A stretch of 64,000 bases of DNA, from the NCBI GenBank assembly GCA_021324445.1, contig JAJPJC010000122.1, positions 1-64,000 on the forward strand, given 5' to 3'. The first letter of the stretch is position 1. Each line of letters opens with the position of its first letter. The notes beneath the pieces were generated by a model. The model made no database searches. It was not told the origin of the DNA and saw only the letters and a program-made list of their open reading frames with translations. Position numbers and translations under genes: made by a program. The DNA comes from Isosphaeraceae bacterium. GTDB lineage: Bacteria > Planctomycetota > Planctomycetia > Isosphaerales > Isosphaeraceae. Shown piece by piece: positions 1 to 64,000 of the stretch.

Positions 1-1
1 C

Positions 2-18
2 CATGGGAACCGTCTCCT
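2..18 (-). promoter_or_regulatory. RBS and start codon of a gene leaving the left edge
   Basis: On the minus strand AGGAGA (18 to 13) precedes an ATG (4 to 2) by eight bases, a normal Shine-Dalgarno arrangement. Only one codon lies inside the window, so no product can be named. If the gene is real, the gene-free DNA to its right, including the paired palindromes at 371-401, would be its upstream region. Confidence 0.3.
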
Positions 19-798
19 GAAATGGGGATCACACTCGCGCAGACCCGACGCCGCGGCCCTGGTCGGATCGAGCCTCGATGGCGCGAGGCCCGCCGGGATC
101 GGGACACACACGTCTCCCGGAGATTGCACGGCCCGATCCCTCCCGAAGGGAATCCGAAATCCGCGGTGATTCCTGACCCGCCGGCGCTCCCGCCCTGGAA
201 TTCGCCAGAGCCCATGGCCTGGATCATATTATGAATCTTATCCAAATTCTCTGCCGTTTCTCGACTTGCCGCACGCGGGCCCGCCAGGATGTCTCGGTCG
301 CAAGTCGCCAATTCTAAGCGATTTGCGTCGATTCCTTCGTCGAGTTCATAACATGCTCCAGGCCGTCGACGACAATTGTAAAACAATGTCTGACAATTGT
401 CAATGGTCCTGCTGTCCTGCCAGGTCGGAGCGAGTGGGTTATCGAACTTCCTGCGGCGCGCCGTTCGGGCGCACTGGTGACGTCGAGCCGATGGGCGAGA
501 TGCCCAGTCGGCCGCGTTCAGGCGCTCCGAGTCGAGGCCGGCGCGACGGTCCGGGCGGCCTGGAAAAGAGAGGCCCTCCGAACGCGACATCGTCAGGAGG
601 GCCTGCTGGCTGGACGGTCTGGAATCTCATGACACCGCGGGGCGGCGATTGGGTCTGGCCGGGCAGGAAAAAACGGAAGACCAAGGCGGCGCAACGCTCA
701 TGCATGCCCGCGTCTGCTGCGAGTCGCCCATCCACGCCAGCCCAGTGACGAAGGCTTGCCAACCCCGGTGCGGCCAAGTTCGAGCGGCAGAAGACCGG
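19..798. other. Gene-free stretch
   Basis: I find no credible coding sequence here. Open frames on both strands are arginine- and proline-rich, as expected from GC-rich non-coding DNA. Bases 225-260 are AT-richer than their surroundings and could hold a promoter. The clear sequence signal is the pair of ACAATTGT palindromes at 371-401, listed separately. Confidence 0.5.
371..401. promoter_or_regulatory. Paired palindromic operator-like sites
   Basis: Two copies of the 8-bp palindrome ACAATTGT lie at 372-379 and 393-400, each preceded by G. The right copy extends to TGACAATTGTCA. Their centres are 21 bp apart, close to two helical turns, which would put two dimeric repressors on the same DNA face. 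Winged-helix repressors such as MarR-type proteins use sites of this shape; that link is an inference. No regulator gene is visible nearby, and the candidate target is the gene that leaves the window at position 4. Confidence 0.4.
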
Positions 799-924
799 GA
801 CGAGCGTGACCCAGTGTTTTTGGCGAATTTCGTGCCGTAAGTCCAAGCGCCATAAGGCTGTGACGAGCGTGACCCGGTGTTTTTGGCGAATTTCGTGCCG
901 TAAGTCCAAGCGTCATAAGGCTGT
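799..924. repeat. 63-bp tandem repeat, two copies
   Basis: Units 799-861 and 862-924 are nearly identical, differing at only a few bases in the overlapping part. The period of 63 bp is a multiple of three, so several frames stay open through both copies, but this does not make it a gene. A short degenerate tail (GACGTGATGTGACG, from about 922) follows. It sits just upstream of the decayed sigma-factor and WD40 fragments. Confidence 0.85.
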
Positions 925-1116
925 GACGTGATGTGACGTAATGTCGGGGGGTGTTCTCAAATTTGTATAAGACCGCTGCGGCTAGGTGGTGCACGGCGCG
1001 GGAGAAGCATCCGACTGCGAGTGTTCCGAACGAAGGCGAGCCGGTCCGGAGCGCTCCGCCGGGGCGGCGGTCAGTAGCCGGGGGTGAGGAACGCTGTGGA
1101 AATCCGTACCCGAGTT

Positions 1117-1269
1117 CCGACGGCGGAGGTACGCGTCCAGGGGATACCAGTAGTAGCGACAGAGTCCCTCGAGCGGGTCGCGGGCAGCCGGCGGCGCCGG
1201 ATCGCCCGCCAGCAGGACTCGGCTCCATGCAGTCGTCGGGAAGCCCGCCGAGGACGAGTTCGCTTCCAT
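1117..1269 (-). pseudogene. ECF sigma factor, N-terminal fragment
   Basis: The minus strand from 1269 encodes about 51 residues that match the start of planctomycete ECF sigma factors: TTAWSRVLLAG, then LCRYYWYPLDAYLRRR, which is the beginning of the region 2 helix. After RRR the similarity stops and the frame runs into unrelated sequence (GTDFHSVPH and onward). The DNA-binding region 4 is absent, so it cannot work as a sigma factor. The start lies about 50 bp from, and points away from, the headless WD40 gene on the plus strand. The two may be remains of one signalling locus. I infer the sigma identity from the family-typical N-terminus only. Confidence 0.6.
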
Positions 1270-1319
1270 GCCGTGGTTCGCCGTCTCACAGTGACGATTG
1301 GTCCCGAAGCCCTGCCGTG

Positions 1320-3467
1320 GGACCGGGCTGGCTTTACAAGGACCCTGGCGGCGCCGGCACGTATGCGGTGGAAGTCCGGGACACGGCGACCCAGCGGCAG
1401 CTCCAATCCTTTCCCGCCCCGGGCGTGTCCTCCCGCCTGTCTTTCAACCCGGACGGCCGTTTCCTGGCGGCCAGCGGGTCGACCGGGGTCACATTCTGGG
1501 ATTCGACGTCAGGTAAGGTGCTGCGGTCCTGGAACCCGGGAGGCACGGTGACCTTCAGCCCGGACGGCACGGTCTTCGCCTGTGGTTCGGGGAAGTCGGT
1601 GAGGTTCTGGGATGTCGCGACCGGGGCGAAGCTCCGCGAGTTCCCGGCCGACTTGGGCCGGGTGACCTATCGGCCCGACGGTCAAGTCCTCGCCGTCAGC
1701 GGGCCGGATGCCGTGGTGCTGCACCACTTCGACCAGGAGGGTCGTCAGGTCTGCTTCGTGACGGAGACTGGCCGGATTCAGCGGCGCGAGATCGAGAGCG
1801 GGCAGTCCCAGGTGGGGAGTCGCGTTGACCTTACGGGGAAGTACTTGACCCCGGCGGCCCTCGCCGCGTTCTCGGCCGACGCGCACCGGCTGGCGACCGT
1901 CGGCACGGAACCATCGCTGATCAAACACTCGGATGCGGACACGGGCCAGGAGCTGGTGACGCCCAGGGGCCTCGAGACACCCGCCACCTCTCTCGCCTGG
2001 AGCCGTGACGGCAGCCGGGTCGCCGCGGCAGGAGTCACCCGGCAGCACGAGGTCAATCAGCGCACCCGCGACGTGAAGGTCTGGGACGTGGCGACCGGCG
2101 CCGTCGCCTTCACGGGCCGCGCCGGCCCGCGGGCCGACCCAATTCATCCAGGGCCGGGTCGCCCTCGGTCCCGACGGCCGTCGCGTGGCCTTCGACGACT
2201 ACGAGGACGCGGCCGTCGACCCCGCGACGGCGGAGCCCACCGGTCACCCCCGGACCATGGTGAGGGTCTGCGAAGTCCCGGGCGGCCGCGAGCTCTGGAA
2301 CGCGCACCTCGGGCCGTCGGTCCTGTACTGCCTCGGGTTCAGTCGCGACGGTGGGACGCTCGCCCTTGGAGATCGGGGAGGCGACCTGGAGATGCGTGCG
2401 GTCGACGGCGGCTCAAGGCTCTGGCAGACCAAGGTGCCCTCCTCGCCGGTCTTCCGCCTGGCCTTCAGCCCCGATGGTCGCACGCTGGCGGGGGCGGATC
2501 GCTCGATCGTGCGGATGTGGGATCTTGGGGACGGACGCGAGATCTTGATCCTGCGCGGTGCGCCGCCGCGGCCCTTCGACGGCGGCTACAACCCGCAACT
2601 GTCGTGGAGTCCGGACGGCGGCCTCCTGGCGTCGCTCAACTGGGATGGGAGCATCAGCATCTGGAACGGCTCGGAGACCTCGGTCGAGCCGGCCGACCGC
2701 CGGGCCGCGGCCCTCGGCCGGGTTTTCGCCTGGCATCTCGATGAGGCGGAGGCGGCCGTCGCGGGCGACCAGGCCGACGCCGCCTCGTTCCACTTCAACC
2801 TGTTGCGCGGCCGGGAGCCCCCCGATTCCTCGTCCTTGCGCCGGAGGGGCCAACTGGCCATCCAGCTCGGCGATGCGAAAAGTTCTCGAGCGGACTTCGA
2901 TCGCTGGCTTGCCGGCGGCGAACCCGACCAGGGAGGGGCCTGGCCCTGGTGCGCGCGTGCCTACTTGATCGGGGGAGACCGCCCAGCCTTCCGCTGGCTC
3001 TGCACGCGGCTGCTCGACGCCGTCGAGAAGGACCCCCACGATTCGGAGGTCCTCTCCGCCGCTCACACACTCGGGCTGGCGCCGTGCCCGCCTGCCGAGG
3101 CCGACCGCCTGATCCGGCTCGTGAAGCCCGAGCGTCTGTCCAACGTGCGTCATCCCCACCTACTCTCGGCGTCGCCTTGGCTTTGTTCCGCGCGGGGCGA
3201 TGGGAGCGGGCCTTGACAGCGCTGGAGGAATCGATGAAGCCGGATTCCGTAGGAGCCTGGCGCGGCTGGCCCCTGCGGGCGATGATCCATCACCGCCTGG
3301 GACGAGCCGAGGAAGCGCGACACGACCTGGCCGAGGCCCGCGACCGCCTGGAACGCCATCGCGCCGAGGTTCGCAAGTCCGACCGCCCCCTCTTCGATGG
3401 GAACTGGTTCGACTACGAGGTCCTCGACCGGGCAGCCCGTTCCTTGGTCGGGACCGGCCCAGAATAG
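1320..3467 (+). pseudogene. WD40-repeat / TPR-like protein, headless and frameshifted
   Basis: Three reading frames join into one WD40 protein. Frame A (about 1320-2148) has repeats such as FNPDGRFLAASGS and VRFWDVATGAKL. Frame B (about 2149-3160) continues with FSRDGGTLALGDRGG and FSPDGRTLAGADRS, then an alpha-helical region. Frame C (about 3160-3467) carries the last helices, with ALFRAGRWERALTALEES and HRLGRAEEARHDLAEA, typical of the TPR-like tails that follow WD40 domains in planctomycetes. The first break, near 2148, behaves as one inserted base and the second, near 3160, as one lost base. There is no start codon in good context and no N-terminal kinase domain of the kind that often precedes such repeats. 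I read it as a decaying gene; two sequencing errors would explain the frameshifts but not the missing head. Confidence 0.75.
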
Positions 3468-3661
3468 CCGAGGCAGACCCCTTTCCAGACGGCTCGATCA
3501 GACAGGAAACCAGGCTCGGCTCCCTGGCAACGCCTGAATGCCCAGCGCGCGGTCCTTCGGGGTTGCCGAACGAGTGACTCAAGGCCACAATGAGTTCATG
3601 CGGATGCCAACCGGCGATCAAGAATGCGGGATCGTGGGAGGCGTGCCCGGGAGACGGATTC

Positions 3662-3880
3662 ATGCAACACATTGTCGTTGATGACCAGCAGGCCAGGCTC
3701 ATTTCCGAAGCCACCGAAGGTGTCGAGATCCGTGACCCTCGGGGCCGGCATCTCGGGTACGTCGCACCTGGGTTCACCGACGAGGATCTGGCCATCGCCA
3801 AGCAACGGCTGGCCTCCGGCGAACCGCGCTCTACAACCCGGGAAGTTCTCGACCACCTGCGATCCCTGGAGCAGAAATGA
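3662..3880 (+). CDS. Antitoxin-like protein of a type II pair
   Basis: A 72-residue protein starting MQHIVVDDQQARLI. GGGAGA lies seven to eight bases before the ATG at 3662; an upstream in-frame ATG at 3590 has no such site and adds cysteine-rich sequence that looks non-coding. The first half could form a short beta region (VEIRDPRGRHLGYV) and the second half is helical (LAIAKQRLASGEPRSTTREVLDHLRSL), a plausible toxin-binding tail. The stop overlaps the start of the next gene by four bases (ATGA), the usual coupling in toxin-antitoxin pairs. I do not recognise a named antitoxin family; the role is inferred from size and partner. Confidence 0.7.
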   Translation: MQHIVVDDQQARLISEATEGVEIRDPRGRHLGYVAPGFTDEDLAIAKQRLASGEPRSTTREVLDHLRSLEQK

Positions 3881-4131
3881 CCCGGTACACGGTGGTTTGG
3901 ATCGAGAGCGCGCAAAATGAGCCGGCCGAGATTTGGAGGAACGCGCGAAATCGCAACGCGGTGACCGCGGCAGCGCACGTCATCGACGTCGAGCTTTCCC
4001 AGGATGCGGCTGGCAAAGGTGTGGAGATCAGCGAGGGGTTGCGCGCATTCTTCGCGCCCCCGCTGCGAATCCTCTTCTCGGTAGACGAGGGCGACCGCGT
4101 CGTCGAGGTTGCTCGCGTCGGACGCATGTGA
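3877..4131 (+). CDS. RelE/ParE-superfamily toxin-like protein
   Basis: An 84-residue protein, the usual size for RelE/ParE toxins. It opens with YTVVWIESAQNEPAEIWRNA, resembling the first strand and helices of the fold. It ends with GLRAFFAPPLRILFSVDEGDRVVEVARVGR, matching the common pattern of a PLRV strand followed by an acidic turn and a final strand. RelE-type toxins cleave mRNA on the ribosome and ParE-type toxins poison gyrase; which applies cannot be told here. It is translationally coupled to the upstream antitoxin-like gene through a four-base overlap. Confidence 0.75.
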   Translation: MTRYTVVWIESAQNEPAEIWRNARNRNAVTAAAHVIDVELSQDAAGKGVEISEGLRAFFAPPLRILFSVDEGDRVVEVARVGRM

Positions 4132-4252
4132 CGGACCAGGCCGGGGCGATGCTCCTCCAGGTCGCAGAACGCCCCAGCTCGGTGGCCCGTCCCACGACTC
4201 CCTGGAGCCGTGGGGTTAATTGTCATCCGAAGGCTTGGTCCGGCCCTCTCCC

Positions 4253-5038
4253 TTAGCTCGGTTTGAGCCGCTCAGCGACCGCGGTGAAGGAGGCTGCGGC
4301 AGAGCGGCCTGGCGGGGGCCAGACGGTCAGGAAGCCGTGATAGCCGACCTCCTCAAACGCGCCGAGGTATTCTTCCCAGTCGAGCGCACCTGGGGGGAAA
4401 CCGAACCCCCGTGGATTGATTGCGGCGACTCCGGCGGACCCGGTCGCGTCATGGGCATACGCATGGGCCACCCAGCCCGCCAATTCGCGCACCGAGCGGA
4501 CGGGATCGATGCCCGCTTGGAGCCAGCTGGCCGGATCGATGCTCGCGCCCAGGGCGGGTACGTCGAGCGCTTCGAGGAACGATCGCAGGGTCTCTCCGGG
4601 TTCGGCGCCGGTCTCGATCGCCAGGCGCACACCGCGATGATCGGCGCGCCGACCCAGCTCGCGCACCGCAGTGGTGAAGACCTCGCCCCGCACGGCCTCG
4701 TCCTTGGGCGGGACGGCGCCGACGCGCGCCAGCACCAGGGTCGTCCCCAACTCGTAAGCCATCGCGAACGCGGAATCGGCCCGGCGGATCCGCTCGTCGA
4801 GCTGATCCGTGGTGTCGAACGGCCGACGCGTCGGCAGGGACACGGCGATCAGCGACAGTTCGACGGTCCTCAGAATGTGCCGCACCTCGCGCCGGCCGGT
4901 CTCGCCGAGCCGATGGGGCGCCAGGTCGCCAATCGCGTCGAGCACGACGCCCTTGGCGCCCAGCCGCGCCGCTTCATGAATCTGGTCCCGGACCGGCTGG
5001 TCGGGGTTGAGTCGCAGCCCCAAGGGATGGCGGATCAT
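4253..5038 (-). CDS. Sugar phosphate isomerase/epimerase family protein
   Basis: A 261-residue TIM-barrel protein of the xylose-isomerase-like (AP endonuclease 2) superfamily. Visible elements are the N-terminal strand (LGLRLNPDQP), a middle strand with LAIETGAEPGETLRSFLEAL, then VPALGASIDPASWLQAGIDP, which carries the acidic residue expected at the metal site, and the final GYHGFLTVWPPPGR. There is no signal peptide. It is the last gene of the beta-oxidation operon, with its ATG ten bases after the thiolase stop codon. Members of this family isomerise sugars or inositols; nothing here gives the substrate, and its presence beside fatty-acid genes is unexplained. Confidence 0.8.
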   Translation of the reverse strand: MIRHPLGLRLNPDQPVRDQIHEAARLGAKGVVLDAIGDLAPHRLGETGRREVRHILRTVELSLIAVSLPTRRPFDTTDQLDERIRRADSAFAMAYELGTTLVLARVGAVPPKDEAVRGEVFTTAVRELGRRADHRGVRLAIETGAEPGETLRSFLEALDVPALGASIDPASWLQAGIDPVRSVRELAGWVAHAYAHDATGSAGVAAINPRGFGFPPGALDWEEYLGAFEEVGYHGFLTVWPPPGRSAAASFTAVAERLKPS

Positions 5039-5048
5039 TGTGGAGTGC

Positions 5049-6212
5049 CTACCGCGAGCAGCTCTCGAGGATCGTCGCCACTCCCTGGCCTTGCCCCACG
5101 CACAAGGTCGCCAGGCCGAGCCTGGCGCCCTGGTGGCGCATCCGGTGCAACAACGTGGTGGTGATGCGGGCTCCGGTGGCGCCCAGCGGGTGACCGATGG
5201 CGATGGCGCCGCCGCGGGTATTCACCCGTTTCTCGTCGATACCGAGCAGCTGGAGCACGCTCAGGACCTGGACGGCGAAGGCCTCGTTGATCTCGATGCA
5301 CTCGATCTGATCAAGAGTCAAGCCGGCCCGCTTCAGGGCCTTCTGCACCGCGGGCACCGGCCCGATGCCCATCTCCTCGGGGTTGACGCCGGCGACCGCC
5401 ATGGCGCGGACCTTCGCCATCGGCTTCAAGCCCAGCTCCCGGGCTTTCTCCTCCGACATCACCAGCACGGCGGCGGCCCCGACGCTGACCTGCGAGCTGT
5501 TGCCGGCGGTGATGGTCCCGCCGTCGGGTTGGAAGGCCGGCGGCAGCGCGGCGAGGGCCTCGAGCGTCGTCTCGCGCCGGAAACCCTGATCCTGGGTCAG
5601 GAGGACCTTGCGGCCGGCCTCGTCACGGCCCCAGGTCGGGAGGATCTCGTCGCGGAACTCGCCGCGGTCGGTCGCCCCGGCGGCCGACTGATGGCTCCGC
5701 AGCGCGAACTCGTCCTGGCGGGGGCGGGGGATTCGGTATTTCAACGCCAGGTACTCGGCGGTCAGCCCCATGTTCATCACCGCCTCGCTGTGGCGGCGGA
5801 ACAGCTTGGGGCTGGGATTGTAATCCTTGGTCATCGGGATGTGGTCCATGTGCTCGACCCCGCCGGCGATCTGCACGTCCTCGCAGCCGGCGGCCACGCT
5901 CATCGCCGCGTCGTTGATCGCCTGGAGACTCGAGGCGCAGTTGCGGTTGATCGTCACGCCCGCCGTCTCCTTGGGCAGCCCGGCGATCATCGCGGCGATC
6001 CGGGCGACGTCGTAGCCTTGCTCACCCTGCTGCTGCACGCAGCCCCAGCGGACGTCCTCGATCCGGGCCGGGTCGATGCCCGTCCGCTTCACCAGGGCCT
6101 CGATCACGTGCGCCGATAGGTCGTCCGCGCGCACGTCCCGATAGTATCCCTTATCGGCCGACGCCCGCCCGATCGGCGTGCGGACCGCATCAATGATCAC
6201 AGCTTGACTCAT
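5049..6212 (-). CDS. fadA: Acetyl-CoA acyltransferase (thiolase)
   Basis: A 387-residue thiolase. It cleaves 3-ketoacyl-CoA with free CoA to release acetyl-CoA, the last step of beta-oxidation. The nucleophile is Cys92 in NRNCASSLQAI. The general-base region is GGAIAIGHPLGATGAR, with His near 341, and the second cysteine is near 371 in ATLCVGQGQG. I chose the ATG at 6212 (MSQAVIIDAVRTPIGR) because it matches the usual thiolase N-terminus and follows GGAGGAATGACCCC; a longer frame from 6248 starts inside the repeat element. The gene follows fadJ with only the 84-bp heptad element and a short leader between them. The pair probably forms a FadB/FadA-like multienzyme complex. Confidence 0.92.
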   Translation of the reverse strand: MSQAVIIDAVRTPIGRASADKGYYRDVRADDLSAHVIEALVKRTGIDPARIEDVRWGCVQQQGEQGYDVARIAAMIAGLPKETAGVTINRNCASSLQAINDAAMSVAAGCEDVQIAGGVEHMDHIPMTKDYNPSPKLFRRHSEAVMNMGLTAEYLALKYRIPRPRQDEFALRSHQSAAGATDRGEFRDEILPTWGRDEAGRKVLLTQDQGFRRETTLEALAALPPAFQPDGGTITAGNSSQVSVGAAAVLVMSEEKARELGLKPMAKVRAMAVAGVNPEEMGIGPVPAVQKALKRAGLTLDQIECIEINEAFAVQVLSVLQLLGIDEKRVNTRGGAIAIGHPLGATGARITTTLLHRMRHQGARLGLATLCVGQGQGVATILESCSR

Positions 6213-6235
6213 GGGGTCATTCCTCCGGAATTCCA

Positions 6236-6319
6236 GTACGCGGTACACAGTACGTAGTTCGCGGTGAACAGAAGACCGATCTTCCTCTTACGGCGTACTG
6301 TGTCCTGCGGACTCCTTAC
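6236..6319. repeat. GT-heptad inverted-arm element between fadJ and fadA
   Basis: The 84 bp divide exactly into twelve 7-mers. Reading in on the plus strand the left arm units are GTACGCG (6236), GTACACA (6243), GTACGTA (6250), GTTCGCG (6257) and GTGAACA (6264). Reading in on the minus strand from 6319 the right arm units are GTAAGGA, GTCCGCA, GGACACA, GTACGCC and GTAAGAG. The centre is a small perfect hairpin, GAAGA-CCGA-TCTTC (6271-6284). The arms match best when slipped by one heptad (12 of 15 bases for ACACAGTACG and its surroundings). The fadJ stop TAA (6318-6316) is part of the first minus-strand heptad. Confidence 0.8.
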
Positions 6320-8460
6320 TTGGGCCGCGGATAGAACGTCTCGCCGGTCTGCGCCAGTTTGAGCAGGCTCTGGGTCGGCTCGTAGCGTTTGCCGAGCGGC
6401 ACGAATCGCGCCAGCCGATCGACAACGGTGGCAGCTCCGACGGTGTCGCACCAGCGGAGGATTCCGCCGCGGAAGGGTGGGAAGCCGATCCCGAGGATCA
6501 GGCCCATGTCGACATCCCCCGGCTCGCGGACGATCCCTTCCTCCAGGACGCGGGTTGCCTCCAGGAGCATCGGGAAAAAGAGGCGATCGGTGATCTCCGC
6601 CTCGTCCATCGCGCGGTCGCCGGTGCGATGCTTGGCGATGATGGCCGTGACGGCCGGGTTGGGCTCCGGCTTGGCGTGTTTGCCCTTGGAAGTCCAGAAC
6701 CGCAGCGCCGACGCGTGATCCGCGCCGCCGGCCCGGAGCATCTCCTCCAGGATCGGTGAGGTCACGACCCGGTCGGGGTAGGCACCGGCCAGCAGCTTGC
6801 CGGCGTAACAGGCCGTGCCCAGCCCCACCAGGTCGGTGAGGGTGAGCGGGCCCATTGGCATGCCGAACCGCGTCGCCGCCCGATCGATCGCCTCCATCGA
6901 CACCCCTTCCTGCAAGAGCAGGAGGGCCTCGTTCATGTACGGCATCAACACCCGGTTGACCAGGAAGCCGGCGCAGTCCCGGACCACGATCGGCGTCTTG
7001 CGGATCCGCTTGGCCAGCGCCACGATCGTCGCGATGGTCTCATCGCTGGTCTTCTCACCCCGGATGACCTCGACCAGCTCCATGCGATCGACCGGGTTGA
7101 AGAAGTGCATCCCCACGAACCGATCGGGGTGCGGTGCAGCCTGGGCCAGCTTGGTGATCGAGATCGTCGACGTGTTGCTGGCGAGGATGGCGTCGTCGCG
7201 GAGCACGGTGGCGAGCTTCCGGTAGGCCTCGGTCTTGATCGCCGGATTCTCGGTGACCGCCTCGACGACCACGTCGGATTCGGCGAAGATCGCCTCGGTG
7301 GTGGAGGTGCTGAGCAAGGCGAGCATGTTGGCCAGGTCCTGGGGCGTCGCCCGGCCGATCTTGATCCGGCTCATGACGACATCGGAGGCGCGCTGGAGGC
7401 CATCCTTGATCCGGGCATCGTCCACGTCGACCATGGCCGTGCGGATGCCCGAGCGCGCATGGGCCGCGGCGATGCCGGCGCCCATCAGCCCCGCCCCGAG
7501 CACGCCGACCCGATTGACGGCCCGCGGCGTCACGTGCGGGTCGCTCACGCCCGGGTCGCGCGCCAGCCGATTCTTCATGAAGAAGATGGCGATCAGGTTG
7601 CCCAGGATCGGCGAGCCGAACAGCTCGCCCACGGCTCTTTGCTCGGCTTTCAGGCCCTCCTCCAGGGGCAGGTTGCAACCCTCCCGGATCGCCTTCAGCG
7701 CGGTCAGGGGCGCCGGGTACTGCCCCTTGGTTTTGGACTTGATCAGCCCTTCGGCGACCGCGAAGGCGAACATCAGCTCATCCTGGTCCAGCCCGAGCGG
7801 TTGTGCGAGCTGCTGCCGCCGCTCTTTCCACTCGCCACTCTGCTGGAGGTATTCGATCCGACGGGTTCCTTCCTCGACCAGGCGGTCCGCGGGGACGGCG
7901 TCGAACGCCAGACCCAGGGCAACCGCCTTGTCGGCCGAGACGGATTCACCCGTGGTGATCATCTCGATGGCCGGATTCAGGCCGATCAACCGGGGGAGAC
8001 GCTGCGTCCCGCCCCAGCCGGGAATCAGGCCGATCTTGACCTCCGGAAGGCCGACCTGCGTCTGCGGCGTCGCCGCGACCAGGCGGTCGTCCATCGACAG
8101 CGCCAGCTCGGTCCCACCGCCCAGGCAGTTGCCGTCGATCAAGGCCACGGTCGGGAACGGCAGCCGGCTGAGCCGGCTGAACAGGGCGTGGCCGGCGCTG
8201 AGAGCCCCGACCGCCTGCTCTTTCGTGATGGAGGACAGGGCCGCCAGATCGTTGAGATCGGCCCCCGCGATGAACTGTCCTGGTTTGCTGCTGCGCAAGA
8301 GCAGCCCGCGCAGGTCGCTCCGCTGCTCCAGTTGACCGACCAGCCCGGCGAGCTCCCGGAGCACGCCCTGCGACAGCGTGTTCACCTTCTTCTCCGGCAC
8401 GTCGAAGGTGACCAGCGCGATCTTGCCATCGAGCTCGTCCAGTTGGAATGCGTTGGGCAT
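6316..8460 (-). CDS. fadJ: FadJ/FadB-type enoyl-CoA hydratase / 3-hydroxyacyl-CoA dehydrogenase
   Basis: A 714-residue fusion enzyme of the usual length. Residues 1 to about 190 are an enoyl-CoA hydratase (crotonase) domain with the oxyanion region GQFIAGADLNDL and both catalytic glutamates, in GGGTELALSMDDR and GLPEVKIGLIPGWGGTQRLP. A linker leads to a Rossmann domain with VGVLGAGLMGAGIA near residue 320, the dehydrogenase motif MHFFNPVDRMELVEVI with the catalytic His, and two C-terminal dehydrogenase domains. It hydrates trans-2-enoyl-CoA and oxidises L-3-hydroxyacyl-CoA with NAD in the cytoplasm. AGGAGGAGCC precedes the ATG. It is flanked on both sides by inverted-arm elements, yet remains in one strand-consistent operon with acyl-CoA dehydrogenase and thiolase. 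Confidence 0.94.
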   Translation of the reverse strand: MPNAFQLDELDGKIALVTFDVPEKKVNTLSQGVLRELAGLVGQLEQRSDLRGLLLRSSKPGQFIAGADLNDLAALSSITKEQAVGALSAGHALFSRLSRLPFPTVALIDGNCLGGGTELALSMDDRLVAATPQTQVGLPEVKIGLIPGWGGTQRLPRLIGLNPAIEMITTGESVSADKAVALGLAFDAVPADRLVEEGTRRIEYLQQSGEWKERRQQLAQPLGLDQDELMFAFAVAEGLIKSKTKGQYPAPLTALKAIREGCNLPLEEGLKAEQRAVGELFGSPILGNLIAIFFMKNRLARDPGVSDPHVTPRAVNRVGVLGAGLMGAGIAAAHARSGIRTAMVDVDDARIKDGLQRASDVVMSRIKIGRATPQDLANMLALLSTSTTEAIFAESDVVVEAVTENPAIKTEAYRKLATVLRDDAILASNTSTISITKLAQAAPHPDRFVGMHFFNPVDRMELVEVIRGEKTSDETIATIVALAKRIRKTPIVVRDCAGFLVNRVLMPYMNEALLLLQEGVSMEAIDRAATRFGMPMGPLTLTDLVGLGTACYAGKLLAGAYPDRVVTSPILEEMLRAGGADHASALRFWTSKGKHAKPEPNPAVTAIIAKHRTGDRAMDEAEITDRLFFPMLLEATRVLEEGIVREPGDVDMGLILGIGFPPFRGGILRWCDTVGAATVVDRLARFVPLGKRYEPTQSLLKLAQTGETFYPRPK

Positions 8461-8470
8461 GGCTCCTCCT

Positions 8471-8675
8471 GTAGGTCAGGCGTTCCAGCCTGACACGATT
8501 CCGAGTTGAATGGAGATTCACCGCAGAGACCGCGGAGATCACGGAGAGGAAGGCAGCGACAGACGACCAAGAATGGTTGATCGTTCTCGGTCTGGATGTC
8601 TGCGATCTCCGCGGTCTCCGCGGTGAAATCTTCAGGCGGATTCAGCCTGATCTCAGGCTGAAAGCCTGACCTCCG
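8471..8675. repeat. Composite inverted-arm element between acyl-CoA dehydrogenase and fadJ
   Basis: Nearly the whole gap is one long imperfect palindrome. The outer arms are CAGGCG-TTCC-AGCCTG (8475-8494) and CAGGCTGAAAGCCTG (within 8653-8669), with a third copy at 8632-8650. The inner arms are 9-bp repeats of the type ACCGCGGAG, left at 8518-8549 and right at 8604-8626; 22 of 23 bases of the right arm match the left. Even the loop pairs: GACCAAGAA near 8559 against TTCTCGGTC near 8584. It begins next to the fadJ ribosome-binding site and ends at the acyl-CoA dehydrogenase stop. No open frame is supported inside. Confidence 0.85.
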
Positions 8676-10583
8676 TCAGGGCTGATAGGGCATCAGGATC
8701 TCCTCGGGCTGGACGCCGGCAATCGCCTCGAAGCCGCCTTCGGCGATGGTCGCGCCGAGCTTGGTGACGGCCCGGAAGTAGCCGTCGGTGGGCTGCTGGC
8801 CAGTGAGGCGGCGGGTGAGGTCCTGGCAGAGGATGTCGGCCGCGCTCTGGACGACCTCACTCGACTGCCGGCCGGCCCACAGGCTGGTCGCCAGGATCAC
8901 AACGAGGTCCTGGATCCGCTGCGAGAGCTCGGCGATGCGGCACTGGCGATCGGGCAGGCGGAGCTGATGCTTGATCATGACATCGCTGATCGTCAACCGG
9001 CTGCGCTGGAGGCCCGCCGCGGCGAACCGGGCGTGGGCCGCCAGGCGCGGTGGCAGCGGCGGTAACGCGGGGCGGTGACGCGGGCGGATGGCTGCGCCCA
9101 ACCACCACTTGGCGTACGGCACCAGCTCGTGGCGCAGCGCCCAGGCATGTGCCGGGTTGAGCGGATTGGGCCGGTGGAGGCCGGCCGCGTGGATCGCCCG
9201 GCCGATCGGCTCGAAATAGGTCTTGCCGTGCTCCTTGATCAGCGACTTCAAGAACGCCATGCCCAGCATCTCGCCCTCGCCCTCGTAGATGCACGGCGCC
9301 AGGTACTCATGGACATTCTCACCGAAGAGGTGCCCGCGGAGGAACGCCCGACCGCCGTGGGTCTTCATGAACAGCTCGATGGCCGCCTCCTTCTGGGCCT
9401 CGCTGCCGAAGATCTTGGCGATGATGCACTCCATCTCGCCGCGGAACCCCTGATCCAGCAGCCAGGAGCACCAGGCAACCAGGGCGTCGCAACCGGTCAC
9501 CAGCGCGGCCAGCCGGCCGATCCGCCGCTGGACCAGCTCCCGCGCGACAATCGCCGCGCCATAGGTCCGGCGGAAGTGAGCCCAGGGGAGCATGTTGGCC
9601 AGCATCACCCGCATGGCGCCGGCGGCGGTCGCGCACAGGGAGACCCGGCCCAGGTTCAAACCGTGGTACGCGATCGTCAGGCCGTCTCCCTGCGCGGGGC
9701 GGAGCAGGTTGGCGCGGGGCACGCGGAAATCGCGGAACCTCAGGCCATGGTTGTGCAGATGCCGCAAGGCCAGCAGCCCGTAGTGGACCATCTGGAAGTG
9801 TTCGTCCTCGTGGTCGGGCAAGTCGACGATCAACACGGCCGGTCGATTCTCGATCAGGCACACCAGGCCGATCGTGCGACCGGGGACGGCATTGGTGATG
9901 AACAGCTTCTCGCCGTTGACGACGTAATGGTCGCCGTCGAGCTCGGCCCGTGTCCGCAAGGCGGTCAGGTCCGAGCCGGCGCACGGCTCGGTCAGGGCGA
10001 AGGCCGAGAGCCGCCGGCCGCTGGCCAGCAACGGGAGATACTCGGCTTTCTGCTCCGCAGTTCCGAAGGTCCGCAACGGATCCACGGCGCCGATGCACCC
10101 ATGGACCGAGGCCAGCCCGGCCAGGTTCGGCTCGATCGTGGACATCTGGGTGAGGAAGCGAGAAAACGACGCGAACGAGGCGCCTCGGCCGCCGTACTGC
10201 GGATCGATGAGCAGCCCCCAGTATCCGGCCGCGGCCAGGTCCCCCAGCACGGCCTCGGTCACCTTGCCATCGGGCCCGAAGAGGGTGCCGGCGTCGCGGT
10301 GTCGCCGCGCGACATCCAGCGACTCACGCATCGTCCGGTCCACCTCGGCCGAAGGCCGCGGCGGCTCGGGCGCGAACAGGTCGGTCGGGAACTGATCGTC
10401 CCAGACCGCGCGATGGATCGGACTCTTGACCGTCTGGTACCGCGCGGCGAAGAGGGCTTCCACCTGGTCGTCGGCGCGGTCGAGCGTGCCGGTCGTCCGC
10501 GCCTCTTCCTCGCTCTTGCCGCTGAGCTTCAGCGCGGTCTCGACGAACGTCTGGGTCTCGGGCTCCCGCACTTGGGTATCCAT
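8676..10583 (-). CDS. Acyl-CoA dehydrogenase
   Basis: A 635-residue flavoprotein that makes the trans-2 double bond in acyl-CoA, the first step of beta-oxidation. The N-terminal helical and beta domains include LTEPCAGSDLTALRT and YVVNGEKLFITNAVPGRTIG, the FAD/substrate loops of the family. The C-terminal helical domain holds THGGRAFLRG and IYEGEGEMLGMAFLK, equivalent to the IYEG motif of short-chain members. About 150 further residues follow, so it resembles VLCAD or ACAD9 in size. I start at the ATG at 10583 (MDTQVREPE); a frame open to 10976 adds only arginine-rich sequence. Electrons would pass to an electron-transfer flavoprotein, which is not in this window. Confidence 0.93.
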   Translation of the reverse strand: MDTQVREPETQTFVETALKLSGKSEEEARTTGTLDRADDQVEALFAARYQTVKSPIHRAVWDDQFPTDLFAPEPPRPSAEVDRTMRESLDVARRHRDAGTLFGPDGKVTEAVLGDLAAAGYWGLLIDPQYGGRGASFASFSRFLTQMSTIEPNLAGLASVHGCIGAVDPLRTFGTAEQKAEYLPLLASGRRLSAFALTEPCAGSDLTALRTRAELDGDHYVVNGEKLFITNAVPGRTIGLVCLIENRPAVLIVDLPDHEDEHFQMVHYGLLALRHLHNHGLRFRDFRVPRANLLRPAQGDGLTIAYHGLNLGRVSLCATAAGAMRVMLANMLPWAHFRRTYGAAIVARELVQRRIGRLAALVTGCDALVAWCSWLLDQGFRGEMECIIAKIFGSEAQKEAAIELFMKTHGGRAFLRGHLFGENVHEYLAPCIYEGEGEMLGMAFLKSLIKEHGKTYFEPIGRAIHAAGLHRPNPLNPAHAWALRHELVPYAKWWLGAAIRPRHRPALPPLPPRLAAHARFAAAGLQRSRLTISDVMIKHQLRLPDRQCRIAELSQRIQDLVVILATSLWAGRQSSEVVQSAADILCQDLTRRLTGQQPTDGYFRAVTKLGATIAEGGFEAIAGVQPEEILMPYQP

Positions 10584-10831
10584 CGTCCAACCTCGGCGCT
10601 GCGCCCACGCAGCGAATGAAGAGGTCTTGGGAAGAGTCCGGCAAGGTGGCACCCGACCGATTCGATTCGATCGGCAGCCTGGCCCTCCGGGACTCGGAAC
10701 GCGGTGACGCCCACAGGCCAGGCGCTCCGCCTCGGCTCCGCTCCACCAACTGGGGCGCACGTCCCGGGCCCTATTATGCGCCAAGCACGCCCGGACGGGA
10801 ACGGGCCTCTTGGTCCTTGGTCCTGGGACGA

Positions 10832-12259
10832 CTACGGACCGAGGACCGCGGGGGAGTCTTCCCCGATCGGGGCGCCGGCCTCCACGGGCGTGGAGTCTTC
10901 CACCATCGGGGCGTCGGCCTCCTCGGGCGAGCCGACCCGCACACGCGTCGACTCGACGTCCTGCTCCAGCAGCCAATCCTCCAGGATCAGGTGATTGACA
11001 AAGGGAGCGCGGAACAGCACCGCATTGAGCGGGAGCTTGCGGGCCAGCCAGTGGTTGCGGCTGATGCTCGGCAGCACCCGGCGTCCCAGGCGGTCGAGGT
11101 GCCGGCTCTTGAGCTGCCTCATGATCTTGCCGCTGAGCCGGTCAAACGCCGTCGGGATCAGCCGCGGCTCGGGCCCGACGTGGATCACCAGCTCGACCCC
11201 CGACGCCAGTGTGTGCTCAATCACATCCCAGAGCCGCTGGGGATGATCGGTCCAATCCCTGAGGATCTCCCGGCTGTTCCACTCGTCGTAGTTGGCCTCA
11301 CCGGTGGTGCAGGAGATCACGTCCGGTTTCGGCTTACTGTGACCTCCGCCGGTGTGATAGAGCGCCACGGCGGCGCGGTTGGGAACGCTCCGTTCCCAGA
11401 CCAGGGGCGTATGCAGGGGCGGCCAATGATTGGCCCTCCGCCGGAGGGTCACCGCCGCCGGCAGGTATTGCCGCATCTCCGTCTCCAGCAGGTCGAGCGT
11501 GTCGCCCTGGCCCAGGAGCAACACCTGGTAAGGAGACAGATAGGTCGAGGGCCCGATCAGCCCATGGCCCCGGCTGCTGATCAGGGCGCAGAGCTTTTGC
11601 ACCTGCTCGGCCTCGAGCACGCCGCTGGGGCTGGAGAGGATCCCCAGGGTGGTATCGGCGGCCAGGTCGGCGCAATCGTGGGCCAGCGCCAGGGGGATCG
11701 GCAGGAGCTGCTCCATCTCGAAGACCCCGCCCAGCACCAGGGCCGACAGCTCGCCGATACTGTGGCCAAAGCTCAACGGCGCGTCGTGGATCGGCACCTC
11801 GAAGACCTGCTCGAGCAACTGGATCTGGGCCAGCTCCATGGCCACGATGGTGGCCGTATCCTCGACGAAGGTCCCGAGCGTGGAGGGCGCACGCGCCAGC
11901 ATCCGGGCCGTCAAGTCGACCGGCGCCTTGAGGACCTCGCCGCAGACCACCGACGCCCGGTCCAGGAAGGACCGGACGACCGGCCCGAAGACCCGATGCT
12001 CCAGCAGCTCCGGTCCCCGGCCGAGGTTGGTCAGGTCGTAGCCCCGGAACGCCAAGGCGGTGGTGTGGATCTGTGTCTTGAGATCATCACGTGTCACCGG
12101 ATGTTGTCCGGGCGCGACCGCCCGCAACGCAGCGGGCTCTCCGGTGCCCTCGGCGGCGATGCGTTCCGGCATGGGTACCGGGGACGTACGATGACTGGTC
12201 AGCCAGCCGGTCCACGTCCGCCAGCGCTGATCGCGAGCTCTCGATTTCGTATTTCGCAT
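10832..12259 (-). CDS. Acyltransferase with FabD-type GHSxGE motif
   Basis: A 475-residue protein with the malonyl-CoA/acyl-ACP transacylase signature FGHSIGELSALVLGG around residue 170, where the Ser would be the acyl-carrying nucleophile. Downstream VELVIHVGPEPRLIP resembles the transacylase region with the catalytic His. The last 35 residues are a repetitive acidic tail (EEADAPMVEDSTP, then EAGAPIGEDSP). The start is uncertain: the ATG at 12259 has no strong ribosome-binding site, and a GTG at 12097 (VTRDDLKTQIH) begins where conserved-looking sequence starts. It is the first gene of the beta-oxidation operon, which is odd because this fold normally serves fatty-acid or polyketide synthesis. 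The acyl substrate cannot be predicted. Confidence 0.75.
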   Translation of the reverse strand: MRNTKSRARDQRWRTWTGWLTSHRTSPVPMPERIAAEGTGEPAALRAVAPGQHPVTRDDLKTQIHTTALAFRGYDLTNLGRGPELLEHRVFGPVVRSFLDRASVVCGEVLKAPVDLTARMLARAPSTLGTFVEDTATIVAMELAQIQLLEQVFEVPIHDAPLSFGHSIGELSALVLGGVFEMEQLLPIPLALAHDCADLAADTTLGILSSPSGVLEAEQVQKLCALISSRGHGLIGPSTYLSPYQVLLLGQGDTLDLLETEMRQYLPAAVTLRRRANHWPPLHTPLVWERSVPNRAAVALYHTGGGHSKPKPDVISCTTGEANYDEWNSREILRDWTDHPQRLWDVIEHTLASGVELVIHVGPEPRLIPTAFDRLSGKIMRQLKSRHLDRLGRRVLPSISRNHWLARKLPLNAVLFRAPFVNHLILEDWLLEQDVESTRVRVGSPEEADAPMVEDSTPVEAGAPIGEDSPAVLGP

Positions 12260-13060
12260 GGCCTACTCAGCCCTGTCACGCAGCGGGGTCCCCGCCGCAA
12301 CGTGACTCGCCTCATCTCTGACTATCCCTTCTACGCTTCCTGCTGCGGCAAGGATCGTGCCATCCGCGAAAGGAACACTCCGATTCCCTGGTACGCAATC
12401 AACGGAATCTGCTGCGGGGGCCGGCCTGGGAAATGGAGCCACGACCTGCATCGCCCTCGCCCCCCATCGACTCGAGCTGCGCGGATCCGGTGATCCGCAA
12501 GAATTATAGGACTTCCGGCCCGGGAGGGAAGTCGGAACGTTGACCACACGCAACGAGACCGCCCCGACAGCCGGTCGATGATGACCACCTCCGGGGGGAT
12601 CCCAGCCAGGCCCCGCTGCGCCGGGCCATGAGAACCCTCGGGGACATCACGGCCGCGCGCCCGACGCCTCGGGCGCGGATGTTCGTGTTGCACAAGGGAT
12701 TGGGGTGAAGAGTGCCTGGTCTGAGCGCGGCGTCGCCGCCAGGGCCTCTCGCTCGCACGACCGGAATGCGCACCAGATCCGGTAAAGTGGACATCGCCGG
12801 ACAGAGCCGCCGCCTCCAGGAAGACCGGGGATGCCGATCCCTTGGGTAGCAGCCGGCTCGGTCCGGCGATCACCACTCTGGGTTCTGGACCGGGCTTGCC
12901 CCGGGGCGTGGTCCCAATTGAGGGCGCGCGCTCGACCCGAGCAACGACCAGCGCATGGCGGGGCGTTGCGCCGGCGTGTTGAAGCGATTCGGGCGATTGA
13001 TGAAGATGAAGGTTGAAGGATTGGTGAGGCGCCGCCCGCCGCTTCCGAACGAGGTACGTT
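12260..13060. other. 800-bp divergent spacer
   Basis: This gap separates the leftward beta-oxidation operon from the rightward pabB operon, so both promoters should lie here. I find no convincing gene. Frames on either strand are rich in Arg, Pro and Gly and lack ribosome-binding sites. No clear -35/-10 pair or extended inverted repeat was visible. Confidence 0.4.
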
Positions 13061-14485
13061 GTGTCGACCATCCTCGGCCGCGATGTCGTGCAGCAGGTCC
13101 TGGACGTGCCGGCCGATCGGCTGGCGGCGGTGATCGGGTCCTGGCATCAGCCGGCGCTGCTGGAAAGTGCTCCCGGCTTCGGCGCCGCCGGCCGTTGGAG
13201 CATCCTGACGGCGATGCCCGGGTTGATCTTCGAAGCGACGGACAACCGTTGGTGGCTCGGGGATTACGGAGTCGCCCAGCAGGGTGAGGGAAACGTGCTG
13301 GGGAAGCTGGGCTGGCTCACACGTCGCCTGGGCCTGGCCGAGACCACGGAGTCGCCCGATCCCGATCTCCCGCCGTTTCAGGGGGGCTTCATCGGCACCA
13401 TCGGCTATGATTTCGCCCCTCAGCTCGAACACCTGCCCCGGCGCCGGGATCGCGACTCGCGGATGCCCGACATCCGCCTGGCTTTCTACCACACGGCGGT
13501 CACAGTCGACCATCGCTCGGGCCGTGTTCAAGTCTGGTCCTGGATTGTCCCCGGCCGCGATCGCGCGATGGCCGAGCGGACGTGCCACTCCTGGAAGGAG
13601 CGGATTGAACGGCAGCTCGAGTCGGCTCGCCCGGAGGCCGTCCACCCGCGGGAACCGGCACGGCTGGTCAGCTCGTTGGACCGCGCCACGTACCTGGAGG
13701 CGGTCGGCCGCGTGCGGGAATACATCGCGGCCGGAGACGTCTACCAGGTCAACCTGTCGCAACGCTTCACGGCCCGTGGCCGGTACGATCCGCTGGAGCT
13801 GTACCTGCGCCTCAAGCAGCACAGCCCCGCGCCCTTCGCGGCGTTCCTTCGGTGGGGTGAGCTGGCCGTCGTCTCGGCCAGTCCGGAGTGGTTCTACCAG
13901 ACCCGGGGCGACCGGATCGTGACCCGGCCGATCAAGGGGACCCGGCCGCGGGGGAGGGACGCCGCGGAGGATGCGCGGCTGGCCGCGGAATTGATGGCCG
14001 CGCCCAAGGACCGCGCCGAGCTGACCATGATCGTGGACCTGGAGCGCAACGACCTGGGCCGCGTCTGCCGTTATGGCTCGGTCCGGGTCAGCGATCCGGT
14101 CCGGGTCGAGTCGTTCGCCCAGGTGCACCACCTGGTGGCCACGGTCGAGGGGCGGCTGCGACCGGACGCCGGCCCGGACGACATTCTCCGCGCGGTCTTC
14201 CCCGGCGGCTCCATCACCGGCGCGCCCAAGATCCGCGCCATGGAGATCATTGACGAGCTCGAGCCCAACCGCCGCAGCCTCTATACCGGCGCCATCGGCT
14301 ACCTCAGCCGGGGCGGTGCCAGCGGGTTTAATATTGCCATCCGGACCATCCTGGTCGAAGGGGATCGCGCCAGCTACCAGGTCGGCGGCGGCATCGTGGC
14401 CGATTCCGACCCGGAGGCCGAGTACGAGGAGACCCTCGCCAAGGGCCGGGGGATGCAACGGGTCCTCACGGGGGAGGCGAGCTGA
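13061..14485 (+). CDS. pabB: Aminodeoxychorismate synthase component I
   Basis: A 474-residue chorismate-binding enzyme. It converts chorismate and ammonia to 4-amino-4-deoxychorismate on the route to folate. Key motifs are the PIKGTRPRG loop, MIVDLERNDLGRVC, and GGSITGAPKIRAMEIIDELEP. IKGTRPRG and the adjacent pabC favour PabB over anthranilate synthase TrpE. The start is GTG, seven bases after GAGG. No glutaminase (PabA) lies in the window. It is followed three bases later by pabC, so the two are probably translated together. Confidence 0.92.
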   Translation: MSTILGRDVVQQVLDVPADRLAAVIGSWHQPALLESAPGFGAAGRWSILTAMPGLIFEATDNRWWLGDYGVAQQGEGNVLGKLGWLTRRLGLAETTESPDPDLPPFQGGFIGTIGYDFAPQLEHLPRRRDRDSRMPDIRLAFYHTAVTVDHRSGRVQVWSWIVPGRDRAMAERTCHSWKERIERQLESARPEAVHPREPARLVSSLDRATYLEAVGRVREYIAAGDVYQVNLSQRFTARGRYDPLELYLRLKQHSPAPFAAFLRWGELAVVSASPEWFYQTRGDRIVTRPIKGTRPRGRDAAEDARLAAELMAAPKDRAELTMIVDLERNDLGRVCRYGSVRVSDPVRVESFAQVHHLVATVEGRLRPDAGPDDILRAVFPGGSITGAPKIRAMEIIDELEPNRRSLYTGAIGYLSRGGASGFNIAIRTILVEGDRASYQVGGGIVADSDPEAEYEETLAKGRGMQRVLTGEAS

Positions 14486-14488
14486 CCT

Positions 14489-15340
14489 ATGATCTGGACG
14501 GAGCGAAAGATCATCCCGCCCGAGGAACTCCACATCGATGTGCTCGACGAGACCTTCCAGCACGGCCTGGGCCTGTTCGAGACCTTGCGCACCTGGAACG
14601 GTTCTCCCACGTTGTTGCCCCGCCATCTGGAGCGGTTGCAGCGGTCCGCGCGGGACCTGGACTTGCCACTCCGCCTGGAACAGTTGCCCGGCGACGACGA
14701 AGTCCACAAGTTGATCGCGAAGAATCAGGGGAGTGCGCCGCAGCTGGAGGGGGATGTGCGGATCCGGATCACCATGTCCGGTGGCCGAGGGAGGTCCGGG
14801 TTTCCTCTCAAGCGATCGACCGTCTGGATGACCGTCGGGCCGCTGGGCACGCCGGCCCCCGATGCCGCGGCGATCATCAACGAGTGCATCCAGGTCGCCC
14901 TCGACGATCCGCTGGCCCGGTACAAGACGCTCAACTACTGGCGCAAGCGAATCGCCTGGGCCCGGGCCTTCGAGGCGGGGGCCCACGAGGTCTTGTGCGT
15001 GACTGCCGATGGCCTGGTGTGCGAGGGAACCCGCTCGAACGTCTTTCTGGTCCGGGACCGGCGGCTGTGCACTCCCGGCACGGACGGCCCGCTCTTGCCC
15101 GGCATTATGCGCCGTGTTGTGCTGGAGCACGCGGGACGGCTGGGCCTGACGGTCTTCGAAGGCTGGGTGCCGATCGATGCCCTCGCCACCGCCGATGAAG
15201 CATTTCTGACCAGCTCGGTTATGGGTATGCTACCGGTCGGCCGGCTGTTGGGCCGAGACTTGCCGGCCCCGGGGCCCGTGACGCAGCGCCTCTGGAGTTC
15301 AGTCCTGCCCTGGCTCGAATCGGGAGGGAACTCGCCATGA
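14489..15340 (+). CDS. pabC: Aminodeoxychorismate lyase (class IV aminotransferase fold)
   Basis: A 283-residue PLP enzyme of fold type IV. It releases pyruvate from aminodeoxychorismate to give 4-aminobenzoate. The PLP lysine is Lys146 in RYKTLNYWRKR. The family motif near residues 163-190 is GAHEVLCVTADGLVCEGTRSN, split here as GAHEVLC and EGTRSNVFLV. The N-terminal QHGLGLFETLRTW is also typical. Branched-chain aminotransferases share this fold, but the position directly after pabB supports PabC. The stop overlaps the start of the next gene (ATGA). Confidence 0.88.
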   Translation: MIWTERKIIPPEELHIDVLDETFQHGLGLFETLRTWNGSPTLLPRHLERLQRSARDLDLPLRLEQLPGDDEVHKLIAKNQGSAPQLEGDVRIRITMSGGRGRSGFPLKRSTVWMTVGPLGTPAPDAAAIINECIQVALDDPLARYKTLNYWRKRIAWARAFEAGAHEVLCVTADGLVCEGTRSNVFLVRDRRLCTPGTDGPLLPGIMRRVVLEHAGRLGLTVFEGWVPIDALATADEAFLTSSVMGMLPVGRLLGRDLPAPGPVTQRLWSSVLPWLESGGNSP

Positions 15341-16551
15341 CGACGGTTGCCGAAGTGGCCGCCTGGCTCGAGCAGTTCGCGCCGGCGCGACTGGCCGAGT
15401 CGTGGGACAACGTGGGCCTGCTCTGGGGCGATCCGGCCACGCCGGTGCAACGGGTCATGACCTGCCTGACGGTCACGCCGGCGACAGCCGCCGAGGCGAT
15501 CGCGGAGCAGGCCTCGTTGATTGTCAGCCACCATCCGGTGCTCTTGCGACCGGTCCAGCGGGTCCGCGCCGACCTGGTCGAGACCGCCCCGTTGTGGAAG
15601 CTCGCTCGAGCCGGCATCGCCATCGCCAGCCCGCACACCGCCTTCGACAATACTCACGACGGGATCAACGACGTCCTCTGCCGACGGCTGGGGCTCATGG
15701 AGGTTGCCCCCTTGCGTCCGATCGCACGGCCGGAGAATTCGACCCCGGACGCCCGGGCGCCCCAGTCCTTCAAGGTCGTGGTCTTCACCCCGGCCGGAGA
15801 TCGCGAGGCGGTCCTGGCCGGAGCGTTCGAGGCCGGGGCTGGACAGATCGGCGCCTACCGGGAGTGTTCCTTCGCCACCCCCGGCGAAGGGACGTTCTTC
15901 GGGACCGAGACCACCGCGCCGACGGTGGGCCATCGCGGTCGTCGCGAGACCGTTGCCGAGCTGCGGTTGGAGATGATCTGCCCGGCCGACCGGCTCCCCG
16001 CGGTCCTGACCGCGATCCGATCGCGTCACTCGTACGAGGAGCCGGCGATCGATGTCTATCCGCTCCACCCGAGCGGACTGGCGGATGCCGGGCCGGCCAG
16101 GGATCAGGGTGCGGGCCGAATCGGCCGCTTCGTCGAGCCGCGCAGCCTGGCCGAGTTCGCCGCGTTCGTGGGCCGGTCCCTGGGACGCATCGCCGCGCAG
16201 GTGGTCGGCGATCCCAACCGGCAGGTCCTGCGGGTCGCCGTGGCCTGTGGCGCCGGCGACGAGTTCCTCCGGGATGCCGCCGGCGCCGGTGCCGACGTCC
16301 TGCTCACCGGGGAGGCCCGCTTCCACCGGGGTGTCGAGGCCGAGTCCCTCGGCATGGCCTTGATCGCCGCCGGCCATTTCGCCACCGAGCGGCTGGGAGT
16401 CGAAGACCTCGCTCGGCGCATCGCGGTCGCGTTCCCCAGTCTGACCGTCTGGGCCAGCCAGTCCGAGCGCGACCCGTTCCGCCTCATCGCGGCCGCCACC
16501 GGCGAACCGCCCGCTCCGCCACCGATCGCCAAGCGGAAACGGCCCGAGTGA
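15337..16551 (+). CDS. Nif3-like dinuclear metal centre protein
   Basis: A 404-residue member of the Nif3/YbgI family (often labelled GTP cyclohydrolase 1 type 2). The metal-site motifs are ESWDNVGLLWG, IVSHHPVLLRP and ASPHTAFDNTHDGIND in the N-terminal half, and LLTGEARFHRGVEAESLGMALIAAGHF in the C-terminal half. The middle 130 residues are the CutA/PII-like insert found in longer members, which accounts for the length. The cellular role of the family is still unsettled. It is translationally coupled to pabC through a four-base overlap, which hints at a folate or nucleotide link but does not prove one. Confidence 0.88.
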   Translation: MTTVAEVAAWLEQFAPARLAESWDNVGLLWGDPATPVQRVMTCLTVTPATAAEAIAEQASLIVSHHPVLLRPVQRVRADLVETAPLWKLARAGIAIASPHTAFDNTHDGINDVLCRRLGLMEVAPLRPIARPENSTPDARAPQSFKVVVFTPAGDREAVLAGAFEAGAGQIGAYRECSFATPGEGTFFGTETTAPTVGHRGRRETVAELRLEMICPADRLPAVLTAIRSRHSYEEPAIDVYPLHPSGLADAGPARDQGAGRIGRFVEPRSLAEFAAFVGRSLGRIAAQVVGDPNRQVLRVAVACGAGDEFLRDAAGAGADVLLTGEARFHRGVEAESLGMALIAAGHFATERLGVEDLARRIAVAFPSLTVWASQSERDPFRLIAAATGEPPAPPPIAKRKRPE

Positions 16552-16592
16552 GGTCAGGGTCCCATCCCGGCCGTTCCATTACCGTCCACGCC

Positions 16593-16619
16593 AAAAAAAA
16601 CCCCGGGGTATCCCCGGGG
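16593..16619 (-). terminator. Rho-independent terminator for the leftward gene
   Basis: A GC-rich dyad (CCCCGGGG repeated around TAT, 16601-16619) is followed on the minus strand by eight T (16600-16593). It ends the short gene at 16657-16989 and also insulates it from the convergent nif3-like gene. On the plus strand only five bases of A follow the stem, so it should act in one direction. Confidence 0.75.
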
Positions 16620-16656
16620 AAAAAGGACACGCCGAGCCTGGCTGGCGTCCTGTCGT

Positions 16657-16989
16657 CTATTTCTTCTTCGCCTTCACCGGTGCCGCTGGGGTCGAGTCCT
16701 CCTCTTCGTCGGCGGAATCACCGGGTCCGGTTTTCCCGCTCCGAGCCGTCGGCACGGCCAGGTACATCTGGTGCTCCCACTGGCCGGACCAGAACTGCCC
16801 CGTCCAGCGCTGCAAGGAGATCGCGCGGACCGTCGGACGATCTTCATCGCGAATCACCTCACCCCAGGCGCCGGTATACGCCGCGCGGACTTGCGAGGAA
16901 CTCTCCCCCACGCACAATAACCGCTCGCCGCTGGGAGCCAGGCACGCCACGGCTCGCCAGTCTTGAGCACCACCGGTTCCATTGCTCAT
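16657..16989 (-). CDS. Hypothetical protein, 110 aa
   Basis: I do not recognise this protein. The first 80 residues look like a small folded domain with alternating hydrophobic positions and several Trp (QDWRAVACLAPSGERLLCVG, then RWTGQFWSGQWEHQMYLAVP). The last 30 residues are a disordered acidic-to-basic tail ending PVKAKKK. There is no signal peptide. It stands alone between a convergent nif3-like gene and its own terminator. The good terminator and ordered sequence argue that it is real; the ribosome-binding site is weak. Confidence 0.6.
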   Translation of the reverse strand: MSNGTGGAQDWRAVACLAPSGERLLCVGESSSQVRAAYTGAWGEVIRDEDRPTVRAISLQRWTGQFWSGQWEHQMYLAVPTARSGKTGPGDSADEEEDSTPAAPVKAKKK

Positions 16990-17408
16990 TGTCGGTTGAT
17001 CCCCGTTTGTCTGTTGGTTTCGTCCCGCGCCTGGCTCAAGCGCCGGGCGGAATGTCGGAGGCGCCCCTCCCCAGGGACATCATGTCTTGCTCGCAATCAC
17101 CCATGGAACCCAGCTTGCGCGGGCTCGGCTCTCCGGCAGCGACCAGGCGGGATCGCCACAACGACCGGAGCTTCACGGCCTTACCGCGGGGAGGTGTGCA
17201 GATCAGCCCGGGGTCCGGCGCCGTCTTTTGTCGCGCGCCGGACTGGCCGCCTCAGAAGCATCGCAATATAAAAATTGTAGCGAGCGGCGGGAGCGAGGGC
17301 GAATGAAATCTGAAAAAAACTCGTGTCGCCCCAAGTGGCCGGGCCCGGGCGGGCAGAGCCGCCCGGGGCGGTGGTCCCGACTTGGTGGATGGAGCCTGGC
17401 CGACCCAA
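16990..17408. other. Intergenic region with a possible terminator
   Basis: No gene is supported here. It contains the region upstream of the 110-residue protein and the 3-prime end of the dehydrogenase transcript. The sequence is slightly AT-richer at 17262-17320, where the promoter for the leftward small gene could lie, but I see no clean consensus. Confidence 0.4.
17312..17369 (-). terminator. Possible terminator after the MDR dehydrogenase
   Basis: On the minus strand, after the stop at 17409, an eleven-base GC stem (17369-17359 with 17353-17343, loop TCTGC-like) is followed about 25 bases later by seven T (17319-17313). The gap between stem and T-run is longer than ideal, so it may be an inefficient terminator. 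Confidence 0.35.
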
Positions 17409-18413
17409 TCAGGGCCTGGGACCGAGTCGAACCAGCACTTTCCCGTGCCGCCCGACGGTTTCCGCCCGTTGCGCCGCCTCGGCAATTTGCTCGAGCGGGT
17501 CGATGGGACCGATTTCGGAATCCAGCACGTGCTGCCGGATGAGTGAGGCGATCTCGCGGAAGAGCAGGAGGGCCGAGGGGATCGAGCGTTGCGGCATCCA
17601 GTGACCGAGCCAGAACCCTTCGACGACCCGCCGGCCGGAGATCATCAGCCGGGGGTCGATCTGGATCGGCTCACCGGAGAGCGTACCGTAAAGTAAAAGC
17701 CGGCCGGCCGTTCCGAGCGATCGAAAGAGCCCCGTCCCGGTCTCGCCGCCGACGGGGTCGACCGCGTAGCGGACGCCGTCGGAGCCGACGATGCGTCGCA
17801 CCTGCTGGTCAATCGGCCCATCCTCGCTGGCGATCACGGCGTCGCCGCCGAGCTTCTTCAGCTCCTCGATGGCGGCGCGGCGGCGGACCACGTTGAGCGT
17901 CCGGAATCCGTCGTGCCGGCCCAGCTTGATGATCATCCGGCCGAGCGTCGAGCCGGCCGCCGACTGGAGCAGCCACTCCCCCCGGCTCACGCCCAGGATC
18001 TGCCGCACCATGGCCAGCACGCTCGCCGGATTGACGAAGAAGGTCGCCGCCTGCTCATCGGGGATGTCCGCGGGCACGGGGCGGGCTTGCCGGGCCGGGA
18101 TGACGGCATACTCGGCCCAGTTCCCGCCCCGGCTATTGATCGCCACGACCCGCTTGCCTTCGAGCCGGAGCATCCGGCCCAGCAGACCCGGGCCGAGCTC
18201 GTCGACGACCCCCACGCCCTCGAAGCCCGGCGTCGCCGGCAACTTCGGCAAGACGCCGTACTGACCCCGCACGACCAGCAGGTCCGAGGGATTGACCGGG
18301 CTGAGGATCATGCGGACGCGAACTTCACCGGGGCCTGGATGCGGATCCGGAACCTCGCGGACGCGCAGCACCTCGGCAGGGTTGCCGAAGGTTTCAAAGA
18401 CGGCGGCTCGCAT
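17409..18413 (-). CDS. MDR-family quinone/enoyl reductase-like dehydrogenase
   Basis: A 334-residue zinc-free medium-chain dehydrogenase. The N-terminus MRAAVFETFGNPAEVL and the motif SPVNPSDLLVVRGQYG, followed by PGFEGVGVV, match the trans-2-enoyl-CoA/quinone reductase branch (MECR/ETR-like). The nucleotide-binding fold follows at LLQSAAGSTLGRMIIKLGR, which replaces the more common GxGxxG. NADPH is the likely cofactor. GAGGAG lies before the ATG. It is divergent from the rhodanese gene by 106 bp. Substrate is unknown; an enoyl reductase role would suit the lipid genes of the window, but this is inference. Confidence 0.82.
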   Translation of the reverse strand: MRAAVFETFGNPAEVLRVREVPDPHPGPGEVRVRMILSPVNPSDLLVVRGQYGVLPKLPATPGFEGVGVVDELGPGLLGRMLRLEGKRVVAINSRGGNWAEYAVIPARQARPVPADIPDEQAATFFVNPASVLAMVRQILGVSRGEWLLQSAAGSTLGRMIIKLGRHDGFRTLNVVRRRAAIEELKKLGGDAVIASEDGPIDQQVRRIVGSDGVRYAVDPVGGETGTGLFRSLGTAGRLLLYGTLSGEPIQIDPRLMISGRRVVEGFWLGHWMPQRSIPSALLLFREIASLIRQHVLDSEIGPIDPLEQIAEAAQRAETVGRHGKVLVRLGPRP

Positions 18414-18519
18414 GGGTGCCGGCTCCTCGAGCGACGGGGTCAGGAAGCTGGAGATCGGTCAAGAGTTGCGATATCTTACCAACGGGGATCATCGCTGCAA
18501 CTTCCCGGGGGGTCAGCCC

Positions 18520-19464
18520 ATGCCCATCGAGCCTCTCGTCACCACCGACTGGCTGGCCGAACACCTCAGCGATCCGAATCTACGAGTCGCGGACATCCGC
18601 GGTTACGTGGTGACCCGTCCGCTGGCCCCGGGTGTCGAGGAGGCGGATTATCGGGGAGCCCCGGAGGAATATCGCACGGCGCACATCCCCGGGGCGGTTT
18701 ACGTCGACTGGACGCGGGACATCATCGATCCCGACGACCCGGTTCCGGTCCAGATCGCGCCGCCGGATCGGTTCGCCGAGGCGATGGCGGTGCGCGGGAT
18801 CGGGGATGCCACCCACGTCATCGCCGTGGATCATGCCGGCGGCCAGTTCGCCACCCGGCTGTGGTGGGCATTGAGCTACTATGGCCACGAAGCGGTCAGC
18901 GTGCTCGACGGCGGGTGGAACCGGTGGGTCGACGAGGGCCGGCCGGTCGCCTCGGGCGAGGTCTCCGTGCCCCGAGCCGTCTTCACCCCGCGCCCGGTGC
19001 CGGAGCGTCGCGTCACTTCCGAGCAACTGGCCCGGGGCCTGGAAGAGTCCGGCCGCGAGGGGACGCTGGTCGACGCGCGCGACCCGGGGCAATATACCGG
19101 CGCCCGCCGCCGGGGGCTCCGGGGCGGCCACATCCCGGGCGCGATCAACCTGCCCCGCGAGCTGTTCTTCGCACCCGAGGGAGGATTCCTCCCCTTGGAG
19201 GAGATCCGCCAGCGTGTCGAGGAACACGGCCTGAGCCCGGACCGGCCCGCGATCGCCTATTGCAACGGCGGTGTGGCCGCGACGGTCGTCCTCTTCAACC
19301 TGGCCCGGCTGGGTTTCACCCAGCTCGCGAACTACGATGGTTCCTGGAACGAATGGGGAAATCGGCCCGATCTGCCGGTCGTGGTGGGGCCGACGCCCTC
19401 GGCAGCCGGTGGTCAGACAGCCACTCTCGGCAGTCAGGGCCCACATCCTGGAGCGCTGCCTTGA
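18520..19464 (+). CDS. Thiosulfate / mercaptopyruvate sulfurtransferase (tandem rhodanese)
   Basis: A 314-residue protein with two rhodanese domains. The C-terminal domain is catalytic, with Cys248 in IAYCNGGVAATVV, the persulfide-carrying loop. In the N-terminal domain the corresponding position is Asp104 (IAVDHAGGQFATRLWW), as usual for the inactive domain. Family landmarks are HIPGAVYVDW and HIPGAINLPREL. It moves sulfane sulfur from thiosulfate or 3-mercaptopyruvate to an acceptor. The ATG at 18520 follows GGGGGGTCAG; frames opening further upstream cross the divergent promoter region. Its stop overlaps the TTG start of the ABC ATPase. Confidence 0.88.
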   Translation: MPIEPLVTTDWLAEHLSDPNLRVADIRGYVVTRPLAPGVEEADYRGAPEEYRTAHIPGAVYVDWTRDIIDPDDPVPVQIAPPDRFAEAMAVRGIGDATHVIAVDHAGGQFATRLWWALSYYGHEAVSVLDGGWNRWVDEGRPVASGEVSVPRAVFTPRPVPERRVTSEQLARGLEESGREGTLVDARDPGQYTGARRRGLRGGHIPGAINLPRELFFAPEGGFLPLEEIRQRVEEHGLSPDRPAIAYCNGGVAATVVLFNLARLGFTQLANYDGSWNEWGNRPDLPVVVGPTPSAAGGQTATLGSQGPHPGALP

Positions 19465-20195
19465 TCCACGTAGCGGACTACCACAAAGCGTATGGCAGCA
19501 CGGTCGCAGTCGCCGGCCTGAGCTTCGATGTCTTCGCCGGCGCCATCCTGGGACTGGTCGGGCCCAATGGCGCCGGCAAGACCACGACGCTACGGGCCCT
19601 GGCCGGCATCATCCGGCCCACGCGAGGCAGGCTGTCGATCGCGGGGCACGACGTGGTGGACGATCCCATCGCCGCCAAGCGCGAGCTGGCCTACATCCCC
19701 GACGATCCCAAGCTGTTCGACGCCCTGACGGTCTGGGAACACCTGGAGTTCATCGCCGCCGCGTACCGCGTGGCCGAGTTCACGACGAGGGCCGAGGAGC
19801 TGCTCCAGCAATTCGAGCTGGTGGAGAAGCGCGACACGATGGCGCAGGAGCTGTCGCGCGGGATGCGGCAGAAGGTGGCGATCTGCTGCGCGTATCTCCA
19901 CCAACCGAAGGCCATCCTCTTCGACGAGCCTCTGACCGGTCTGGACCCCTACGCCATCCGCACCCTCAAGGCGTCGATCGGCCGCCGCGCCGCCGCGGGG
20001 GCCGCGGTGGTCGTCAGCTCGCACCTGCTCTCCCTGGTGGAGGACCTCTGCACGCACCTTCTGATCCTCGACAAGGGCCGCAGCCTCTTCTCAGGGACTC
20101 TCGACGAAGCCCGGTCGCGCTACGCCGATCTCCAGGGGCGGGCCTCGCTGGAGGACGTCTTCTTCCGCGCGACCGAACAAGCGCCGATCTCATGA
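19461..20195 (+). CDS. ABC transporter ATP-binding protein
   Basis: A 244-residue ATPase subunit. Walker A is GPNGAGKTTT, the signature is ELSRGMRQKV, Walker B is AILFDEPLTGLDP, and the switch His is in VVSSHLLSLVED. The start is TTG at 19461, overlapping the rhodanese stop (TTGA) with GGAG ten bases before; no ATG is available before the conserved N-terminus IHVADYHKAYGS. The C-terminal segment (GRASLEDVFFRATE) is typical of exporter-type ATPases. It is coupled by a four-base overlap to the permease. Confidence 0.9.
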   Translation: MIHVADYHKAYGSTVAVAGLSFDVFAGAILGLVGPNGAGKTTTLRALAGIIRPTRGRLSIAGHDVVDDPIAAKRELAYIPDDPKLFDALTVWEHLEFIAAAYRVAEFTTRAEELLQQFELVEKRDTMAQELSRGMRQKVAICCAYLHQPKAILFDEPLTGLDPYAIRTLKASIGRRAAAGAAVVVSSHLLSLVEDLCTHLLILDKGRSLFSGTLDEARSRYADLQGRASLEDVFFRATEQAPIS

Positions 20196-21841
20196 ATCCG
20201 GCCCTCTTCAAACTCCTCTGGCTGTCGACCAAGGCCGCGTTCCGCAGGGCGCTCCGCGGCGTCCGGACCGTGCGCGGAGCGCTCTTGGTCCTGTTCACGC
20301 TGGGATTCCTGGCCCTGATGCTGGTCCCCCAGGTCATCACGGCGATCACCATGAGCGGGCGGCCAGAGATGGCACGGATCGCCGAGACCTCGGAGCTCTT
20401 CGCCCCGTTCGGGCTCCTGCTGATCGCCCTGCTGCTGGTCTTCACGGCGGCCGGTGAGCGGGCGATCTACTTCACGCCCGCCGAGGTCGATCTCTTGTTC
20501 TCCGCGCCGTTCGCGCGGCGCGAGCTGTTGCTCTACAAGCTGGAGAAGGGGACCCTGGGCCTGGTCGCCACGTCGTTGTTCATGTCGCTGATGATGCTGA
20601 ACAACTTCCGATCGTGGCTGTCCGGGTTCGTGGGCATCCTCTTATCGCTGGCGATGTTGCGGCTCCTGGCCATGACGACGGCGATGGCCGGCCAGATCGT
20701 GGCCGAATCGCTGTACAACCGGGCGCGCCGGCTGTTGCTGGGGGTGGTGCTCCTCCTGCTGCTGATGGGTCTGGCGCAGGTCGCCCGCCGGGTGCAGGGC
20801 GGTGGGATCGCCGAGCTGGTCGCCAGCGTGCGCGACTCGGGCACCTTGCAGGTGCTGGTGGCTCCGTTTCGGGTCTTCACGCGGACCATCTTCGCCGGGG
20901 CCTGGTTCCCCGACCTGGCCGGCTGGGCGGCCGCATCCCTGGCGATCAACCTGGGCCTGCTCACCGTCATTTTGAAGATGGATGCCAACTACCTCGAGTC
21001 GGCCGCGGCGATCAGCCAGCGGCTCTACGAACAACTCCGCCGCATCAAGCAAGGCGGCGGTCTGGCCATGCCGGCCAGCTCGCGCGGTCTCCGCATCCAC
21101 CTTCCGCACCCTCCCTGGTTGGGCGGTGCCGGTCCGGTGGCCTGGCGGCAACTGCTCCTGGCGATCCGCACATCCCGGCACGTTTTCTTCGCCACGATGG
21201 GGCTGGCCGTCGTATTCTTCACGGTCCTTGTGGCCGCCGATCCAGGTCCGGATTCGGCCGGACTGGCCTCCGGGATGGGGATCGGCATGACGGCCTACTT
21301 GACGTTCCTCTTCGCGATGCAGCTCCCCTGGGCGTTCCGCGGCGACCTCGATCACATGGACGTCCTCAAGACGCTTCCCCTGCACCCGATGGTCCTGGCC
21401 GTGGGCGAACTGGCCGGTGGCGTGCTGCTCCTGACGCTGATCCAGGTCGTCATCCTGGCTCTGTTCACCGCCGCGGCGCCGGCATCGATTCCGGCGATGC
21501 TCGCCGCCGCGGCCTTTGCCCTCCCGTTCAACGGGATGATCCTCGGTCTGAACAACCTCCTCTTCTTGATCTATCCCGTGCGGCTGATGACGGGCACGGC
21601 CTTCGACTTCCAGACTTTCGGCCGGTCACTCCTCTTCTTCTCCCTCCTGTTCCTGCTCCTGATCCCCTTGTTCGGCATCCCCGCCGGAATCGGCGGTCTT
21701 GCCTGCTTGCTCATCGGTTTCTCCTGGCCGGTCTTCGCGCTGACGGCGTGGCTGGTACTCGTGGCGGAGCTCTTGCCGGTGGTCATCCTGGTCGCCTGGG
21801 CGTTCCAGCGGTTCGACCCGAGTACGCAGATGCCCGCTTAG
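20192..21841 (+). CDS. ABC exporter permease
   Basis: A 549-residue polytopic membrane protein. Hydrophobic segments are clear at GALLVLFTLGFLALMLVPQVI, split here as GALLVLFTLGF and LALMLVPQVI, then LLLIALLLVFTAAG, a cluster around residues 130-200 (LLLGVVLLLLLMGLAQV), and six to eight more in the C-terminal half, ending LVLVAELLPVVILVAWAF. The segment YFTPAEVDLLFSAPFARRELLLYK is characteristic of putative ABC exporter permeases. With the coupled ATPase it should form an exporter; substrate unknown. The last base of the stop codon is the first base of the repeat element that follows. Confidence 0.85.
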   Translation: MNPALFKLLWLSTKAAFRRALRGVRTVRGALLVLFTLGFLALMLVPQVITAITMSGRPEMARIAETSELFAPFGLLLIALLLVFTAAGERAIYFTPAEVDLLFSAPFARRELLLYKLEKGTLGLVATSLFMSLMMLNNFRSWLSGFVGILLSLAMLRLLAMTTAMAGQIVAESLYNRARRLLLGVVLLLLLMGLAQVARRVQGGGIAELVASVRDSGTLQVLVAPFRVFTRTIFAGAWFPDLAGWAAASLAINLGLLTVILKMDANYLESAAAISQRLYEQLRRIKQGGGLAMPASSRGLRIHLPHPPWLGGAGPVAWRQLLLAIRTSRHVFFATMGLAVVFFTVLVAADPGPDSAGLASGMGIGMTAYLTFLFAMQLPWAFRGDLDHMDVLKTLPLHPMVLAVGELAGGVLLLTLIQVVILALFTAAAPASIPAMLAAAAFALPFNGMILGLNNLLFLIYPVRLMTGTAFDFQTFGRSLLFFSLLFLLLIPLFGIPAGIGGLACLLIGFSWPVFALTAWLVLVAELLPVVILVAWAFQRFDPSTQMPA

Positions 21842-21990
21842 TCCTTTTGTCCGTGGTCCGTTGGAGGAGCTCCCGCTCCGGTGCGCCGTCATCGCCCCTC
21901 TTCGAGTGCCTCAAGACTCCCGGACCAGGCTCGTCAGCCCGCCAAGCGAACCACGGACCACGGACCACGGACCAAAGGCCAAAGAACCAA
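21841..21990. repeat. GT-heptad inverted-arm element after the ABC permease
   Basis: The left arm at 21841-21865 has GTCCTTTT followed by GTCCGTG and GTCCGTT. The right arm at about 21946-21990, read on the minus strand, holds three GTCCGTG units plus the variants GTTCGCT and GCCTTTG. The arms are inverted copies: TTTGTCCGTGGTCCG on the left matches CGGACCACGGACCAAA on the right with one change. The first G of the left arm is the G of the permease TAG stop. The core between the arms (about 80 bp) has no recognisable gene. Confidence 0.75.
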
Positions 21991-22144
21991 CCAGGCTCTT
22001 GCCGTCGCGTGGGGCGAGACGTAGTGTAATAGGCTTGAACCACCCGGAGCGTCGCCTCGGCTCGGCCCCTGTCGAGGAGTCGTGCCAGCGGCGGCGCCAG
22101 GGACAACGGATGTTCGGGTCGAACGGGAACGGGAGATTCGCTTC
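21842..22144. other. Gap between ABC permease and molybdenum hydroxylase operon
   Basis: About half is the GT-heptad element. The remaining 22000-22144 must hold the promoter or leader of the hydroxylase operon. I see no clear consensus; GGGAACGGGAGATTCGCTTC just before the ATG at 22145 includes a GGGAGA ribosome-binding site. Confidence 0.5.
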
Positions 22145-22777
22145 ATGATCGACCACAGACCCAAGAAACCCGGCGGGCCGACCGGTCACAGCCGGCGCGA
22201 CTTCTTACGGGGCTCGGGGGTGGCGGCGGCCACTGCCGTGCTCACCGGCCAGGCGGCCATGGGCCTCGATGAGGCCCAGGCCGCCGAGGGGGAGCCGAAA
22301 GTCCTCGCCGGCACGATCCAGATCACGCTCAAGGTCAACGGCCAGGACCGCTCCTGCTCGGTCGAGCCGCGGAGCACCCTGCTCGACACGTTGCGGCACC
22401 GCCTGGATGTGACCGGACCCAAGCGGGTCTGCGACCGCGGCACCTGCGGCGCCTGCACCGCGATTGTGGATGGTGACCCGATCTACTCGTGCACCACCCT
22501 GGCCGTGTCCTGTCAGGGCCACACGATCGAGACCCTGGAGAGCTTCGACACCGGCGAGCGCGGCGTCCCCCACGCCTTCCACCAGAACGACGCCCTGATG
22601 TGCGGCTACTGCACGCCCGGCTTCGTGACGGCCTGCAAGGCCTTCCTGGACAAGCATCCGGATGCGTCCCTCGAGGAGATCCGCAAGGGGATCGACGGGA
22701 ACATCTGCCGCTGCGGCACCTATATCGGCGTCCTGGCGGCGGCGCAAGCCGCGGCCAAAGCCATGAAAGGAGCCTGA
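22145..22777 (+). CDS. Molybdenum hydroxylase [2Fe-2S] subunit, Tat-exported
   Basis: A 210-residue iron-sulfur subunit of the xanthine dehydrogenase/aldehyde oxidoreductase family, like PaoA/YagT. The N-terminus has a Tat signal (SRRDFLRG, residues 16-23, followed by a hydrophobic stretch and AQAAEG), so the complex is folded in the cytoplasm and exported. The plant-type cluster is held by Cys96, Cys101, Cys104 and Cys116 (CDRGTCGAC). The second cluster uses Cys153, Cys156, Cys188 and Cys190 (CGYC, CRC). Electrons pass from the molybdenum centre through these clusters to FAD or an external acceptor. It is first of a three-gene operon; the next start is three bases past its stop. Confidence 0.92.
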   Translation: MIDHRPKKPGGPTGHSRRDFLRGSGVAAATAVLTGQAAMGLDEAQAAEGEPKVLAGTIQITLKVNGQDRSCSVEPRSTLLDTLRHRLDVTGPKRVCDRGTCGACTAIVDGDPIYSCTTLAVSCQGHTIETLESFDTGERGVPHAFHQNDALMCGYCTPGFVTACKAFLDKHPDASLEEIRKGIDGNICRCGTYIGVLAAAQAAAKAMKGA

Positions 22778-22780
22778 GCC

Positions 22781-24925
22781 ATGGCAAACTGGCCCGCTTC
22801 ACCCGCTGTGATCGGCAAGTCGATCCCCCGGCTCGATGGCCTGCTCAAGGCCTCGGGCAAGGCCAAGTATCCCTCGGATGTCCGGCCCGAGGGGACGCTC
22901 TTTGGCGTGATGCTCTACAGCCCGTATGGCCACGCCAAGGTCAAGTCGATCGACCTCTCGGCCGCCGAGAAGATGCCGGGCGTCAAGGCCGTGCACGCGA
23001 TCGCCAAGCCGGGAACCGAACTCCGCTATCATGGCGACGACATCGCGGCGGTGGCCGCCGAGACCGAGGAACAGGCGCGCGACGCCATTCGCGCGATCAA
23101 GGTCGAGTACGAAGTGCTGCCCCACGTCGTCACCGAGGCCCAATCCATGGCCGAGGGCGCACCCCAGGTCTTCCCGGGCGGCAACGTCAGGAAGGGGCCG
23201 GCCGCGATCAAGGGCAAGCCCGAGGACGCCTTGGCCAAGGCCGAGGTGACCGCCGAGGGGACCTATTCCGTCCCCCTGATCACCCACGTCTGCCTCGAGC
23301 CCCACGGGCTGACCGTCATGTTCGAGGGCCAAGACAAGATCGTGGCCTGGGCCAGCACCCAGAACGTCAGCGGCGTCGCCGGCGACCTGGCCACCCTGTT
23401 CGACCTTCCCCGCGCCAACGTCACCGTCTACACCGACTACATGGGCGGCGGCTTCGGCTCGAAGTTCAACGCCGATGTCTGGGGCAAGACGGCGGCCCAA
23501 CTCTCGAAGACGGCGGGCGGCCGACCGGTCAAGATGTTCCTGGATCGCGTCCAGGAGCACCTGGCGGCGGGCAATCGTCCCGGCGCTACGGCCCACATCA
23601 AGGTGGGCGCCAACCGCGACGGCAAAATCGTCGCCATGATCGCGGAAGCGCACGGCAACGGTGGGCTAGGCGGCGTCGGCCGGCTGACCCTCCCCTACAT
23701 CTACACTGTCCCGAACACGCAGGTGAGCATCGCAAACGTGCTCACCAATTTCGGCAACCAGCGCGCCATGCGGGCTCCGGGTTCGCCTCAGAGCTGCTTG
23801 CTAACGGAGGCAGCCATGGATGACCTGGCCGAGAAGCTGGGTATGGATCCGCTGGAGTTCCGGCTCAAGAACCTGGATGGCAACCGGTTCCAGGCGATCT
23901 ACGAGGCCGAGATCGCCATGGGAGCCGAGCTGATCGGCTGGCGCGCCAAGCGGAAGCCGCGGGGCCAGAACGGCGCCGGGCCGATCAAGCACGGCCTGGG
24001 CATGGCCCTCCACACCTGGGGCGGCGGTGCCCAGCAGGACAAGAAGGTCTCCTGCACCATCAACCCGGATGGCTCGGTCGAGCTCCGCAGCGCCACTCAG
24101 GATATCGGCACCGGCGCCCGCACGGTCCTGGCGATCATCGCCGCCGAGCTCCTCGGCCTCCAGCCGACCGACATCATCTCCAACATCGGCAATTCCACCT
24201 TCCCGCCCGGTCAAGCCTCGGGCGGCTCGACCACGACGCCCTCGATGTCGGCGCCGTGCTACGACGCGGTCACCAAGGCGCGGAACGCGCTCTTCGCCAA
24301 GGTCGCGCCGGCGCTCGGCAATGCGAAGCCCGCGGACCTCTCGCTCAAGGAGGGGCAACTCCTCGTCTCCGGCAAGCCGGCGATGTCCTGGAAGGATGCC
24401 TGCCGCAAGATCGGCGTTTCACCGATCTCGGAGGTCGGCTCGTTCCAACCTGGCCTCACCAGCGTCGGCGTCGGCGGCTGCCAGTTCGCCGAGGTGGCCG
24501 TGGACGTCGAGACCGGCATGGTGAAGGTCAAGAAGATCGTCGCCATCCAGGACTCGGGCCTGATCATCGACAAGCTGACCTGGGAGAGCCAGGTCTACGG
24601 CGGCGTGATCATGGGGCTGAACTACGGCCTGTTCGAGGAGCAGGTCGTCGACCCAACCACAGGGCGGATGCTCAACCCCGACATGGAGTGGTACAAGCTG
24701 GCCGGCGCCTCGGACATCCCCGAGATCATCGTCCGGGCGTACGAGCCCGACGAGGTGAAGGCGCGCGGCGTCATCGGCGTGGGCGAGCCCCCGACGATTT
24801 CCACCGCGGCGGCCATCGGCAACGCGGTGACCAACGCCATCGGGGTGCGGGTCTCCGAGTGGCCCATGACCCCCCGCAACGTCCTGAACGCACTGGCCAC
24901 GGCCTCCAGAGAAGGGAGAGCGTAA
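22781..24925 (+). CDS. Molybdenum hydroxylase, molybdopterin-binding subunit
   Basis: A 714-residue large subunit, close to the size of PaoC/YagR. It binds the molybdenum-pterin cofactor and hydroxylates an aldehyde or N-heterocycle. The N-terminal domain starts SIPRLDGLLKASGKAKYPSD, and the cofactor regions include DYMGGGFGSKFN and NQRAMRAPGSPQ. The catalytic Glu should be Glu669 in GVGEPPTIS near the C-terminus. It has no signal of its own; export would ride on the Tat signal of the small subunit. Substrate cannot be inferred. No XdhC-type cofactor insertion chaperone is encoded nearby. Confidence 0.9.
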   Translation: MANWPASPAVIGKSIPRLDGLLKASGKAKYPSDVRPEGTLFGVMLYSPYGHAKVKSIDLSAAEKMPGVKAVHAIAKPGTELRYHGDDIAAVAAETEEQARDAIRAIKVEYEVLPHVVTEAQSMAEGAPQVFPGGNVRKGPAAIKGKPEDALAKAEVTAEGTYSVPLITHVCLEPHGLTVMFEGQDKIVAWASTQNVSGVAGDLATLFDLPRANVTVYTDYMGGGFGSKFNADVWGKTAAQLSKTAGGRPVKMFLDRVQEHLAAGNRPGATAHIKVGANRDGKIVAMIAEAHGNGGLGGVGRLTLPYIYTVPNTQVSIANVLTNFGNQRAMRAPGSPQSCLLTEAAMDDLAEKLGMDPLEFRLKNLDGNRFQAIYEAEIAMGAELIGWRAKRKPRGQNGAGPIKHGLGMALHTWGGGAQQDKKVSCTINPDGSVELRSATQDIGTGARTVLAIIAAELLGLQPTDIISNIGNSTFPPGQASGGSTTTPSMSAPCYDAVTKARNALFAKVAPALGNAKPADLSLKEGQLLVSGKPAMSWKDACRKIGVSPISEVGSFQPGLTSVGVGGCQFAEVAVDVETGMVKVKKIVAIQDSGLIIDKLTWESQVYGGVIMGLNYGLFEEQVVDPTTGRMLNPDMEWYKLAGASDIPEIIVRAYEPDEVKARGVIGVGEPPTISTAAAIGNAVTNAIGVRVSEWPMTPRNVLNALATASREGRA

Positions 24926-24927
24926 CC

Positions 24928-25923
24928 ATGAAAGCCTTCGAATACGCTGCCCCCACCACGGTCGAGGACGCCGTCCGGCTGCTGGACGGCCCCAATGCGG
25001 TGGCCCTCTCGGGGGGCGTCGACCTGATCGGCCGGATGAAAGACTACGTGACGTCCCCCGACCGCGTGGTCTACCTCAAGGACATCCAGGACCTGGCGGG
25101 GATCTCCGGCGACCCCCAGGCCGGCGGCTTGACCATCGGGGCCGGCACCCGGCTCGCGGACATCGTCGCCCACGCGGGGATCCGCGCGTCCTATCCCGCG
25201 CTCTGGCAGGCCACCGTCGAGGTCGGCTCGGTCCAGATCCGCAACATGAGCACCGTCGGCGGCAACCTGCTCCAGCGGCCCCGGTGCTGGTACTACCGCG
25301 CCGGCTTCGGGCTCCTGGCCATCAAGGACGGCCAGAGCCTCGTGCGCGCCGGCGACAACCGCTATCACTCGATCTTCCTCACCAACGGCGACGCCCTGTT
25401 CGTCAGCCCCTCGAGTCTGGCCGTGGCCCTGAGCGCGCTCGATGCCCAGGCAACCATCCGCGGGCCCAGGGGCGAGCGCACCGTCAAGGTGGAAGATCTC
25501 TACCAGGTCCCCCGGCGCGAGACCGACAGCGAGCTGACGATCCAGCCCGGCGAGGTCCTCTCCAAGGTGATCCTCCCCGCGGCGAGGGGGAAGAGCGCCT
25601 CGTACGAGGCCCGGCAGAAGCAGGCCCAGGACTGGCCGCTGGTGCTCGCCTCGGTCAACCTGATGATGGACAACCAGACCGTCTCCGCCGCCAAGGTCGT
25701 CCTCTACGGCGTGGCGCCGATCCCCTGGCGGAGCCAGGCCGCCGAGCGTGCCATCACCGGCAAGCCGGTCACGGTGGAATCCGCCGCGGCCGCCGGCGAG
25801 GCCGCCGTCGAGGGGGCGGCGCCGCTGTCGATGAACGCCTACAAGGTTCCTCTGACCAGGGCCGTGGTCAAGCGCGCCTTGCTGCGGGCCCTCAATCCCA
25901 AGGGCTACTGGGAGGAGGCTTAA
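24928..25923 (+). CDS. Molybdenum hydroxylase, FAD-binding subunit
   Basis: A 331-residue FAD subunit of the CoxM/YagS type. FAD contacts are visible as ALSGGVDLIGRMKD near residue 26 and STVGGNLLQRPRC near residue 108. PaoB-like homologues carry a [4Fe-4S] cluster bound by four Cys in an insert that begins at QRxRC. Here only the first, Cys120, remains; the insert continues WYYRAGFGLLAIKDG and reaches PSSLAVALSALD with no further Cys. It would therefore transfer electrons without that cluster. The ATG at 24928 follows GAAGGGAGAG and sits two bases after the large-subunit stop. Confidence 0.9.
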   Translation: MKAFEYAAPTTVEDAVRLLDGPNAVALSGGVDLIGRMKDYVTSPDRVVYLKDIQDLAGISGDPQAGGLTIGAGTRLADIVAHAGIRASYPALWQATVEVGSVQIRNMSTVGGNLLQRPRCWYYRAGFGLLAIKDGQSLVRAGDNRYHSIFLTNGDALFVSPSSLAVALSALDAQATIRGPRGERTVKVEDLYQVPRRETDSELTIQPGEVLSKVILPAARGKSASYEARQKQAQDWPLVLASVNLMMDNQTVSAAKVVLYGVAPIPWRSQAAERAITGKPVTVESAAAAGEAAVEGAAPLSMNAYKVPLTRAVVKRALLRALNPKGYWEEA

Positions 25924-25936
25924 GCGCCGCGACCCC

Positions 25937-26176
25937 ATGGCCGACACCCCGGCGAACGATTCCTCATGCGCCGAACCCCTGGCCGCACCCTGCCGTCATC
26001 TGCGGAGTAACCGCATGTATGTCTTCAGCGACGGTGGCGACGACCGGGATGCGGACGATTACGGCTCGTCGAGCTATTGGTGTCTCCACACGATGAAGTC
26101 GATCGGGCCGGATGACGACCTGGTCGACGGTCGCGAGTGCCGCAAGGCCTCGCGGTCCTGCTATCAGCCACTCTGA
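25937..26176 (+). CDS. Small hypothetical protein, 79 aa
   Basis: A short protein with five Cys and an acidic middle: CRHLRSNRMYVFSDGGDDRD, then YWCLHTMKSIGPDDD and GRECRKASRSCYQPL. The spacing and the conserved-looking blocks suggest a small folded, perhaps metal-binding protein, but I do not recognise a family. It starts 13 bases after the FAD subunit, so it is probably the last gene of the hydroxylase transcript. An internal ATG (26015) would give a shorter form beginning MYVFSDGGDD. Codon use matches the neighbours. Confidence 0.55.
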   Translation: MADTPANDSSCAEPLAAPCRHLRSNRMYVFSDGGDDRDADDYGSSSYWCLHTMKSIGPDDDLVDGRECRKASRSCYQPL

Positions 26177-26291
26177 TCGGATCGGTTCCGGATCGCAGCC
26201 GAAGCGCCGCCGGCGCGTCGCGATCCGTTGGGCTCTGCAATGGACGGCTCTTCGCCACTGCGAATTCGGTCGAGATCTTCCAAGTTCCTGG

Positions 26292-26330
26292 ACGCCTCGG
26301 GTTCGGTTCGCCGAGCCCGAGGCGTTTCTG
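26292..26330 (+). terminator. Rho-independent terminator with TTCG loop
   Basis: A ten-base perfect stem (26292-26301 with 26316-26325), one G-T pair and a further four-base stem enclose the tetraloop TTCG (26307-26310), followed by TTTCTGTT. It ends the rightward transcript of the molybdenum hydroxylase operon and the small protein behind it. Confidence 0.75.
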
Positions 26331-26347
26331 TTATCTGAGAAACGTCG

Positions 26348-26406
26348 GTCAGGCTGTCCAGCCTGACAGCCCGACAGGCTGGGAAGGTCAGGCTGGACAG
26401 CCTGAC
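26348..26406. repeat. CAGGCT palindrome pair
   Basis: Two 20-bp palindromes, GTCAGGCTGTCCAGCCTGAC (26348-26367) and GTCAGGCTGGACAGCCTGAC (26387-26406), are perfect reverse complements of each other. The loop GTCC in the first appears as GGAC in the second. A half copy (ACAGGCTGGGAAGGTC) lies between. It follows the terminator and precedes the lysine-rich gene. Confidence 0.85.
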
Positions 26407-26672
26407 CTTCGGGAGGGCGCGGGCCCACGGCCGGTTCGTCCCTGCCACGCCCTCCAACCGATCTCGTCGCTAGGACCGGAGGAATCGACACGTCCATCGA
26501 GCCTGACTCGATTCCATGAGAATTTGACGCAAAATCAAATTTCTTCAAAATCTCTCTTGAAGCTCGCGAAGCATGATGGCATCCTAAGAGACGTCGTTCT
26601 TCTTGCGGAGAGAGACGACAGGTTCATTTCGGTTTTCGGCCATTCGGACCACGTTCACGAGGAGGATTGACC

Positions 26673-26795
26673 ATGGGCGACGCGCGTGACACCGCCAAGA
26701 AGAAGAAAGCCGACGAGAAGAAGTCCTCCAAGACCAGCAAGCCCGCCGCGAAGGCGCCGGCTGCCGAGGCGAAGGGTTCGGCGAAAAAGAAGTAA
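26673..26795 (+). CDS. 40-aa lysine/alanine-rich basic peptide
   Basis: A very short gene with one of the best ribosome-binding sites of the window: GAGGAGG at 26660-26666, seven bases before the ATG. It encodes 40 residues, 15 of them Lys. It starts MGDARDTAKKKKADEKKSSK and continues with alternating Lys, Ala and Pro to a final AKKK. The composition resembles the tails of histone-H1-like and HU-like proteins, so binding to nucleic acid is plausible but not shown. Extra evidence that it is translated is the stop directly after the basic run. It is monocistronic; the next gene is convergent. Confidence 0.6.
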   Translation: MGDARDTAKKKKADEKKSSKTSKPAAKAPAAEAKGSAKKK

Positions 26796-26943
26796 CCGAG
26801 TCCGAGCCGAGCTGGCTCTGCTGGACCCGGGGTCACGGTGCTCTTGCCAGGACCGCGCCCCCGGGTCCGGTTCGTTTGATGGACCATGTGGAACAGCCGC
26901 CCTCGGCTGCCGCAGTCCGGCTGAACGGGATCGGCAGCTTCTC

Positions 26944-28227
26944 TCAAGGACTCCGCGGATGGCGAGGGCCCGGCCGAGGGTCTTCGCCGGCCCGCAGCCG
27001 GGCCAGGGCGGCCTGGAGGCTCCGGGTCGTCAGGGCCGTGGTGAAGGGGTGCGACGGCACCGCATATTGCTCATCCGCGAGCTGGCAGGCGAGTCCGAAT
27101 GCCGAGCGAGCCAGCTCGGTCTTGCCCGACGACTGCCAGAGCCAGGCCATCCACATCAGCATTCGCCGGTACCGCTCCAGGTGGTGGATCAGGAGGTGTT
27201 CGAACAGGTAACGATAGGCGCCGGCATCCCGGCCGGGCTCGGCTGCCGACCGGCCTTCGCGGAGCTGGATCTCCCGGGCCAGCTCCCAGGTCAAGGCGGA
27301 GTCATCCTCCCAGCCAGGGCAGGCGTCGAGCACCTGGTCGGCCCATCGCGGCAGCTCTGCATCCGGAATGCTCAGGGTCTCGCAGCCGGGGAGGATCCCG
27401 GGCAAGGCCGGTGCCTGGAATCCGGGGCCGAGGGTCCCGTCGAGCCAGTCCCGAACGGCGCCGGGCATCCCCGGCCCGGACAGGCTCGAGCAGCCGCCGA
27501 GCAGGCCCAGGGCCAGCTCCGGCGCATCGGCGACCGCATCCGCACCGGCCTGGTGGACGAAATCCTCCACCAGGCGACCCGCCTCGATCGAGTCGGGCTC
27601 AACTTCGCCGACCACGTCCAGGATCCCCTGGATGACATCGCACCAGAAGGCCGCCGTCCGGCGCTGGCCCGCCTGGCTGATGGAGACCACCACGAAGCCG
27701 CGGCCCCGGCCGTCGCTGGGGGTGACCAGCGAGCGCACCAGCCGGATGCCCTGTCGCTCCAACGTCGAAGCCCGGGTCTCTCCGGGATCGAGCACGGCCG
27801 GCCACCCGGTCGAGGAGCGAATCGCGCCCAAGGGCACGGGGTCGGCCGGTGCTCCGGCGTGCGGTTCGGTGCTCGCGATCGACACGGCTGCGGGTTCGGC
27901 CAGGGCCAGGCGAGCCGCCGCCCGCAGAGTCGGGTCAGGCGCTGCGCTGAGAAGACGGAGTAAGGTCCCCACCCCGGGCTCCGCGCGTCGGTCCGACAAC
28001 TCGCCGATGATCGCCCGCCGCACTGCGGGCTCGACGGGAGCCAGGGCTTCCAGCGCCATCCAGCATTCGCCCGGGTCGCGCGCCAGGGGAACGAGGATCT
28101 CGTCCAGCCAGCCGGCCTCGCTGGCGCCGGCAGGGCTGTCCTCATCATCAGGTCCGAGCAGATCCTCGCCAGGAGCGAGACCGTCCGCCAGGGGATCCGG
28201 CCATTCGGGATCGGGCAGGCTCATCAC
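26944..28227 (-). CDS. HEAT-repeat-like protein, unknown function
   Basis: A 427-residue cytoplasmic protein without signal peptide or membrane span. Residues 40-110 look like HEAT repeats (WMALEALAPVEPAVRRAIIGEL, seen as WMALEALAPVEP and AVRRAIIGELSDRR). The middle contains a strand-rich domain (RGFVVVSISQAGQRRTAAFW) and the C-terminal third is helical (LFEHLLIHHLERYRRMLMWM). I do not recognise the central domain. It is third in a leftward series after the helicase and the secreted propeller protein; the gap to the latter is 30 bases. ATG codons at 28227 and 28224 are both possible starts after AGGAAGGA. Confidence 0.7.
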   Translation of the reverse strand: MMSLPDPEWPDPLADGLAPGEDLLGPDDEDSPAGASEAGWLDEILVPLARDPGECWMALEALAPVEPAVRRAIIGELSDRRAEPGVGTLLRLLSAAPDPTLRAAARLALAEPAAVSIASTEPHAGAPADPVPLGAIRSSTGWPAVLDPGETRASTLERQGIRLVRSLVTPSDGRGRGFVVVSISQAGQRRTAAFWCDVIQGILDVVGEVEPDSIEAGRLVEDFVHQAGADAVADAPELALGLLGGCSSLSGPGMPGAVRDWLDGTLGPGFQAPALPGILPGCETLSIPDAELPRWADQVLDACPGWEDDSALTWELAREIQLREGRSAAEPGRDAGAYRYLFEHLLIHHLERYRRMLMWMAWLWQSSGKTELARSAFGLACQLADEQYAVPSHPFTTALTTRSLQAALARLRAGEDPRPGPRHPRSP

Positions 28228-28257
28228 GGTCCTTCCTGATGAGCGGTCGCGGGGAAT

Positions 28258-30234
28258 TCACCAGAGCCGTAGTCGCGCCGGGTTGCGCCACACGCGTCCC
28301 AGCACCTTGACGTTGCGGGCATCGCCGCTGGGCCGTCGGACCGAATAGATGCGCCGCTCGCTGGTCCCCTCCTGGTATTCGTAAAGGGGGACCGTGGCCG
28401 CGCCCAGTTCCGGCCCCTTGGCGGGCAGGACGTAGAACAACGGTCGGGGAGCCGGTCTCTCCTCCGACGAGGCGCCGTTGCCGACGCGCAAGGTTTGTCC
28501 GCCCCGGGGATCCGGCCGCTCATAGACTGGCAAGGTCGCGATCCCCGCCCGGTCGGGCGCGAAGAAGGCCACGTGGCGCGGCCCTGCTTCGATCGGCGGC
28601 GGCGGACCGGCCTTGGGGGAGAGACGCACGCCCCCACCCTCCGAGGATACCTCGTAGATGGCCACCGGCAGGGCCAGCCGCCGATCGGACAGATCGAGCC
28701 GGTACATCACCTGGTTGTAGTCGTAACGGGGGGTCGGATCGGTGTTGCCTGAGAAGGTCGCCGTATAGGTGCCCTCGAAGTAGATGATTCGCCCGTTCTC
28801 CTTGTCGAACATCGGGTGCTGCTTGGGATTGTAGAAGCTGTATTTCTCGTGGCTGACGATCTTCCGCGCGAAGACCCACGGGCCCAGCGGCGTATCCGCC
28901 TCGGCGAACCAGACCTCGCCCAGGAACGACGTGCTGCCAAAGGATTCGACGGCGATCATCACCCATCGGCCGCGGTAGGCGTTCCAGTAGACGGAGCCTC
29001 CGTGGGCCAGCACAGTCTTGCCGGTCTCAATATCGCGGAGGTTCAGCAGGGCCTCTTCCGGCTTCATGCGGCCGGCGGTGATCAGCTTGTTTTGCTCATC
29101 CTGGGGCAGGACCTGCGTGTGGTGCTTCCATCCGTACCGCACCGCTGGGCCGGACCCGCGGTCGAGCTGCTGCTGGCCGCGCGTCGTCCCACGCTTGAGG
29201 CACGTATACGACTCGAACGCGGCGGGGTCCGCGAGCCGATCGGGATCGGCCGGGACCCGGATCAAGGGATAAGGGTTGGCATAGTAGACATACTCCACGC
29301 CCTTGTCCCGGTAGAGGAATGGGTGGCCGCTGGGATAGTCGCCCGGATAGGCCGGCGGGGCGGGGAACTGGGCGACCTTCTCGAACCGTCGCGTCTCGGG
29401 GCGGAATTCGACGAGTCCGTGCTGATACACTTGCAGCAGGTTGCGGACCTTCACGTAGGAGGCGAACATCCGCGGTTTGCCGTCGCGGTCGTGGAGCACG
29501 ACCAGTCCCGAGATCCAGGTGGGGCCTTCGCCGGGCAGTGGCGCCGTCGGCCGCGCGAATCCCTGCTCGTCGAGGAAATAGTTCAGGTTGACCCCGACGT
29601 CCGGGTCCAGGCCCCCCCGACCGGGCAGCTCCGAGGTCGCGCCCGGCACGTGGAAATTGCCCAGGGGATAGTCCGGGCGGTTGGTGTCACCCCAGAACCA
29701 GTAGATCTTCCCCTGGTACTCGACATTGACCACGCTATCCTGGCCGAAGACCCGGCCGTTGAGCAGGGGCTCGCGGATCGGGATCGGATCGCCGGTCAGG
29801 GTGCTATCGCGATAGATCCCGGCGCCGGTCACCCGATAGAGCCGCTGCGCGAGGTTGCGCCGATGGATCGCGATCCGGGCCGATCCGCCCTCGGTGACCT
29901 CCAGCGCCCGGCCGCGGTAGCCGAAGTTATCCTTGGCCGCCTCGTACCCGTGGCTGCTGATGGAGAAAAAGACCTTGCGATTAAACAGCCCCGGCTCGTC
30001 GAAGGCGACGATGCCGTTGCTGTCGGTGACATAACGGACCTGGTTGACCATCTTGAGTTCCACCAGGGGTACGCCGCGCCCGGTCTGCTCATCGACGACC
30101 TGGATACGGAAGACACGGGGCCGCGGCGGCGGTTGGGCCCGTTCGGCAGGCCGCCGGGGCTCGTCGGCCAGGCTGCCCGCTGCCAGGTTCGCCAGGATCC
30201 CGAGGATCAAAGGCCAGTCACGACCGGCCGGCAT
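28258..30234 (-). CDS. Secreted beta-propeller protein, GH43-like fold
   Basis: A 658-residue exported protein. A signal peptide covers residues 1-24 (WPLILGILANLAAGSLA). A carboxypeptidase-regulatory-like beta domain follows (FRIQVVDEQTGRGVPLVELK). The rest has repeated blade-like blocks such as GKIYWFWGDTNRPDYPLGNF, WISGLVVLHDRDGKPRMFAS and HGGSVYWNAYRGRWVMIAVE, and resembles five-bladed glycosidase folds (GH43/DUF4185 type). Whether it hydrolyses sugar is unknown. I start at 30234 because AGGAGG ends directly before the ATG at 30240, leaving no spacing, but gives six bases before this one. Confidence 0.75.
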   Translation of the reverse strand: MPAGRDWPLILGILANLAAGSLADEPRRPAERAQPPPRPRVFRIQVVDEQTGRGVPLVELKMVNQVRYVTDSNGIVAFDEPGLFNRKVFFSISSHGYEAAKDNFGYRGRALEVTEGGSARIAIHRRNLAQRLYRVTGAGIYRDSTLTGDPIPIREPLLNGRVFGQDSVVNVEYQGKIYWFWGDTNRPDYPLGNFHVPGATSELPGRGGLDPDVGVNLNYFLDEQGFARPTAPLPGEGPTWISGLVVLHDRDGKPRMFASYVKVRNLLQVYQHGLVEFRPETRRFEKVAQFPAPPAYPGDYPSGHPFLYRDKGVEYVYYANPYPLIRVPADPDRLADPAAFESYTCLKRGTTRGQQQLDRGSGPAVRYGWKHHTQVLPQDEQNKLITAGRMKPEEALLNLRDIETGKTVLAHGGSVYWNAYRGRWVMIAVESFGSTSFLGEVWFAEADTPLGPWVFARKIVSHEKYSFYNPKQHPMFDKENGRIIYFEGTYTATFSGNTDPTPRYDYNQVMYRLDLSDRRLALPVAIYEVSSEGGGVRLSPKAGPPPPIEAGPRHVAFFAPDRAGIATLPVYERPDPRGGQTLRVGNGASSEERPAPRPLFYVLPAKGPELGAATVPLYEYQEGTSERRIYSVRRPSGDARNVKVLGRVWRNPARLRLW

Positions 30235-30286
30235 GGACATCCTCCTGTTGGGTCGCTCCCGCCTGCGGGGCGATGATCGCCGAGGA

Positions 30287-32320
30287 TCAACGCCGACGCC
30301 GGCCTGGGAAGCTCGACCACGGATCGAACCGGCTCTCCACCTCGATTTCGCCGCGCTCGAAGAGCGACTCGTCGAGCTCGTTGAGGAACCGGCTCGGCGT
30401 GGTGAAGACGGTCGGGCCCCGGGCGCCCCGGGGGATGGAGAGCGGGTAGGTCAACGTCAGCTCGTTCATGGCGCGGGTGATGGCGACGTAGAAGATCCGC
30501 CGCTCCTCCTCCTCGCCCCCGGGCTCGTCGAGCGCCCTGCGGTTTGGGAAGCCCTCCTCGATCAGCCGGGGCACCAGCACGTGCGACCACTCCAGCCCCT
30601 TTGCCTGGTGCACGGTACTCAGCACGACCAGCTCGCTGGTTTCCTCGCCGGCCACGGAGTCCATCCCGTAGACGTCGCCGGCCAGGATCAAGTCGGCGAT
30701 GAGCCGTTCCAGGCTGTCGTACTGGGCGGCCAGGAGCGCGAATTGTTCCAGGTCGGCGATCCGGTTCTCGGGGCGTTCGTACTTGAGCCGGACCGTGTTG
30801 GGATAGCCGCCCTTGAGGACTGCCCCGATCGCCGCGGCCGGGTTGCGCTCCGGATCGGTGGCGCGGAGCCGGCGCAGATCGCTGACGAACCCGGCGAAGG
30901 GCCCCTTGCTCTTGGCCGGCAGCAGGCCCATGACCGCGGCCGACTCCACAGCCTCCAGCGGTCGCTCGCCCCGCGCCAGGTGCTGGAAGATCGCCCCGGC
31001 CTTGGCCGGTCCCACCCCGGGCAGGAGCAACAGCAGCCGGCGCCATGAAGCTTCCTCGCGCGGGTTGACCACGATCCGGAGGTAGGCCAGCACGTCCTTG
31101 ATATGCGCCTGCTCGAAAAAGCGGAGCCCGCTCCGCACGGTGTAGGGAATGCCCCGGGCCAGGAGCTCGCCCTGAAGCAGGATGCTATCATGATGGTTGC
31201 GATAGAGCACCGCCACCTGGCCGAGCGAAAGTCCCTTCTCGCGGTCCTCGAGGATCGACTGGCAAATCAGCGCGGCTTCCTCGTAGGCATCCTGGGTGAC
31301 GACCACCAGGGGGAGCATGCCATCGGGCCGCGCCGAGACCAGCTCCTTGGGGAAACCGGTGGCATTGTGCGCGATGGAGGCGCGGGTAAACGCGACAATC
31401 TGGGGAGTCGAGCGGTAATTGACCTCGAGCTGGAAGATCTTCGCCCCGGGATGTCGCTCGGAAAAGCGGAGGATATTATCGTAGTTGGCCCCACGGAAGC
31501 GATAGATCGACTGGGCATCGTCGCCGACAGCCGTGAGGTTGCCGGCGCCGGCGGCCGCGACCGTCTCGACCACCTCGACCTGGACCGCGTTGGTATCTTG
31601 CATCTCATCGATCAGGATGTGACGGAACAGGGACCCCTGGGCGTCGCGCTGCTCGGGGAACTCGCGGAGCAACCGGCCCCACTGGATTAGCAGATCGTCG
31701 TAGTCCATGCAATTGGATGCACGCTTCCGCTGCGCATAGGCCCCGGCGACGGCCTCGAGCTGCGACTGCCACTGGGCGAGCTCGGGATCGCGCCGGGCGA
31801 CGACTTCGGCGAGCGGCCGGTTGACGTTGGCGCTGAAGCTGATGAGGTGTTGGACGGCGGCCGGTTTGGGGGCCAGCTTCCCGGTGCCGGTCAGCCCGGC
31901 GTCATCCATGGCCAGGCGGATCAGGTCGAGCTGGTCCTCGCTGTCGAGGATGGTGAAGTTGGGCTGGTAGCCCAGGAGGGTCGCGGTGCGGCGGAGCAGG
32001 CGATTGCCGATGTGGTGGAACGTGCCGGCCCAGACCTGGCTCGCCTGGGCCCCGATCAAGGATTCGAGCCGACGGACCATCTCCCGGGCGGCGCGGCGGG
32101 TGAAGGTCACGAGCATGATCGAGCCGGCGGGGACGCCCGTGGCGATCAGGTAGGCCACGCGGAAGGTGATGACCCGGGTCTTCCCCGAGCCCGGACCGGC
32201 CAGGATCAGGTTGTAGCCGTCGGGCGCGGTCACCGCGGCGTGCTGCGAGGCGTTCAGCTCGCGCTGGAACTCCTCGCTCAGCCGGGCGGTCAGGGGCGAC
32301 TTCAGGCGAATCTTGCGCAT
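30287..32320 (-). CDS. UvrD/Rep-family ATP-dependent DNA helicase
   Basis: A 677-residue superfamily 1A helicase that unwinds DNA 3-prime to 5-prime. Motif I is LAGPGSGKTRV, motif Ia VTFTRRAAREM, motif II LIDEMQDTNAVQ (DEMQ instead of DEYQ), motif III GDDAQSIYRFRGA, motif IV NYRSTPQIV, motif V VHQAKGLEWSHV and motif VI YVAITRAMNELTL. The start at 32320 (MRKIRLKSPL) gives the usual short lead before the Q-motif (LNASQHAAV). A frame open to 32401 is less likely. Role in repair or replication restart follows from the family. It leads the leftward transcript with the propeller and HEAT genes. Confidence 0.92.
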   Translation of the reverse strand: MRKIRLKSPLTARLSEEFQRELNASQHAAVTAPDGYNLILAGPGSGKTRVITFRVAYLIATGVPAGSIMLVTFTRRAAREMVRRLESLIGAQASQVWAGTFHHIGNRLLRRTATLLGYQPNFTILDSEDQLDLIRLAMDDAGLTGTGKLAPKPAAVQHLISFSANVNRPLAEVVARRDPELAQWQSQLEAVAGAYAQRKRASNCMDYDDLLIQWGRLLREFPEQRDAQGSLFRHILIDEMQDTNAVQVEVVETVAAAGAGNLTAVGDDAQSIYRFRGANYDNILRFSERHPGAKIFQLEVNYRSTPQIVAFTRASIAHNATGFPKELVSARPDGMLPLVVVTQDAYEEAALICQSILEDREKGLSLGQVAVLYRNHHDSILLQGELLARGIPYTVRSGLRFFEQAHIKDVLAYLRIVVNPREEASWRRLLLLLPGVGPAKAGAIFQHLARGERPLEAVESAAVMGLLPAKSKGPFAGFVSDLRRLRATDPERNPAAAIGAVLKGGYPNTVRLKYERPENRIADLEQFALLAAQYDSLERLIADLILAGDVYGMDSVAGEETSELVVLSTVHQAKGLEWSHVLVPRLIEEGFPNRRALDEPGGEEEERRIFYVAITRAMNELTLTYPLSIPRGARGPTVFTTPSRFLNELDESLFERGEIEVESRFDPWSSFPGRRRR

Positions 32321-32455
32321 GCCGGCGCTCGGATGCGGGGAACCTGGCCCGGACGTTCCGTGTCCGGAGGAAAACGGTATTATACCAGGGTGGTTCCGCA
32401 ATTGCCGACCGCGACTTCATGTTCGTCACGAACCCCGCGCCGAGGAGCCGAGGAC

Positions 32456-32905
32456 ATGGCCAAGAAAGCCAAGAAGCCAGCCAAGGAGTGGGTCGGTTAC
32501 CGCTACTGGTCGCCGAACATCCCCATGTCGGCCATTCGCCGCTACGTCCGGCAGATCGCCGAGAAGTTCCAGCCGGACAAGATCATCCTCTTCGGCTCGT
32601 ACGCCTATGGTCAGCCCCACGAATGGAGCGACGTCGATATCCTCGTCGTGATGCCGGCGCGCAACCAGATCGATCAGGCCCTACGCATCGACTTGGCCAT
32701 CGATGAGCCGTTCCCGGTGGACCTGATCGTCCGAACGCCCAAACGGCTTCAGCGCGACTGGGAGGACGGAGACTGGTTCCTGAGGGAAGTCCTGGCGAAG
32801 GGCAAGGTTCTTTATGAAAAGGCTGACCGCGCAGTGGGTACGAAAGGCCGAAGACGATCTGCGCCTCGGCAGAGCAGCGGAAACGCTGCAACCCCCAGTT
32901 CATGA
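32456..32905 (+). CDS. MNT-type nucleotidyltransferase (MntA-like)
   Basis: A 149-residue minimal nucleotidyltransferase. The active-site motif is GSYAYGQPHEWSDVDILV, with Gly47-Ser48 and the metal aspartates Asp59 and Asp61. A third carboxylate is in FPVDLIVRTP. In known MNT/HEPN pairs the MNT protein AMPylates or otherwise neutralises the HEPN toxin. The domain proper ends near AKGKVLYEKA; the last 28 residues (Arg/Ser-rich) are read out of frame over the start of the HEPN gene, giving an overlap of 92 bp. GAGG lies before the ATG. Confidence 0.82.
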   Translation: MAKKAKKPAKEWVGYRYWSPNIPMSAIRRYVRQIAEKFQPDKIILFGSYAYGQPHEWSDVDILVVMPARNQIDQALRIDLAIDEPFPVDLIVRTPKRLQRDWEDGDWFLREVLAKGKVLYEKADRAVGTKGRRRSAPRQSSGNAATPSS

Positions 32906-33197
32906 CCAGACTTGCTTCCACTGCCAGCAGTCAGCAGAGAAGTATCTCGAGGCACTCCTTCAGGATTGGGGCCTCGTGCCGCCGCGCACTCACAGCCTCA
33001 TCCTAATGCTGGATCTGCTTCGGGCCCGCGATCCCACGCTCAGGGCTCTGCGACGCAAGCTCAAGCCGCTGGCTCGCTACGCGGTCGATATTCGTTATCC
33101 CGGCATGAGAGCGTCGAGGAGACAAGCCCTGGCGGCCCTCCGCCACGCAGAGGAGGTCCGGCGCGCGATCCGCGCCCAGCTCGGTTTGCCGGTGTGA
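32814..33197 (+). CDS. HEPN-domain protein
   Basis: A 127-residue helical HEPN protein. Landmarks are KAEDDLRLGRAAE, then FHCQQSAEKYLEALLQDWG and PRTHSLILMLDLL, with YAVDIRYPG later. The ribonuclease motif R-x4-6-H found in HepT toxins is not visible, so this may belong to the HEPN branch lacking clear nuclease residues. Paired with the MNT protein it forms a type VII toxin-antitoxin-like or related module. The ATG at 32814 is the best start because it leads directly into the conserved first helix, despite the large overlap with the MNT frame. Confidence 0.8.
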   Translation: MKRLTAQWVRKAEDDLRLGRAAETLQPPVHDQTCFHCQQSAEKYLEALLQDWGLVPPRTHSLILMLDLLRARDPTLRALRRKLKPLARYAVDIRYPGMRASRRQALAALRHAEEVRRAIRAQLGLPV

Positions 33198-33224
33198 TGG
33201 CAGGGTGCCTGCTGAATACTGGCG

Positions 33225-33253
33225 TTCGGCTTTCGACGGGAAGTCGGTATGAT
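33225..33253 (+). promoter_or_regulatory. Possible sigma-70 promoter for thyX
   Basis: TTCGGC (33225-33230) and TATGAT (33248-33253) are separated by 17 bases. The -10 box is good and the -35 box weak. It is placed about 50 bases before the thyX start. Confidence 0.35.
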
Positions 33254-33305
33254 GCAGTTCCCGGGGAGGGGACCTGCGAAAAAACAGGACTCTGGAGAAT
33301 TTGCC

Positions 33306-34109
33306 ATGGCTGGCGTCGAACCTCGACCCGCGCTGAAGATCATCCACGAGCCGAAGGTCTATCTCCTCGGCCGACAGGTCGTCGACGAGGAGGCCCTCGA
33401 GGCGTTTCTGGCCGACCACAACGTCAGCCATTGGACGACCGATACCGAAGTCGCCGCTGAGAAACTGATCGAGACGGCGGGCCGTTTGTGTTATATGAGT
33501 TTTGCCAAACCTCGGCCTGGCGGCAACCAAGCCTACATCCACCATCTCCTCGAAGTCGGTCACGGCTCGGTACTCGAACATACTGTCTTCAACCTGCTGT
33601 TCACGGGCGTCAGCCGCAGTTTAACCCATGAACTGGTTCGCCACAGGGCCGGATGGAGTTTTTCTCAGCTCAGTCAAAGGTTTGTTGATGAGTCCGAATG
33701 TGACTTCGTCGAGCCGGAGGTGATCGCCGAGGATCCCGAGCTGCACCGGATCTGGCTGGAGGCGATCCAGGCCAGCCAGGCCGCATATCGCGAGCTGGCC
33801 GACCGGCTGGCCGAGAAATTCAAGGGCCTCAGCGACCGGACTCTTCGACGCAAGAAGGCGCGCGAGGCGGCGCGGAGCGTCCTGCCCAACGCCACCGAGA
33901 CCAAGATCTTCGTCACGGCCAACGCCCGCGCCCTGCGCCACTTCATCGAGATGCGCGGCGACGCGGCGGCCGACGTCGAGATCCGCCGCCTCGCCATCGC
34001 CGTGTTCCAGCTCCTCCAGCACGAAGCCCCCAACCTCTTCGGCGATTACTCGCTCATCGACCTCCCCGAAGGCGGCCAGGCCGTCACCACGCCCCATCGC
34101 AAGGTCTGA
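33306..34109 (+). CDS. thyX: FAD-dependent thymidylate synthase
   Basis: A 267-residue ThyX. It makes dTMP from dUMP using methylene-tetrahydrofolate, with FAD and NADPH. The diagnostic motif is RHRAGWSFSQLSQRF. It has eight residues between RHR and the conserved Ser instead of the common seven, as I recall for a subset of ThyX proteins. GHGSVLEHTVFNLLFTGVSR and ETKIFVTANARALRHFIEMR (FAD and dUMP contacts) are also present. The ATG at 33306 follows GGAG by eight bases. Its dependence on folate makes it a functional relative of the pabBC genes, though far from them. It is convergent with the cytochrome gene, 23 bases away. Confidence 0.93.
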   Translation: MAGVEPRPALKIIHEPKVYLLGRQVVDEEALEAFLADHNVSHWTTDTEVAAEKLIETAGRLCYMSFAKPRPGGNQAYIHHLLEVGHGSVLEHTVFNLLFTGVSRSLTHELVRHRAGWSFSQLSQRFVDESECDFVEPEVIAEDPELHRIWLEAIQASQAAYRELADRLAEKFKGLSDRTLRRKKAREAARSVLPNATETKIFVTANARALRHFIEMRGDAAADVEIRRLAIAVFQLLQHEAPNLFGDYSLIDLPEGGQAVTTPHRKV

Positions 34110-34132
34110 GCGATCGCAGCCACGCAACACGA

Positions 34133-35866
34133 TCAATGGGCCTGGGCCAGCTCGGTCGCCGCCGGTGCGGTCAGCGACTTGAGGAAGATTTCGACCGCGC
34201 GCCGCTGTTCGGGCGGGAGCTGGAAGAACTTCTCGGCCGAGCGGGCCGCCTGGCCGCCATGGAAGGCGACCGCCTCCTCAAGGGTGGCGGCGCGGCCGTC
34301 ATGGAGATACGGGGCGGTATCGCGGAAGCCCCACAACGGCGGGGTTCGCCACTCCTGCCGGCTGGCGCCGCGCCGCCCCTTGACCGCGACCGCCGCCCCG
34401 CCCTGGGCACGACCCGGGACCGCGCTCATCGCCGCAGGGGGATCGGCCTCTGGATCCGAGGAGTCGCCTCCGTAGACGCCGTTATCGGCCAGCTCCGGAC
34501 CCATGTCGTGGAGGAGCAGGTCGCTGAAGACGCGATCGACCTTACCCAGCTTGGGAGTATGGCAGGTCGCGCAGCCGGCCTCCTCGAACCGCTTCCTGCC
34601 CTCCTGGACCGTCTGGGCCTGACGTGGGCTCGACGGCCGCCGCTGGGTGGGCGGCGCGAGGTTCCGCACGAAGGCGATCAGAGCGTCGCACTCGGCGGCA
34701 TCTAGGTCCAGCCCCGGCTTGAGGCCCTGGCGTTGCGGGACCTGAGGGAGTTTCCCCTGGGGATGGTCGGGCACCTCCAGGCCCAGCTCGACCGCGCAGG
34801 CCGTCAGGACGAACTCCTTCAGGCTCGCCGTCTGCGCCTTCCAGCCGAACCGGCCGATCGACCCGTCCGGTAGGCGGTTGACCCGCCCCTGGATCTCGGG
34901 GAACTCGGGGAACGTCTTTCGGAGCCCTTCTTCGATGACCGATTCGGGGATCGCGTCGATCAACCCGGCGCCGAACAACGCCGGCGGATTGCGCCGCGAC
35001 AGGACCAGGGTGAAAGCGCCATGCTGGACTCGCGGGAGCTTGTTGGCCGGGCGGCTGGCAACCTGCTGTCGGATCGCCAGGACGTCGGCGCTGGTGCGGT
35101 CCTTCTCGGTCGCGACGGGACCTTTGCCCTGCGCCGGCTTCCCCTGGTTGTTCAGCCCCAGCAGCCGAGCACGCCACGCCGGATAGTTGGGATCGGTGCT
35201 GAACAGGTGCAGCGTGATGCTGCGGGCCGAACGGAACGCCGGGTGCAATTCCGCCAGCTTCTCGAGATCCGGCTTGACCGGCTGAACCCGGGTGAGCCCG
35301 TCCGGACTGATCTCCAGGTTGGGGCCCTCGTGAGTCTCGAGATCCGGCTTGACCGGCTGAACCCGGGTGAGCTGGGTATCCTGCTTGGACTCTCGAGAGG
35401 CTTCCGTCGCCGCCGGCCCGTCGGTCGTGCCTGGCCGCTTCGGGGCTGGCTCGCCTTTGCGGGCCTGCAACTCGAGCTTCTCGGCCGGTTTGGACTTCGC
35501 CTCCGCAGCTTGCAACGCCCTGGCCTGCTCGTCGAGCTGCCGGACCACCGCCGTCAGGCCCGACCGAACTGCGGTCAAGATCTCGGCATTCTTATTCGAC
35601 GGGCCCGCGCCGCCTGGCCCGCCCAGGCCGTGGCAAGCGACGCAGGAGGTATCGTTGTAGACCGGGCCGAGTCCGTCGCCGCCGGGTCGCGTCCCCTCGC
35701 CGGGAAACCACTCGCGCAGGAACAGATCGCGGCCCTTGGCAATGGCGTCGTTCGGATCCGGATCGGCGCCGGCCCGCGCCAGCCCGGCGAGAGCGAGGAT
35801 TGTCCCCAACGCCGCCGCACCCCATCGCGCCACCGAGGAACCGCCCGGAACTTCTGGTCTGATCAT
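34133..35866 (-). CDS. Di-heme cytochrome c oxidoreductase (DHOR-like)
   Basis: A 577-residue exported c-type cytochrome. Signal peptide residues are about 13-33 (ARWGAAALGTILALAGLARA). The first haem site is Cys75-x-x-Cys78-His79 (NDTSCVACHG); the second, CATCHTPKLG, is in the C-terminal half. The C-terminal region RTPPLWGFRDTAPYLHDGRA is typical of di-haem thiol oxidoreductase/peroxidase-like proteins (DUF1111-type). The linker contains an exact internal duplication: TRVQPVKPDLE occurs twice, 25 residues apart. Electrons are probably exchanged with periplasmic partners; the substrate is not evident. It stands alone on its strand. Confidence 0.85.
   Translation of the reverse strand: MIRPEVPGGSSVARWGAAALGTILALAGLARAGADPDPNDAIAKGRDLFLREWFPGEGTRPGGDGLGPVYNDTSCVACHGLGGPGGAGPSNKNAEILTAVRSGLTAVVRQLDEQARALQAAEAKSKPAEKLELQARKGEPAPKRPGTTDGPAATEASRESKQDTQLTRVQPVKPDLETHEGPNLEISPDGLTRVQPVKPDLEKLAELHPAFRSARSITLHLFSTDPNYPAWRARLLGLNNQGKPAQGKGPVATEKDRTSADVLAIRQQVASRPANKLPRVQHGAFTLVLSRRNPPALFGAGLIDAIPESVIEEGLRKTFPEFPEIQGRVNRLPDGSIGRFGWKAQTASLKEFVLTACAVELGLEVPDHPQGKLPQVPQRQGLKPGLDLDAAECDALIAFVRNLAPPTQRRPSSPRQAQTVQEGRKRFEEAGCATCHTPKLGKVDRVFSDLLLHDMGPELADNGVYGGDSSDPEADPPAAMSAVPGRAQGGAAVAVKGRRGASRQEWRTPPLWGFRDTAPYLHDGRAATLEEAVAFHGGQAARSAEKFFQLPPEQRRAVEIFLKSLTAPAATELAQAH
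35261..35372 (-). repeat. 37-bp exact direct repeat within the di-heme cytochrome gene
   Basis: Bases 35261-35297 and 35336-35372 are identical. The period is 75 bp, or 25 codons, so the frame is kept and the duplication lengthens the linker between the haem domains. Confidence 0.9.
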
Positions 35867-35946
35867 GAGAGATGTCCTGGAATGAGTGAGGAATCCATCC
35901 GTGATCGAGTTCGGCCTGCTCGCCCGCTGGCAGCGTCCTGCGACGA

Positions 35947-37914
35947 TCAGAAGGGGGCTGTCTCCTCGGGTGGGTCTGTCCGGTCCGACGAGGGTTCCAC
36001 GGTCCGAGGACGCTCTTTGCGGATGGAGCTACCCCCGCTGCCAGGGCTGGATCGACCGCTCCGGGCCGGCGCGGGTGATGCCGGGCGCGGGGCCGTCGGT
36101 TGAGGTCGCGCCTCGGCCGCCCGGATCCGCCGCCGCAACTCGATCATCCGGTCCTCCAGCTTCCGGAACACGTCGGCATCCTTCGCGAGCGGGCCCTTCA
36201 TCAAGTGATGGTACTCCCCGACCACCGCGTCGAGCTCCTTCCGCAGGGCCGCGAGATTCGTTGCGGAGCCGGGCCGAGCCTTCTTGGGCGTCGCCGGTTT
36301 CAGGGCGGCCTTGAGGCGCGGTTCGGTTGCGGCCGAGCGCCCGCCGGTCTCCCGGCCAATCTTGGCGACGCTCCGTCCTCCCTTGGTGATCGTCAGGAGT
36401 TCTTCGTAGACGAGCTTACCTTCTTTGAGGGCCTGGACCCGGTGCTGCCCCGGGCGGAGGCGCAGCTCGTGGAGGCCCGCGCCGTTGAGGACGATCTCCT
36501 CAGCCTGGTCGTCGACCCGGACTTTCACCGCCGGGTCGTCGACCTGGAGCACCAGCACGCCACGGGGCGTATGGATCCGCAGGATGGTCGCCACCGCCTC
36601 GGCGAGCTTGGTGACCTCGGTGGCCCGGGTCCAGCCCAGCCCGACCAGGCCGGTCACGACCACGGCGGCGGCCGTCGCCCACCGCCAGGATCGGGCTCGG
36701 CTCCGGCTTGGGGCGGTGGCCAACCCGGACTCACCGGCGAGCCCAGGGTTCTGGAGGCGGGCCAGGTGCTCCTCAAGCAACTGCGCCACGACGGCGGCCG
36801 AGCCGTACCGCCGGGCGGGGTCCTTCGCCAGCAGGGTCTCGACGATCGCGACGAGCCAGTCGGGGATCTCGGGGGCGTCGGCACGGATCGGGTGGGGCGT
36901 CTCCTCGCAGACGCGCTTGAGCACGGCCAGCGCCGTCGGGGCCCGGAACGGGGGTCGGCCCAGGCACATCGCATAGAGCACGCCCCCGAGGCTGAACAGG
37001 TCGGACCGGGGGTCGACCGGCTCGCCGCGCGCTTGCTCGGGGGCCATGTACTGCGGGGTCCCGACCACGACGTCGCTGTGGGTGAGGCTGGCGTCGTCGA
37101 CCGTCCGGGCCAGGCCGAAGTCGGTGATCTTGACCCGCTCGACGCCGTTCTCCAGCAAGATGTTCGACGGCTTGATATCGCGGTGGATCAGGCCCTGGTC
37201 ATGGGCCGCGGCCAGGCCGATGGCGACCTGGCGGCCGATCCGGAGGATCTCGGGAAGCTTCAGCGGACCGCAGCGGTCCAGCCGGTCCTGGAGCGACTCG
37301 CCGGAGATGAACGGCATGACGAGGTAGGGAAGGCCCCGGAACTCGTCGACGGCATAGATCGGCACGACGTGTTCGTGGCTGACCGCCGCGGCCGCCCGCG
37401 CCTCGCGGGCGAACCGCCGCCGGGCCGCGGCCACGGCCGCCAACTGCGGCGCCATCACCTTGACGGCCACCAGCCGGTTCAAGGCCGGGTCGTACGCCTT
37501 GAGCACGATCCCCATGCCCCCCTGGCCGATGACCTCGATCACCTCGTATTGCGCCACGGTGCCGAGCAAGCCCGGCCGCGGCGCCGGGCCCAGGAAGTCG
37601 AGCGCGAGCTCCCCGCCGGCCTCGACGTCGCCGGGGATCTCTCCCGTCACGTCCGCGCCGCGTTCGTGGAACTGCGCCACCAGGTGGCTCACGATCGAGC
37701 GATCGTCGCTCGAGACCGACCGGCCGGCCTCGGCGAGCTGGCGCGCCACGACGGCGAACGAACCATCGCCGCCGGCCAGCCGCTCCAGGGTGGTCTGGCA
37801 GACCCCGCAGTCGTCCAGGTGCCGCACGACGGCAGCCTGGTCCGGCTCGGACAGGACCCCCTCGATCAGGGCCCGGAGCCGATCCGACGACGGGCATTCG
37901 AACACGGATGTCAT
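35947..37914 (-). CDS. Ser/Thr protein kinase with N-terminal zinc motif and membrane anchor
   Basis: A 655-residue Hanks-type kinase. An N-terminal HLDDCGVC motif (His32, Cys36, Cys39) resembles the zinc site of anti-sigma factors. The kinase domain runs from about 123 to 390: glycine loop IGQGGMGIVLKA, Lys152 in VAVKVM, HRDIKPSNILL with Asp246, DFG at 265-267 and GTPQYMAPEQARG. One transmembrane helix follows (WATAAAVVVTGLVGLGW), then an extracytoplasmic PEGA-like beta domain (LRPGQHRVQALKEGKLVYEE) and a Lys/Pro-rich tail. I start at 37914 (MTSVFECPSS) after GGAGCTCTCCC. Only 19 bases separate it from the ECF sigma gene, so it probably regulates, or acts with, that sigma factor. Confidence 0.9.
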   Translation of the reverse strand: MTSVFECPSSDRLRALIEGVLSEPDQAAVVRHLDDCGVCQTTLERLAGGDGSFAVVARQLAEAGRSVSSDDRSIVSHLVAQFHERGADVTGEIPGDVEAGGELALDFLGPAPRPGLLGTVAQYEVIEVIGQGGMGIVLKAYDPALNRLVAVKVMAPQLAAVAAARRRFAREARAAAAVSHEHVVPIYAVDEFRGLPYLVMPFISGESLQDRLDRCGPLKLPEILRIGRQVAIGLAAAHDQGLIHRDIKPSNILLENGVERVKITDFGLARTVDDASLTHSDVVVGTPQYMAPEQARGEPVDPRSDLFSLGGVLYAMCLGRPPFRAPTALAVLKRVCEETPHPIRADAPEIPDWLVAIVETLLAKDPARRYGSAAVVAQLLEEHLARLQNPGLAGESGLATAPSRSRARSWRWATAAAVVVTGLVGLGWTRATEVTKLAEAVATILRIHTPRGVLVLQVDDPAVKVRVDDQAEEIVLNGAGLHELRLRPGQHRVQALKEGKLVYEELLTITKGGRSVAKIGRETGGRSAATEPRLKAALKPATPKKARPGSATNLAALRKELDAVVGEYHHLMKGPLAKDADVFRKLEDRMIELRRRIRAAEARPQPTAPRPASPAPARSGRSSPGSGGSSIRKERPRTVEPSSDRTDPPEETAPF

Positions 37915-37933
37915 GGGAGAGCTCCTTGGGTGC

Positions 37934-38536
37934 TCATTCCTCGGGCAGTTCCCCGAGCACGGCCTTGAGCCGGGCAATCACCCGGCTCTTGGCGATATGG
38001 ACGGCGCCGACCGAGATCCCCAGCGACTCGGCGACCGCGCGCGGGCTCTCCCCGTCGACCGCGGTGCGCCAGAAGGCCTGCCAGGTCGTGTCCGAGCATT
38101 GCACGCGGACCCGCTCGGCGGCCCAGTTGAGCCGGCTGTTGCGGTACTCCTGTTCCCAGACCTCCTTCTCGTCGGGAGCCGGCGCCGGCTGAGCGTCGAG
38201 CCGATGGTTCATCGCCGTGTCGCCGGTCCCCCGGGGATGGCGGGATTGTCGCTTGTGCACGTTGATGAGGGTATGGCGAGTCACGGTGAACAGCCAGGCG
38301 CGGAACGAGCCGACGGCCGGGTCATACTCCAGGCAGCGGGCCTTGGCCGCGACGACCCGGAGCACCTCCTGGGTGACGTCGGCGGCGTCGGCGTCCTGGA
38401 GGCCGCGCCTCCGCACAAACCGGTAGATCATCGGGGCATAGAGCGCGACGAACTGCTCCCACGCCGACCGGTCGCCCGCATCCCGGATCCGCAACAGGAG
38501 GCTGGGCCGCGTCGGCATCGGATCGTTCGCCGGCAT
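37934..38536 (-). CDS. ECF RNA polymerase sigma factor
   Basis: A 200-residue sigma factor of the extracytoplasmic-function group. Region 2 covers WEQFVALYAPMIYRFVRRRG and DAADVTQEVLRVVAAK. Region 4 is WRTAVDGESPRAVAESLGIS followed by VGAVHIAKSRVIARLK, the helix-turn-helix for the -35 box. I start at 38536 (MPANDPMPTR) because GAGGAGGGTCC lies directly before it. It is upstream of, and near-adjacent to, the kinase with an anti-sigma-like zinc motif, a common arrangement in planctomycetes where kinase and sigma form one signalling unit. No classical anti-sigma gene is present. Confidence 0.92.
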   Translation of the reverse strand: MPANDPMPTRPSLLLRIRDAGDRSAWEQFVALYAPMIYRFVRRRGLQDADAADVTQEVLRVVAAKARCLEYDPAVGSFRAWLFTVTRHTLINVHKRQSRHPRGTGDTAMNHRLDAQPAPAPDEKEVWEQEYRNSRLNWAAERVRVQCSDTTWQAFWRTAVDGESPRAVAESLGISVGAVHIAKSRVIARLKAVLGELPEE

Positions 38537-38623
38537 AGGACCCTCCTCAAGATACAACGGCGGAGGGAAATCCTTTCACCAGGCCCGTGCTTTTCGCGAC
38601 GAGCCCGAGAGATTACCCCGGCG

Positions 38624-38692
38624 ACCAAGTAAGTCAGGCTTTAGCCTGACAGGAATCGAAACCTCAGGCTAAAGCCTGAACTACGACTTGGT
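38624..38692. repeat. CAGGCT inverted-arm element
   Basis: A 69-bp hairpin. Each arm holds a palindrome: GTCAGGCTTTAGCCTGAC (38633-38650) and TCAGGCTAAAGCCTGA (38664-38679). The loop TTTA of the left becomes TAAA on the right. The pairing continues outward to ACCAAGT (38624-38630) and ACTTGGT (38686-38692). It lies between the sigma gene and the remnant frame at 38664-38819, whose stop codon (38666-38664) is inside the right palindrome. Confidence 0.85.
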
Positions 38693-38819
38693 TGATCCCG
38701 ACGATGATCTTGGGCGGACGAAGATCCACACGGCCCACGGGGACCTCGATCGCCGGATCGCGGACGAATGAACCGCGGAGGATGGTGATCACGGCGGGGT
38801 CGACGTTGGAGCCAGGAAG
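38664..38819 (-). pseudogene. Short in-frame remnant behind a TGA
   Basis: Directly after the TGA of the 129-residue gene, the same frame stays open for 51 codons and reads like a folded protein: NVDPAVITILRGSFVRDPAI, then VPVGRVDLRPPKIIVGINQ. It ends at a TGA inside the repeat element. It may be the tail of a once longer protein cut by the TGA, or a small gene starting at a GTG (about 38792). I do not recognise the family, and similarity searches would have to settle it. Confidence 0.3.
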
Positions 38820-39209
38820 TCAGCGCTCGGGTTCATCGCCTTCATCGATGTCCAGGGGCGCAATACCGGCAATGAACAGCTCACTCCTGTCCGTGAACCC
38901 CTTCTTCGCGTGCCTCTTTTGCAGCCGGCGGCCCGTGCCCGCGAAGGCGACCACCTCGCTCCCCCGGTAAGCGACCAGTTGCCCGAGTCGCTTCTCCGCC
39001 AGCAGCCGCGGCCGGTCGCGCTTGTAAGCTTCAATGCCTGCTTGGATGAGTTCGGGTTTCCTCTGACCGAGGATCCGCTGCATCTCCGCTTGGCGGATCT
39101 TGAGCAGTCGAGCCACCTCGGGATCAGACTCGACCGGGATCGAGTCCAGGGCGGGATCGGGGTCGACCTCTTCGATCCCAGGGACGCTCCTTTGAGAGTC
39201 GGTTGACAT
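38820..39209 (-). CDS. Hypothetical protein, 129 aa
   Basis: I do not recognise a family. The first 70 residues are helical and charged (EVARLLKIRQAEMQRILGQR and then LIQAGIEAYKRDRPRLL). The second half is strand-rich: GQLVAYRGSEVVAFAGTGRR, then FTDRSELFIAGIAPLDIDE. Planctomycete genomes often carry small proteins with this YRG...VAFG pattern, which is a recollection and not a search result. The start at 39209 follows AGGAGATTGTG. The frame continues past the TGA into protein-like sequence, so the protein may be truncated. Confidence 0.65.
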   Translation of the reverse strand: MSTDSQRSVPGIEEVDPDPALDSIPVESDPEVARLLKIRQAEMQRILGQRKPELIQAGIEAYKRDRPRLLAEKRLGQLVAYRGSEVVAFAGTGRRLQKRHAKKGFTDRSELFIAGIAPLDIDEGDEPER

Positions 39210-39470
39210 CACAATCTCCTGGTCGGTTGCCTCGCCACCCCGAACGACGCCCGGAGACTTTCCCGCCCCGCTCATCCGCTGCGCGGCCTGTGGCGATCGC
39301 CCACCGGCGTCAATTCTAACGCGCTCGGTGGGGATCGCCAACGAGGTGAACGGCCCGATCGAGCGCGGCCGATGCCTCCTCCTCGTCCGAGCCGGTCCAG
39401 CCCGCCAGGCCCCACATCCCGTGGCCGTTCTCACTGACCGGCGAGCCTGTACGCTCGAGCGTGCGATACC

Positions 39471-42314
39471 TCATGGCTTGCGACCCTCGCGGAGATCTCT
39501 TTGGCAACATGTGCTGGACTGGATCAGCTCGGCGACGAGTGCGGTCCAGCCAGTCTGGTGGCTGGCGCCCAGGCCCGAGCCGTCGTCGCCATGGAAGTAT
39601 TCATGGAATGGGATATGATCGCGCCAGTGCGGATCGGTCTGGAAGAGCGCGACGCCGCCGAGAACGGGGCGGCGGCCCTCGGCGTCGCGCAGGAAGATCC
39701 GCACCAGGCGTTGGGCGAGCTCGTCGGCGGCCTCGGCGAGCGTCACGCGGTGCGGCTCGCCGCGCGGCAGGTCGACCGTCAGGCTCGGGCCGTAGTAGCG
39801 GTGGTATTCGCGCAGCGCCTCGATCATCAGGAAATTGACGGGGAACCAGATCGGCCCCCGCCAGTTGGAGTTGCCGCCATAGATCGGCTGGGACGACTCG
39901 GCCGGCTCGTAGGCGACCCGATTGTTGTGGAAAAGGAAGGGCTCGCCGGCCAGCCCGCGGGAGACCGACCGCAAGCCATAATCGGAGAGGAACTGCGCCG
40001 GGTCGAACAGGCGGGGCAGGACCGCCTCGAGCTTCGCCCGGTCGGCCAGGGCGAACAGCCGGCGATTCCCTTCGCCGAGCTGCGTCATCAGGCAGAGGTT
40101 GCCGGCCAGGGTCGGGCGGTAGCGGAAGTACCAGTCCATCCGGCGGCGGAAGTGGGGCAGCCGCTCCAGCGTTCCCGGCTCGATCGCCAGGGTGGCGCAC
40201 AGCGGGAGCAACCCCACAAACGAGCGGACCTTCAAGTGTTCGGGTGGTCCTCCTTCGATGCGGATCACGTCGTAATAGAACTGGTCGACCGGATCCCACA
40301 GGCCGATCTCGCGGTTGATCCCGTTGATCGCGTGCGAGATCGCCAGGAAGTGCTCGAAGAACTTGGTCGCGATCGCCTCGTAGGCCGGCCGGGTTCGGCT
40401 CAGCTCCAGCGCGATGGCCAGCATATCGAGGCAGAACAAGCCCATCCACGCCGTGCCGTCGGCCTGCTCGAGCCGCCGGCCATCCGCCAGGTTCGGCTTG
40501 CTGCGGTCGAAGACCCCGATATTGTCCAGGCCCAGGAAGCCCCCCTGGAACGCGTTGCGGCCCGCGGGGTCCTTGCGGTTGACCCACCAGGTGAAGTTCA
40601 GCAGCAGCTTGTGGAAGACCTCCTCGAGGAAGTCGGTGTCCGGCCGGCCGGTCCGCTCGCGGTCGATCTCGTAGACCCGTAACGCGGCGTGGGCATGCAC
40701 CGGCGGATTGGCGTCGCCGAAGTCCCACTCGTAGGCCGGGAGTTGGCCGTTCGGATGCATGTACCACTCGCGCAAGAGCAGCACCAGCTGCCGCTTGGCC
40801 CACTCGGGGTCGATCCGGGCCAGCACGATGCAATGGAACGCCGTGTCCCAGGCGGCGAACCAGGGATATTCCCACTTGTCGGGGACACTCAACACGTCGA
40901 GGTGATACACGTGCCGCCAGCCGGAATTCCGGCCGCTCAGCCGGGGCCGTGGGGGCTCCGGGCCGGCCGGGTCGCCCTCCAGCCACAGCTCGACGCTGTA
41001 GTGATAGAACTGCTTGGACCAGAGCAGCCCCGCATACGCTTGCCGCTGCACCCGGCGCTGGTCCTCACCCAGACCAGCCGGCTGGAGGGCCTCGTAAAAC
41101 TCGTCGGCCTCAGCCATCCGCCGACGCACCATCAGATCGAAACGGCCGAACGGATCGGACAGCGGCGTGTTGGTGAATCGGGTACGCACCGTCATGGCGG
41201 CGCCCGGCGCGACAGTGGCCTGATAGTGGGCCGCCGCCTTCGACCCCCGCCGCGCCGGGTTGACCCGGTCGCGGCGCCCCTGGACCACGGCGTGGTGGAA
41301 CGCGTCTTTGACGTAGGGACTCTCGTTGGGCGCGCCGAAGAGTCGCCGGCGGTTCGTGTCGTTCTCGGTGAAGAGCAGGGTCGGGACCTGCGTATGGTCA
41401 TCGAGGTACCACCACCGCTGGCCCAGGTGGCGATGCTCAGTGCGGACGACCGTGTCGCCGTCGGCCCGCAGGACGGGGCGATCGCCGCCGTAGCCCCAGG
41501 ACCAGGTGTTGCGGTACCAGGCCTGGGGCAGGATGTGCAGCTCGGCCGGCTCCGGACCGCGGTTATAGGCCGTGATCCGGCAGAGGATATCCTCCTCGGC
41601 GGCCTTGGCATAGTCGACGAAGACGTCGAAATAACGCCCCGCGGCCAGGGCCTCGCCCAGGGCGTCGATCAGCTCGAACTCGCGCTCGGCCCGCGACCGC
41701 CGCCGGTTCTCGGCCAGCAGCCGCTCGTAGGGATATTCGACCTGGGGATACTTGTAGAGCATCCGCATGTAGGCGTGACTGGGCAGGCCGTCCAGGTAGA
41801 AATAATACTCCTTGACATCCTCGCCGTGATTGCCTTCTTCGTTGGCCAGGCCGAAGAGCCGCTCCTTGAGGAACGGGTCGCGACCATTCCACAGCGCGAT
41901 CGCCAGGCAGAGGTTCTGGAAGCGATTGCAGAAGCCGGCGAGCCCGTCCTCGTTCCAGCGGTAGGCCCGGCTGCGGGCATGGTCGTGGGGGAAGTAGTCC
42001 CAGGCCGTACCGGCGGGGCTGTAGTCTTCGCGGACCGTGCCCCAGGCCCGCTCGGCCAGGTACGGCCCCCAGTGTTTCCAGTCGGCGCGCCGCGCGGCAC
42101 TGTCGCTCAAGCGCCGTTGTTCGGCGGTCGTCGACTCGAGTTCGGGCACAGGGCGGATCTCCGTCGCTCGGATGCCGCTGATCCTGCTGGCCGCCGCGGT
42201 GACTTCTCGCGGTGGCGCGTCGCCACGGCGGGCTGATGGGCCGGTTGTCCCTCGACGGCGGCCCGCACCGCGGCACCCGACCTTCGGAGGACCGATGATC
42301 CGATCATACGGCAC
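39471..42314 (-). CDS. MGH1-like / GH63-related glucosidase
   Basis: A large protein, up to 947 residues, with the (alpha/alpha)6 barrel of GH63-type glucosidases. Landmarks are GTAWDYFPHDHARSRAYRWN at the N-terminal domain, WDTAFHCIVLARIDPEWAKR and LPAYEWDFGDANPPVHAHAA in the barrel, NSNWRGPIWFPVNFLMIEAL, and the final HQTGWTALVAELIQ. In this family Asp and Glu in the barrel cleave alpha-glucosidic bonds. No signal peptide is visible, so a cytoplasmic role in glucoside or trehalose-like metabolism is likely. The first 60 residues are Arg-rich and perhaps not translated; the true start may be near residue 60-70, before AEQRRLSDSAARRADW, but no clear alternative start codon stands out. Confidence 0.85.
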   Translation of the reverse strand: MPYDRIIGPPKVGCRGAGRRRGTTGPSARRGDAPPREVTAAASRISGIRATEIRPVPELESTTAEQRRLSDSAARRADWKHWGPYLAERAWGTVREDYSPAGTAWDYFPHDHARSRAYRWNEDGLAGFCNRFQNLCLAIALWNGRDPFLKERLFGLANEEGNHGEDVKEYYFYLDGLPSHAYMRMLYKYPQVEYPYERLLAENRRRSRAEREFELIDALGEALAAGRYFDVFVDYAKAAEEDILCRITAYNRGPEPAELHILPQAWYRNTWSWGYGGDRPVLRADGDTVVRTEHRHLGQRWWYLDDHTQVPTLLFTENDTNRRRLFGAPNESPYVKDAFHHAVVQGRRDRVNPARRGSKAAAHYQATVAPGAAMTVRTRFTNTPLSDPFGRFDLMVRRRMAEADEFYEALQPAGLGEDQRRVQRQAYAGLLWSKQFYHYSVELWLEGDPAGPEPPRPRLSGRNSGWRHVYHLDVLSVPDKWEYPWFAAWDTAFHCIVLARIDPEWAKRQLVLLLREWYMHPNGQLPAYEWDFGDANPPVHAHAALRVYEIDRERTGRPDTDFLEEVFHKLLLNFTWWVNRKDPAGRNAFQGGFLGLDNIGVFDRSKPNLADGRRLEQADGTAWMGLFCLDMLAIALELSRTRPAYEAIATKFFEHFLAISHAINGINREIGLWDPVDQFYYDVIRIEGGPPEHLKVRSFVGLLPLCATLAIEPGTLERLPHFRRRMDWYFRYRPTLAGNLCLMTQLGEGNRRLFALADRAKLEAVLPRLFDPAQFLSDYGLRSVSRGLAGEPFLFHNNRVAYEPAESSQPIYGGNSNWRGPIWFPVNFLMIEALREYHRYYGPSLTVDLPRGEPHRVTLAEAADELAQRLVRIFLRDAEGRRPVLGGVALFQTDPHWRDHIPFHEYFHGDDGSGLGASHQTGWTALVAELIQSSTCCQRDLREGRKP

Positions 42315-42678
42315 GGGAATTCAGCGGTCAAATCACAGGCCGGCCGCGACGATGCGACCCTCCTGAGATCCCCATGATGGTGTGCTTACCGTTGTCCCGG
42401 AGCCCCCCTTCCCGAACCTCGGCGCAGTCGTTCAAGTCGATCACATCGCACGTATCCTGCCTCTCCGGAGTAACTTACGGCAGGAGAGAGAATCTCAGGA
42501 TTATTTGATCTCTTGAAGACAGAGTGTCATAATCTGGCGAGGGCGGCTCTCATCGGGCCGCCACCTGGGATCGCCAGCCATCCCACGATGCCGGGGCGGT
42601 GGGCCACGACTGTGGGGCGACATCGAGGTTGACGATCCCATCAGGTCGAACATGCCGTTCGTCGTCAAGGAGCCATCG
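42315..42678. other. Upstream region of the HPr gene
   Basis: This divergent gap holds the promoter at 42505-42533. The leader from there to the HPr start is about 140 bases and GC-rich (42541-42620), and could fold, but I found no named riboswitch. No gene is supported here. Confidence 0.5.
42505..42533 (+). promoter_or_regulatory. Sigma-70-like promoter for HPr
   Basis: TTGATC (42505-42510) and CATAAT (42528-42533) are separated by exactly 17 bases, each box with only one or two changes from consensus. The surrounding 50 bp are AT-rich against a GC-rich background. Confidence 0.55.
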
Positions 42679-42981
42679 ATGACTGAAACCTGTCTCAGAA
42701 GCCGCCAAGTCGTCATCATCGATCCCCTCGGGCTCCACTTGCGGCCTGCTGCCAAGCTGGTGGTCCTGGCGCAATCGTTCCGGTCGGAAATCCGGGTCAT
42801 CGCCAAGGGCATCACGGCCAACGCCAAGAGCCTCCTCGACCTGGCGACCCTCGCCGCCGAGTGCGGAACTACGCTTGATATCGTCGCCCACGGTGCCGAT
42901 GCCCATGAGGCCGTCACCGCCCTGACCGACCTGATCGGTGCCGGGTTCGATGGGTCGGTGGATCGGGGAGTGGCCGCGTAG
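42679..42981 (+). CDS. ptsH: HPr-family phosphocarrier protein
   Basis: A 100-residue HPr. The phosphorylated histidine is His20 in PLGLHLRPAAKL. Ser51 in NAKSLLDLA lies 31 residues later, the exact distance between His15 and Ser46 of classical HPr, so the regulatory serine is kept. It starts at 42679 (MTETCLRSRQ) after AAGGAG. No enzyme I, HPr kinase or sugar-specific EII gene is in this window. With both sites conserved it could serve carbohydrate or nitrogen-type phosphotransfer control. Confidence 0.88.
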   Translation: MTETCLRSRQVVIIDPLGLHLRPAAKLVVLAQSFRSEIRVIAKGITANAKSLLDLATLAAECGTTLDIVAHGADAHEAVTALTDLIGAGFDGSVDRGVAA

Positions 42982-43084
42982 CCGGACGAGCCACGGGTCG
43001 TTTCCAGCGAGGCCCAGCGCCGATGCACCTTCAGTCCAGGCAACGCCCTGATCACCCCTCTGCGAGGAGTCTTGGCCGGCCGGG

Positions 43085-43312
43085 TCAGGCCTTCTTGTAA
43101 AGCTCGAAGCTGCCCCAGTCTTGGGGTGGCAAGATCCAGCCGAGGAAGCCCCGGTACCGGATGACCCACCGGCCTGCGATGCTCCTCTGTTCGAGATCCA
43201 GGCGACCCAGGTATTGAACCTTGTGACCGTCTCGCCCGTAAGAACTCACCTCGTGCTCTCGGACGGCAAAAGTGATCTCCAGGGTTCCCCGGTACGTCTT
43301 GATGAATTCCAC
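43085..43312 (-). CDS. Small beta-rich hypothetical protein, 75 aa
   Basis: A 75-residue protein made of alternating strands: RGTLEITFAVREHEVSSYGR, KVQYLGRLDLEQRSIAGRW, then VIRYRGFLGWILPPQDWGSF. Ending in GSFELYKK, it resembles one half of a lipocalin- or avidin-like barrel, in which repeated strands end GxFxL. It may be a C-terminal fragment of a larger barrel, because the upstream sequence is GC-rich with no open frame. Convergent with HPr. No family recognised. Confidence 0.5.
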   Translation of the reverse strand: MEFIKTYRGTLEITFAVREHEVSSYGRDGHKVQYLGRLDLEQRSIAGRWVIRYRGFLGWILPPQDWGSFELYKKA

Positions 43313-43702
43313 TCGGTTCCCTGCGATCGGTCCATCAAGCGGGTGGGATGGTCGCGAACCGACGCGGGCTCGCCAAGGTCATTTTGAAATTTTTTGGGAT
43401 TGCTCGCGCAGGGCGAGCCGGGATGCTTGCGAGTGCTGGATATCTGGATCGCGCAGAGGCCCGGCGCCGCGCGGCCGCTCTGGGCGAATCCCCTTGGACC
43501 GCGGGGAGCCAGCCTGGCTGCGCGGTCGTTCGCGTCCTGGGGGGCCGATCGGCACGCCTTCAGGACGTGCCATTCAACCGAGTTTCCGTTTCCGGCCGCT
43601 TCCGAGGCCGGTCAAGTTCATCCTGGATGAGGGCTGAGCCCAGCACGATGAGTTCGTACTCACGTCGAATTGATGAGAACCTCGCACGGCTGAGCCCGGT
43701 CC
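43313..43702. other. Gene-free stretch
   Basis: No gene or structured element could be supported. A stretch near 43380-43400 is AT-rich (TTTTGAAATTTTTTGGG), compatible with a promoter or the tail of a terminator. Possible frames are Arg/Ala-rich and lack ribosome-binding sites. Confidence 0.4.
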
Positions 43703-46420
43703 TCAGCCGGGACGGTCCGTCAGGCAGTGCACCGTGCCGTGGGCATCCTGAACGACGATCTCGGCCCGCCCATCACCATCGACATCGGCGATGGCGGGCA
43801 GGCTCAGGCTCGTCGGACCGCGCCAGCTCCACAACACCCGCCCCGAGGTGCGATCGCCGGTGATGACCACGAGCGCGTTGCCGGCCGGATAGAGGATCTC
43901 GTCGCCACCCCGGCCGTCGATGTTCGCGGCCGCGACCTTCGGCCCGGTGGGCGCCGGCGCCGGCAGCGACCAGAGCCGCCGCCCGGTGCGCGGGTCGATC
44001 ACCCGCACGCCGTCGCCATAGCCGGCCGACGCGATCTCGAAGGCCCCATCTCCGTCGATATCCACCAGGGCATGCCGGCAGCCCGTCGTCTCGCCGGAGT
44101 TTCCCGCGCCGCGACCCACCGGGAAGTCCGCCCGTCCCGGGCCGTGCCAGAGCGGCCTGCCAGTCCGATCGAGCAGGGCCAGGATGTAGGGCGAATCCAG
44201 CAGGATCTCGGGCTCTCCGTCGCCGTTGAAGTCGTGGACCATCGGCTCACCGTAGGCGGCCCAGGCGGGCAGCTCCTTGCGTGAGGCCAGTTCCCGACCG
44301 GTCGTGATCCGCCCGGTCCGGCCTTCGGCGATCCAGAAGCAGACCGGGTAGAGGCAGACCAGCTCGTCGCGGTGGTCCCCATCGACGTCGGTGGCCGCCA
44401 GCGGGATACCGGCCCAGCCCCACCGGAACTGATCGGGTACGATCGCCTTCTCATGCGTCCAGAGGGTGGTCGCATCCCGGCCATCGACGAGCTGGCCGAC
44501 GTCGGTGTGCATCAGCCGCCGCCGTGTATTGACGAACAGATCAAGCCGGTCCGGTCGCCGGAAATGGCCGGACCACCAGAAGGTCAGCGCGCTGGCGTTC
44601 CAGACGGGAGGGGCACCGTCGATGTGCGGGAACGCCTTCTCCCACAAGGTCGAGCCATCGCCGCGATAGGCCACGAGCACGGCATGCCCGCCGCGCGCCT
44701 GATCGGCCGCGACCACCTCACAGCCGCCATCGCCGTCGAGATCAGCCGCCAGCAGACCCACCGAGCGCGTGCCGTCGTGCATGCCCCGTCCGGGCCGCTG
44801 CCATCGCAGCCGGGGCGGCTCCCCGCGCCGCCCGGGCGGGTCGATCGCGAAGACCCGCTGACCGGGCCCCTCGGCGACCACGCATCGGTCCGCCCCCGCG
44901 TCGAGCCGCGCCACGATCGGTGGCGCAGCGTCCGAGCCGAGCGGCCGGGCCTCGATGATCCGCGGCCGGGCTCGGTCGGCGACCAGGTGGGCGCTCTCGT
45001 TCGCGGCCAGGCGAACCCGCAGCAGCGCCGACGCGTCGCCTTCGACACCGGTTTCCTCCACGGGGACCAGCACGCCCGTCTCCGGGACGCCTCCAACCTT
45101 CCAGAGCGTCTCGACCCGACCGTCGTCCCGGGCGCGCATCGCGGCGAGGGCGACCCGCCGCGCGGTCCCGGCCTCCCGAGTCTTCACGAAGAAGACCGGT
45201 CGTCTCGGCCCGCGCAGCAGGACGTGCTGCATCCCCTGCGAGGCGGTGGTCGACCACGATGGCCCGAGATGCGGCAGGTCCGCGACGCACCAGGCGGCCT
45301 CCTCGTGCGACCAGCGGCCGGCCGGAGTCGCGCCCCGGACGCCGACCAGCTCGATGTGGCCGCTCGACGGCACCAGCTCGCTGTCCGTACCGATCAGGAA
45401 CAGCTCCGCCGCGCCATCGCCATCGACGTCGGCCGTCCCCTGCACGAAGCGGCGCGGTCGATCCTCGATGGTCTTGCCGGTGGTCGCGTCGAGCACGACC
45501 GCATGCCACTGGCGGTCGCCGCTGTCGTTGAACAGGTTCAGGACCAGTTCCGGCCGGCCGTCGCCGGTGACGTCAGCCAGCGGATGCGGGCCGACCTGCG
45601 GCCATTTCACCCGCTCCTCGATGTCCCGCTCAATGTCGCGCCGCCACTTGACGCGCAAGCGTTCGGCTTCCGGACGGGTGCGATCGTAGTCCAGGACGTC
45701 GATGTGGCTTTGAAAGTCGCCGATGGTCACCAGCTCCTCCTGCCCATCGCCATCGACGTCGGCCACACCGAACCAGCCATAGGGGCGACTGGAATGGTAG
45801 CGCAGTTCCGTCTCCTTGCGGCCGGTCGTGCCCTCGAAGATCATCACGCGATAATGCGCCGCCACGCAGACTTCCTGGACCCCGTCGCCGTCGATATCCC
45901 AGACAACATCGAGGGGATTGAAGATCGTGGCCTCGGCCGGGTCCGTCTCCCAGACGAGCCGCGGTCGATCGAAGCCGCGGTCGTGGGCGAACAGTTGGAG
46001 CCGGCAGACGGCCTGATCGGTCCAGGTATGATTCCAGGCAACCCGCTGATACCCGGCCACGCCGGGCAGGATCCTCGCCCACCGCAGGTGGGACGTCTCG
46101 ACCGCGGGGCGGAGCGGGCCGCGGCCGTCGATGTCGAGCCGGAGCGGGCCGGCGGGCGCGAGGGGCGCCGCCCCGGGTCCGGGTTCGGCCGCGGCGTCCA
46201 GGGTCAGGCGATGCTCGGCCGGAGCGGCCTGGAGCGCCACGAGCAGCTCGCGCCCGGCCAGGGCAAAGGACCACGCGACATGGGGGACAGCCATCGCGCC
46301 CCGGGCCGGGGAGCGACCGGTCAGGCCGCCATCGCGGCCATAGCGGGGCCAGTCCTGCGCCGCGGCGTCCCGCGGCCCGACGGCCAGCGCGGCGGCACAC
46401 ACCAGGAGGCGGAAGTTCAT
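43703..46420 (-). CDS. Secreted FG-GAP/VCBS-repeat protein
   Basis: A 905-residue exported protein with a signal peptide (MNFRLLVCAAALAVG, cut after DAAAQ). It has about ten calcium-binding beta-propeller motifs of the form DxDxDGxxE. Examples are DIDGDGVQEVC, DVDGDGQEELV, DVTGDGRPELVL, DVDGDGAAELFL, DLDGDGGCEVV, DVDGDHRDELV, DFNGDGEPEILL, DIDGDGAFEIAS and DVDGDGRAEIVV. Together they should make two integrin-alpha-like propellers. A possible carbohydrate- or cell-surface-binding role is the usual assumption for such proteins. It is transcribed alone, divergent from the dehydrogenase. Confidence 0.88.
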   Translation of the reverse strand: MNFRLLVCAAALAVGPRDAAAQDWPRYGRDGGLTGRSPARGAMAVPHVAWSFALAGRELLVALQAAPAEHRLTLDAAAEPGPGAAPLAPAGPLRLDIDGRGPLRPAVETSHLRWARILPGVAGYQRVAWNHTWTDQAVCRLQLFAHDRGFDRPRLVWETDPAEATIFNPLDVVWDIDGDGVQEVCVAAHYRVMIFEGTTGRKETELRYHSSRPYGWFGVADVDGDGQEELVTIGDFQSHIDVLDYDRTRPEAERLRVKWRRDIERDIEERVKWPQVGPHPLADVTGDGRPELVLNLFNDSGDRQWHAVVLDATTGKTIEDRPRRFVQGTADVDGDGAAELFLIGTDSELVPSSGHIELVGVRGATPAGRWSHEEAAWCVADLPHLGPSWSTTASQGMQHVLLRGPRRPVFFVKTREAGTARRVALAAMRARDDGRVETLWKVGGVPETGVLVPVEETGVEGDASALLRVRLAANESAHLVADRARPRIIEARPLGSDAAPPIVARLDAGADRCVVAEGPGQRVFAIDPPGRRGEPPRLRWQRPGRGMHDGTRSVGLLAADLDGDGGCEVVAADQARGGHAVLVAYRGDGSTLWEKAFPHIDGAPPVWNASALTFWWSGHFRRPDRLDLFVNTRRRLMHTDVGQLVDGRDATTLWTHEKAIVPDQFRWGWAGIPLAATDVDGDHRDELVCLYPVCFWIAEGRTGRITTGRELASRKELPAWAAYGEPMVHDFNGDGEPEILLDSPYILALLDRTGRPLWHGPGRADFPVGRGAGNSGETTGCRHALVDIDGDGAFEIASAGYGDGVRVIDPRTGRRLWSLPAPAPTGPKVAAANIDGRGGDEILYPAGNALVVITGDRTSGRVLWSWRGPTSLSLPAIADVDGDGRAEIVVQDAHGTVHCLTDRPG

Positions 46421-46865
46421 GCGATCGGCCCTTTCTCAGGGTTCAAGACCGGGCGCAGCCATCGCTCGTGCTCCTGTACCGGATCCGGTGGCTCGCCAAC
46501 GATTCTACCGGAATGGTCGCCGCTCCGCAGGCCCGCCAGGAACTCGGCCGCCGCGTCGTGGGAGCAGGCATCCCGGTGATCTGAGGCTTCGCTCCAGCTT
46601 GCTCCCATCGATCAGACCGAAGCCGGCTTTGACGAATTCCACCGGCTCAACTTCGCGCCCTTCTCCCTTGCACACGGGGATTCGGCCGGTTTCTAATGCG
46701 AGGCTGCAAGAGCCCAGGGATTCCCGTATCCGGAGGCCGGGCGGATGATGCACACGTTCCTGTTCGCTGCGATCGTCGCGCCGGGGCAGGTGCCGGTGCT
46801 GGACGATCAGTCGTTTTCGCGGTGGCGTGATCCGGATTCCGTGAGGCGAAAGGGCGAGCCCGACC
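46421..46865. other. Divergent spacer
   Basis: It separates the FG-GAP gene from the hydroxyacyl-CoA dehydrogenase gene. A minus-strand frame ending at 46417 has a protein-like stretch (GRIVGEPPDPVQEHERWL), too short to call. A plus-strand ATG at 46745 opens a short leader frame (MMHTFLFAAIVAPGQVPVL) that overlaps the next gene; I regard neither as supported. Confidence 0.4.
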
Positions 46866-47837
46866 ATGAAACCGATCAACGGCATTCGCCGAGTCGCCGT
46901 CCTCGGGCTGGGGACGATGGGCCATGGCATCGCCCAGACGTTCGCCCTGGCCGGCTACGACGTCGCGTGTTACGACGCGTCGGCGAGCGCCCGGGCCTCC
47001 CTGATCGAGCGTGTCCGCGCGAATCTGGCGGCCTTCGTGGCCGCCGAACTGGTTGAACCCGAGCAGGTTGGCCCCACGCTGGCGCGCCTCCACCTGGCCG
47101 ACACGGAAGACGCGGCGGTGGCAGGCGTGCAATTCCTGACTGAAGCGGTCCCGGAAGACCTGGCACTCAAGCAGGACCTGCTGGCGCGCCTGGAGCGGAC
47201 CGCGGCCCCGGAGACGATCCTGGCGAGCAACTCGTCGAGTTTCCCCATCTCGCAATCGGGCAGGCTGTTGCACCATCCCCAACGGGCGCTGGTGACCCAT
47301 TGGTTCAATCCGCCGCATCTGACGCCGGTCGTCGAGGTCGTCCCCAGTCCGCTCACGAGCGGAGCGGTCGTGCAGACCACGATGCAGATCCTCGCGCGCA
47401 TCGGCAAGGTGCCGATCCCTCTGCGGCGGGAATTGCCCGGCTTCCTCGTCAACCGAGTGCAGGTCGCGATCCAGCGCGAGGTGTGGGACCTGGTCGATCA
47501 GGGAGTCGCCACGCGGGATGAGATCGACGCCGCCATCCGCGGCACGGTGGGCTTCCGTTTCGCCGTCATGGGACCCCTGGAGATTCATGACTTTGCGGGG
47601 CTGGACATCCAGCTCACGACCTATCGCAACCTCGTGGGCGAGATTCGCAGCGAGACTTCACCGCCAACCGTCCTGGACGAGCTCGTGGGCGCGGGCCATC
47701 TGGGGATCAAGAGCGGCCGGGGATTCTACGACTATCCCCCCGAGCGGCTCGTCGCTCGACGGACACGTCGGGACTCGTTGTTACTGAGGCTCTGGAAACT
47801 GCTGTATCATTCCAGTTCCGGGGAGGAAACCTCCTGA
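46866..47837 (+). CDS. 3-hydroxyacyl-CoA dehydrogenase, stand-alone
   Basis: A 323-residue NAD-dependent enzyme like 3-hydroxybutyryl-CoA dehydrogenase. The Rossmann motif is VAVLGLGTMGHGIAQTFALA. The catalytic region is ALVTHWFNPPHLTPVVEVV, with the His in VTHWFNPP. The C-terminal domain carries ELPGFLVNRVQVAIQREVWD and is followed by GIKSGRGFYDYPPE. Members close to L-gulonate dehydrogenase share this shape, so the substrate may be a short-chain hydroxyacyl-CoA or a hydroxy acid. It adds to the acyl-CoA theme of the window. GGCGAGC lies just before the ATG. Confidence 0.85.
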   Translation: MKPINGIRRVAVLGLGTMGHGIAQTFALAGYDVACYDASASARASLIERVRANLAAFVAAELVEPEQVGPTLARLHLADTEDAAVAGVQFLTEAVPEDLALKQDLLARLERTAAPETILASNSSSFPISQSGRLLHHPQRALVTHWFNPPHLTPVVEVVPSPLTSGAVVQTTMQILARIGKVPIPLRRELPGFLVNRVQVAIQREVWDLVDQGVATRDEIDAAIRGTVGFRFAVMGPLEIHDFAGLDIQLTTYRNLVGEIRSETSPPTVLDELVGAGHLGIKSGRGFYDYPPERLVARRTRRDSLLLRLWKLLYHSSSGEETS

Positions 47838-47841
47838 CCTC

Positions 47842-48522
47842 GTGAGTTTGCTTTCGAGTTCGCAGTCGAGCCACGAGCCAGGTCGGAGTCGAGCCGTGCC
47901 AGGACTGACCTCAGCGACCGTTGGCCGCTGCTTCCAGACGCTGGATCTCCCCCAGGCCGAGGTGATCCTCTACCCGGCTTTCTTCTCTGCCCCGGAGGCC
48001 GACCGGCTCCTCCGGGAGCTGCGTGACACCACGGCCTGGCGACAGGAATCCATCACGCTGTACGGGAAGACGATCGAAGTCCCACGCAGGACCGCCTGGT
48101 ACGGCGACGAGGGAACCCGCTACATCTACTCCGGGATCACGAACGTGCCGCTCCCGTGGACTCCCGCCCTGATGGAGGTCAAGCGGGCCGTGGAGCCGCC
48201 GGCCGGCGTCGCCTTCAACAGCGTCCTGCTGAACCGCTACCGCACGGGCCAGGACAGCGTCTCCTGGCACGCCGACGACGAGCCCGAGTTTGGCGAGCAA
48301 CCCGTGATCGCCTCGGTCAGCTTCGGGGGCACCCGGACCTTCCAATTCAAGCACAAGGAACGGAAGGGGTTGAAGGCGAGCGTCGAGCTGACGCATGGCA
48401 GCCTCCTCATCATGCGCGGCGGCACCCAGGCGAACTGGCTGCACCGGGTCCCGAAGACCACCAAGCCAGTCGAGGAACGGCTGAACCTCACGTTTCGGGC
48501 GATTGTGGCTCCAGCTCAGTAG
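47842..48522 (+). CDS. alkB: AlkB-type 2-oxoglutarate/Fe(II) DNA dealkylase
   Basis: A protein of up to 226 residues related to AlkB/ALKBH2. It oxidatively removes methyl groups from 1-methyladenine and 3-methylcytosine. Iron ligands are His and Asp in SWHADDEPEFG and the second His in NWLHRVPKT; the 2-oxoglutarate arginine is in RLNLTFRAI. Substrate-side motifs are PRRTAWYGDEG and NSVLLNRYRTGQDS. The start is uncertain: the GTG at 47842 gives a 35-residue leader of low complexity, and the conserved part begins at LPQAEVILYPAFFS. It follows the dehydrogenase by four bases and may be cotranscribed. Confidence 0.88.
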   Translation: MSLLSSSQSSHEPGRSRAVPGLTSATVGRCFQTLDLPQAEVILYPAFFSAPEADRLLRELRDTTAWRQESITLYGKTIEVPRRTAWYGDEGTRYIYSGITNVPLPWTPALMEVKRAVEPPAGVAFNSVLLNRYRTGQDSVSWHADDEPEFGEQPVIASVSFGGTRTFQFKHKERKGLKASVELTHGSLLIMRGGTQANWLHRVPKTTKPVEERLNLTFRAIVAPAQ

Positions 48523-48546
48523 GCCCCACGGCTTACCGGGGTAATC

Positions 48547-51500
48547 ATGATGCGGGCGGAACTCTCCATGAACCGACTTCATCGAGGACAGGCTCTCTCG
48601 ATCTTGGCCGTCCTGGGGCTGATGTCCTGCGGGCGGGCACTCGCGGGAGCCAACGAGGCCGGGCCGAGGGAGCCGGAGGACTCGCTCCGCGCCGTGCGGA
48701 CCCGGCCGGGGCTCCAGGTCGAGCTGGTGGCGGCGGAGCCCTTGCTCGACAGCCCCATCGCCCTTGACTGGGGACCGGACGGCCGGCTCTGGGTCGTGGA
48801 GATGCGCGACTATCCCCTGGGCCTGGATAACCACGGGAAGCCGGGGGGTCGGATCGTCTGTCTTGAAGACCGGGACGGCGACGGCCGGTACGACCGGTCC
48901 ACGGTCTTCCTCGACGGGTTGCTTTTCCCGACTGGCGTGATGACCTGGCGCCACGGCGTCCTGGTGACGTGCGCCCCGGAAATCTTCTACGCCGAGGACC
49001 GCGATGGCGACGGCCGGGCGGATCGGCGCGAAGTCCTCTTCACCGGCTTCGGCGAGGCCAATCCCCAGCACCGGATCAATGGCCTGCGCTGGGGCCTGGA
49101 CAACTGGGTCTACTGTGCCAGCGGCGACTTCGCCCCGGCGCGCACGCTCCCCCCGGCCGGCCGACCCGATCCCACGGCCACGGGATTCTCCTCCAGCCAG
49201 GCGGAGGACCTGCGCCGGCTGGCGATCGGCGGCGCCCGGGTCCGGTCGCTCAGGACCGGGTCATCTCACGACATCCGCAACCGGGACTTCCGTTTCCACC
49301 CTGACGACGGACTCCTCGATCCGCAATCCGGCCAGGCGCAGTTCGGCCGGGATCGGGATGACTGGGGCCACTGGTTCGGCTGCGACCACGCCGTGCCCCT
49401 GTGGCACTACGCCCTGGATGACCATTACCTCCGCCGCAATCCGCACGTCGCCGCACCCAGCCCGCGCGTCGAGGCACCACCGTCGGTGACCTATGCCATC
49501 GGACCGGGGCGCGCGACGGGTACGCCACGGAGCCGGCCCGGCAGGGGAAACGCCTGGACGTCCGCTTGCAGTGTCATGATCTACCGCGACGCCCTGCTGG
49601 GGCCGGAGTTCGCCGGCAACGCGTTCACCTGCGAGCCGGTGCACAATCTGATCCACCGGGCGCTGGTGCAGCCGGCCGGCACGACGTTCACCAGCCGCCG
49701 GGCGGCGGACGAGTCGGACAGCGAATTCCTGGCCTCCCGGGACCCGATGTTCACGCCGGTCTCGATCCGGACCGGACCCGACGGAGCCCTGTGGGTCGTG
49801 GACATGTATCGCACGGTCCTGGAGCACCCCCACTGGCTGCCAGCCGGCTGGGAGAAGTCGGTCGATGTCCGGGCCGGGCAGGGTCGAGGCCGCATCTATC
49901 GCATCGCCCCGGCCGCGGCTCGGCCACGGCCCTGGCCCCGGTTGGATCGCCTCGATGCGGCCGGGTTGGTCGCGCTCCTCGACAGCCCGAACGGCTGGTT
50001 GCGCGACAAGGCCCAGCAAATGCTCATCCAGCGGGCAGACCCGGCCGCGGTCGAGCTGCTCGAGGCCCGACTGACCCGGGATGGCACGGCGCCCGGGCGG
50101 TTGCACGCGCTGTGTACGCTCGACGGGCTCCGGGTCCTGAAGCCGGAGCAGGTGCGGCGCGCCCTGGGGGATTCCCACCCGGGCGTGCGCCGGCAGGCGG
50201 TCCGGCTCAGCGAGTCCCGGGCGGCTCGATCGGGGCCGGTCGAGGCCGCCCTGGTGCGGATGGTCTCGGATGCCGATCCGTTCGTGCGCGTGCAACTGGC
50301 TTATTCGCTGGGCGAGTGGACGAGTGCAGCCTGCGGAGCGGCCCTGGGTCGGTTGCTCCGGCAGGATGCCGGCGATCCCCATATCGTGGCGGCCGCGCTG
50401 AGCTCCCTCAGGCGTGAGAACCTGGCCTCGGTCGTCAACGCCGCATTGACGCCGCCGTCGGACCTCGCCGACTCGGTCTTGCAGGGGCTGCTCCAGTCCG
50501 GGGTGGGCTTCGGCGAGCCGCATGCGACCGCGGCGCTGCTGGACCACCTCGTCGAGCCGCAACCGGACCGACCCGGCGGCGTGCGGTTCGCCGTGCTCGC
50601 GGGATGGCTGGACTGGCTGGACCAGCGGAACACGCCGCTGCCCGAGCTGGCGCGGCAGGCTGGGGAACCGTTGCGCACCGGCCTGAGCCGGCTGGGCGCC
50701 GCCTTCGCGGCGGCGCGCCGGGCGGTGCGCGACCCGAGGGCTCCCCTGGCGGCCCGGGTCCAGGCGGTCTGGCTCCTCGGCCGCGGGCTCGAGCGGCGGC
50801 AGGAGGATCGCGACCTGCTCTCGAACCTGCTCGCGCCCCAGACCGGGGATGACATCCAGGCGGCGGCCGTGGCCACCCTGGGGAAGCTGGGCGATCCCCA
50901 GACTCCCGTGGCCTTGCTGCGGGGCTGGAAGGGCTACACGCCCAGCCTGCGTTCCCGCGTGCTCGAGGTCTTGCTGCGCCGCGATGGCGGACCGAGCATC
51001 GTCCTCGACGCCCTGGCCGAGCGGCGCATCCTGCCCCAGGACATCCCGCTCACCGCCCGTCAGCGCCTGCTGGGAGATGCGTCGCCGGACATCCGCCGCC
51101 GAGCCGGTCAATTCTTCACAGATGTCGTCGATGCCGACCGGAACAAGGTCGTGTCGGCCTACGGTCCCGCGCTGGGTCTGCCGGGCGACCCCGGCCGCGG
51201 GCGGCGGGTCTTCGCCAGGGCCTGCGCGGGATGCCACCGACTCGCGGGGGTCGGTCAGGCGATCGGCCCCGACCTGGCGATGGTGCGGGACAAGCCCTCC
51301 GAGTGGCTCCTGCCCGCCCTCTTCGACCCGAACCGCGCGGTCGATGCCCGCTATCTCAGTTACCTGGCCAGCACGCGGGATGGGAGGGTGCTCATGGGCA
51401 TCCTGGCCGAGGAGGGAGGAAACAGCATCACGCTCGTCAGTCCCACGGGGGAGCGCCAGGTCATCCTGCGCGCCAACCTCGAAGAACTCGCCAGCAACGG

Positions 51501-51591
51501 GAAGTCCGCCATGCCGGAGGGACTGGAGAAGGAGCTCACCCACCAGGATGTGGCCGACCTGATCGCCCATTTGCGGGACCCGGCGCCCTGA
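48547..51591 (+). CDS. PVC-type membrane-bound dehydrogenase with HEAT repeats and cytochrome c
   Basis: A 1014-residue exported protein found chiefly in the Planctomycetota-Verrucomicrobiota group. After a signal peptide (ILAVLGLMSCGRALAGAN) comes a propeller dehydrogenase domain (PIALDWGPDGRLWVVEMRDY, INGLRWGLDNWVYCASGD, GPDGALWVVDMYRTVLEHP). A central HEAT array covers about residues 470-860 (LRDKAQQMLIQRADPAAVELL, seen here in shorter repeats). The C-terminal haem domain has ARACAGCHRL, with Cys893, Cys896 and His897, and ends in HLRDPAP. It is thought to oxidise a sugar-type substrate and pass electrons to the haem; this is family knowledge, with no biochemical proof here. Two Met starts, 48547 and 48568, are possible. 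Confidence 0.9.
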   Translation: MMRAELSMNRLHRGQALSILAVLGLMSCGRALAGANEAGPREPEDSLRAVRTRPGLQVELVAAEPLLDSPIALDWGPDGRLWVVEMRDYPLGLDNHGKPGGRIVCLEDRDGDGRYDRSTVFLDGLLFPTGVMTWRHGVLVTCAPEIFYAEDRDGDGRADRREVLFTGFGEANPQHRINGLRWGLDNWVYCASGDFAPARTLPPAGRPDPTATGFSSSQAEDLRRLAIGGARVRSLRTGSSHDIRNRDFRFHPDDGLLDPQSGQAQFGRDRDDWGHWFGCDHAVPLWHYALDDHYLRRNPHVAAPSPRVEAPPSVTYAIGPGRATGTPRSRPGRGNAWTSACSVMIYRDALLGPEFAGNAFTCEPVHNLIHRALVQPAGTTFTSRRAADESDSEFLASRDPMFTPVSIRTGPDGALWVVDMYRTVLEHPHWLPAGWEKSVDVRAGQGRGRIYRIAPAAARPRPWPRLDRLDAAGLVALLDSPNGWLRDKAQQMLIQRADPAAVELLEARLTRDGTAPGRLHALCTLDGLRVLKPEQVRRALGDSHPGVRRQAVRLSESRAARSGPVEAALVRMVSDADPFVRVQLAYSLGEWTSAACGAALGRLLRQDAGDPHIVAAALSSLRRENLASVVNAALTPPSDLADSVLQGLLQSGVGFGEPHATAALLDHLVEPQPDRPGGVRFAVLAGWLDWLDQRNTPLPELARQAGEPLRTGLSRLGAAFAAARRAVRDPRAPLAARVQAVWLLGRGLERRQEDRDLLSNLLAPQTGDDIQAAAVATLGKLGDPQTPVALLRGWKGYTPSLRSRVLEVLLRRDGGPSIVLDALAERRILPQDIPLTARQRLLGDASPDIRRRAGQFFTDVVDADRNKVVSAYGPALGLPGDPGRGRRVFARACAGCHRLAGVGQAIGPDLAMVRDKPSEWLLPALFDPNRAVDARYLSYLASTRDGRVLMGILAEEGGNSITLVSPTGERQVILRANLEELASNGKSAMPEGLEKELTHQDVADLIAHLRDPAP

Positions 51592-51623
51592 GGCGCGGCT
51601 GAGATCGAGGTGTGGAGATACCC

Positions 51624-53108
51624 ATGGTTGAGACACGACCCGGCGACCGCACCGCGACGCGCCGCGAGCTGCTCAAGGCCGCTGCCGGCACGGCGACCCT
51701 CTCCAGGCTGGCCGTCGCGGCCGAGCGGGCACCGGCCATCATCGACGCCTATACCGACAGGTTGAGCTACCAGGCCGGGGACCTGGTCCGGCTCCAGGTT
51801 TCCACGGCGGCCTCCCGGTTCTCGATCGAGGTGGCGCGCGTCGGCGCGCGCCGGCAGGTCGTCTCGAGCCAGGGAGGTCTTCGGGGAGTCCAGCACCCCG
51901 TCCCTGCCGACGCCTCATCGCACGGCTGCCGATGGCCGCAGGCGTTCCAGTTCCTCGTCCCCGAAGCCTGGCGCTCGGGTTATTACCAGGTTTTGCTCCG
52001 CGCGGAGGAGAGCGACAGCCGGGGGGCCTCGGGAGAGGCCTTCTTCGTGGTCCGCTCGCGCCACCCCGGCCGGGACACTCCGATCCTGCTCCAGCTCTGC
52101 ACCAACACCTACAATGCCTACAACCGGTGGGGCGGCTCCAGCCTCTACGGCGGTCCCAAGGGGGTCGTGCGGCGGGTGTCGTTCGAGCGTCCCTACATCG
52201 GCTTCGTGCCCGGCGACGACTTTACCAGCCGCTACAGCGGCTGGCGGAACTGGGAGCAGCCGTTCGTCGCCTGGGCCGAAGCCGCGGGGTACCGCCTCGA
52301 TTTCGCCGTGAACTCCGACCTGGAATTCCACCCCGAGATCCTCAAGAGCTATCGCCTGGTGCTGAGCGTCGGGCACGACGAATACTGGTCGGCCCCGATG
52401 CGCGACCACCTGGAGGCGTTCATCGCCGCGGGTGGCAACGTGGCCTTCTTCAGCGGGAATACCTGCTTCTGGCAGGTTCGTTCCGAGGACGGCGGCCGCG
52501 CCCTGGTGAGCTGGAAGATGGACTTCGACCAGGATCCGGTCTACCACACGGACGACCGCCGGTTGCTCAGCGGCATGTGGAGCAACCGCCTGGTCCAGCG
52601 GCCCGAGAACTCCTTGACGGGCGTGAGCTTCGCCTACGGTGGCTATCACCGCTTCTTCGAGTTCGGCGGCGACGGCTGCTACATCATCCACCGGCCTGAC
52701 CACTGGATCCTCGCCGGGACCGGCCTGAAGCGCGGCGATCGTCTGGGTGCCCGGGATAAGATCGTCGGCTACGAGTGCGACGGGTGCCAGTTCACCGTGG
52801 AGGACGGCTTGCCGGTTCCCACCCATCGTGACGGCACCCCGCCCACGTTCCAGATCCTGGGGACCGCACCCGCCGGGCTGAGCCTGAAGGGGGACCGTTC
52901 GCTGGTCTGGGTGTCCGAGGCCCTCTACGGCAAGGGGACCCAGCGGCGAGTCGACCAGCCGGGAGCCGCCGTGCTGGGCGCCTACACGCGCGGCGGGACT
53001 GTTGTCACCACCGGGTGCACCGAGTGGGTGCGGGGACTCCAGGGCCGCGACCCGGCCGTCGAGCGCATCACCCGGAACGTCCTCGATCGACTCTCCCGCC
53101 CGGCGTGA
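51624..53108 (+). CDS. N,N-dimethylformamidase large-subunit-like protein, exported
   Basis: A 494-residue protein resembling the large (beta) subunit of N,N-dimethylformamidase. The N-terminus has a Tat-like signal (TRRELLKAAAGTATLSRLAV). Landmarks are LQLCTNTYNAYNRWGGSSLY, PGDDFTSRYSGWRNWEQPFV, VLSVGHDEYWSAPMRDHLE and GGNVAFFSGNTCFWQVR, giving a Tyr/His/Glu-rich metal site in the family. I start at the ATG at 51624, five bases after GGAGA. No small subunit is visible, so amidase activity on dimethylformamide is not assured. It follows the PVC dehydrogenase by 32 bases. Confidence 0.8.
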   Translation: MVETRPGDRTATRRELLKAAAGTATLSRLAVAAERAPAIIDAYTDRLSYQAGDLVRLQVSTAASRFSIEVARVGARRQVVSSQGGLRGVQHPVPADASSHGCRWPQAFQFLVPEAWRSGYYQVLLRAEESDSRGASGEAFFVVRSRHPGRDTPILLQLCTNTYNAYNRWGGSSLYGGPKGVVRRVSFERPYIGFVPGDDFTSRYSGWRNWEQPFVAWAEAAGYRLDFAVNSDLEFHPEILKSYRLVLSVGHDEYWSAPMRDHLEAFIAAGGNVAFFSGNTCFWQVRSEDGGRALVSWKMDFDQDPVYHTDDRRLLSGMWSNRLVQRPENSLTGVSFAYGGYHRFFEFGGDGCYIIHRPDHWILAGTGLKRGDRLGARDKIVGYECDGCQFTVEDGLPVPTHRDGTPPTFQILGTAPAGLSLKGDRSLVWVSEALYGKGTQRRVDQPGAAVLGAYTRGGTVVTTGCTEWVRGLQGRDPAVERITRNVLDRLSRPA

Positions 53109-53292
53109 GCGGGTCTACGGGAATCCCGCCGCCGGTCCTCCAAGGATGGGAACGTCCGGTTCCGCCAATCCGGGCGGCCGGCCGCTGCATGGATTCCCCA
53201 GGCAGGAGACGTTAAGATGGTCGGACGTTTGGCCTAGAGCCACTTGCGTGGGGAGGGGCTTGATCTCAGACCCGGTTCCAGGAGGCTACACC

Positions 53293-54234
53293 ATGCGGGA
53301 TAAGCTCTTGAGTCTGGCTTCGCTCATCGGACTCTTCCTGCTGCTCATCGCACCCCGAACACTCAGCGCCGGCGAACCCCGCGCCGATACCGGCTCCACG
53401 GCGACCCAGACCAGGGTCATCCGCATCGGCGCGGTCGCGTACTCCCCCAGCGCCGTGACGATCTTCGAGGGCGTCCGCCGCTATTTCGAGCGCGCTGGTC
53501 TGCCCGTCGATTATGTCCTCTATTCCCACTACGACGCCCTGGTTGAGGCCCTGCACAAGAAGCAGGTGGATATCGCCTGGAACACACCGCTCGCCCATGC
53601 CCAGTACCACCTCAGGGCGGGCAACGGCAGCCAGGCCCTGGTCATGCGGGACGTGGACTGCAACTTCCGCTCGATGCTCATCGTCCGAGCCGATGCCGGC
53701 ATCCATTCGCTCGACGACTTGAAGGGGAAGACGCTGATCCTGGGGAGTCGGCAGGCCGCCGAGGCGACCGTGCTGCCGATGCACTTCCTGCAACGAGAGG
53801 GGCTGATCCCAAGTCGTCTCAAGATCCTCAGCCTGGACGGCCAGGTGGATCTGCGAGGCAACCCCTGCTCGAGTGAGATTCACGTCCTGAAAGCCCTTCA
53901 AGAAGGGCGCGGGCAGGCGGGGATCATCGGCGAACGACTCTGGAACCGCCTGTCCCAGGACCAGCCCGATCAGGTCAACCGCTTGAAGGCTCTCTGGGTT
54001 TCGCCCCCGTTCAGCCACTGCGTCTTCACCGCGAGCAAGGACTTCGACAAGGAGCTTGCGGGCCGATTCACCCAGCTCATGCTGGCGATGGACCCGAAGG
54101 ATCCCTTAACTGCGGAGGCGATGCGGCTGGAGGGGACCCGGAAGTGGGTCGCCGGGAGCCAGGAGGGATTCCAGGAACTGCTGAAGGCACTCCAGGAGGA
54201 GTCGGGGTGCTGCTCGGCCGAGCCGGCGAAATGA
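53293..54234 (+). CDS. PhnD-like periplasmic binding protein
   Basis: A 313-residue solute-binding protein of the phosphate/phosphite/phosphonate type. The signal peptide is residues 1-26 (LLSLASLIGLFLLLIAPRTL). Family features are IRIGAVAYSPSAVTIFEGVR, DIAWNTPLAHAQYHL, the loop DDLKGKTLILGSRQAAEAT and the hinge VSPPFSHCVFTASKDF. The ATG at 53293 follows AGGAGG. No phn permease or ATPase lies nearby, so it is an orphan binding protein; its ligand may not be a phosphonate. The tail ESGCCSAEPAK holds two adjacent Cys. Confidence 0.82.
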   Translation: MRDKLLSLASLIGLFLLLIAPRTLSAGEPRADTGSTATQTRVIRIGAVAYSPSAVTIFEGVRRYFERAGLPVDYVLYSHYDALVEALHKKQVDIAWNTPLAHAQYHLRAGNGSQALVMRDVDCNFRSMLIVRADAGIHSLDDLKGKTLILGSRQAAEATVLPMHFLQREGLIPSRLKILSLDGQVDLRGNPCSSEIHVLKALQEGRGQAGIIGERLWNRLSQDQPDQVNRLKALWVSPPFSHCVFTASKDFDKELAGRFTQLMLAMDPKDPLTAEAMRLEGTRKWVAGSQEGFQELLKALQEESGCCSAEPAK

Positions 54235-54396
54235 CCCTCTCGCCCCTGTGCGGGAGCAGGACTTCCGGCGCCTGGGGCGGCACTCGGCCGAGCGGTTCGT
54301 TCGGGATTGGATCGATCCCGCACAGGAGCCGATCCCGAGGACGCTGCGACCGGGAACCAGCCAGGCCCGTCTGACCGGGATGGGGAGGCAGCGCCG

Positions 54397-55338
54397 ATGA
54401 AAGGGGTCTGGCTCTTGGCGGGCCTGGCTGTTGGGTGGAATCCGGGCGACGCGGCACGGGCGGCGGATGAGCCACTGGTCCTGGATGTCTGGCCGGGCAA
54501 GGCGGTGGGGGATCACGGGCAGATCGGCCCGGAGCGGGTGCGGGCCGCGGCGGAGGCACCGACGACGGATGCGAAGTGGATCACCAACGTGACGCGACCG
54601 ACGATCTCGGTGTTCCGTCCCGGCGCGGAGCACAACTCCCGGGTCGCGGTCGTGATCTGCCCGGGCGGCGGGTACTGGAACCTGGCGTGGGACAAGGAGG
54701 GCGAGGAGGTGGCGGCGTGGCTCCAGACGCTGGGGATCACGGGCGTGGTGCTGAAGTACCGGGTGCCGCGACGGCCCGGCGAGCCGCAGCGGCTGCCCGC
54801 ACCGGGACCGTTGCTGGATGCGCAGCGGGCGATCCGCCTGGTGCGCAGCCGTGCCGGCGAGTGGGGGATCGACCCCGAGCGGATCGGGATCATGGGGTTC
54901 TCGGCCGGCGGGCATCTGGCGGTGATGACGGCGATCTCGTTCGAGAAGCCCGCGTACGAGCCGATCGACGCGGTCGATCGCACCAGCTGCCGGCCGAACT
55001 TCGCGGTGGTCGCCTATCCGGGCTACATCCTGACGCACCCGGGGTCGGGCGTGCTGGCCGATTCGATCCGGATCCCCAAGGGGACCGGGCCAATGTTCCT
55101 GGTCCACGCCAGCGACGATGACGAGCCGGGCGCGCAGCCGGAGCAGAGCCTGGCGCTGTACCGGACGTTGCGGGGTGCCGGCGTGCCGGTGGAGCTGCAC
55201 ATCTACGACGAGGGGGGACACGGGTTCGGCGTGAGGCGGTCCCGACGGTCTGTCTCGCGCTGGCCGGAGCAGTGCGCGGAGTGGTTGAGGCATCGGGGCA
55301 TCCTGCCCGGTCCCGCCGGTGATCGAACAGGACGGTGA
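54397..55338 (+). CDS. Exported alpha/beta-hydrolase (esterase/lipase family)
   Basis: A 313-residue hydrolase with a signal peptide (VWLLAGLAVGWNPGDAARAAD). The oxyanion hole is in VICPGGGYWNLAW and the nucleophile in IMGFSAGGHLAVM (GxSxG). The acid is probably in HASDDDEPGA and the base His in YDEGGHGFGV. It resembles BD-FAE/acetylxylan-esterase-like enzymes that deacetylate polysaccharide, suiting a planctomycete that feeds on complex sugars. GGGGAGG precedes the ATG. A sulfatase fragment lies just downstream in the opposite direction. Confidence 0.85.
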   Translation: MKGVWLLAGLAVGWNPGDAARAADEPLVLDVWPGKAVGDHGQIGPERVRAAAEAPTTDAKWITNVTRPTISVFRPGAEHNSRVAVVICPGGGYWNLAWDKEGEEVAAWLQTLGITGVVLKYRVPRRPGEPQRLPAPGPLLDAQRAIRLVRSRAGEWGIDPERIGIMGFSAGGHLAVMTAISFEKPAYEPIDAVDRTSCRPNFAVVAYPGYILTHPGSGVLADSIRIPKGTGPMFLVHASDDDEPGAQPEQSLALYRTLRGAGVPVELHIYDEGGHGFGVRRSRRSVSRWPEQCAEWLRHRGILPGPAGDRTGR

Positions 55339-55392
55339 TCGGCGGCACCGCGTTGAGAAACCGCGCGAGCGGGGTGATTCGAGTTCCCCGGG

Positions 55393-55881
55393 TCAGGGAG
55401 CGGTCTTCGCGGCGGCTCTGGTCGGGACGGCCGCTCCGGCTGGGAAATCCTTGACCATCTGATCCCAGTCGGCCTTCAGCCGGGCCATGATCGCGCCGTG
55501 ATCCGCCGCGACATCCTGCGGCTCTGCCGGGTCGTTCTCCAGGTCGAACACGCTCATGGCTCGTGTCCCCGCGCCGGTTCGCAGCCCCGGATACTCCGTC
55601 GGCTGTGGCTGCTCGGAGGGGGCCAGGATGGTGACTCCATCCGGTCCGCGCGGGTCGTGCCAGGGCTGACCCGGTGCGGTCCGTAGTCCATCCCGGGGCG
55701 CCAGCACCTGGAGCTTCCATCGATCGTCCCGCACCGTGGCCAGACGCGATCCCAGGTGCCCGAACACCACGGGGTGGAGGGCCGGCTCCTTCCCCGAGAG
55801 CAGGGGAAAGCGGTCCTTGCCATCGTTCACGCGGTCCCGCGGCGGCGGCGCGCCGGCCGCGGCCAGGGCCGTCGCAAACAT
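55393..55881 (-). pseudogene. Sulfatase, C-terminal remnant
   Basis: About 160 residues match only the tail of a sulfatase. It opens ATALAAAGAPPPRDRVNDGK, where full sulfatases read PTLAALAGAPLP...DG, and continues with LATVRDDRWKLQVLAPRDGL and FDLENDPAEPQDVAADHGAI. The catalytic CxPSR region and the metal-binding core, about 300 residues, are missing. Upstream of 55881 the frame continues only a few residues (DTPGV) before similarity ends. I therefore read it as a truncated, inactive gene. Confidence 0.75.
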
Positions 55882-56095
55882 GACCCCAGGGGTGTCAGGA
55901 TCGAAAGGGACTCACGGCCAGAGTCTTCACCACGCCGCGCGCCCGGAAACGACCGGCAGATGCCTATCCCGTCAAGTCCGCTGTTCCGATTGTAGCGACC
56001 GCGTGGTTAGGAACAATCGCCGTTGACCGTAGCGTCGTTGATCCGGTGTGTTACATTGGATCAATCGATCGGATCGATCCAGGGGGAGAAGTGCC

Positions 56096-56572
56096 ATGGC
56101 AACGAAAACCGCAGGTCAGAGCAAGAGCGCGTTCGTCCGGGACTTCATCGGCAAGAACCCGACGGCGAACCGCAAGAGCGTGGAACAGGCTTGGCATGAA
56201 GCGGGGCATGAGGGACCGATCAGCTCAGCCCTCGTGAGCAATCTCCGCCGCGAGCTGGGCCTGACGGGCACCACGCAGCGCCGTGTGAGACCCGCTGACG
56301 GCAATGGAGCGGCTGGAGCACCGGTGGCCGGGCCAAAGGCATCAAGGCCCAAGAAGCGTCGCCGACGCCGCAAGGGCAAGGCGGGCGGTGCCGAGGCCAC
56401 ACCCATCTCGGGGCCAAAGCCCTCCACGGGCGGCCGGGCCAAGGGACTTGCCGAGATCGAGGAGGGCATCGACCGCCTGATCATCAAGCTGATGGCCGTG
56501 GGCGGCTTCGAGGGTATCGAGCACGAGTTACGGAAGGTGCGGCGGCTGCTCTATCGACGTTTTCAGGAATGA
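56096..56572 (+). CDS. Hypothetical basic protein, possibly DNA-binding
   Basis: A 158-residue protein in three parts. Residues 1-60 look like a winged-helix or AT-hook-associated module (SKSAFVRDFIGKNPTANRKS, then SSALVSNLRRELGL). A linker of Lys/Arg/Gly/Pro follows (KKRRRRRKGKAGG). The C-terminal 45 residues are amphipathic helices (LAEIEEGIDRLIIKLMAVGG, RKVRRLLYRRFQE). Planctomycetes commonly encode such proteins, from memory, but no function is known to me. It starts at 56096 after AGGGGGAGAAG. No neighbour suggests a pathway. Confidence 0.72.
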   Translation: MATKTAGQSKSAFVRDFIGKNPTANRKSVEQAWHEAGHEGPISSALVSNLRRELGLTGTTQRRVRPADGNGAAGAPVAGPKASRPKKRRRRRKGKAGGAEATPISGPKPSTGGRAKGLAEIEEGIDRLIIKLMAVGGFEGIEHELRKVRRLLYRRFQE

Positions 56573-56605
56573 GGGCCGGCGGGCCGAGATCACGATCGGG
56601 ATGGA

Positions 56606-57853
56606 TCACTGGCCGCTCTTCGGCTCCGCTGCCGGCTTGGAGTCCCGCCAGAGCCAGCGCAGCGACTCGGGCAGGATCGCCCGGCCGTGACGGTTGCTGT
56701 GGAAGCCCGAGCCGTAGACGAACCGGTAATCATAACCCGCGAACTGCAACGCCTTGGCCATCTGCTGGTTGGCCAGCGGCCAGTTGCCATTGGCGTTGTC
56801 CAGGTCGTTGGCGCCATCCTGGAGGAAGACGCGGATCGGCTTGCGGGGTGTCTTGCGGATGAGGGCCTCGTAGTTGTGGCCCCCTTCGCGGCGGGTCTTG
56901 CCGCTGGCGATGTTGGTGAAGCTGCCGACCCAGGACAGCACCTTGCGAAACTCGTCCGGCCGCTCCCAGGCGACCGTCCAGGCGCAGATCCCGCCGCTGC
57001 TGATGCCGGCGATGGCCCGGCTGTCGGGGTCGTGGCGCAGCTTCACCGTCTTCTCGACCTCGGGCAGGATCTCCTCGAGCAGGAACCGGGCGTAGCGGTC
57101 GGACAGCGTGTCGTACTCGACGCTGCGCTGGCCCCGACCGCCCTCACCGGGCCCGGTGCCGGGGTTGAGGAAGATGGCGACCGTCACGGGCATCTCGCCC
57201 GCGGCGATCAGGTTGTCGAAGACGGTGGGCACAAAGCTGGTGTATCCACTGCCGTCCTGGAAGACCATGACGCAGGCCGGTTGGTCGGCCCGGTACTGCG
57301 CGGGGACGTAGATCCACCATTCACGCCGAGTCCTGGGGAAGATCTTGCTCTCCCACGGCGTCTGGTGAGTCAGTTTTCCCTTGGGGACGCCGGGCCGCTC
57401 GGTGAGTTCGGGCTGGTCGTCGTAGACCTCGACCTGACCCCTCCTTCGCACCTGGGTGCCGTCGAGGAGATACGACCAGCGGAAGGCCGTCCCGTCGGGG
57501 AAGCGGTGCGTGGCCGCGAAGAGGGGCGTCTCGCCGACTCGCGCCAGCGGCAGGACCTTGCCGTCGCTGGTGACGATTGCGGCCGTCTTCGCCCCCGGCG
57601 CCTCGATGGCCCAGGCCGTCTCCAGCCGCTCGACCCGGGGATTCGCGCCGTCGCGGACGTTGTCCTGGCCGGACCGATCCTTGCCGAACCAGGCGCGGAT
57701 GTCCCGGGCCAGCACCGCGGCGTTCTCGCCCGTGGGCCCGGCTGCCAGGCGTTCGGCCAGCACCCGCGTTGAGAGCTGGCCGGCGGCCCCGGCCCGATGG
57801 ACCAGGGTCAAGGTCACGAGGATCGAAAGTCCCGGCGTGGTGAGCTTGAGCAT
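56606..57853 (-). CDS. Exported esterase (enterochelin esterase / esterase D fold)
   Basis: A 415-residue hydrolase with a signal peptide ([17 protein letters not shown]). An N-terminal carbohydrate-binding-like beta domain ([20 protein letters not shown]) precedes the esterase domain, which starts about residue 175 with [20 protein letters not shown]. The nucleophile is in [18 protein letters not shown] (GxSxG) and the base His near the end in [19 protein letters not shown]. Such enzymes cleave ferulate, siderophore or acetyl esters; the substrate here is unknown. It is divergent from the epimerase. Confidence 0.85.
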
Positions 57854-57960
57854 GGCGTGTCCTTCGTTGGGGCGTTCGCTGGTCTCGGAATTACCCTGGC
57901 TGCCCGCTATGATAACTCCAGGAACGACGCCCGAAACCTGGCCGCCTTCCGGAGTTCAGT

Positions 57961-58878
57961 ATGCGCATTGCCATCACCGGTGCAACAGGCTTCCTGGGCC
58001 GCTACCTCGTGCGTCAGCTTGCGGGCGCCGGTCATCTCCTCCGTTGCTGGTATCGGCCGGGCAGTGACCGGAGCGGGTTCGAGAAGCAGGCCGGCGCCAT
58101 CGAGTGGCTGCCGGGCTCGCTGGGGGACCCGGCGGCCGCGGGAGAACTGGTCCGGGGCGCCGACGCGGTGGTTCATGCGGCCGTCCAGTGGGAAGGCCCC
58201 CGCACGCGCGGCCGTGGCAGTCACGGTGCCGCCGACGTCTTCTTCGGGGTCAACCTGAGCGGCTCGCTCCACCTCTTCCAGGCCGCCTTCGAGGCCAGTG
58301 TCCCGCGCTTCGTGTTCATCTCCACCTGTGCCGTCCACGAGGTGATCCTGGACGACCGGCCGCTGGACGAGACCCACCCGCTCTGGCCGACCAGCCATTA
58401 CGGAGCGCACAAGGCGGCGCTGGAGGCGTTCGTCCACAGCTACGGCCTGGGACAGGGCTGGCCCATCTGCGCCCTGCGACCGACCGGCATCTACGGCCTG
58501 GCCCACCCCGCTCCGGCCAGCCGCTGGTATGACCTCGTGGGCCAGGTGCTGCGGGGTGAGCCGGTGGCCTCGCCGAAAGGAGGTAAGGAGGTCCACGCCG
58601 CCGACGTCGCCCGCGCCGTTGAGCTGCTGCTCAATGCGGACGCCAGGACAATCGCCGGCCAGGCGTTCAACTGCTGCGACCGGTACATCGCGGAGCAGGA
58701 GGTGGCCCGGATTGCGCAAGAGCTAACCGGCTGCCGGAGCGAGATCGCCGATCTCAACCGCGGACCGAAGCACCAGATCGAAACGCGGAAGATCCGGGCG
58801 CTGGGGATGACTTTCGGCGGCGAGGCGCTGTTGCGCCGAACGGTGCAGGAGCTGATCGAGGCGCAGGGTCTGCCCTGA
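57961..58878 (+). CDS. NAD-dependent epimerase/dehydratase
   Basis: A 305-residue extended short-chain dehydrogenase. The nucleotide-binding motif is ITGATGFLGRYLVRQLAGAG, with catalytic Tyr and Lys in SHYGAHKAALEAFV (YxxxK). The middle holds FVFISTCAVHEVILDD with the Ser/Thr of the triad, and RPTGIYGLAHP. These enzymes modify NDP-sugars or reduce dihydroflavonol-like ketones; a nucleotide sugar is more likely in bacteria. It is convergent with the mutase operon, 20 bases apart. Confidence 0.82.
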   Translation: MRIAITGATGFLGRYLVRQLAGAGHLLRCWYRPGSDRSGFEKQAGAIEWLPGSLGDPAAAGELVRGADAVVHAAVQWEGPRTRGRGSHGAADVFFGVNLSGSLHLFQAAFEASVPRFVFISTCAVHEVILDDRPLDETHPLWPTSHYGAHKAALEAFVHSYGLGQGWPICALRPTGIYGLAHPAPASRWYDLVGQVLRGEPVASPKGGKEVHAADVARAVELLLNADARTIAGQAFNCCDRYIAEQEVARIAQELTGCRSEIADLNRGPKHQIETRKIRALGMTFGGEALLRRTVQELIEAQGLP

Positions 58879-58898
58879 TCGCGAGGCGGGATCGGCCG

Positions 58899-59819
58899 TC
58901 ATCTCGCGGTCTCCTGCTTGCCGATCAAGGCTTGGAGAAGCTCATCCGCGGCCTGGCCGTCGTCAAGCTCATGTCGCCGCCAGCGGTCCAGGATCGGCTC
59001 AACGTCGTCGGCCTGGTGGTGGAAGCGACGCGCCAGGCGTTGCTGGGCCAGCCTCAGCAAGGCCCGCCCATCCGGCTCCGCCCGGGACGTCCGGGCCGGC
59101 AGCGACTCGACGATCTGCCAGAGATCCTCCAGCCCCCATCCCTGGTCACTGCTGGCGCGGAGCACGGGGATGGCGCGACAGCCGGGCAGATTCAGGAGGC
59201 CGCGGACCTGCGCCTCGGTCCGCTCGGCCCCGGGCAGGTCTGCCTTGTGGACCACGACCACATCGGCGACTTCGAGCAGCCCGGCCTTCTCCCACTGGAA
59301 TTCGTCGCCGGTCTCCGGCTGCAAGAGCAGGACCACGACGTCCGCCACAGCCCAGACCGCCGTATCCCCCTGCCCCACCCCCGCCGTCTCCAGCAGCACG
59401 ACGTCGAAGCGGAATGCCCGGAGGAGCTCGATCATCCGGTCGAGGTGTTCGGCGATGCCTTCGTGTCCCCTCGCGGCCGTCATGCTGCGGATGAAGACAC
59501 CGGGATCCTCGGGCCGGCTGGGCATGCGGACGCGATCGGCCAGGAGTGCGCCCCCGGTGAGGTCGCTCTCGGGATCACAGGCCAGGACCGCCACGGTCCA
59601 CCCCCGGGCCCGCAACGGCTCGATCAGCTTGCCGATCAAGGTGCTCTTGCCGACGCCGCCGCTGCCGGTCACGGCCACGACCCGTGTGCGGCCGGCCTCC
59701 GCGTCGGGAAGCCCCGCCCGGATCGCCTCCACCTGCTCCCCGCGCGCGACCAGCGTCAGGAGGCGGGCCAGGGCCAGCCGATCCCCCTGCCGGAACCGTT
59801 CCAGGAGAGGCTCAAGCAT
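58899..59819 (-). CDS. MeaB/MeaI-type GTPase for a B12-dependent mutase
   Basis: A 306-residue G3E-family GTPase that loads and protects the adenosylcobalamin mutase. The P-loop is VTGSGGVGKSTLIGK (about 50-64), the Mg/switch region LACDPESDLTGGALLADRVR, then IRSMTAARGHEGIAEHLD, LETAGVGQGDTAVW and the specificity motif VVHKADLPGA. I start at 59819 (MLEPLLERFR); this overlaps the small-subunit gene by eight bases. In Streptomyces the paralogue that serves isobutyryl-CoA mutase is MeaI; the IcmA-like neighbour suggests that partner here. Confidence 0.9.
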   Translation of the reverse strand: MLEPLLERFRQGDRLALARLLTLVARGEQVEAIRAGLPDAEAGRTRVVAVTGSGGVGKSTLIGKLIEPLRARGWTVAVLACDPESDLTGGALLADRVRMPSRPEDPGVFIRSMTAARGHEGIAEHLDRMIELLRAFRFDVVLLETAGVGQGDTAVWAVADVVVLLLQPETGDEFQWEKAGLLEVADVVVVHKADLPGAERTEAQVRGLLNLPGCRAIPVLRASSDQGWGLEDLWQIVESLPARTSRAEPDGRALLRLAQQRLARRFHHQADDVEPILDRWRRHELDDGQAADELLQALIGKQETAR

Positions 59820-60219
59820 CGGCCCGGTCCTCCCGACCTCGTAAGAAGGCGACGATCTCCGCCAGGGCTGTCCCGGGCCCGAAGACCCGGGCCACGCCGC
59901 GCTCGAGCAGCTTCGGGATGTCCTCACGGGGGATCGTTCCCCCAACGATCACGCCGACATGCCCCAGGCCCGCCCGCTCCAGTTGCTCCAGGACTCGCGG
60001 GACCAGGGTCATGTGCGCGCCGCTCAGCAGGCTCAGGCCGAGCCAGTCGGCGTCCTCGTCGGCGACGGCGCGGACGACCGCCTCCGGCGTCTGCCAGAGC
60101 CCGGCATAGATGACGTGGAAGCCGGCATCGCGCAGCGCCCGCGCCACCACCTTGATGCCCCGATCGTGACCATCGAGGCCCACCTTGGCCAGGACAATGC
60201 GCACCTTGTTATTTGTCAT
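59812..60219 (-). CDS. icmB: Cobalamin-binding small subunit of an acyl-CoA mutase
   Basis: A 135-residue B12-binding protein. The cofactor ligand motif is LDGHDRG, with Asp16, His18 and Gly21 (DxHxxG). SLLSGAHMTLVP and VGGTIPREDIPKL complete the cobalamin pocket. Its size equals that of IcmB of Streptomyces, and the large subunit next to it lacks a B12 domain. The start codon and the first codons (ATGACAAATAACAAG) are made of repeat heptads, so residues 2-5 (TNNK) are repeat-encoded. The conserved part begins at VRIVLAKVGLDGHD. Confidence 0.9.
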   Translation of the reverse strand: MTNNKVRIVLAKVGLDGHDRGIKVVARALRDAGFHVIYAGLWQTPEAVVRAVADEDADWLGLSLLSGAHMTLVPRVLEQLERAGLGHVGVIVGGTIPREDIPKLLERGVARVFGPGTALAEIVAFLRGREDRADA

Positions 60220-60379
60220 TTGTTATTTGTTACTTGTTACTGGACCTATAGCGGGACTTGGTTGACGGCAGAGCCTGCTCGGTCGCATCAGTCATGATCC
60301 ATCTCGTTAACCCGTTGCGAGAAGGTTGTGTGCCAGCGGCATCCGCCAGGTAGCCGATTGTCGAACGAATGACAAATAA

Positions 60380-60394
<15 letters not shown>
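60208..60394. repeat. GT-heptad inverted-arm element between icmA and icmB
   Basis: The left arm on the plus strand has GTTATTT (60208), GTCATTT (60215), GTTATTT (60222), GTTACTT (60229) and GTTACTG (60236). The right arm on the minus strand has GTTATTA (60394), GTTATTA (60387), GTTATTT (60380) and GTCATTC (60373). A core of about 120 bp separates them. The left arm covers the icmB start codon and its next four codons. The right arm supplies the last codons of icmA and its TAG stop (60382-60380). Confidence 0.85.
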
Positions 60395-62029
<1,635 letters not shown>

Positions 62030-62136
62030 GGTGGTGCTCCTCACGCTGGGGTCCTCTCCCCATCGGGCGGCGAACGAGGTGACCGCAACCAAAGGGATGT
62101 CGAGGAGTTGGCGACGACGGAGCGGGAGGTCGGAGA

Positions 62137-63669
62137 CTATCCGACCGCGGCGGCCAGGGCCAGCGCGAGGATGAGCAGGATCACCAACATCGCGATCACG
62201 ATTGGCCCCGCGGTCGGCTCCGCCAGGTAATCGCCGATTGCTTCCCCGATCCGCTCGAGCCAGATCTGGTCCGTGGCGGGTGCCTCGTCCGGCGGCCCCA
62301 TGGAGCGCAGCTCGGCCATCACTCGATTCATCTGGATCAATTCGTTGCGGTATTTCTCATGCACCTCTCTCCCGGATTCGGTGCCCTCCTCTTCGAGGAG
62401 CTTGCGATGGGAGGAGAGCCCCTTGGTGGAGGGCGGTTTCGCCGCCTCCTTGTCGACCAACCGCGGGGATTCTCGCGCCGGTTGGCCGGTCGGCCGCAGT
62501 GCCGATTCGATCACCGACCAGTCCACCGGCGCTTCGGGCTCCGGGGGCGTCGTGGCGCCGCCGGCCGCGAAGCGCTCGTCCCCCGGCCGCGCGCGCGCCC
62601 GGCGATCGGCACGGTGCGCCGGCGGGATCAGCGCCTCGAGGGCCTCGGCGGCCTCCACCGCCGAGCCGAAGCGATCGTCCGGGCGGATGGCGAGCAGTCG
62701 ATCGACGATCCGGACCAGGCGGGAGGGGAGGTCCGCACGGACATCGGTGATCGGGACATGCCGCTGGTGGATCCGCTTGACCAGCCGATCCTCCCGGGTC
62801 TCGCCAGGGAAGGCGTACGTCCCCGTGAGCAGCCGGTACATCGTGCAGCCCAGGCTGAAGAGGTCCGTCCGGGCATCGATCGGCTTGTGCTTGATCTGCT
62901 CCGGCGACATGAAATCGGTCGTCCCGACCAGGATCCCCTCGTCGGTATCGAAGACGTTGCCCGGCTGCTGGGCCTGCCCGACCAGTTCCCCGAATCCCAG
63001 GTCGAGCACCTTCACGACCCCCGTGTTGACCAGGAACAGGTTCGTCGGCTTGACATCGCGATGGATCACCCCCTTCTCGTGCGCGTGGGCGAGGCCCCGG
63101 CAGGCCTGCGCCATGTACGCCATGACCTCCTGCGGTGGCAGCGGCCCGCGCCGCGCGAAGACGTGTTCCAGGTCGTCCCCTTCCAGGTACTCCATGACGA
63201 TGTACGGGCAGCCCTCATGCTCGTCGGCATCGATGGCTCGAACCACGTTGGGATGGTCCAGGAGACCGACAATCTTCATCTCCCGGAAGAACCGGGGGAT
63301 CCACTTCTTACTCAAGGCGGGGTCGGGCCGGACGACCTTGAGAGCGACCAGGCGATCCATCAGGCGGTGCCGCGCCAGGAACACCCGGCCCCGCGCCCCC
63401 AGGCCGATGTGATCCAGCAGGATATAACGTCCTCCGAAGACGAGGCCCCTCTTCCCCTTCAGAAGCCGGTGGGCCTGAAACTCCGTGAGCATCCCCTCCT
63501 GGACGAGTTGAACGGCCAGGGTCGAGGGGTCATCGGGGTCAGCCTGGGGTCGGTACCGCTCCCGCACCTCTCGCCATTGCCAGTCGGACAGGATCTCCGA
63601 CTGTTCCAGGATCGAGAGGAACTCGGAAGTCGAGACGCGCGCTCGCATGGCCTCGGTGCCTTCAGGCAT
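62137..63669 (-). CDS. Ser/Thr protein kinase with C-terminal membrane anchor
   Basis: A 510-residue Hanks-type kinase. Residues 10-75 form a helical N-terminal domain seen in planctomycete kinases (LSDWQWREVRERY, LTEFQAHRLLKGKRGLVFGG). The kinase domain spans about 80-350: loop IGLGARGRVFLARH, Lys111 in VALKVVRP, HRDVKPTNLFL with Asp205, and then DLG at 223-225 in place of DFG. GTTDFMSPEQIKHK is the activation-loop end. A disordered linker leads to one transmembrane helix at the very C-terminus (GPIVIAMLVILLILALALAA), so the catalytic domain is cytoplasmic. It is upstream of icmA on the same strand, 107 bases away. Starts at 63669 or 63648 are both possible. Confidence 0.88.
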   Translation of the reverse strand: MPEGTEAMRARVSTSEFLSILEQSEILSDWQWREVRERYRPQADPDDPSTLAVQLVQEGMLTEFQAHRLLKGKRGLVFGGRYILLDHIGLGARGRVFLARHRLMDRLVALKVVRPDPALSKKWIPRFFREMKIVGLLDHPNVVRAIDADEHEGCPYIVMEYLEGDDLEHVFARRGPLPPQEVMAYMAQACRGLAHAHEKGVIHRDVKPTNLFLVNTGVVKVLDLGFGELVGQAQQPGNVFDTDEGILVGTTDFMSPEQIKHKPIDARTDLFSLGCTMYRLLTGTYAFPGETREDRLVKRIHQRHVPITDVRADLPSRLVRIVDRLLAIRPDDRFGSAVEAAEALEALIPPAHRADRRARARPGDERFAAGGATTPPEPEAPVDWSVIESALRPTGQPARESPRLVDKEAAKPPSTKGLSSHRKLLEEEGTESGREVHEKYRNELIQMNRVMAELRSMGPPDEAPATDQIWLERIGEAIGDYLAEPTAGPIVIAMLVILLILALALAAAVG

Positions 63670-64000
63670 GACGCGATCACTCCCGATCGCTCAAGGAATC
63701 ATCCGAGCTTGTTGCCATGGTTGCATGATAATGACGGTTGGTGATCTCTTCCGTGTGGACTGCACACATCTCTGACAATAAACCAGAAGGCTGAAGAAAA
63801 CTAGACTAGAGAGCATGGTGCAGGATCGACCGGCAAGAGTGGACAGGAGTCCGTGATCGAGTTCAGCTCGAGCATGTCGAACCGTGAATGCTTTTAATTG
63901 TTCAAAAGAGGGCACGTAGAGCCGATGCTTCGGCTGACTGTTACCAACTGCCGGAGGCGCAGAATGCCCACTGACCTCAGCACGCATGCAACGCAGGAAC
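63670..64000. other. AT-richer gap at the right edge
   Basis: This stretch has lower GC than the rest and contains the upstream region of the kinase gene. Patches such as 63725-63790 and 63885-63915 (TTTTAATTGTTCAAAAG) could hold promoters. I looked for a tRNA-like clover leaf and found none, and no open frame is convincing. Confidence 0.45.

Follow-up and report, generated by a model that had tools for sequence, protein, structure and literature searches.

What fills the gap between the acyl-CoA dehydrogenase (ACAD) gene and fadJ in this planctomycete genome, and does it act on the message of its neighbours? The gap lies in the 64,000-nt stretch of DNA analysed here (the window), where an ACAD reading frame (8676-10976, with the real start somewhere within the frame), a gene for a fadJ-type enoyl-CoA hydratase/3-hydroxyacyl-CoA dehydrogenase (6316-8460) and a thiolase gene follow one another in that order, all on the minus strand. 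From the ACAD stop codon (8678-8676) to the fadJ ATG (8460-8458) there is little besides a composite palindrome, which occupies the whole 205-bp gap at 8471-8675. An earlier note on this DNA had described CAGGCT outer arms around inner arms of 9-nt units, starting at the fadJ ribosome-binding site, and had proposed that folding could change fadJ translation or stabilise the upstream message. The description was accurate in its sequence and coordinates. Both pairs of arms were located, and the predicted Shine-Dalgarno sequence of fadJ, AGGAGGAG (8463-8470, minus strand), directly abuts the element. The neighbouring fadJ-thiolase gap has a 20-nt inverted repeat of its own (6235-6313), at and just past the start of the thiolase gene.

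The outer arms (8473-8485 and 8660-8672) are 13 nt long and 92% complementary, and pair into one hairpin. The inner arms (8517-8545 and 8599-8627) are 29 nt long, 90% complementary and built of ACCGCRGAG-type units; the span from 8517 to 8627 was the top inverted repeat of up to 250 bp in the 64-kb window. Nearly the whole gap is predicted to fold back on itself on either strand, as had been claimed, and the fold is far beyond chance. The plus-strand RNA gave -115.1 kcal/mol compared to -71.6 ± 4.5 for shuffled sequences (z -9.7), none of the 200 shuffles being as stable, and the transcribed minus strand gave -122 (z -9.1).

Read along the plus strand, the gap opens with a REP made of a GTAG tag and the hairpin GTCAGGCGTTCCAGCCTGAC (8471-8494), followed by a spacer that starts ACGATTCCGAGT (8495-8516). 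The left arm of the inner element (8517-8545) consists of TTC and the units ACCGCAGAG, ACCGCGGAG and ATCACGGA. A partly self-pairing centre (8546-8598) separates it from the inverted right arm (8599-8627), which reads ACCGCGGAG, ACCGCGGAG and ATCGCAGA on the minus strand. Beyond this lie two further features in minus orientation, a degenerate REP hairpin without a tag, TCAGGCGGATTCAGCCTGA (8632-8650), and a second, inverted REP with a hairpin and a GGAG tag (8653-8674; GGAGGTCAGGCTTTCAGCCTGA on the minus strand). The outer part thus has one REP-like hairpin on its left side but a pair of them on its right (8632-8650 and 8653-8669).

REP hairpins tagged GTAG or GGAG make up the outer CAGGCT arms. 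REPINs are recognized by a tag, a hairpin, an inverted doublet, a high copy number and linkage to a RAYT gene (PMC3116915, Bertels & Rainey 2011; PMC3733652), and GTAG repeats from Planctomycetes have already been reported (PMC3116915; PMC3733652). All of these features were found here, with the GTAG-type tag at the foot of the hairpin. The pattern GTAGGTCAGGCTN(0-6)AGCCTGAC matched 238 exact REPs in the 10.8-Mb genome and the reversed control pattern matched none; many of the 238 stand as inverted neighbours, plus then minus. Among the eight Y1_Tnp (RAYT-type) loci of the genome, two (L137 and L138) have intact frames with the HxH motif and carry REPs of the window type on both sides. One bare REPIN of the same type, L304, has the spacer AGGATTCCACGT, which resembles the left spacer in the window; the inner element therefore sits in the spacer of a REPIN. 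Two more bare REPINs were seen within the window itself, one of the CAGGC family at 26347-26407 (GGTCAGGCTGTCCAGCCTGAC facing its perfect inverse across 19 nt) and one at 38629-38684 (GTAAGTCAGGCTTTAGCCTGA / TCAGGCTAAAGCCTGAACTAC).

The inner element is a second interspersed repeat. BLAST recovered 108 pieces of the inner palindrome from the genome, and its arm TCACCGCRGAGAYCGCRGAG occurs in 79 exact copies there, in 4 copies in one other genome of the family (G010) and in none of the remaining 43, a lineage-specific expansion. The same type of palindrome is nested in at least two further outer contexts, both present in multiple copies. The first has the flanks AAGCTTCC...GGATCC / AACGGG...GACGA (L003-L005 and L007-L010) and the second GGGCCTGACCGCAG... 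/ ...GGTGGTCCAA, with most of its arm pairs covering 139-142 nt. A search of the first context for a site empty of the inner palindrome found none, both flanks always accompanying it, and no direct target-site duplication was visible at the junctions of the inner element in the window or in the listed copies. Comparison with relatives revealed neither a close empty site nor a recent jump, the source genus having one species in the collection and its nearest relatives being only ~76% identical in fadJ. Inverted arms of short units also occur elsewhere in the window, at 60207-60395 (A+T-rich units, TGTTATTTGTCATTTGTTATTTGTTACTTGTT), possibly another family of tandem-unit palindromes, and at 21837-21984 (CTTAGTCCTTTTGTCCGTGGTCCGT / ACGGACCACGGACCAAAGGCCAAAG), again with short repeated units.

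A link to a gene came from the GxxExxY family (TIGR04256), of which the source genome has three members (L139, L140 and L141). The gene at L139 sits between several inverted TTCACCGCRGAGACCGC arms and that at L140 between AACCACGAAATACACGAAATACACGAAA and its exact inverse, while the third has GCGGATGAACGCGGATGGACGCGGAT downstream. An identical stretch of 26 nt is common to L139 and the window element, the median for GxxExxY loci being 10. Because a GxxExxY gene of the source genome lies within these same arms, the inner element can most likely be counted as a non-autonomous relative of an element that carries GxxExxY. At L139 (1114-2107) the arms are multiplied around the gene (six copies forward, four inverted), which would fit amplification of the arm itself.

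The association extends well beyond this genome. With 450 nt searched on each side of the gene, inverted arms with a score of at least 16 flanked GxxExxY genes at 52 of 72 loci from four phyla (25 of 32 in the source family and 27 of 40 outside it), a count taken over best-scoring hits, not a random sample, in which loci within one genus are not independent. The cut-off was set after a first look; the controls fall far below it, with 0 of 900 random positions (0/600 and 0/300) and 2 of 128 positions at the same loci shifted by 1 kb. Of the loci outside the family, one belongs to another planctomycete (Pan216); the rest were drawn from Calditrichota and Chlamydiota genomes and from the phylum to which the Desulfobulbaceae genome G059 belongs. 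Most of the flanking arms are two or three tandem units of 9-11 nt, of the types CACAGAG, CGCAGAG, CGCGGAG, CACGGAT, CACGAAT and CGCCAAG, and all of the phyla sampled have palindromes of such units (CACAGAG, CACGAAT, CGCAGAG-like) around GxxExxY genes. A second arm type, TTTCACGCAGAGACGCRGAG, was present in 6 of 45 family genomes, namely G026 and all five of one genus, the other 39 lacking it; it flanks GxxExxY genes at L145, L150, L156 and L159, whose four genomes are among those six. GxxExxY genes as such were found in 29 of the 45 genomes of the source family and in 42 of 118 genomes of another phylum. The link between inverted arms and GxxExxY genes is apparently new. No earlier report of it was found in the open-access literature, where two papers each print the name GxxExxY a single time, where no description of its genomic setting was found, and where searches on the arm sequences, on interspersed palindromes of Planctomycetes, on foldback elements and on PF13366/TIGR04256 returned nothing relevant.

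GxxExxY proteins belong to PF13366 (PDDEXK_3) in the PD-(D/E)XK superfamily, whose members are endonuclease-type enzymes, and have the invariant residues D68, E78 and K80 in the pattern D-X9-E-X-K. A structure model of high confidence (pLDDT 93) gave weak best PDB matches, among them SSO0001 (best E 0.011), LHK-Exo and lambda exonuclease, all three nucleases. We consider it likely that the gap holds a REPIN into which a gene-less relative of GxxExxY elements has inserted. A GTAG-tagged REP doublet, a type that RAYT transposases mobilise, would have settled between ACAD and fadJ, and an unrelated second palindrome would then have landed in its spacer. This second palindrome would be a gene-less family member, whose arms of about three tandem 9-nt ACCGCRGAG units face their inverse copy. 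It probably spread by way of hairpin or cruciform DNA, as a substrate of either the GxxExxY nuclease or host repair. Since PD-(D/E)XK proteins are endonuclease-type enzymes, one plausible route is that extruded hairpins are cut and then copied during repair. It counts against this reading that neither a direct target-site duplication nor an empty site of the inner element was seen and that the PDB fold matches are weak; besides, the arms around a GxxExxY gene could be its target, or the association could be one of hitch-hiking.

An unlikely alternative, although the strongest of those considered, is that the inner palindromes have no dedicated mover but are products of slippage or fold-back repair at simple repeats, GxxExxY having been recruited since the protein cuts or protects hairpins. 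The short tandem units, their variable number, the multiplied arms at L139 and the failure to see target-site duplications would all fit this explanation, yet one lineage holds 79 near-identical arms as well as repeated copies of 139-142 nt, which implies that they were copied to new sites. Less probable still is mobilisation by RAYT-like tyrosine transposases through long inverted repeats (TIRtrons), with GxxExxY as a passenger or control factor. RAYT genes flanked by terminal inverted repeats and accompanied by repeat families have been described (PMC3733652), and the genome has eight Y1_Tnp hits; a RAYT could act on the inner family too, but the TTCACCGCRGAG arm pair is present around a GxxExxY gene and at none of the eight RAYT-type loci, and we rejected RAYT as the carrier of the inner arms.

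Equally doubtful is the proposal that selection maintains the composite palindrome as an mRNA element of the operon, which guards the ACAD message from 3'-5' decay, tunes fadJ translation, or both. In its favour, the palindrome occupies a gap between same-strand genes, folds very stably and adjoins the fadJ Shine-Dalgarno sequence; palindromes are found in the ACAD-fadJ gap of several other genera too, and REPs have been discussed as mRNA stabilisers (PMC3733652). Against it stands the same gap in relatives. In tblastn searches with both proteins, almost every genome of the family with the two genes on the contig had ACAD immediately upstream of fadJ, and the gap ranged from 24 to 246 nt. The four nearest relatives form one genus. 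Two of them (L032 and L033) have a gap of 66-69 nt without the element, and the other two (L034 and L048) have only an outer-type palindrome (GTAGGTCCGGCTTTCCAGCC...GGCTCGAAAGCCTGACCTAC), which could represent independent insertions into the same gap. More distantly, the gap measures 24-25 nt in L036 and L042, holds other, unrelated palindromes in L035, L038, L041 and L043, several with GTAGGG...CCTAC-like ends, and holds a different repeat-rich sequence in L047. As the contents vary in this way, the structure is not a conserved fadJ leader, and the gap, repeatedly taken by dispersed palindromes, looks like a recurrent landing site.

The suggested role in fadJ translation was not borne out. 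The structure is missing or replaced in relatives, all of its parts are dispersed repeats, and the modelled accessibility of the fadJ Shine-Dalgarno sequence and AUG was 0.38 with the element and 0.38 with the element removed, which speaks against occlusion of the ribosome-binding site. Syntenic conservation with compensatory changes, the mark of a conserved cis-regulatory RNA, was not seen, the gaps of relatives being without the element or otherwise filled. No Rfam family reached its gathering score with the gap sequence, and the best match (mir-3155, 31 bits against a threshold of 70) was dismissed as chance. What did hold is that both arms lie on one presumed transcript: the genes are on the same strand, and searches of the gap for an intrinsic terminator (a G+C-rich hairpin followed by a T run) and for a promoter-like site found neither. 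Because the gap is probably transcribed, effects on mRNA are possible, and the element may stabilise the upstream message by analogy with known REP behaviour; such effects of the palindrome are probably incidental. The case cautions against taking repeat-filled gaps of this sort for regulatory RNA.

If the gap does hold a REPIN invaded by a gene-less GxxExxY relative, the window offers a clean example of the gene-less form lodged in a REPIN. That GxxExxY genes usually lie inside such palindromes suggests a testable role both for the elements and for a nuclease family without an assigned one. More tentatively, and with a little less than even confidence, we propose that the GxxExxY PD-(D/E)XK proteins define an undescribed class of mobile element found across phyla. 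Its ends would be palindromes with some three 9-11-nt units in tandem, its miniature forms would be gene-less palindromes like the inner element of the window, and the unit sequence in each lineage would match that of the lineage's own GxxExxY element.

Among known systems, the GxxExxY family (TIGR04256; PF13366) is close to the inner element in that the L139 protein is a member and lies between the same arms; the window copy differs in being gene-less. The inner element also resembles a MITE in that it is short (~110 bp, or 139-142 bp in another subfamily), non-coding and dispersed, with inverted terminal arms. Unlike a MITE, it has arms of tandem 9-nt units in place of one terminal inverted repeat. 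No target-site duplication was visible and no cognate transposase is apparent, the gene linked to its arms encoding a predicted PD-(D/E)XK nuclease and no known transposase. The outer arms share with REPINs and RAYT-associated GTAG REPs the tag, the short imperfect hairpin, the inverted doublet, the many copies and the REP-flanked RAYT genes, and depart from them in a spacer that contains an entire second palindrome, a distal tag that is GGAG instead of GTAG and an extra degenerate REP. Nesting of REP and non-REP palindromes is known from GTAG-15 of A. variabilis and GTAG-23 of T. roseum (PMC3733652), but there the REP lies inside the other palindrome, whereas in the window the palindrome lies inside the REP doublet.
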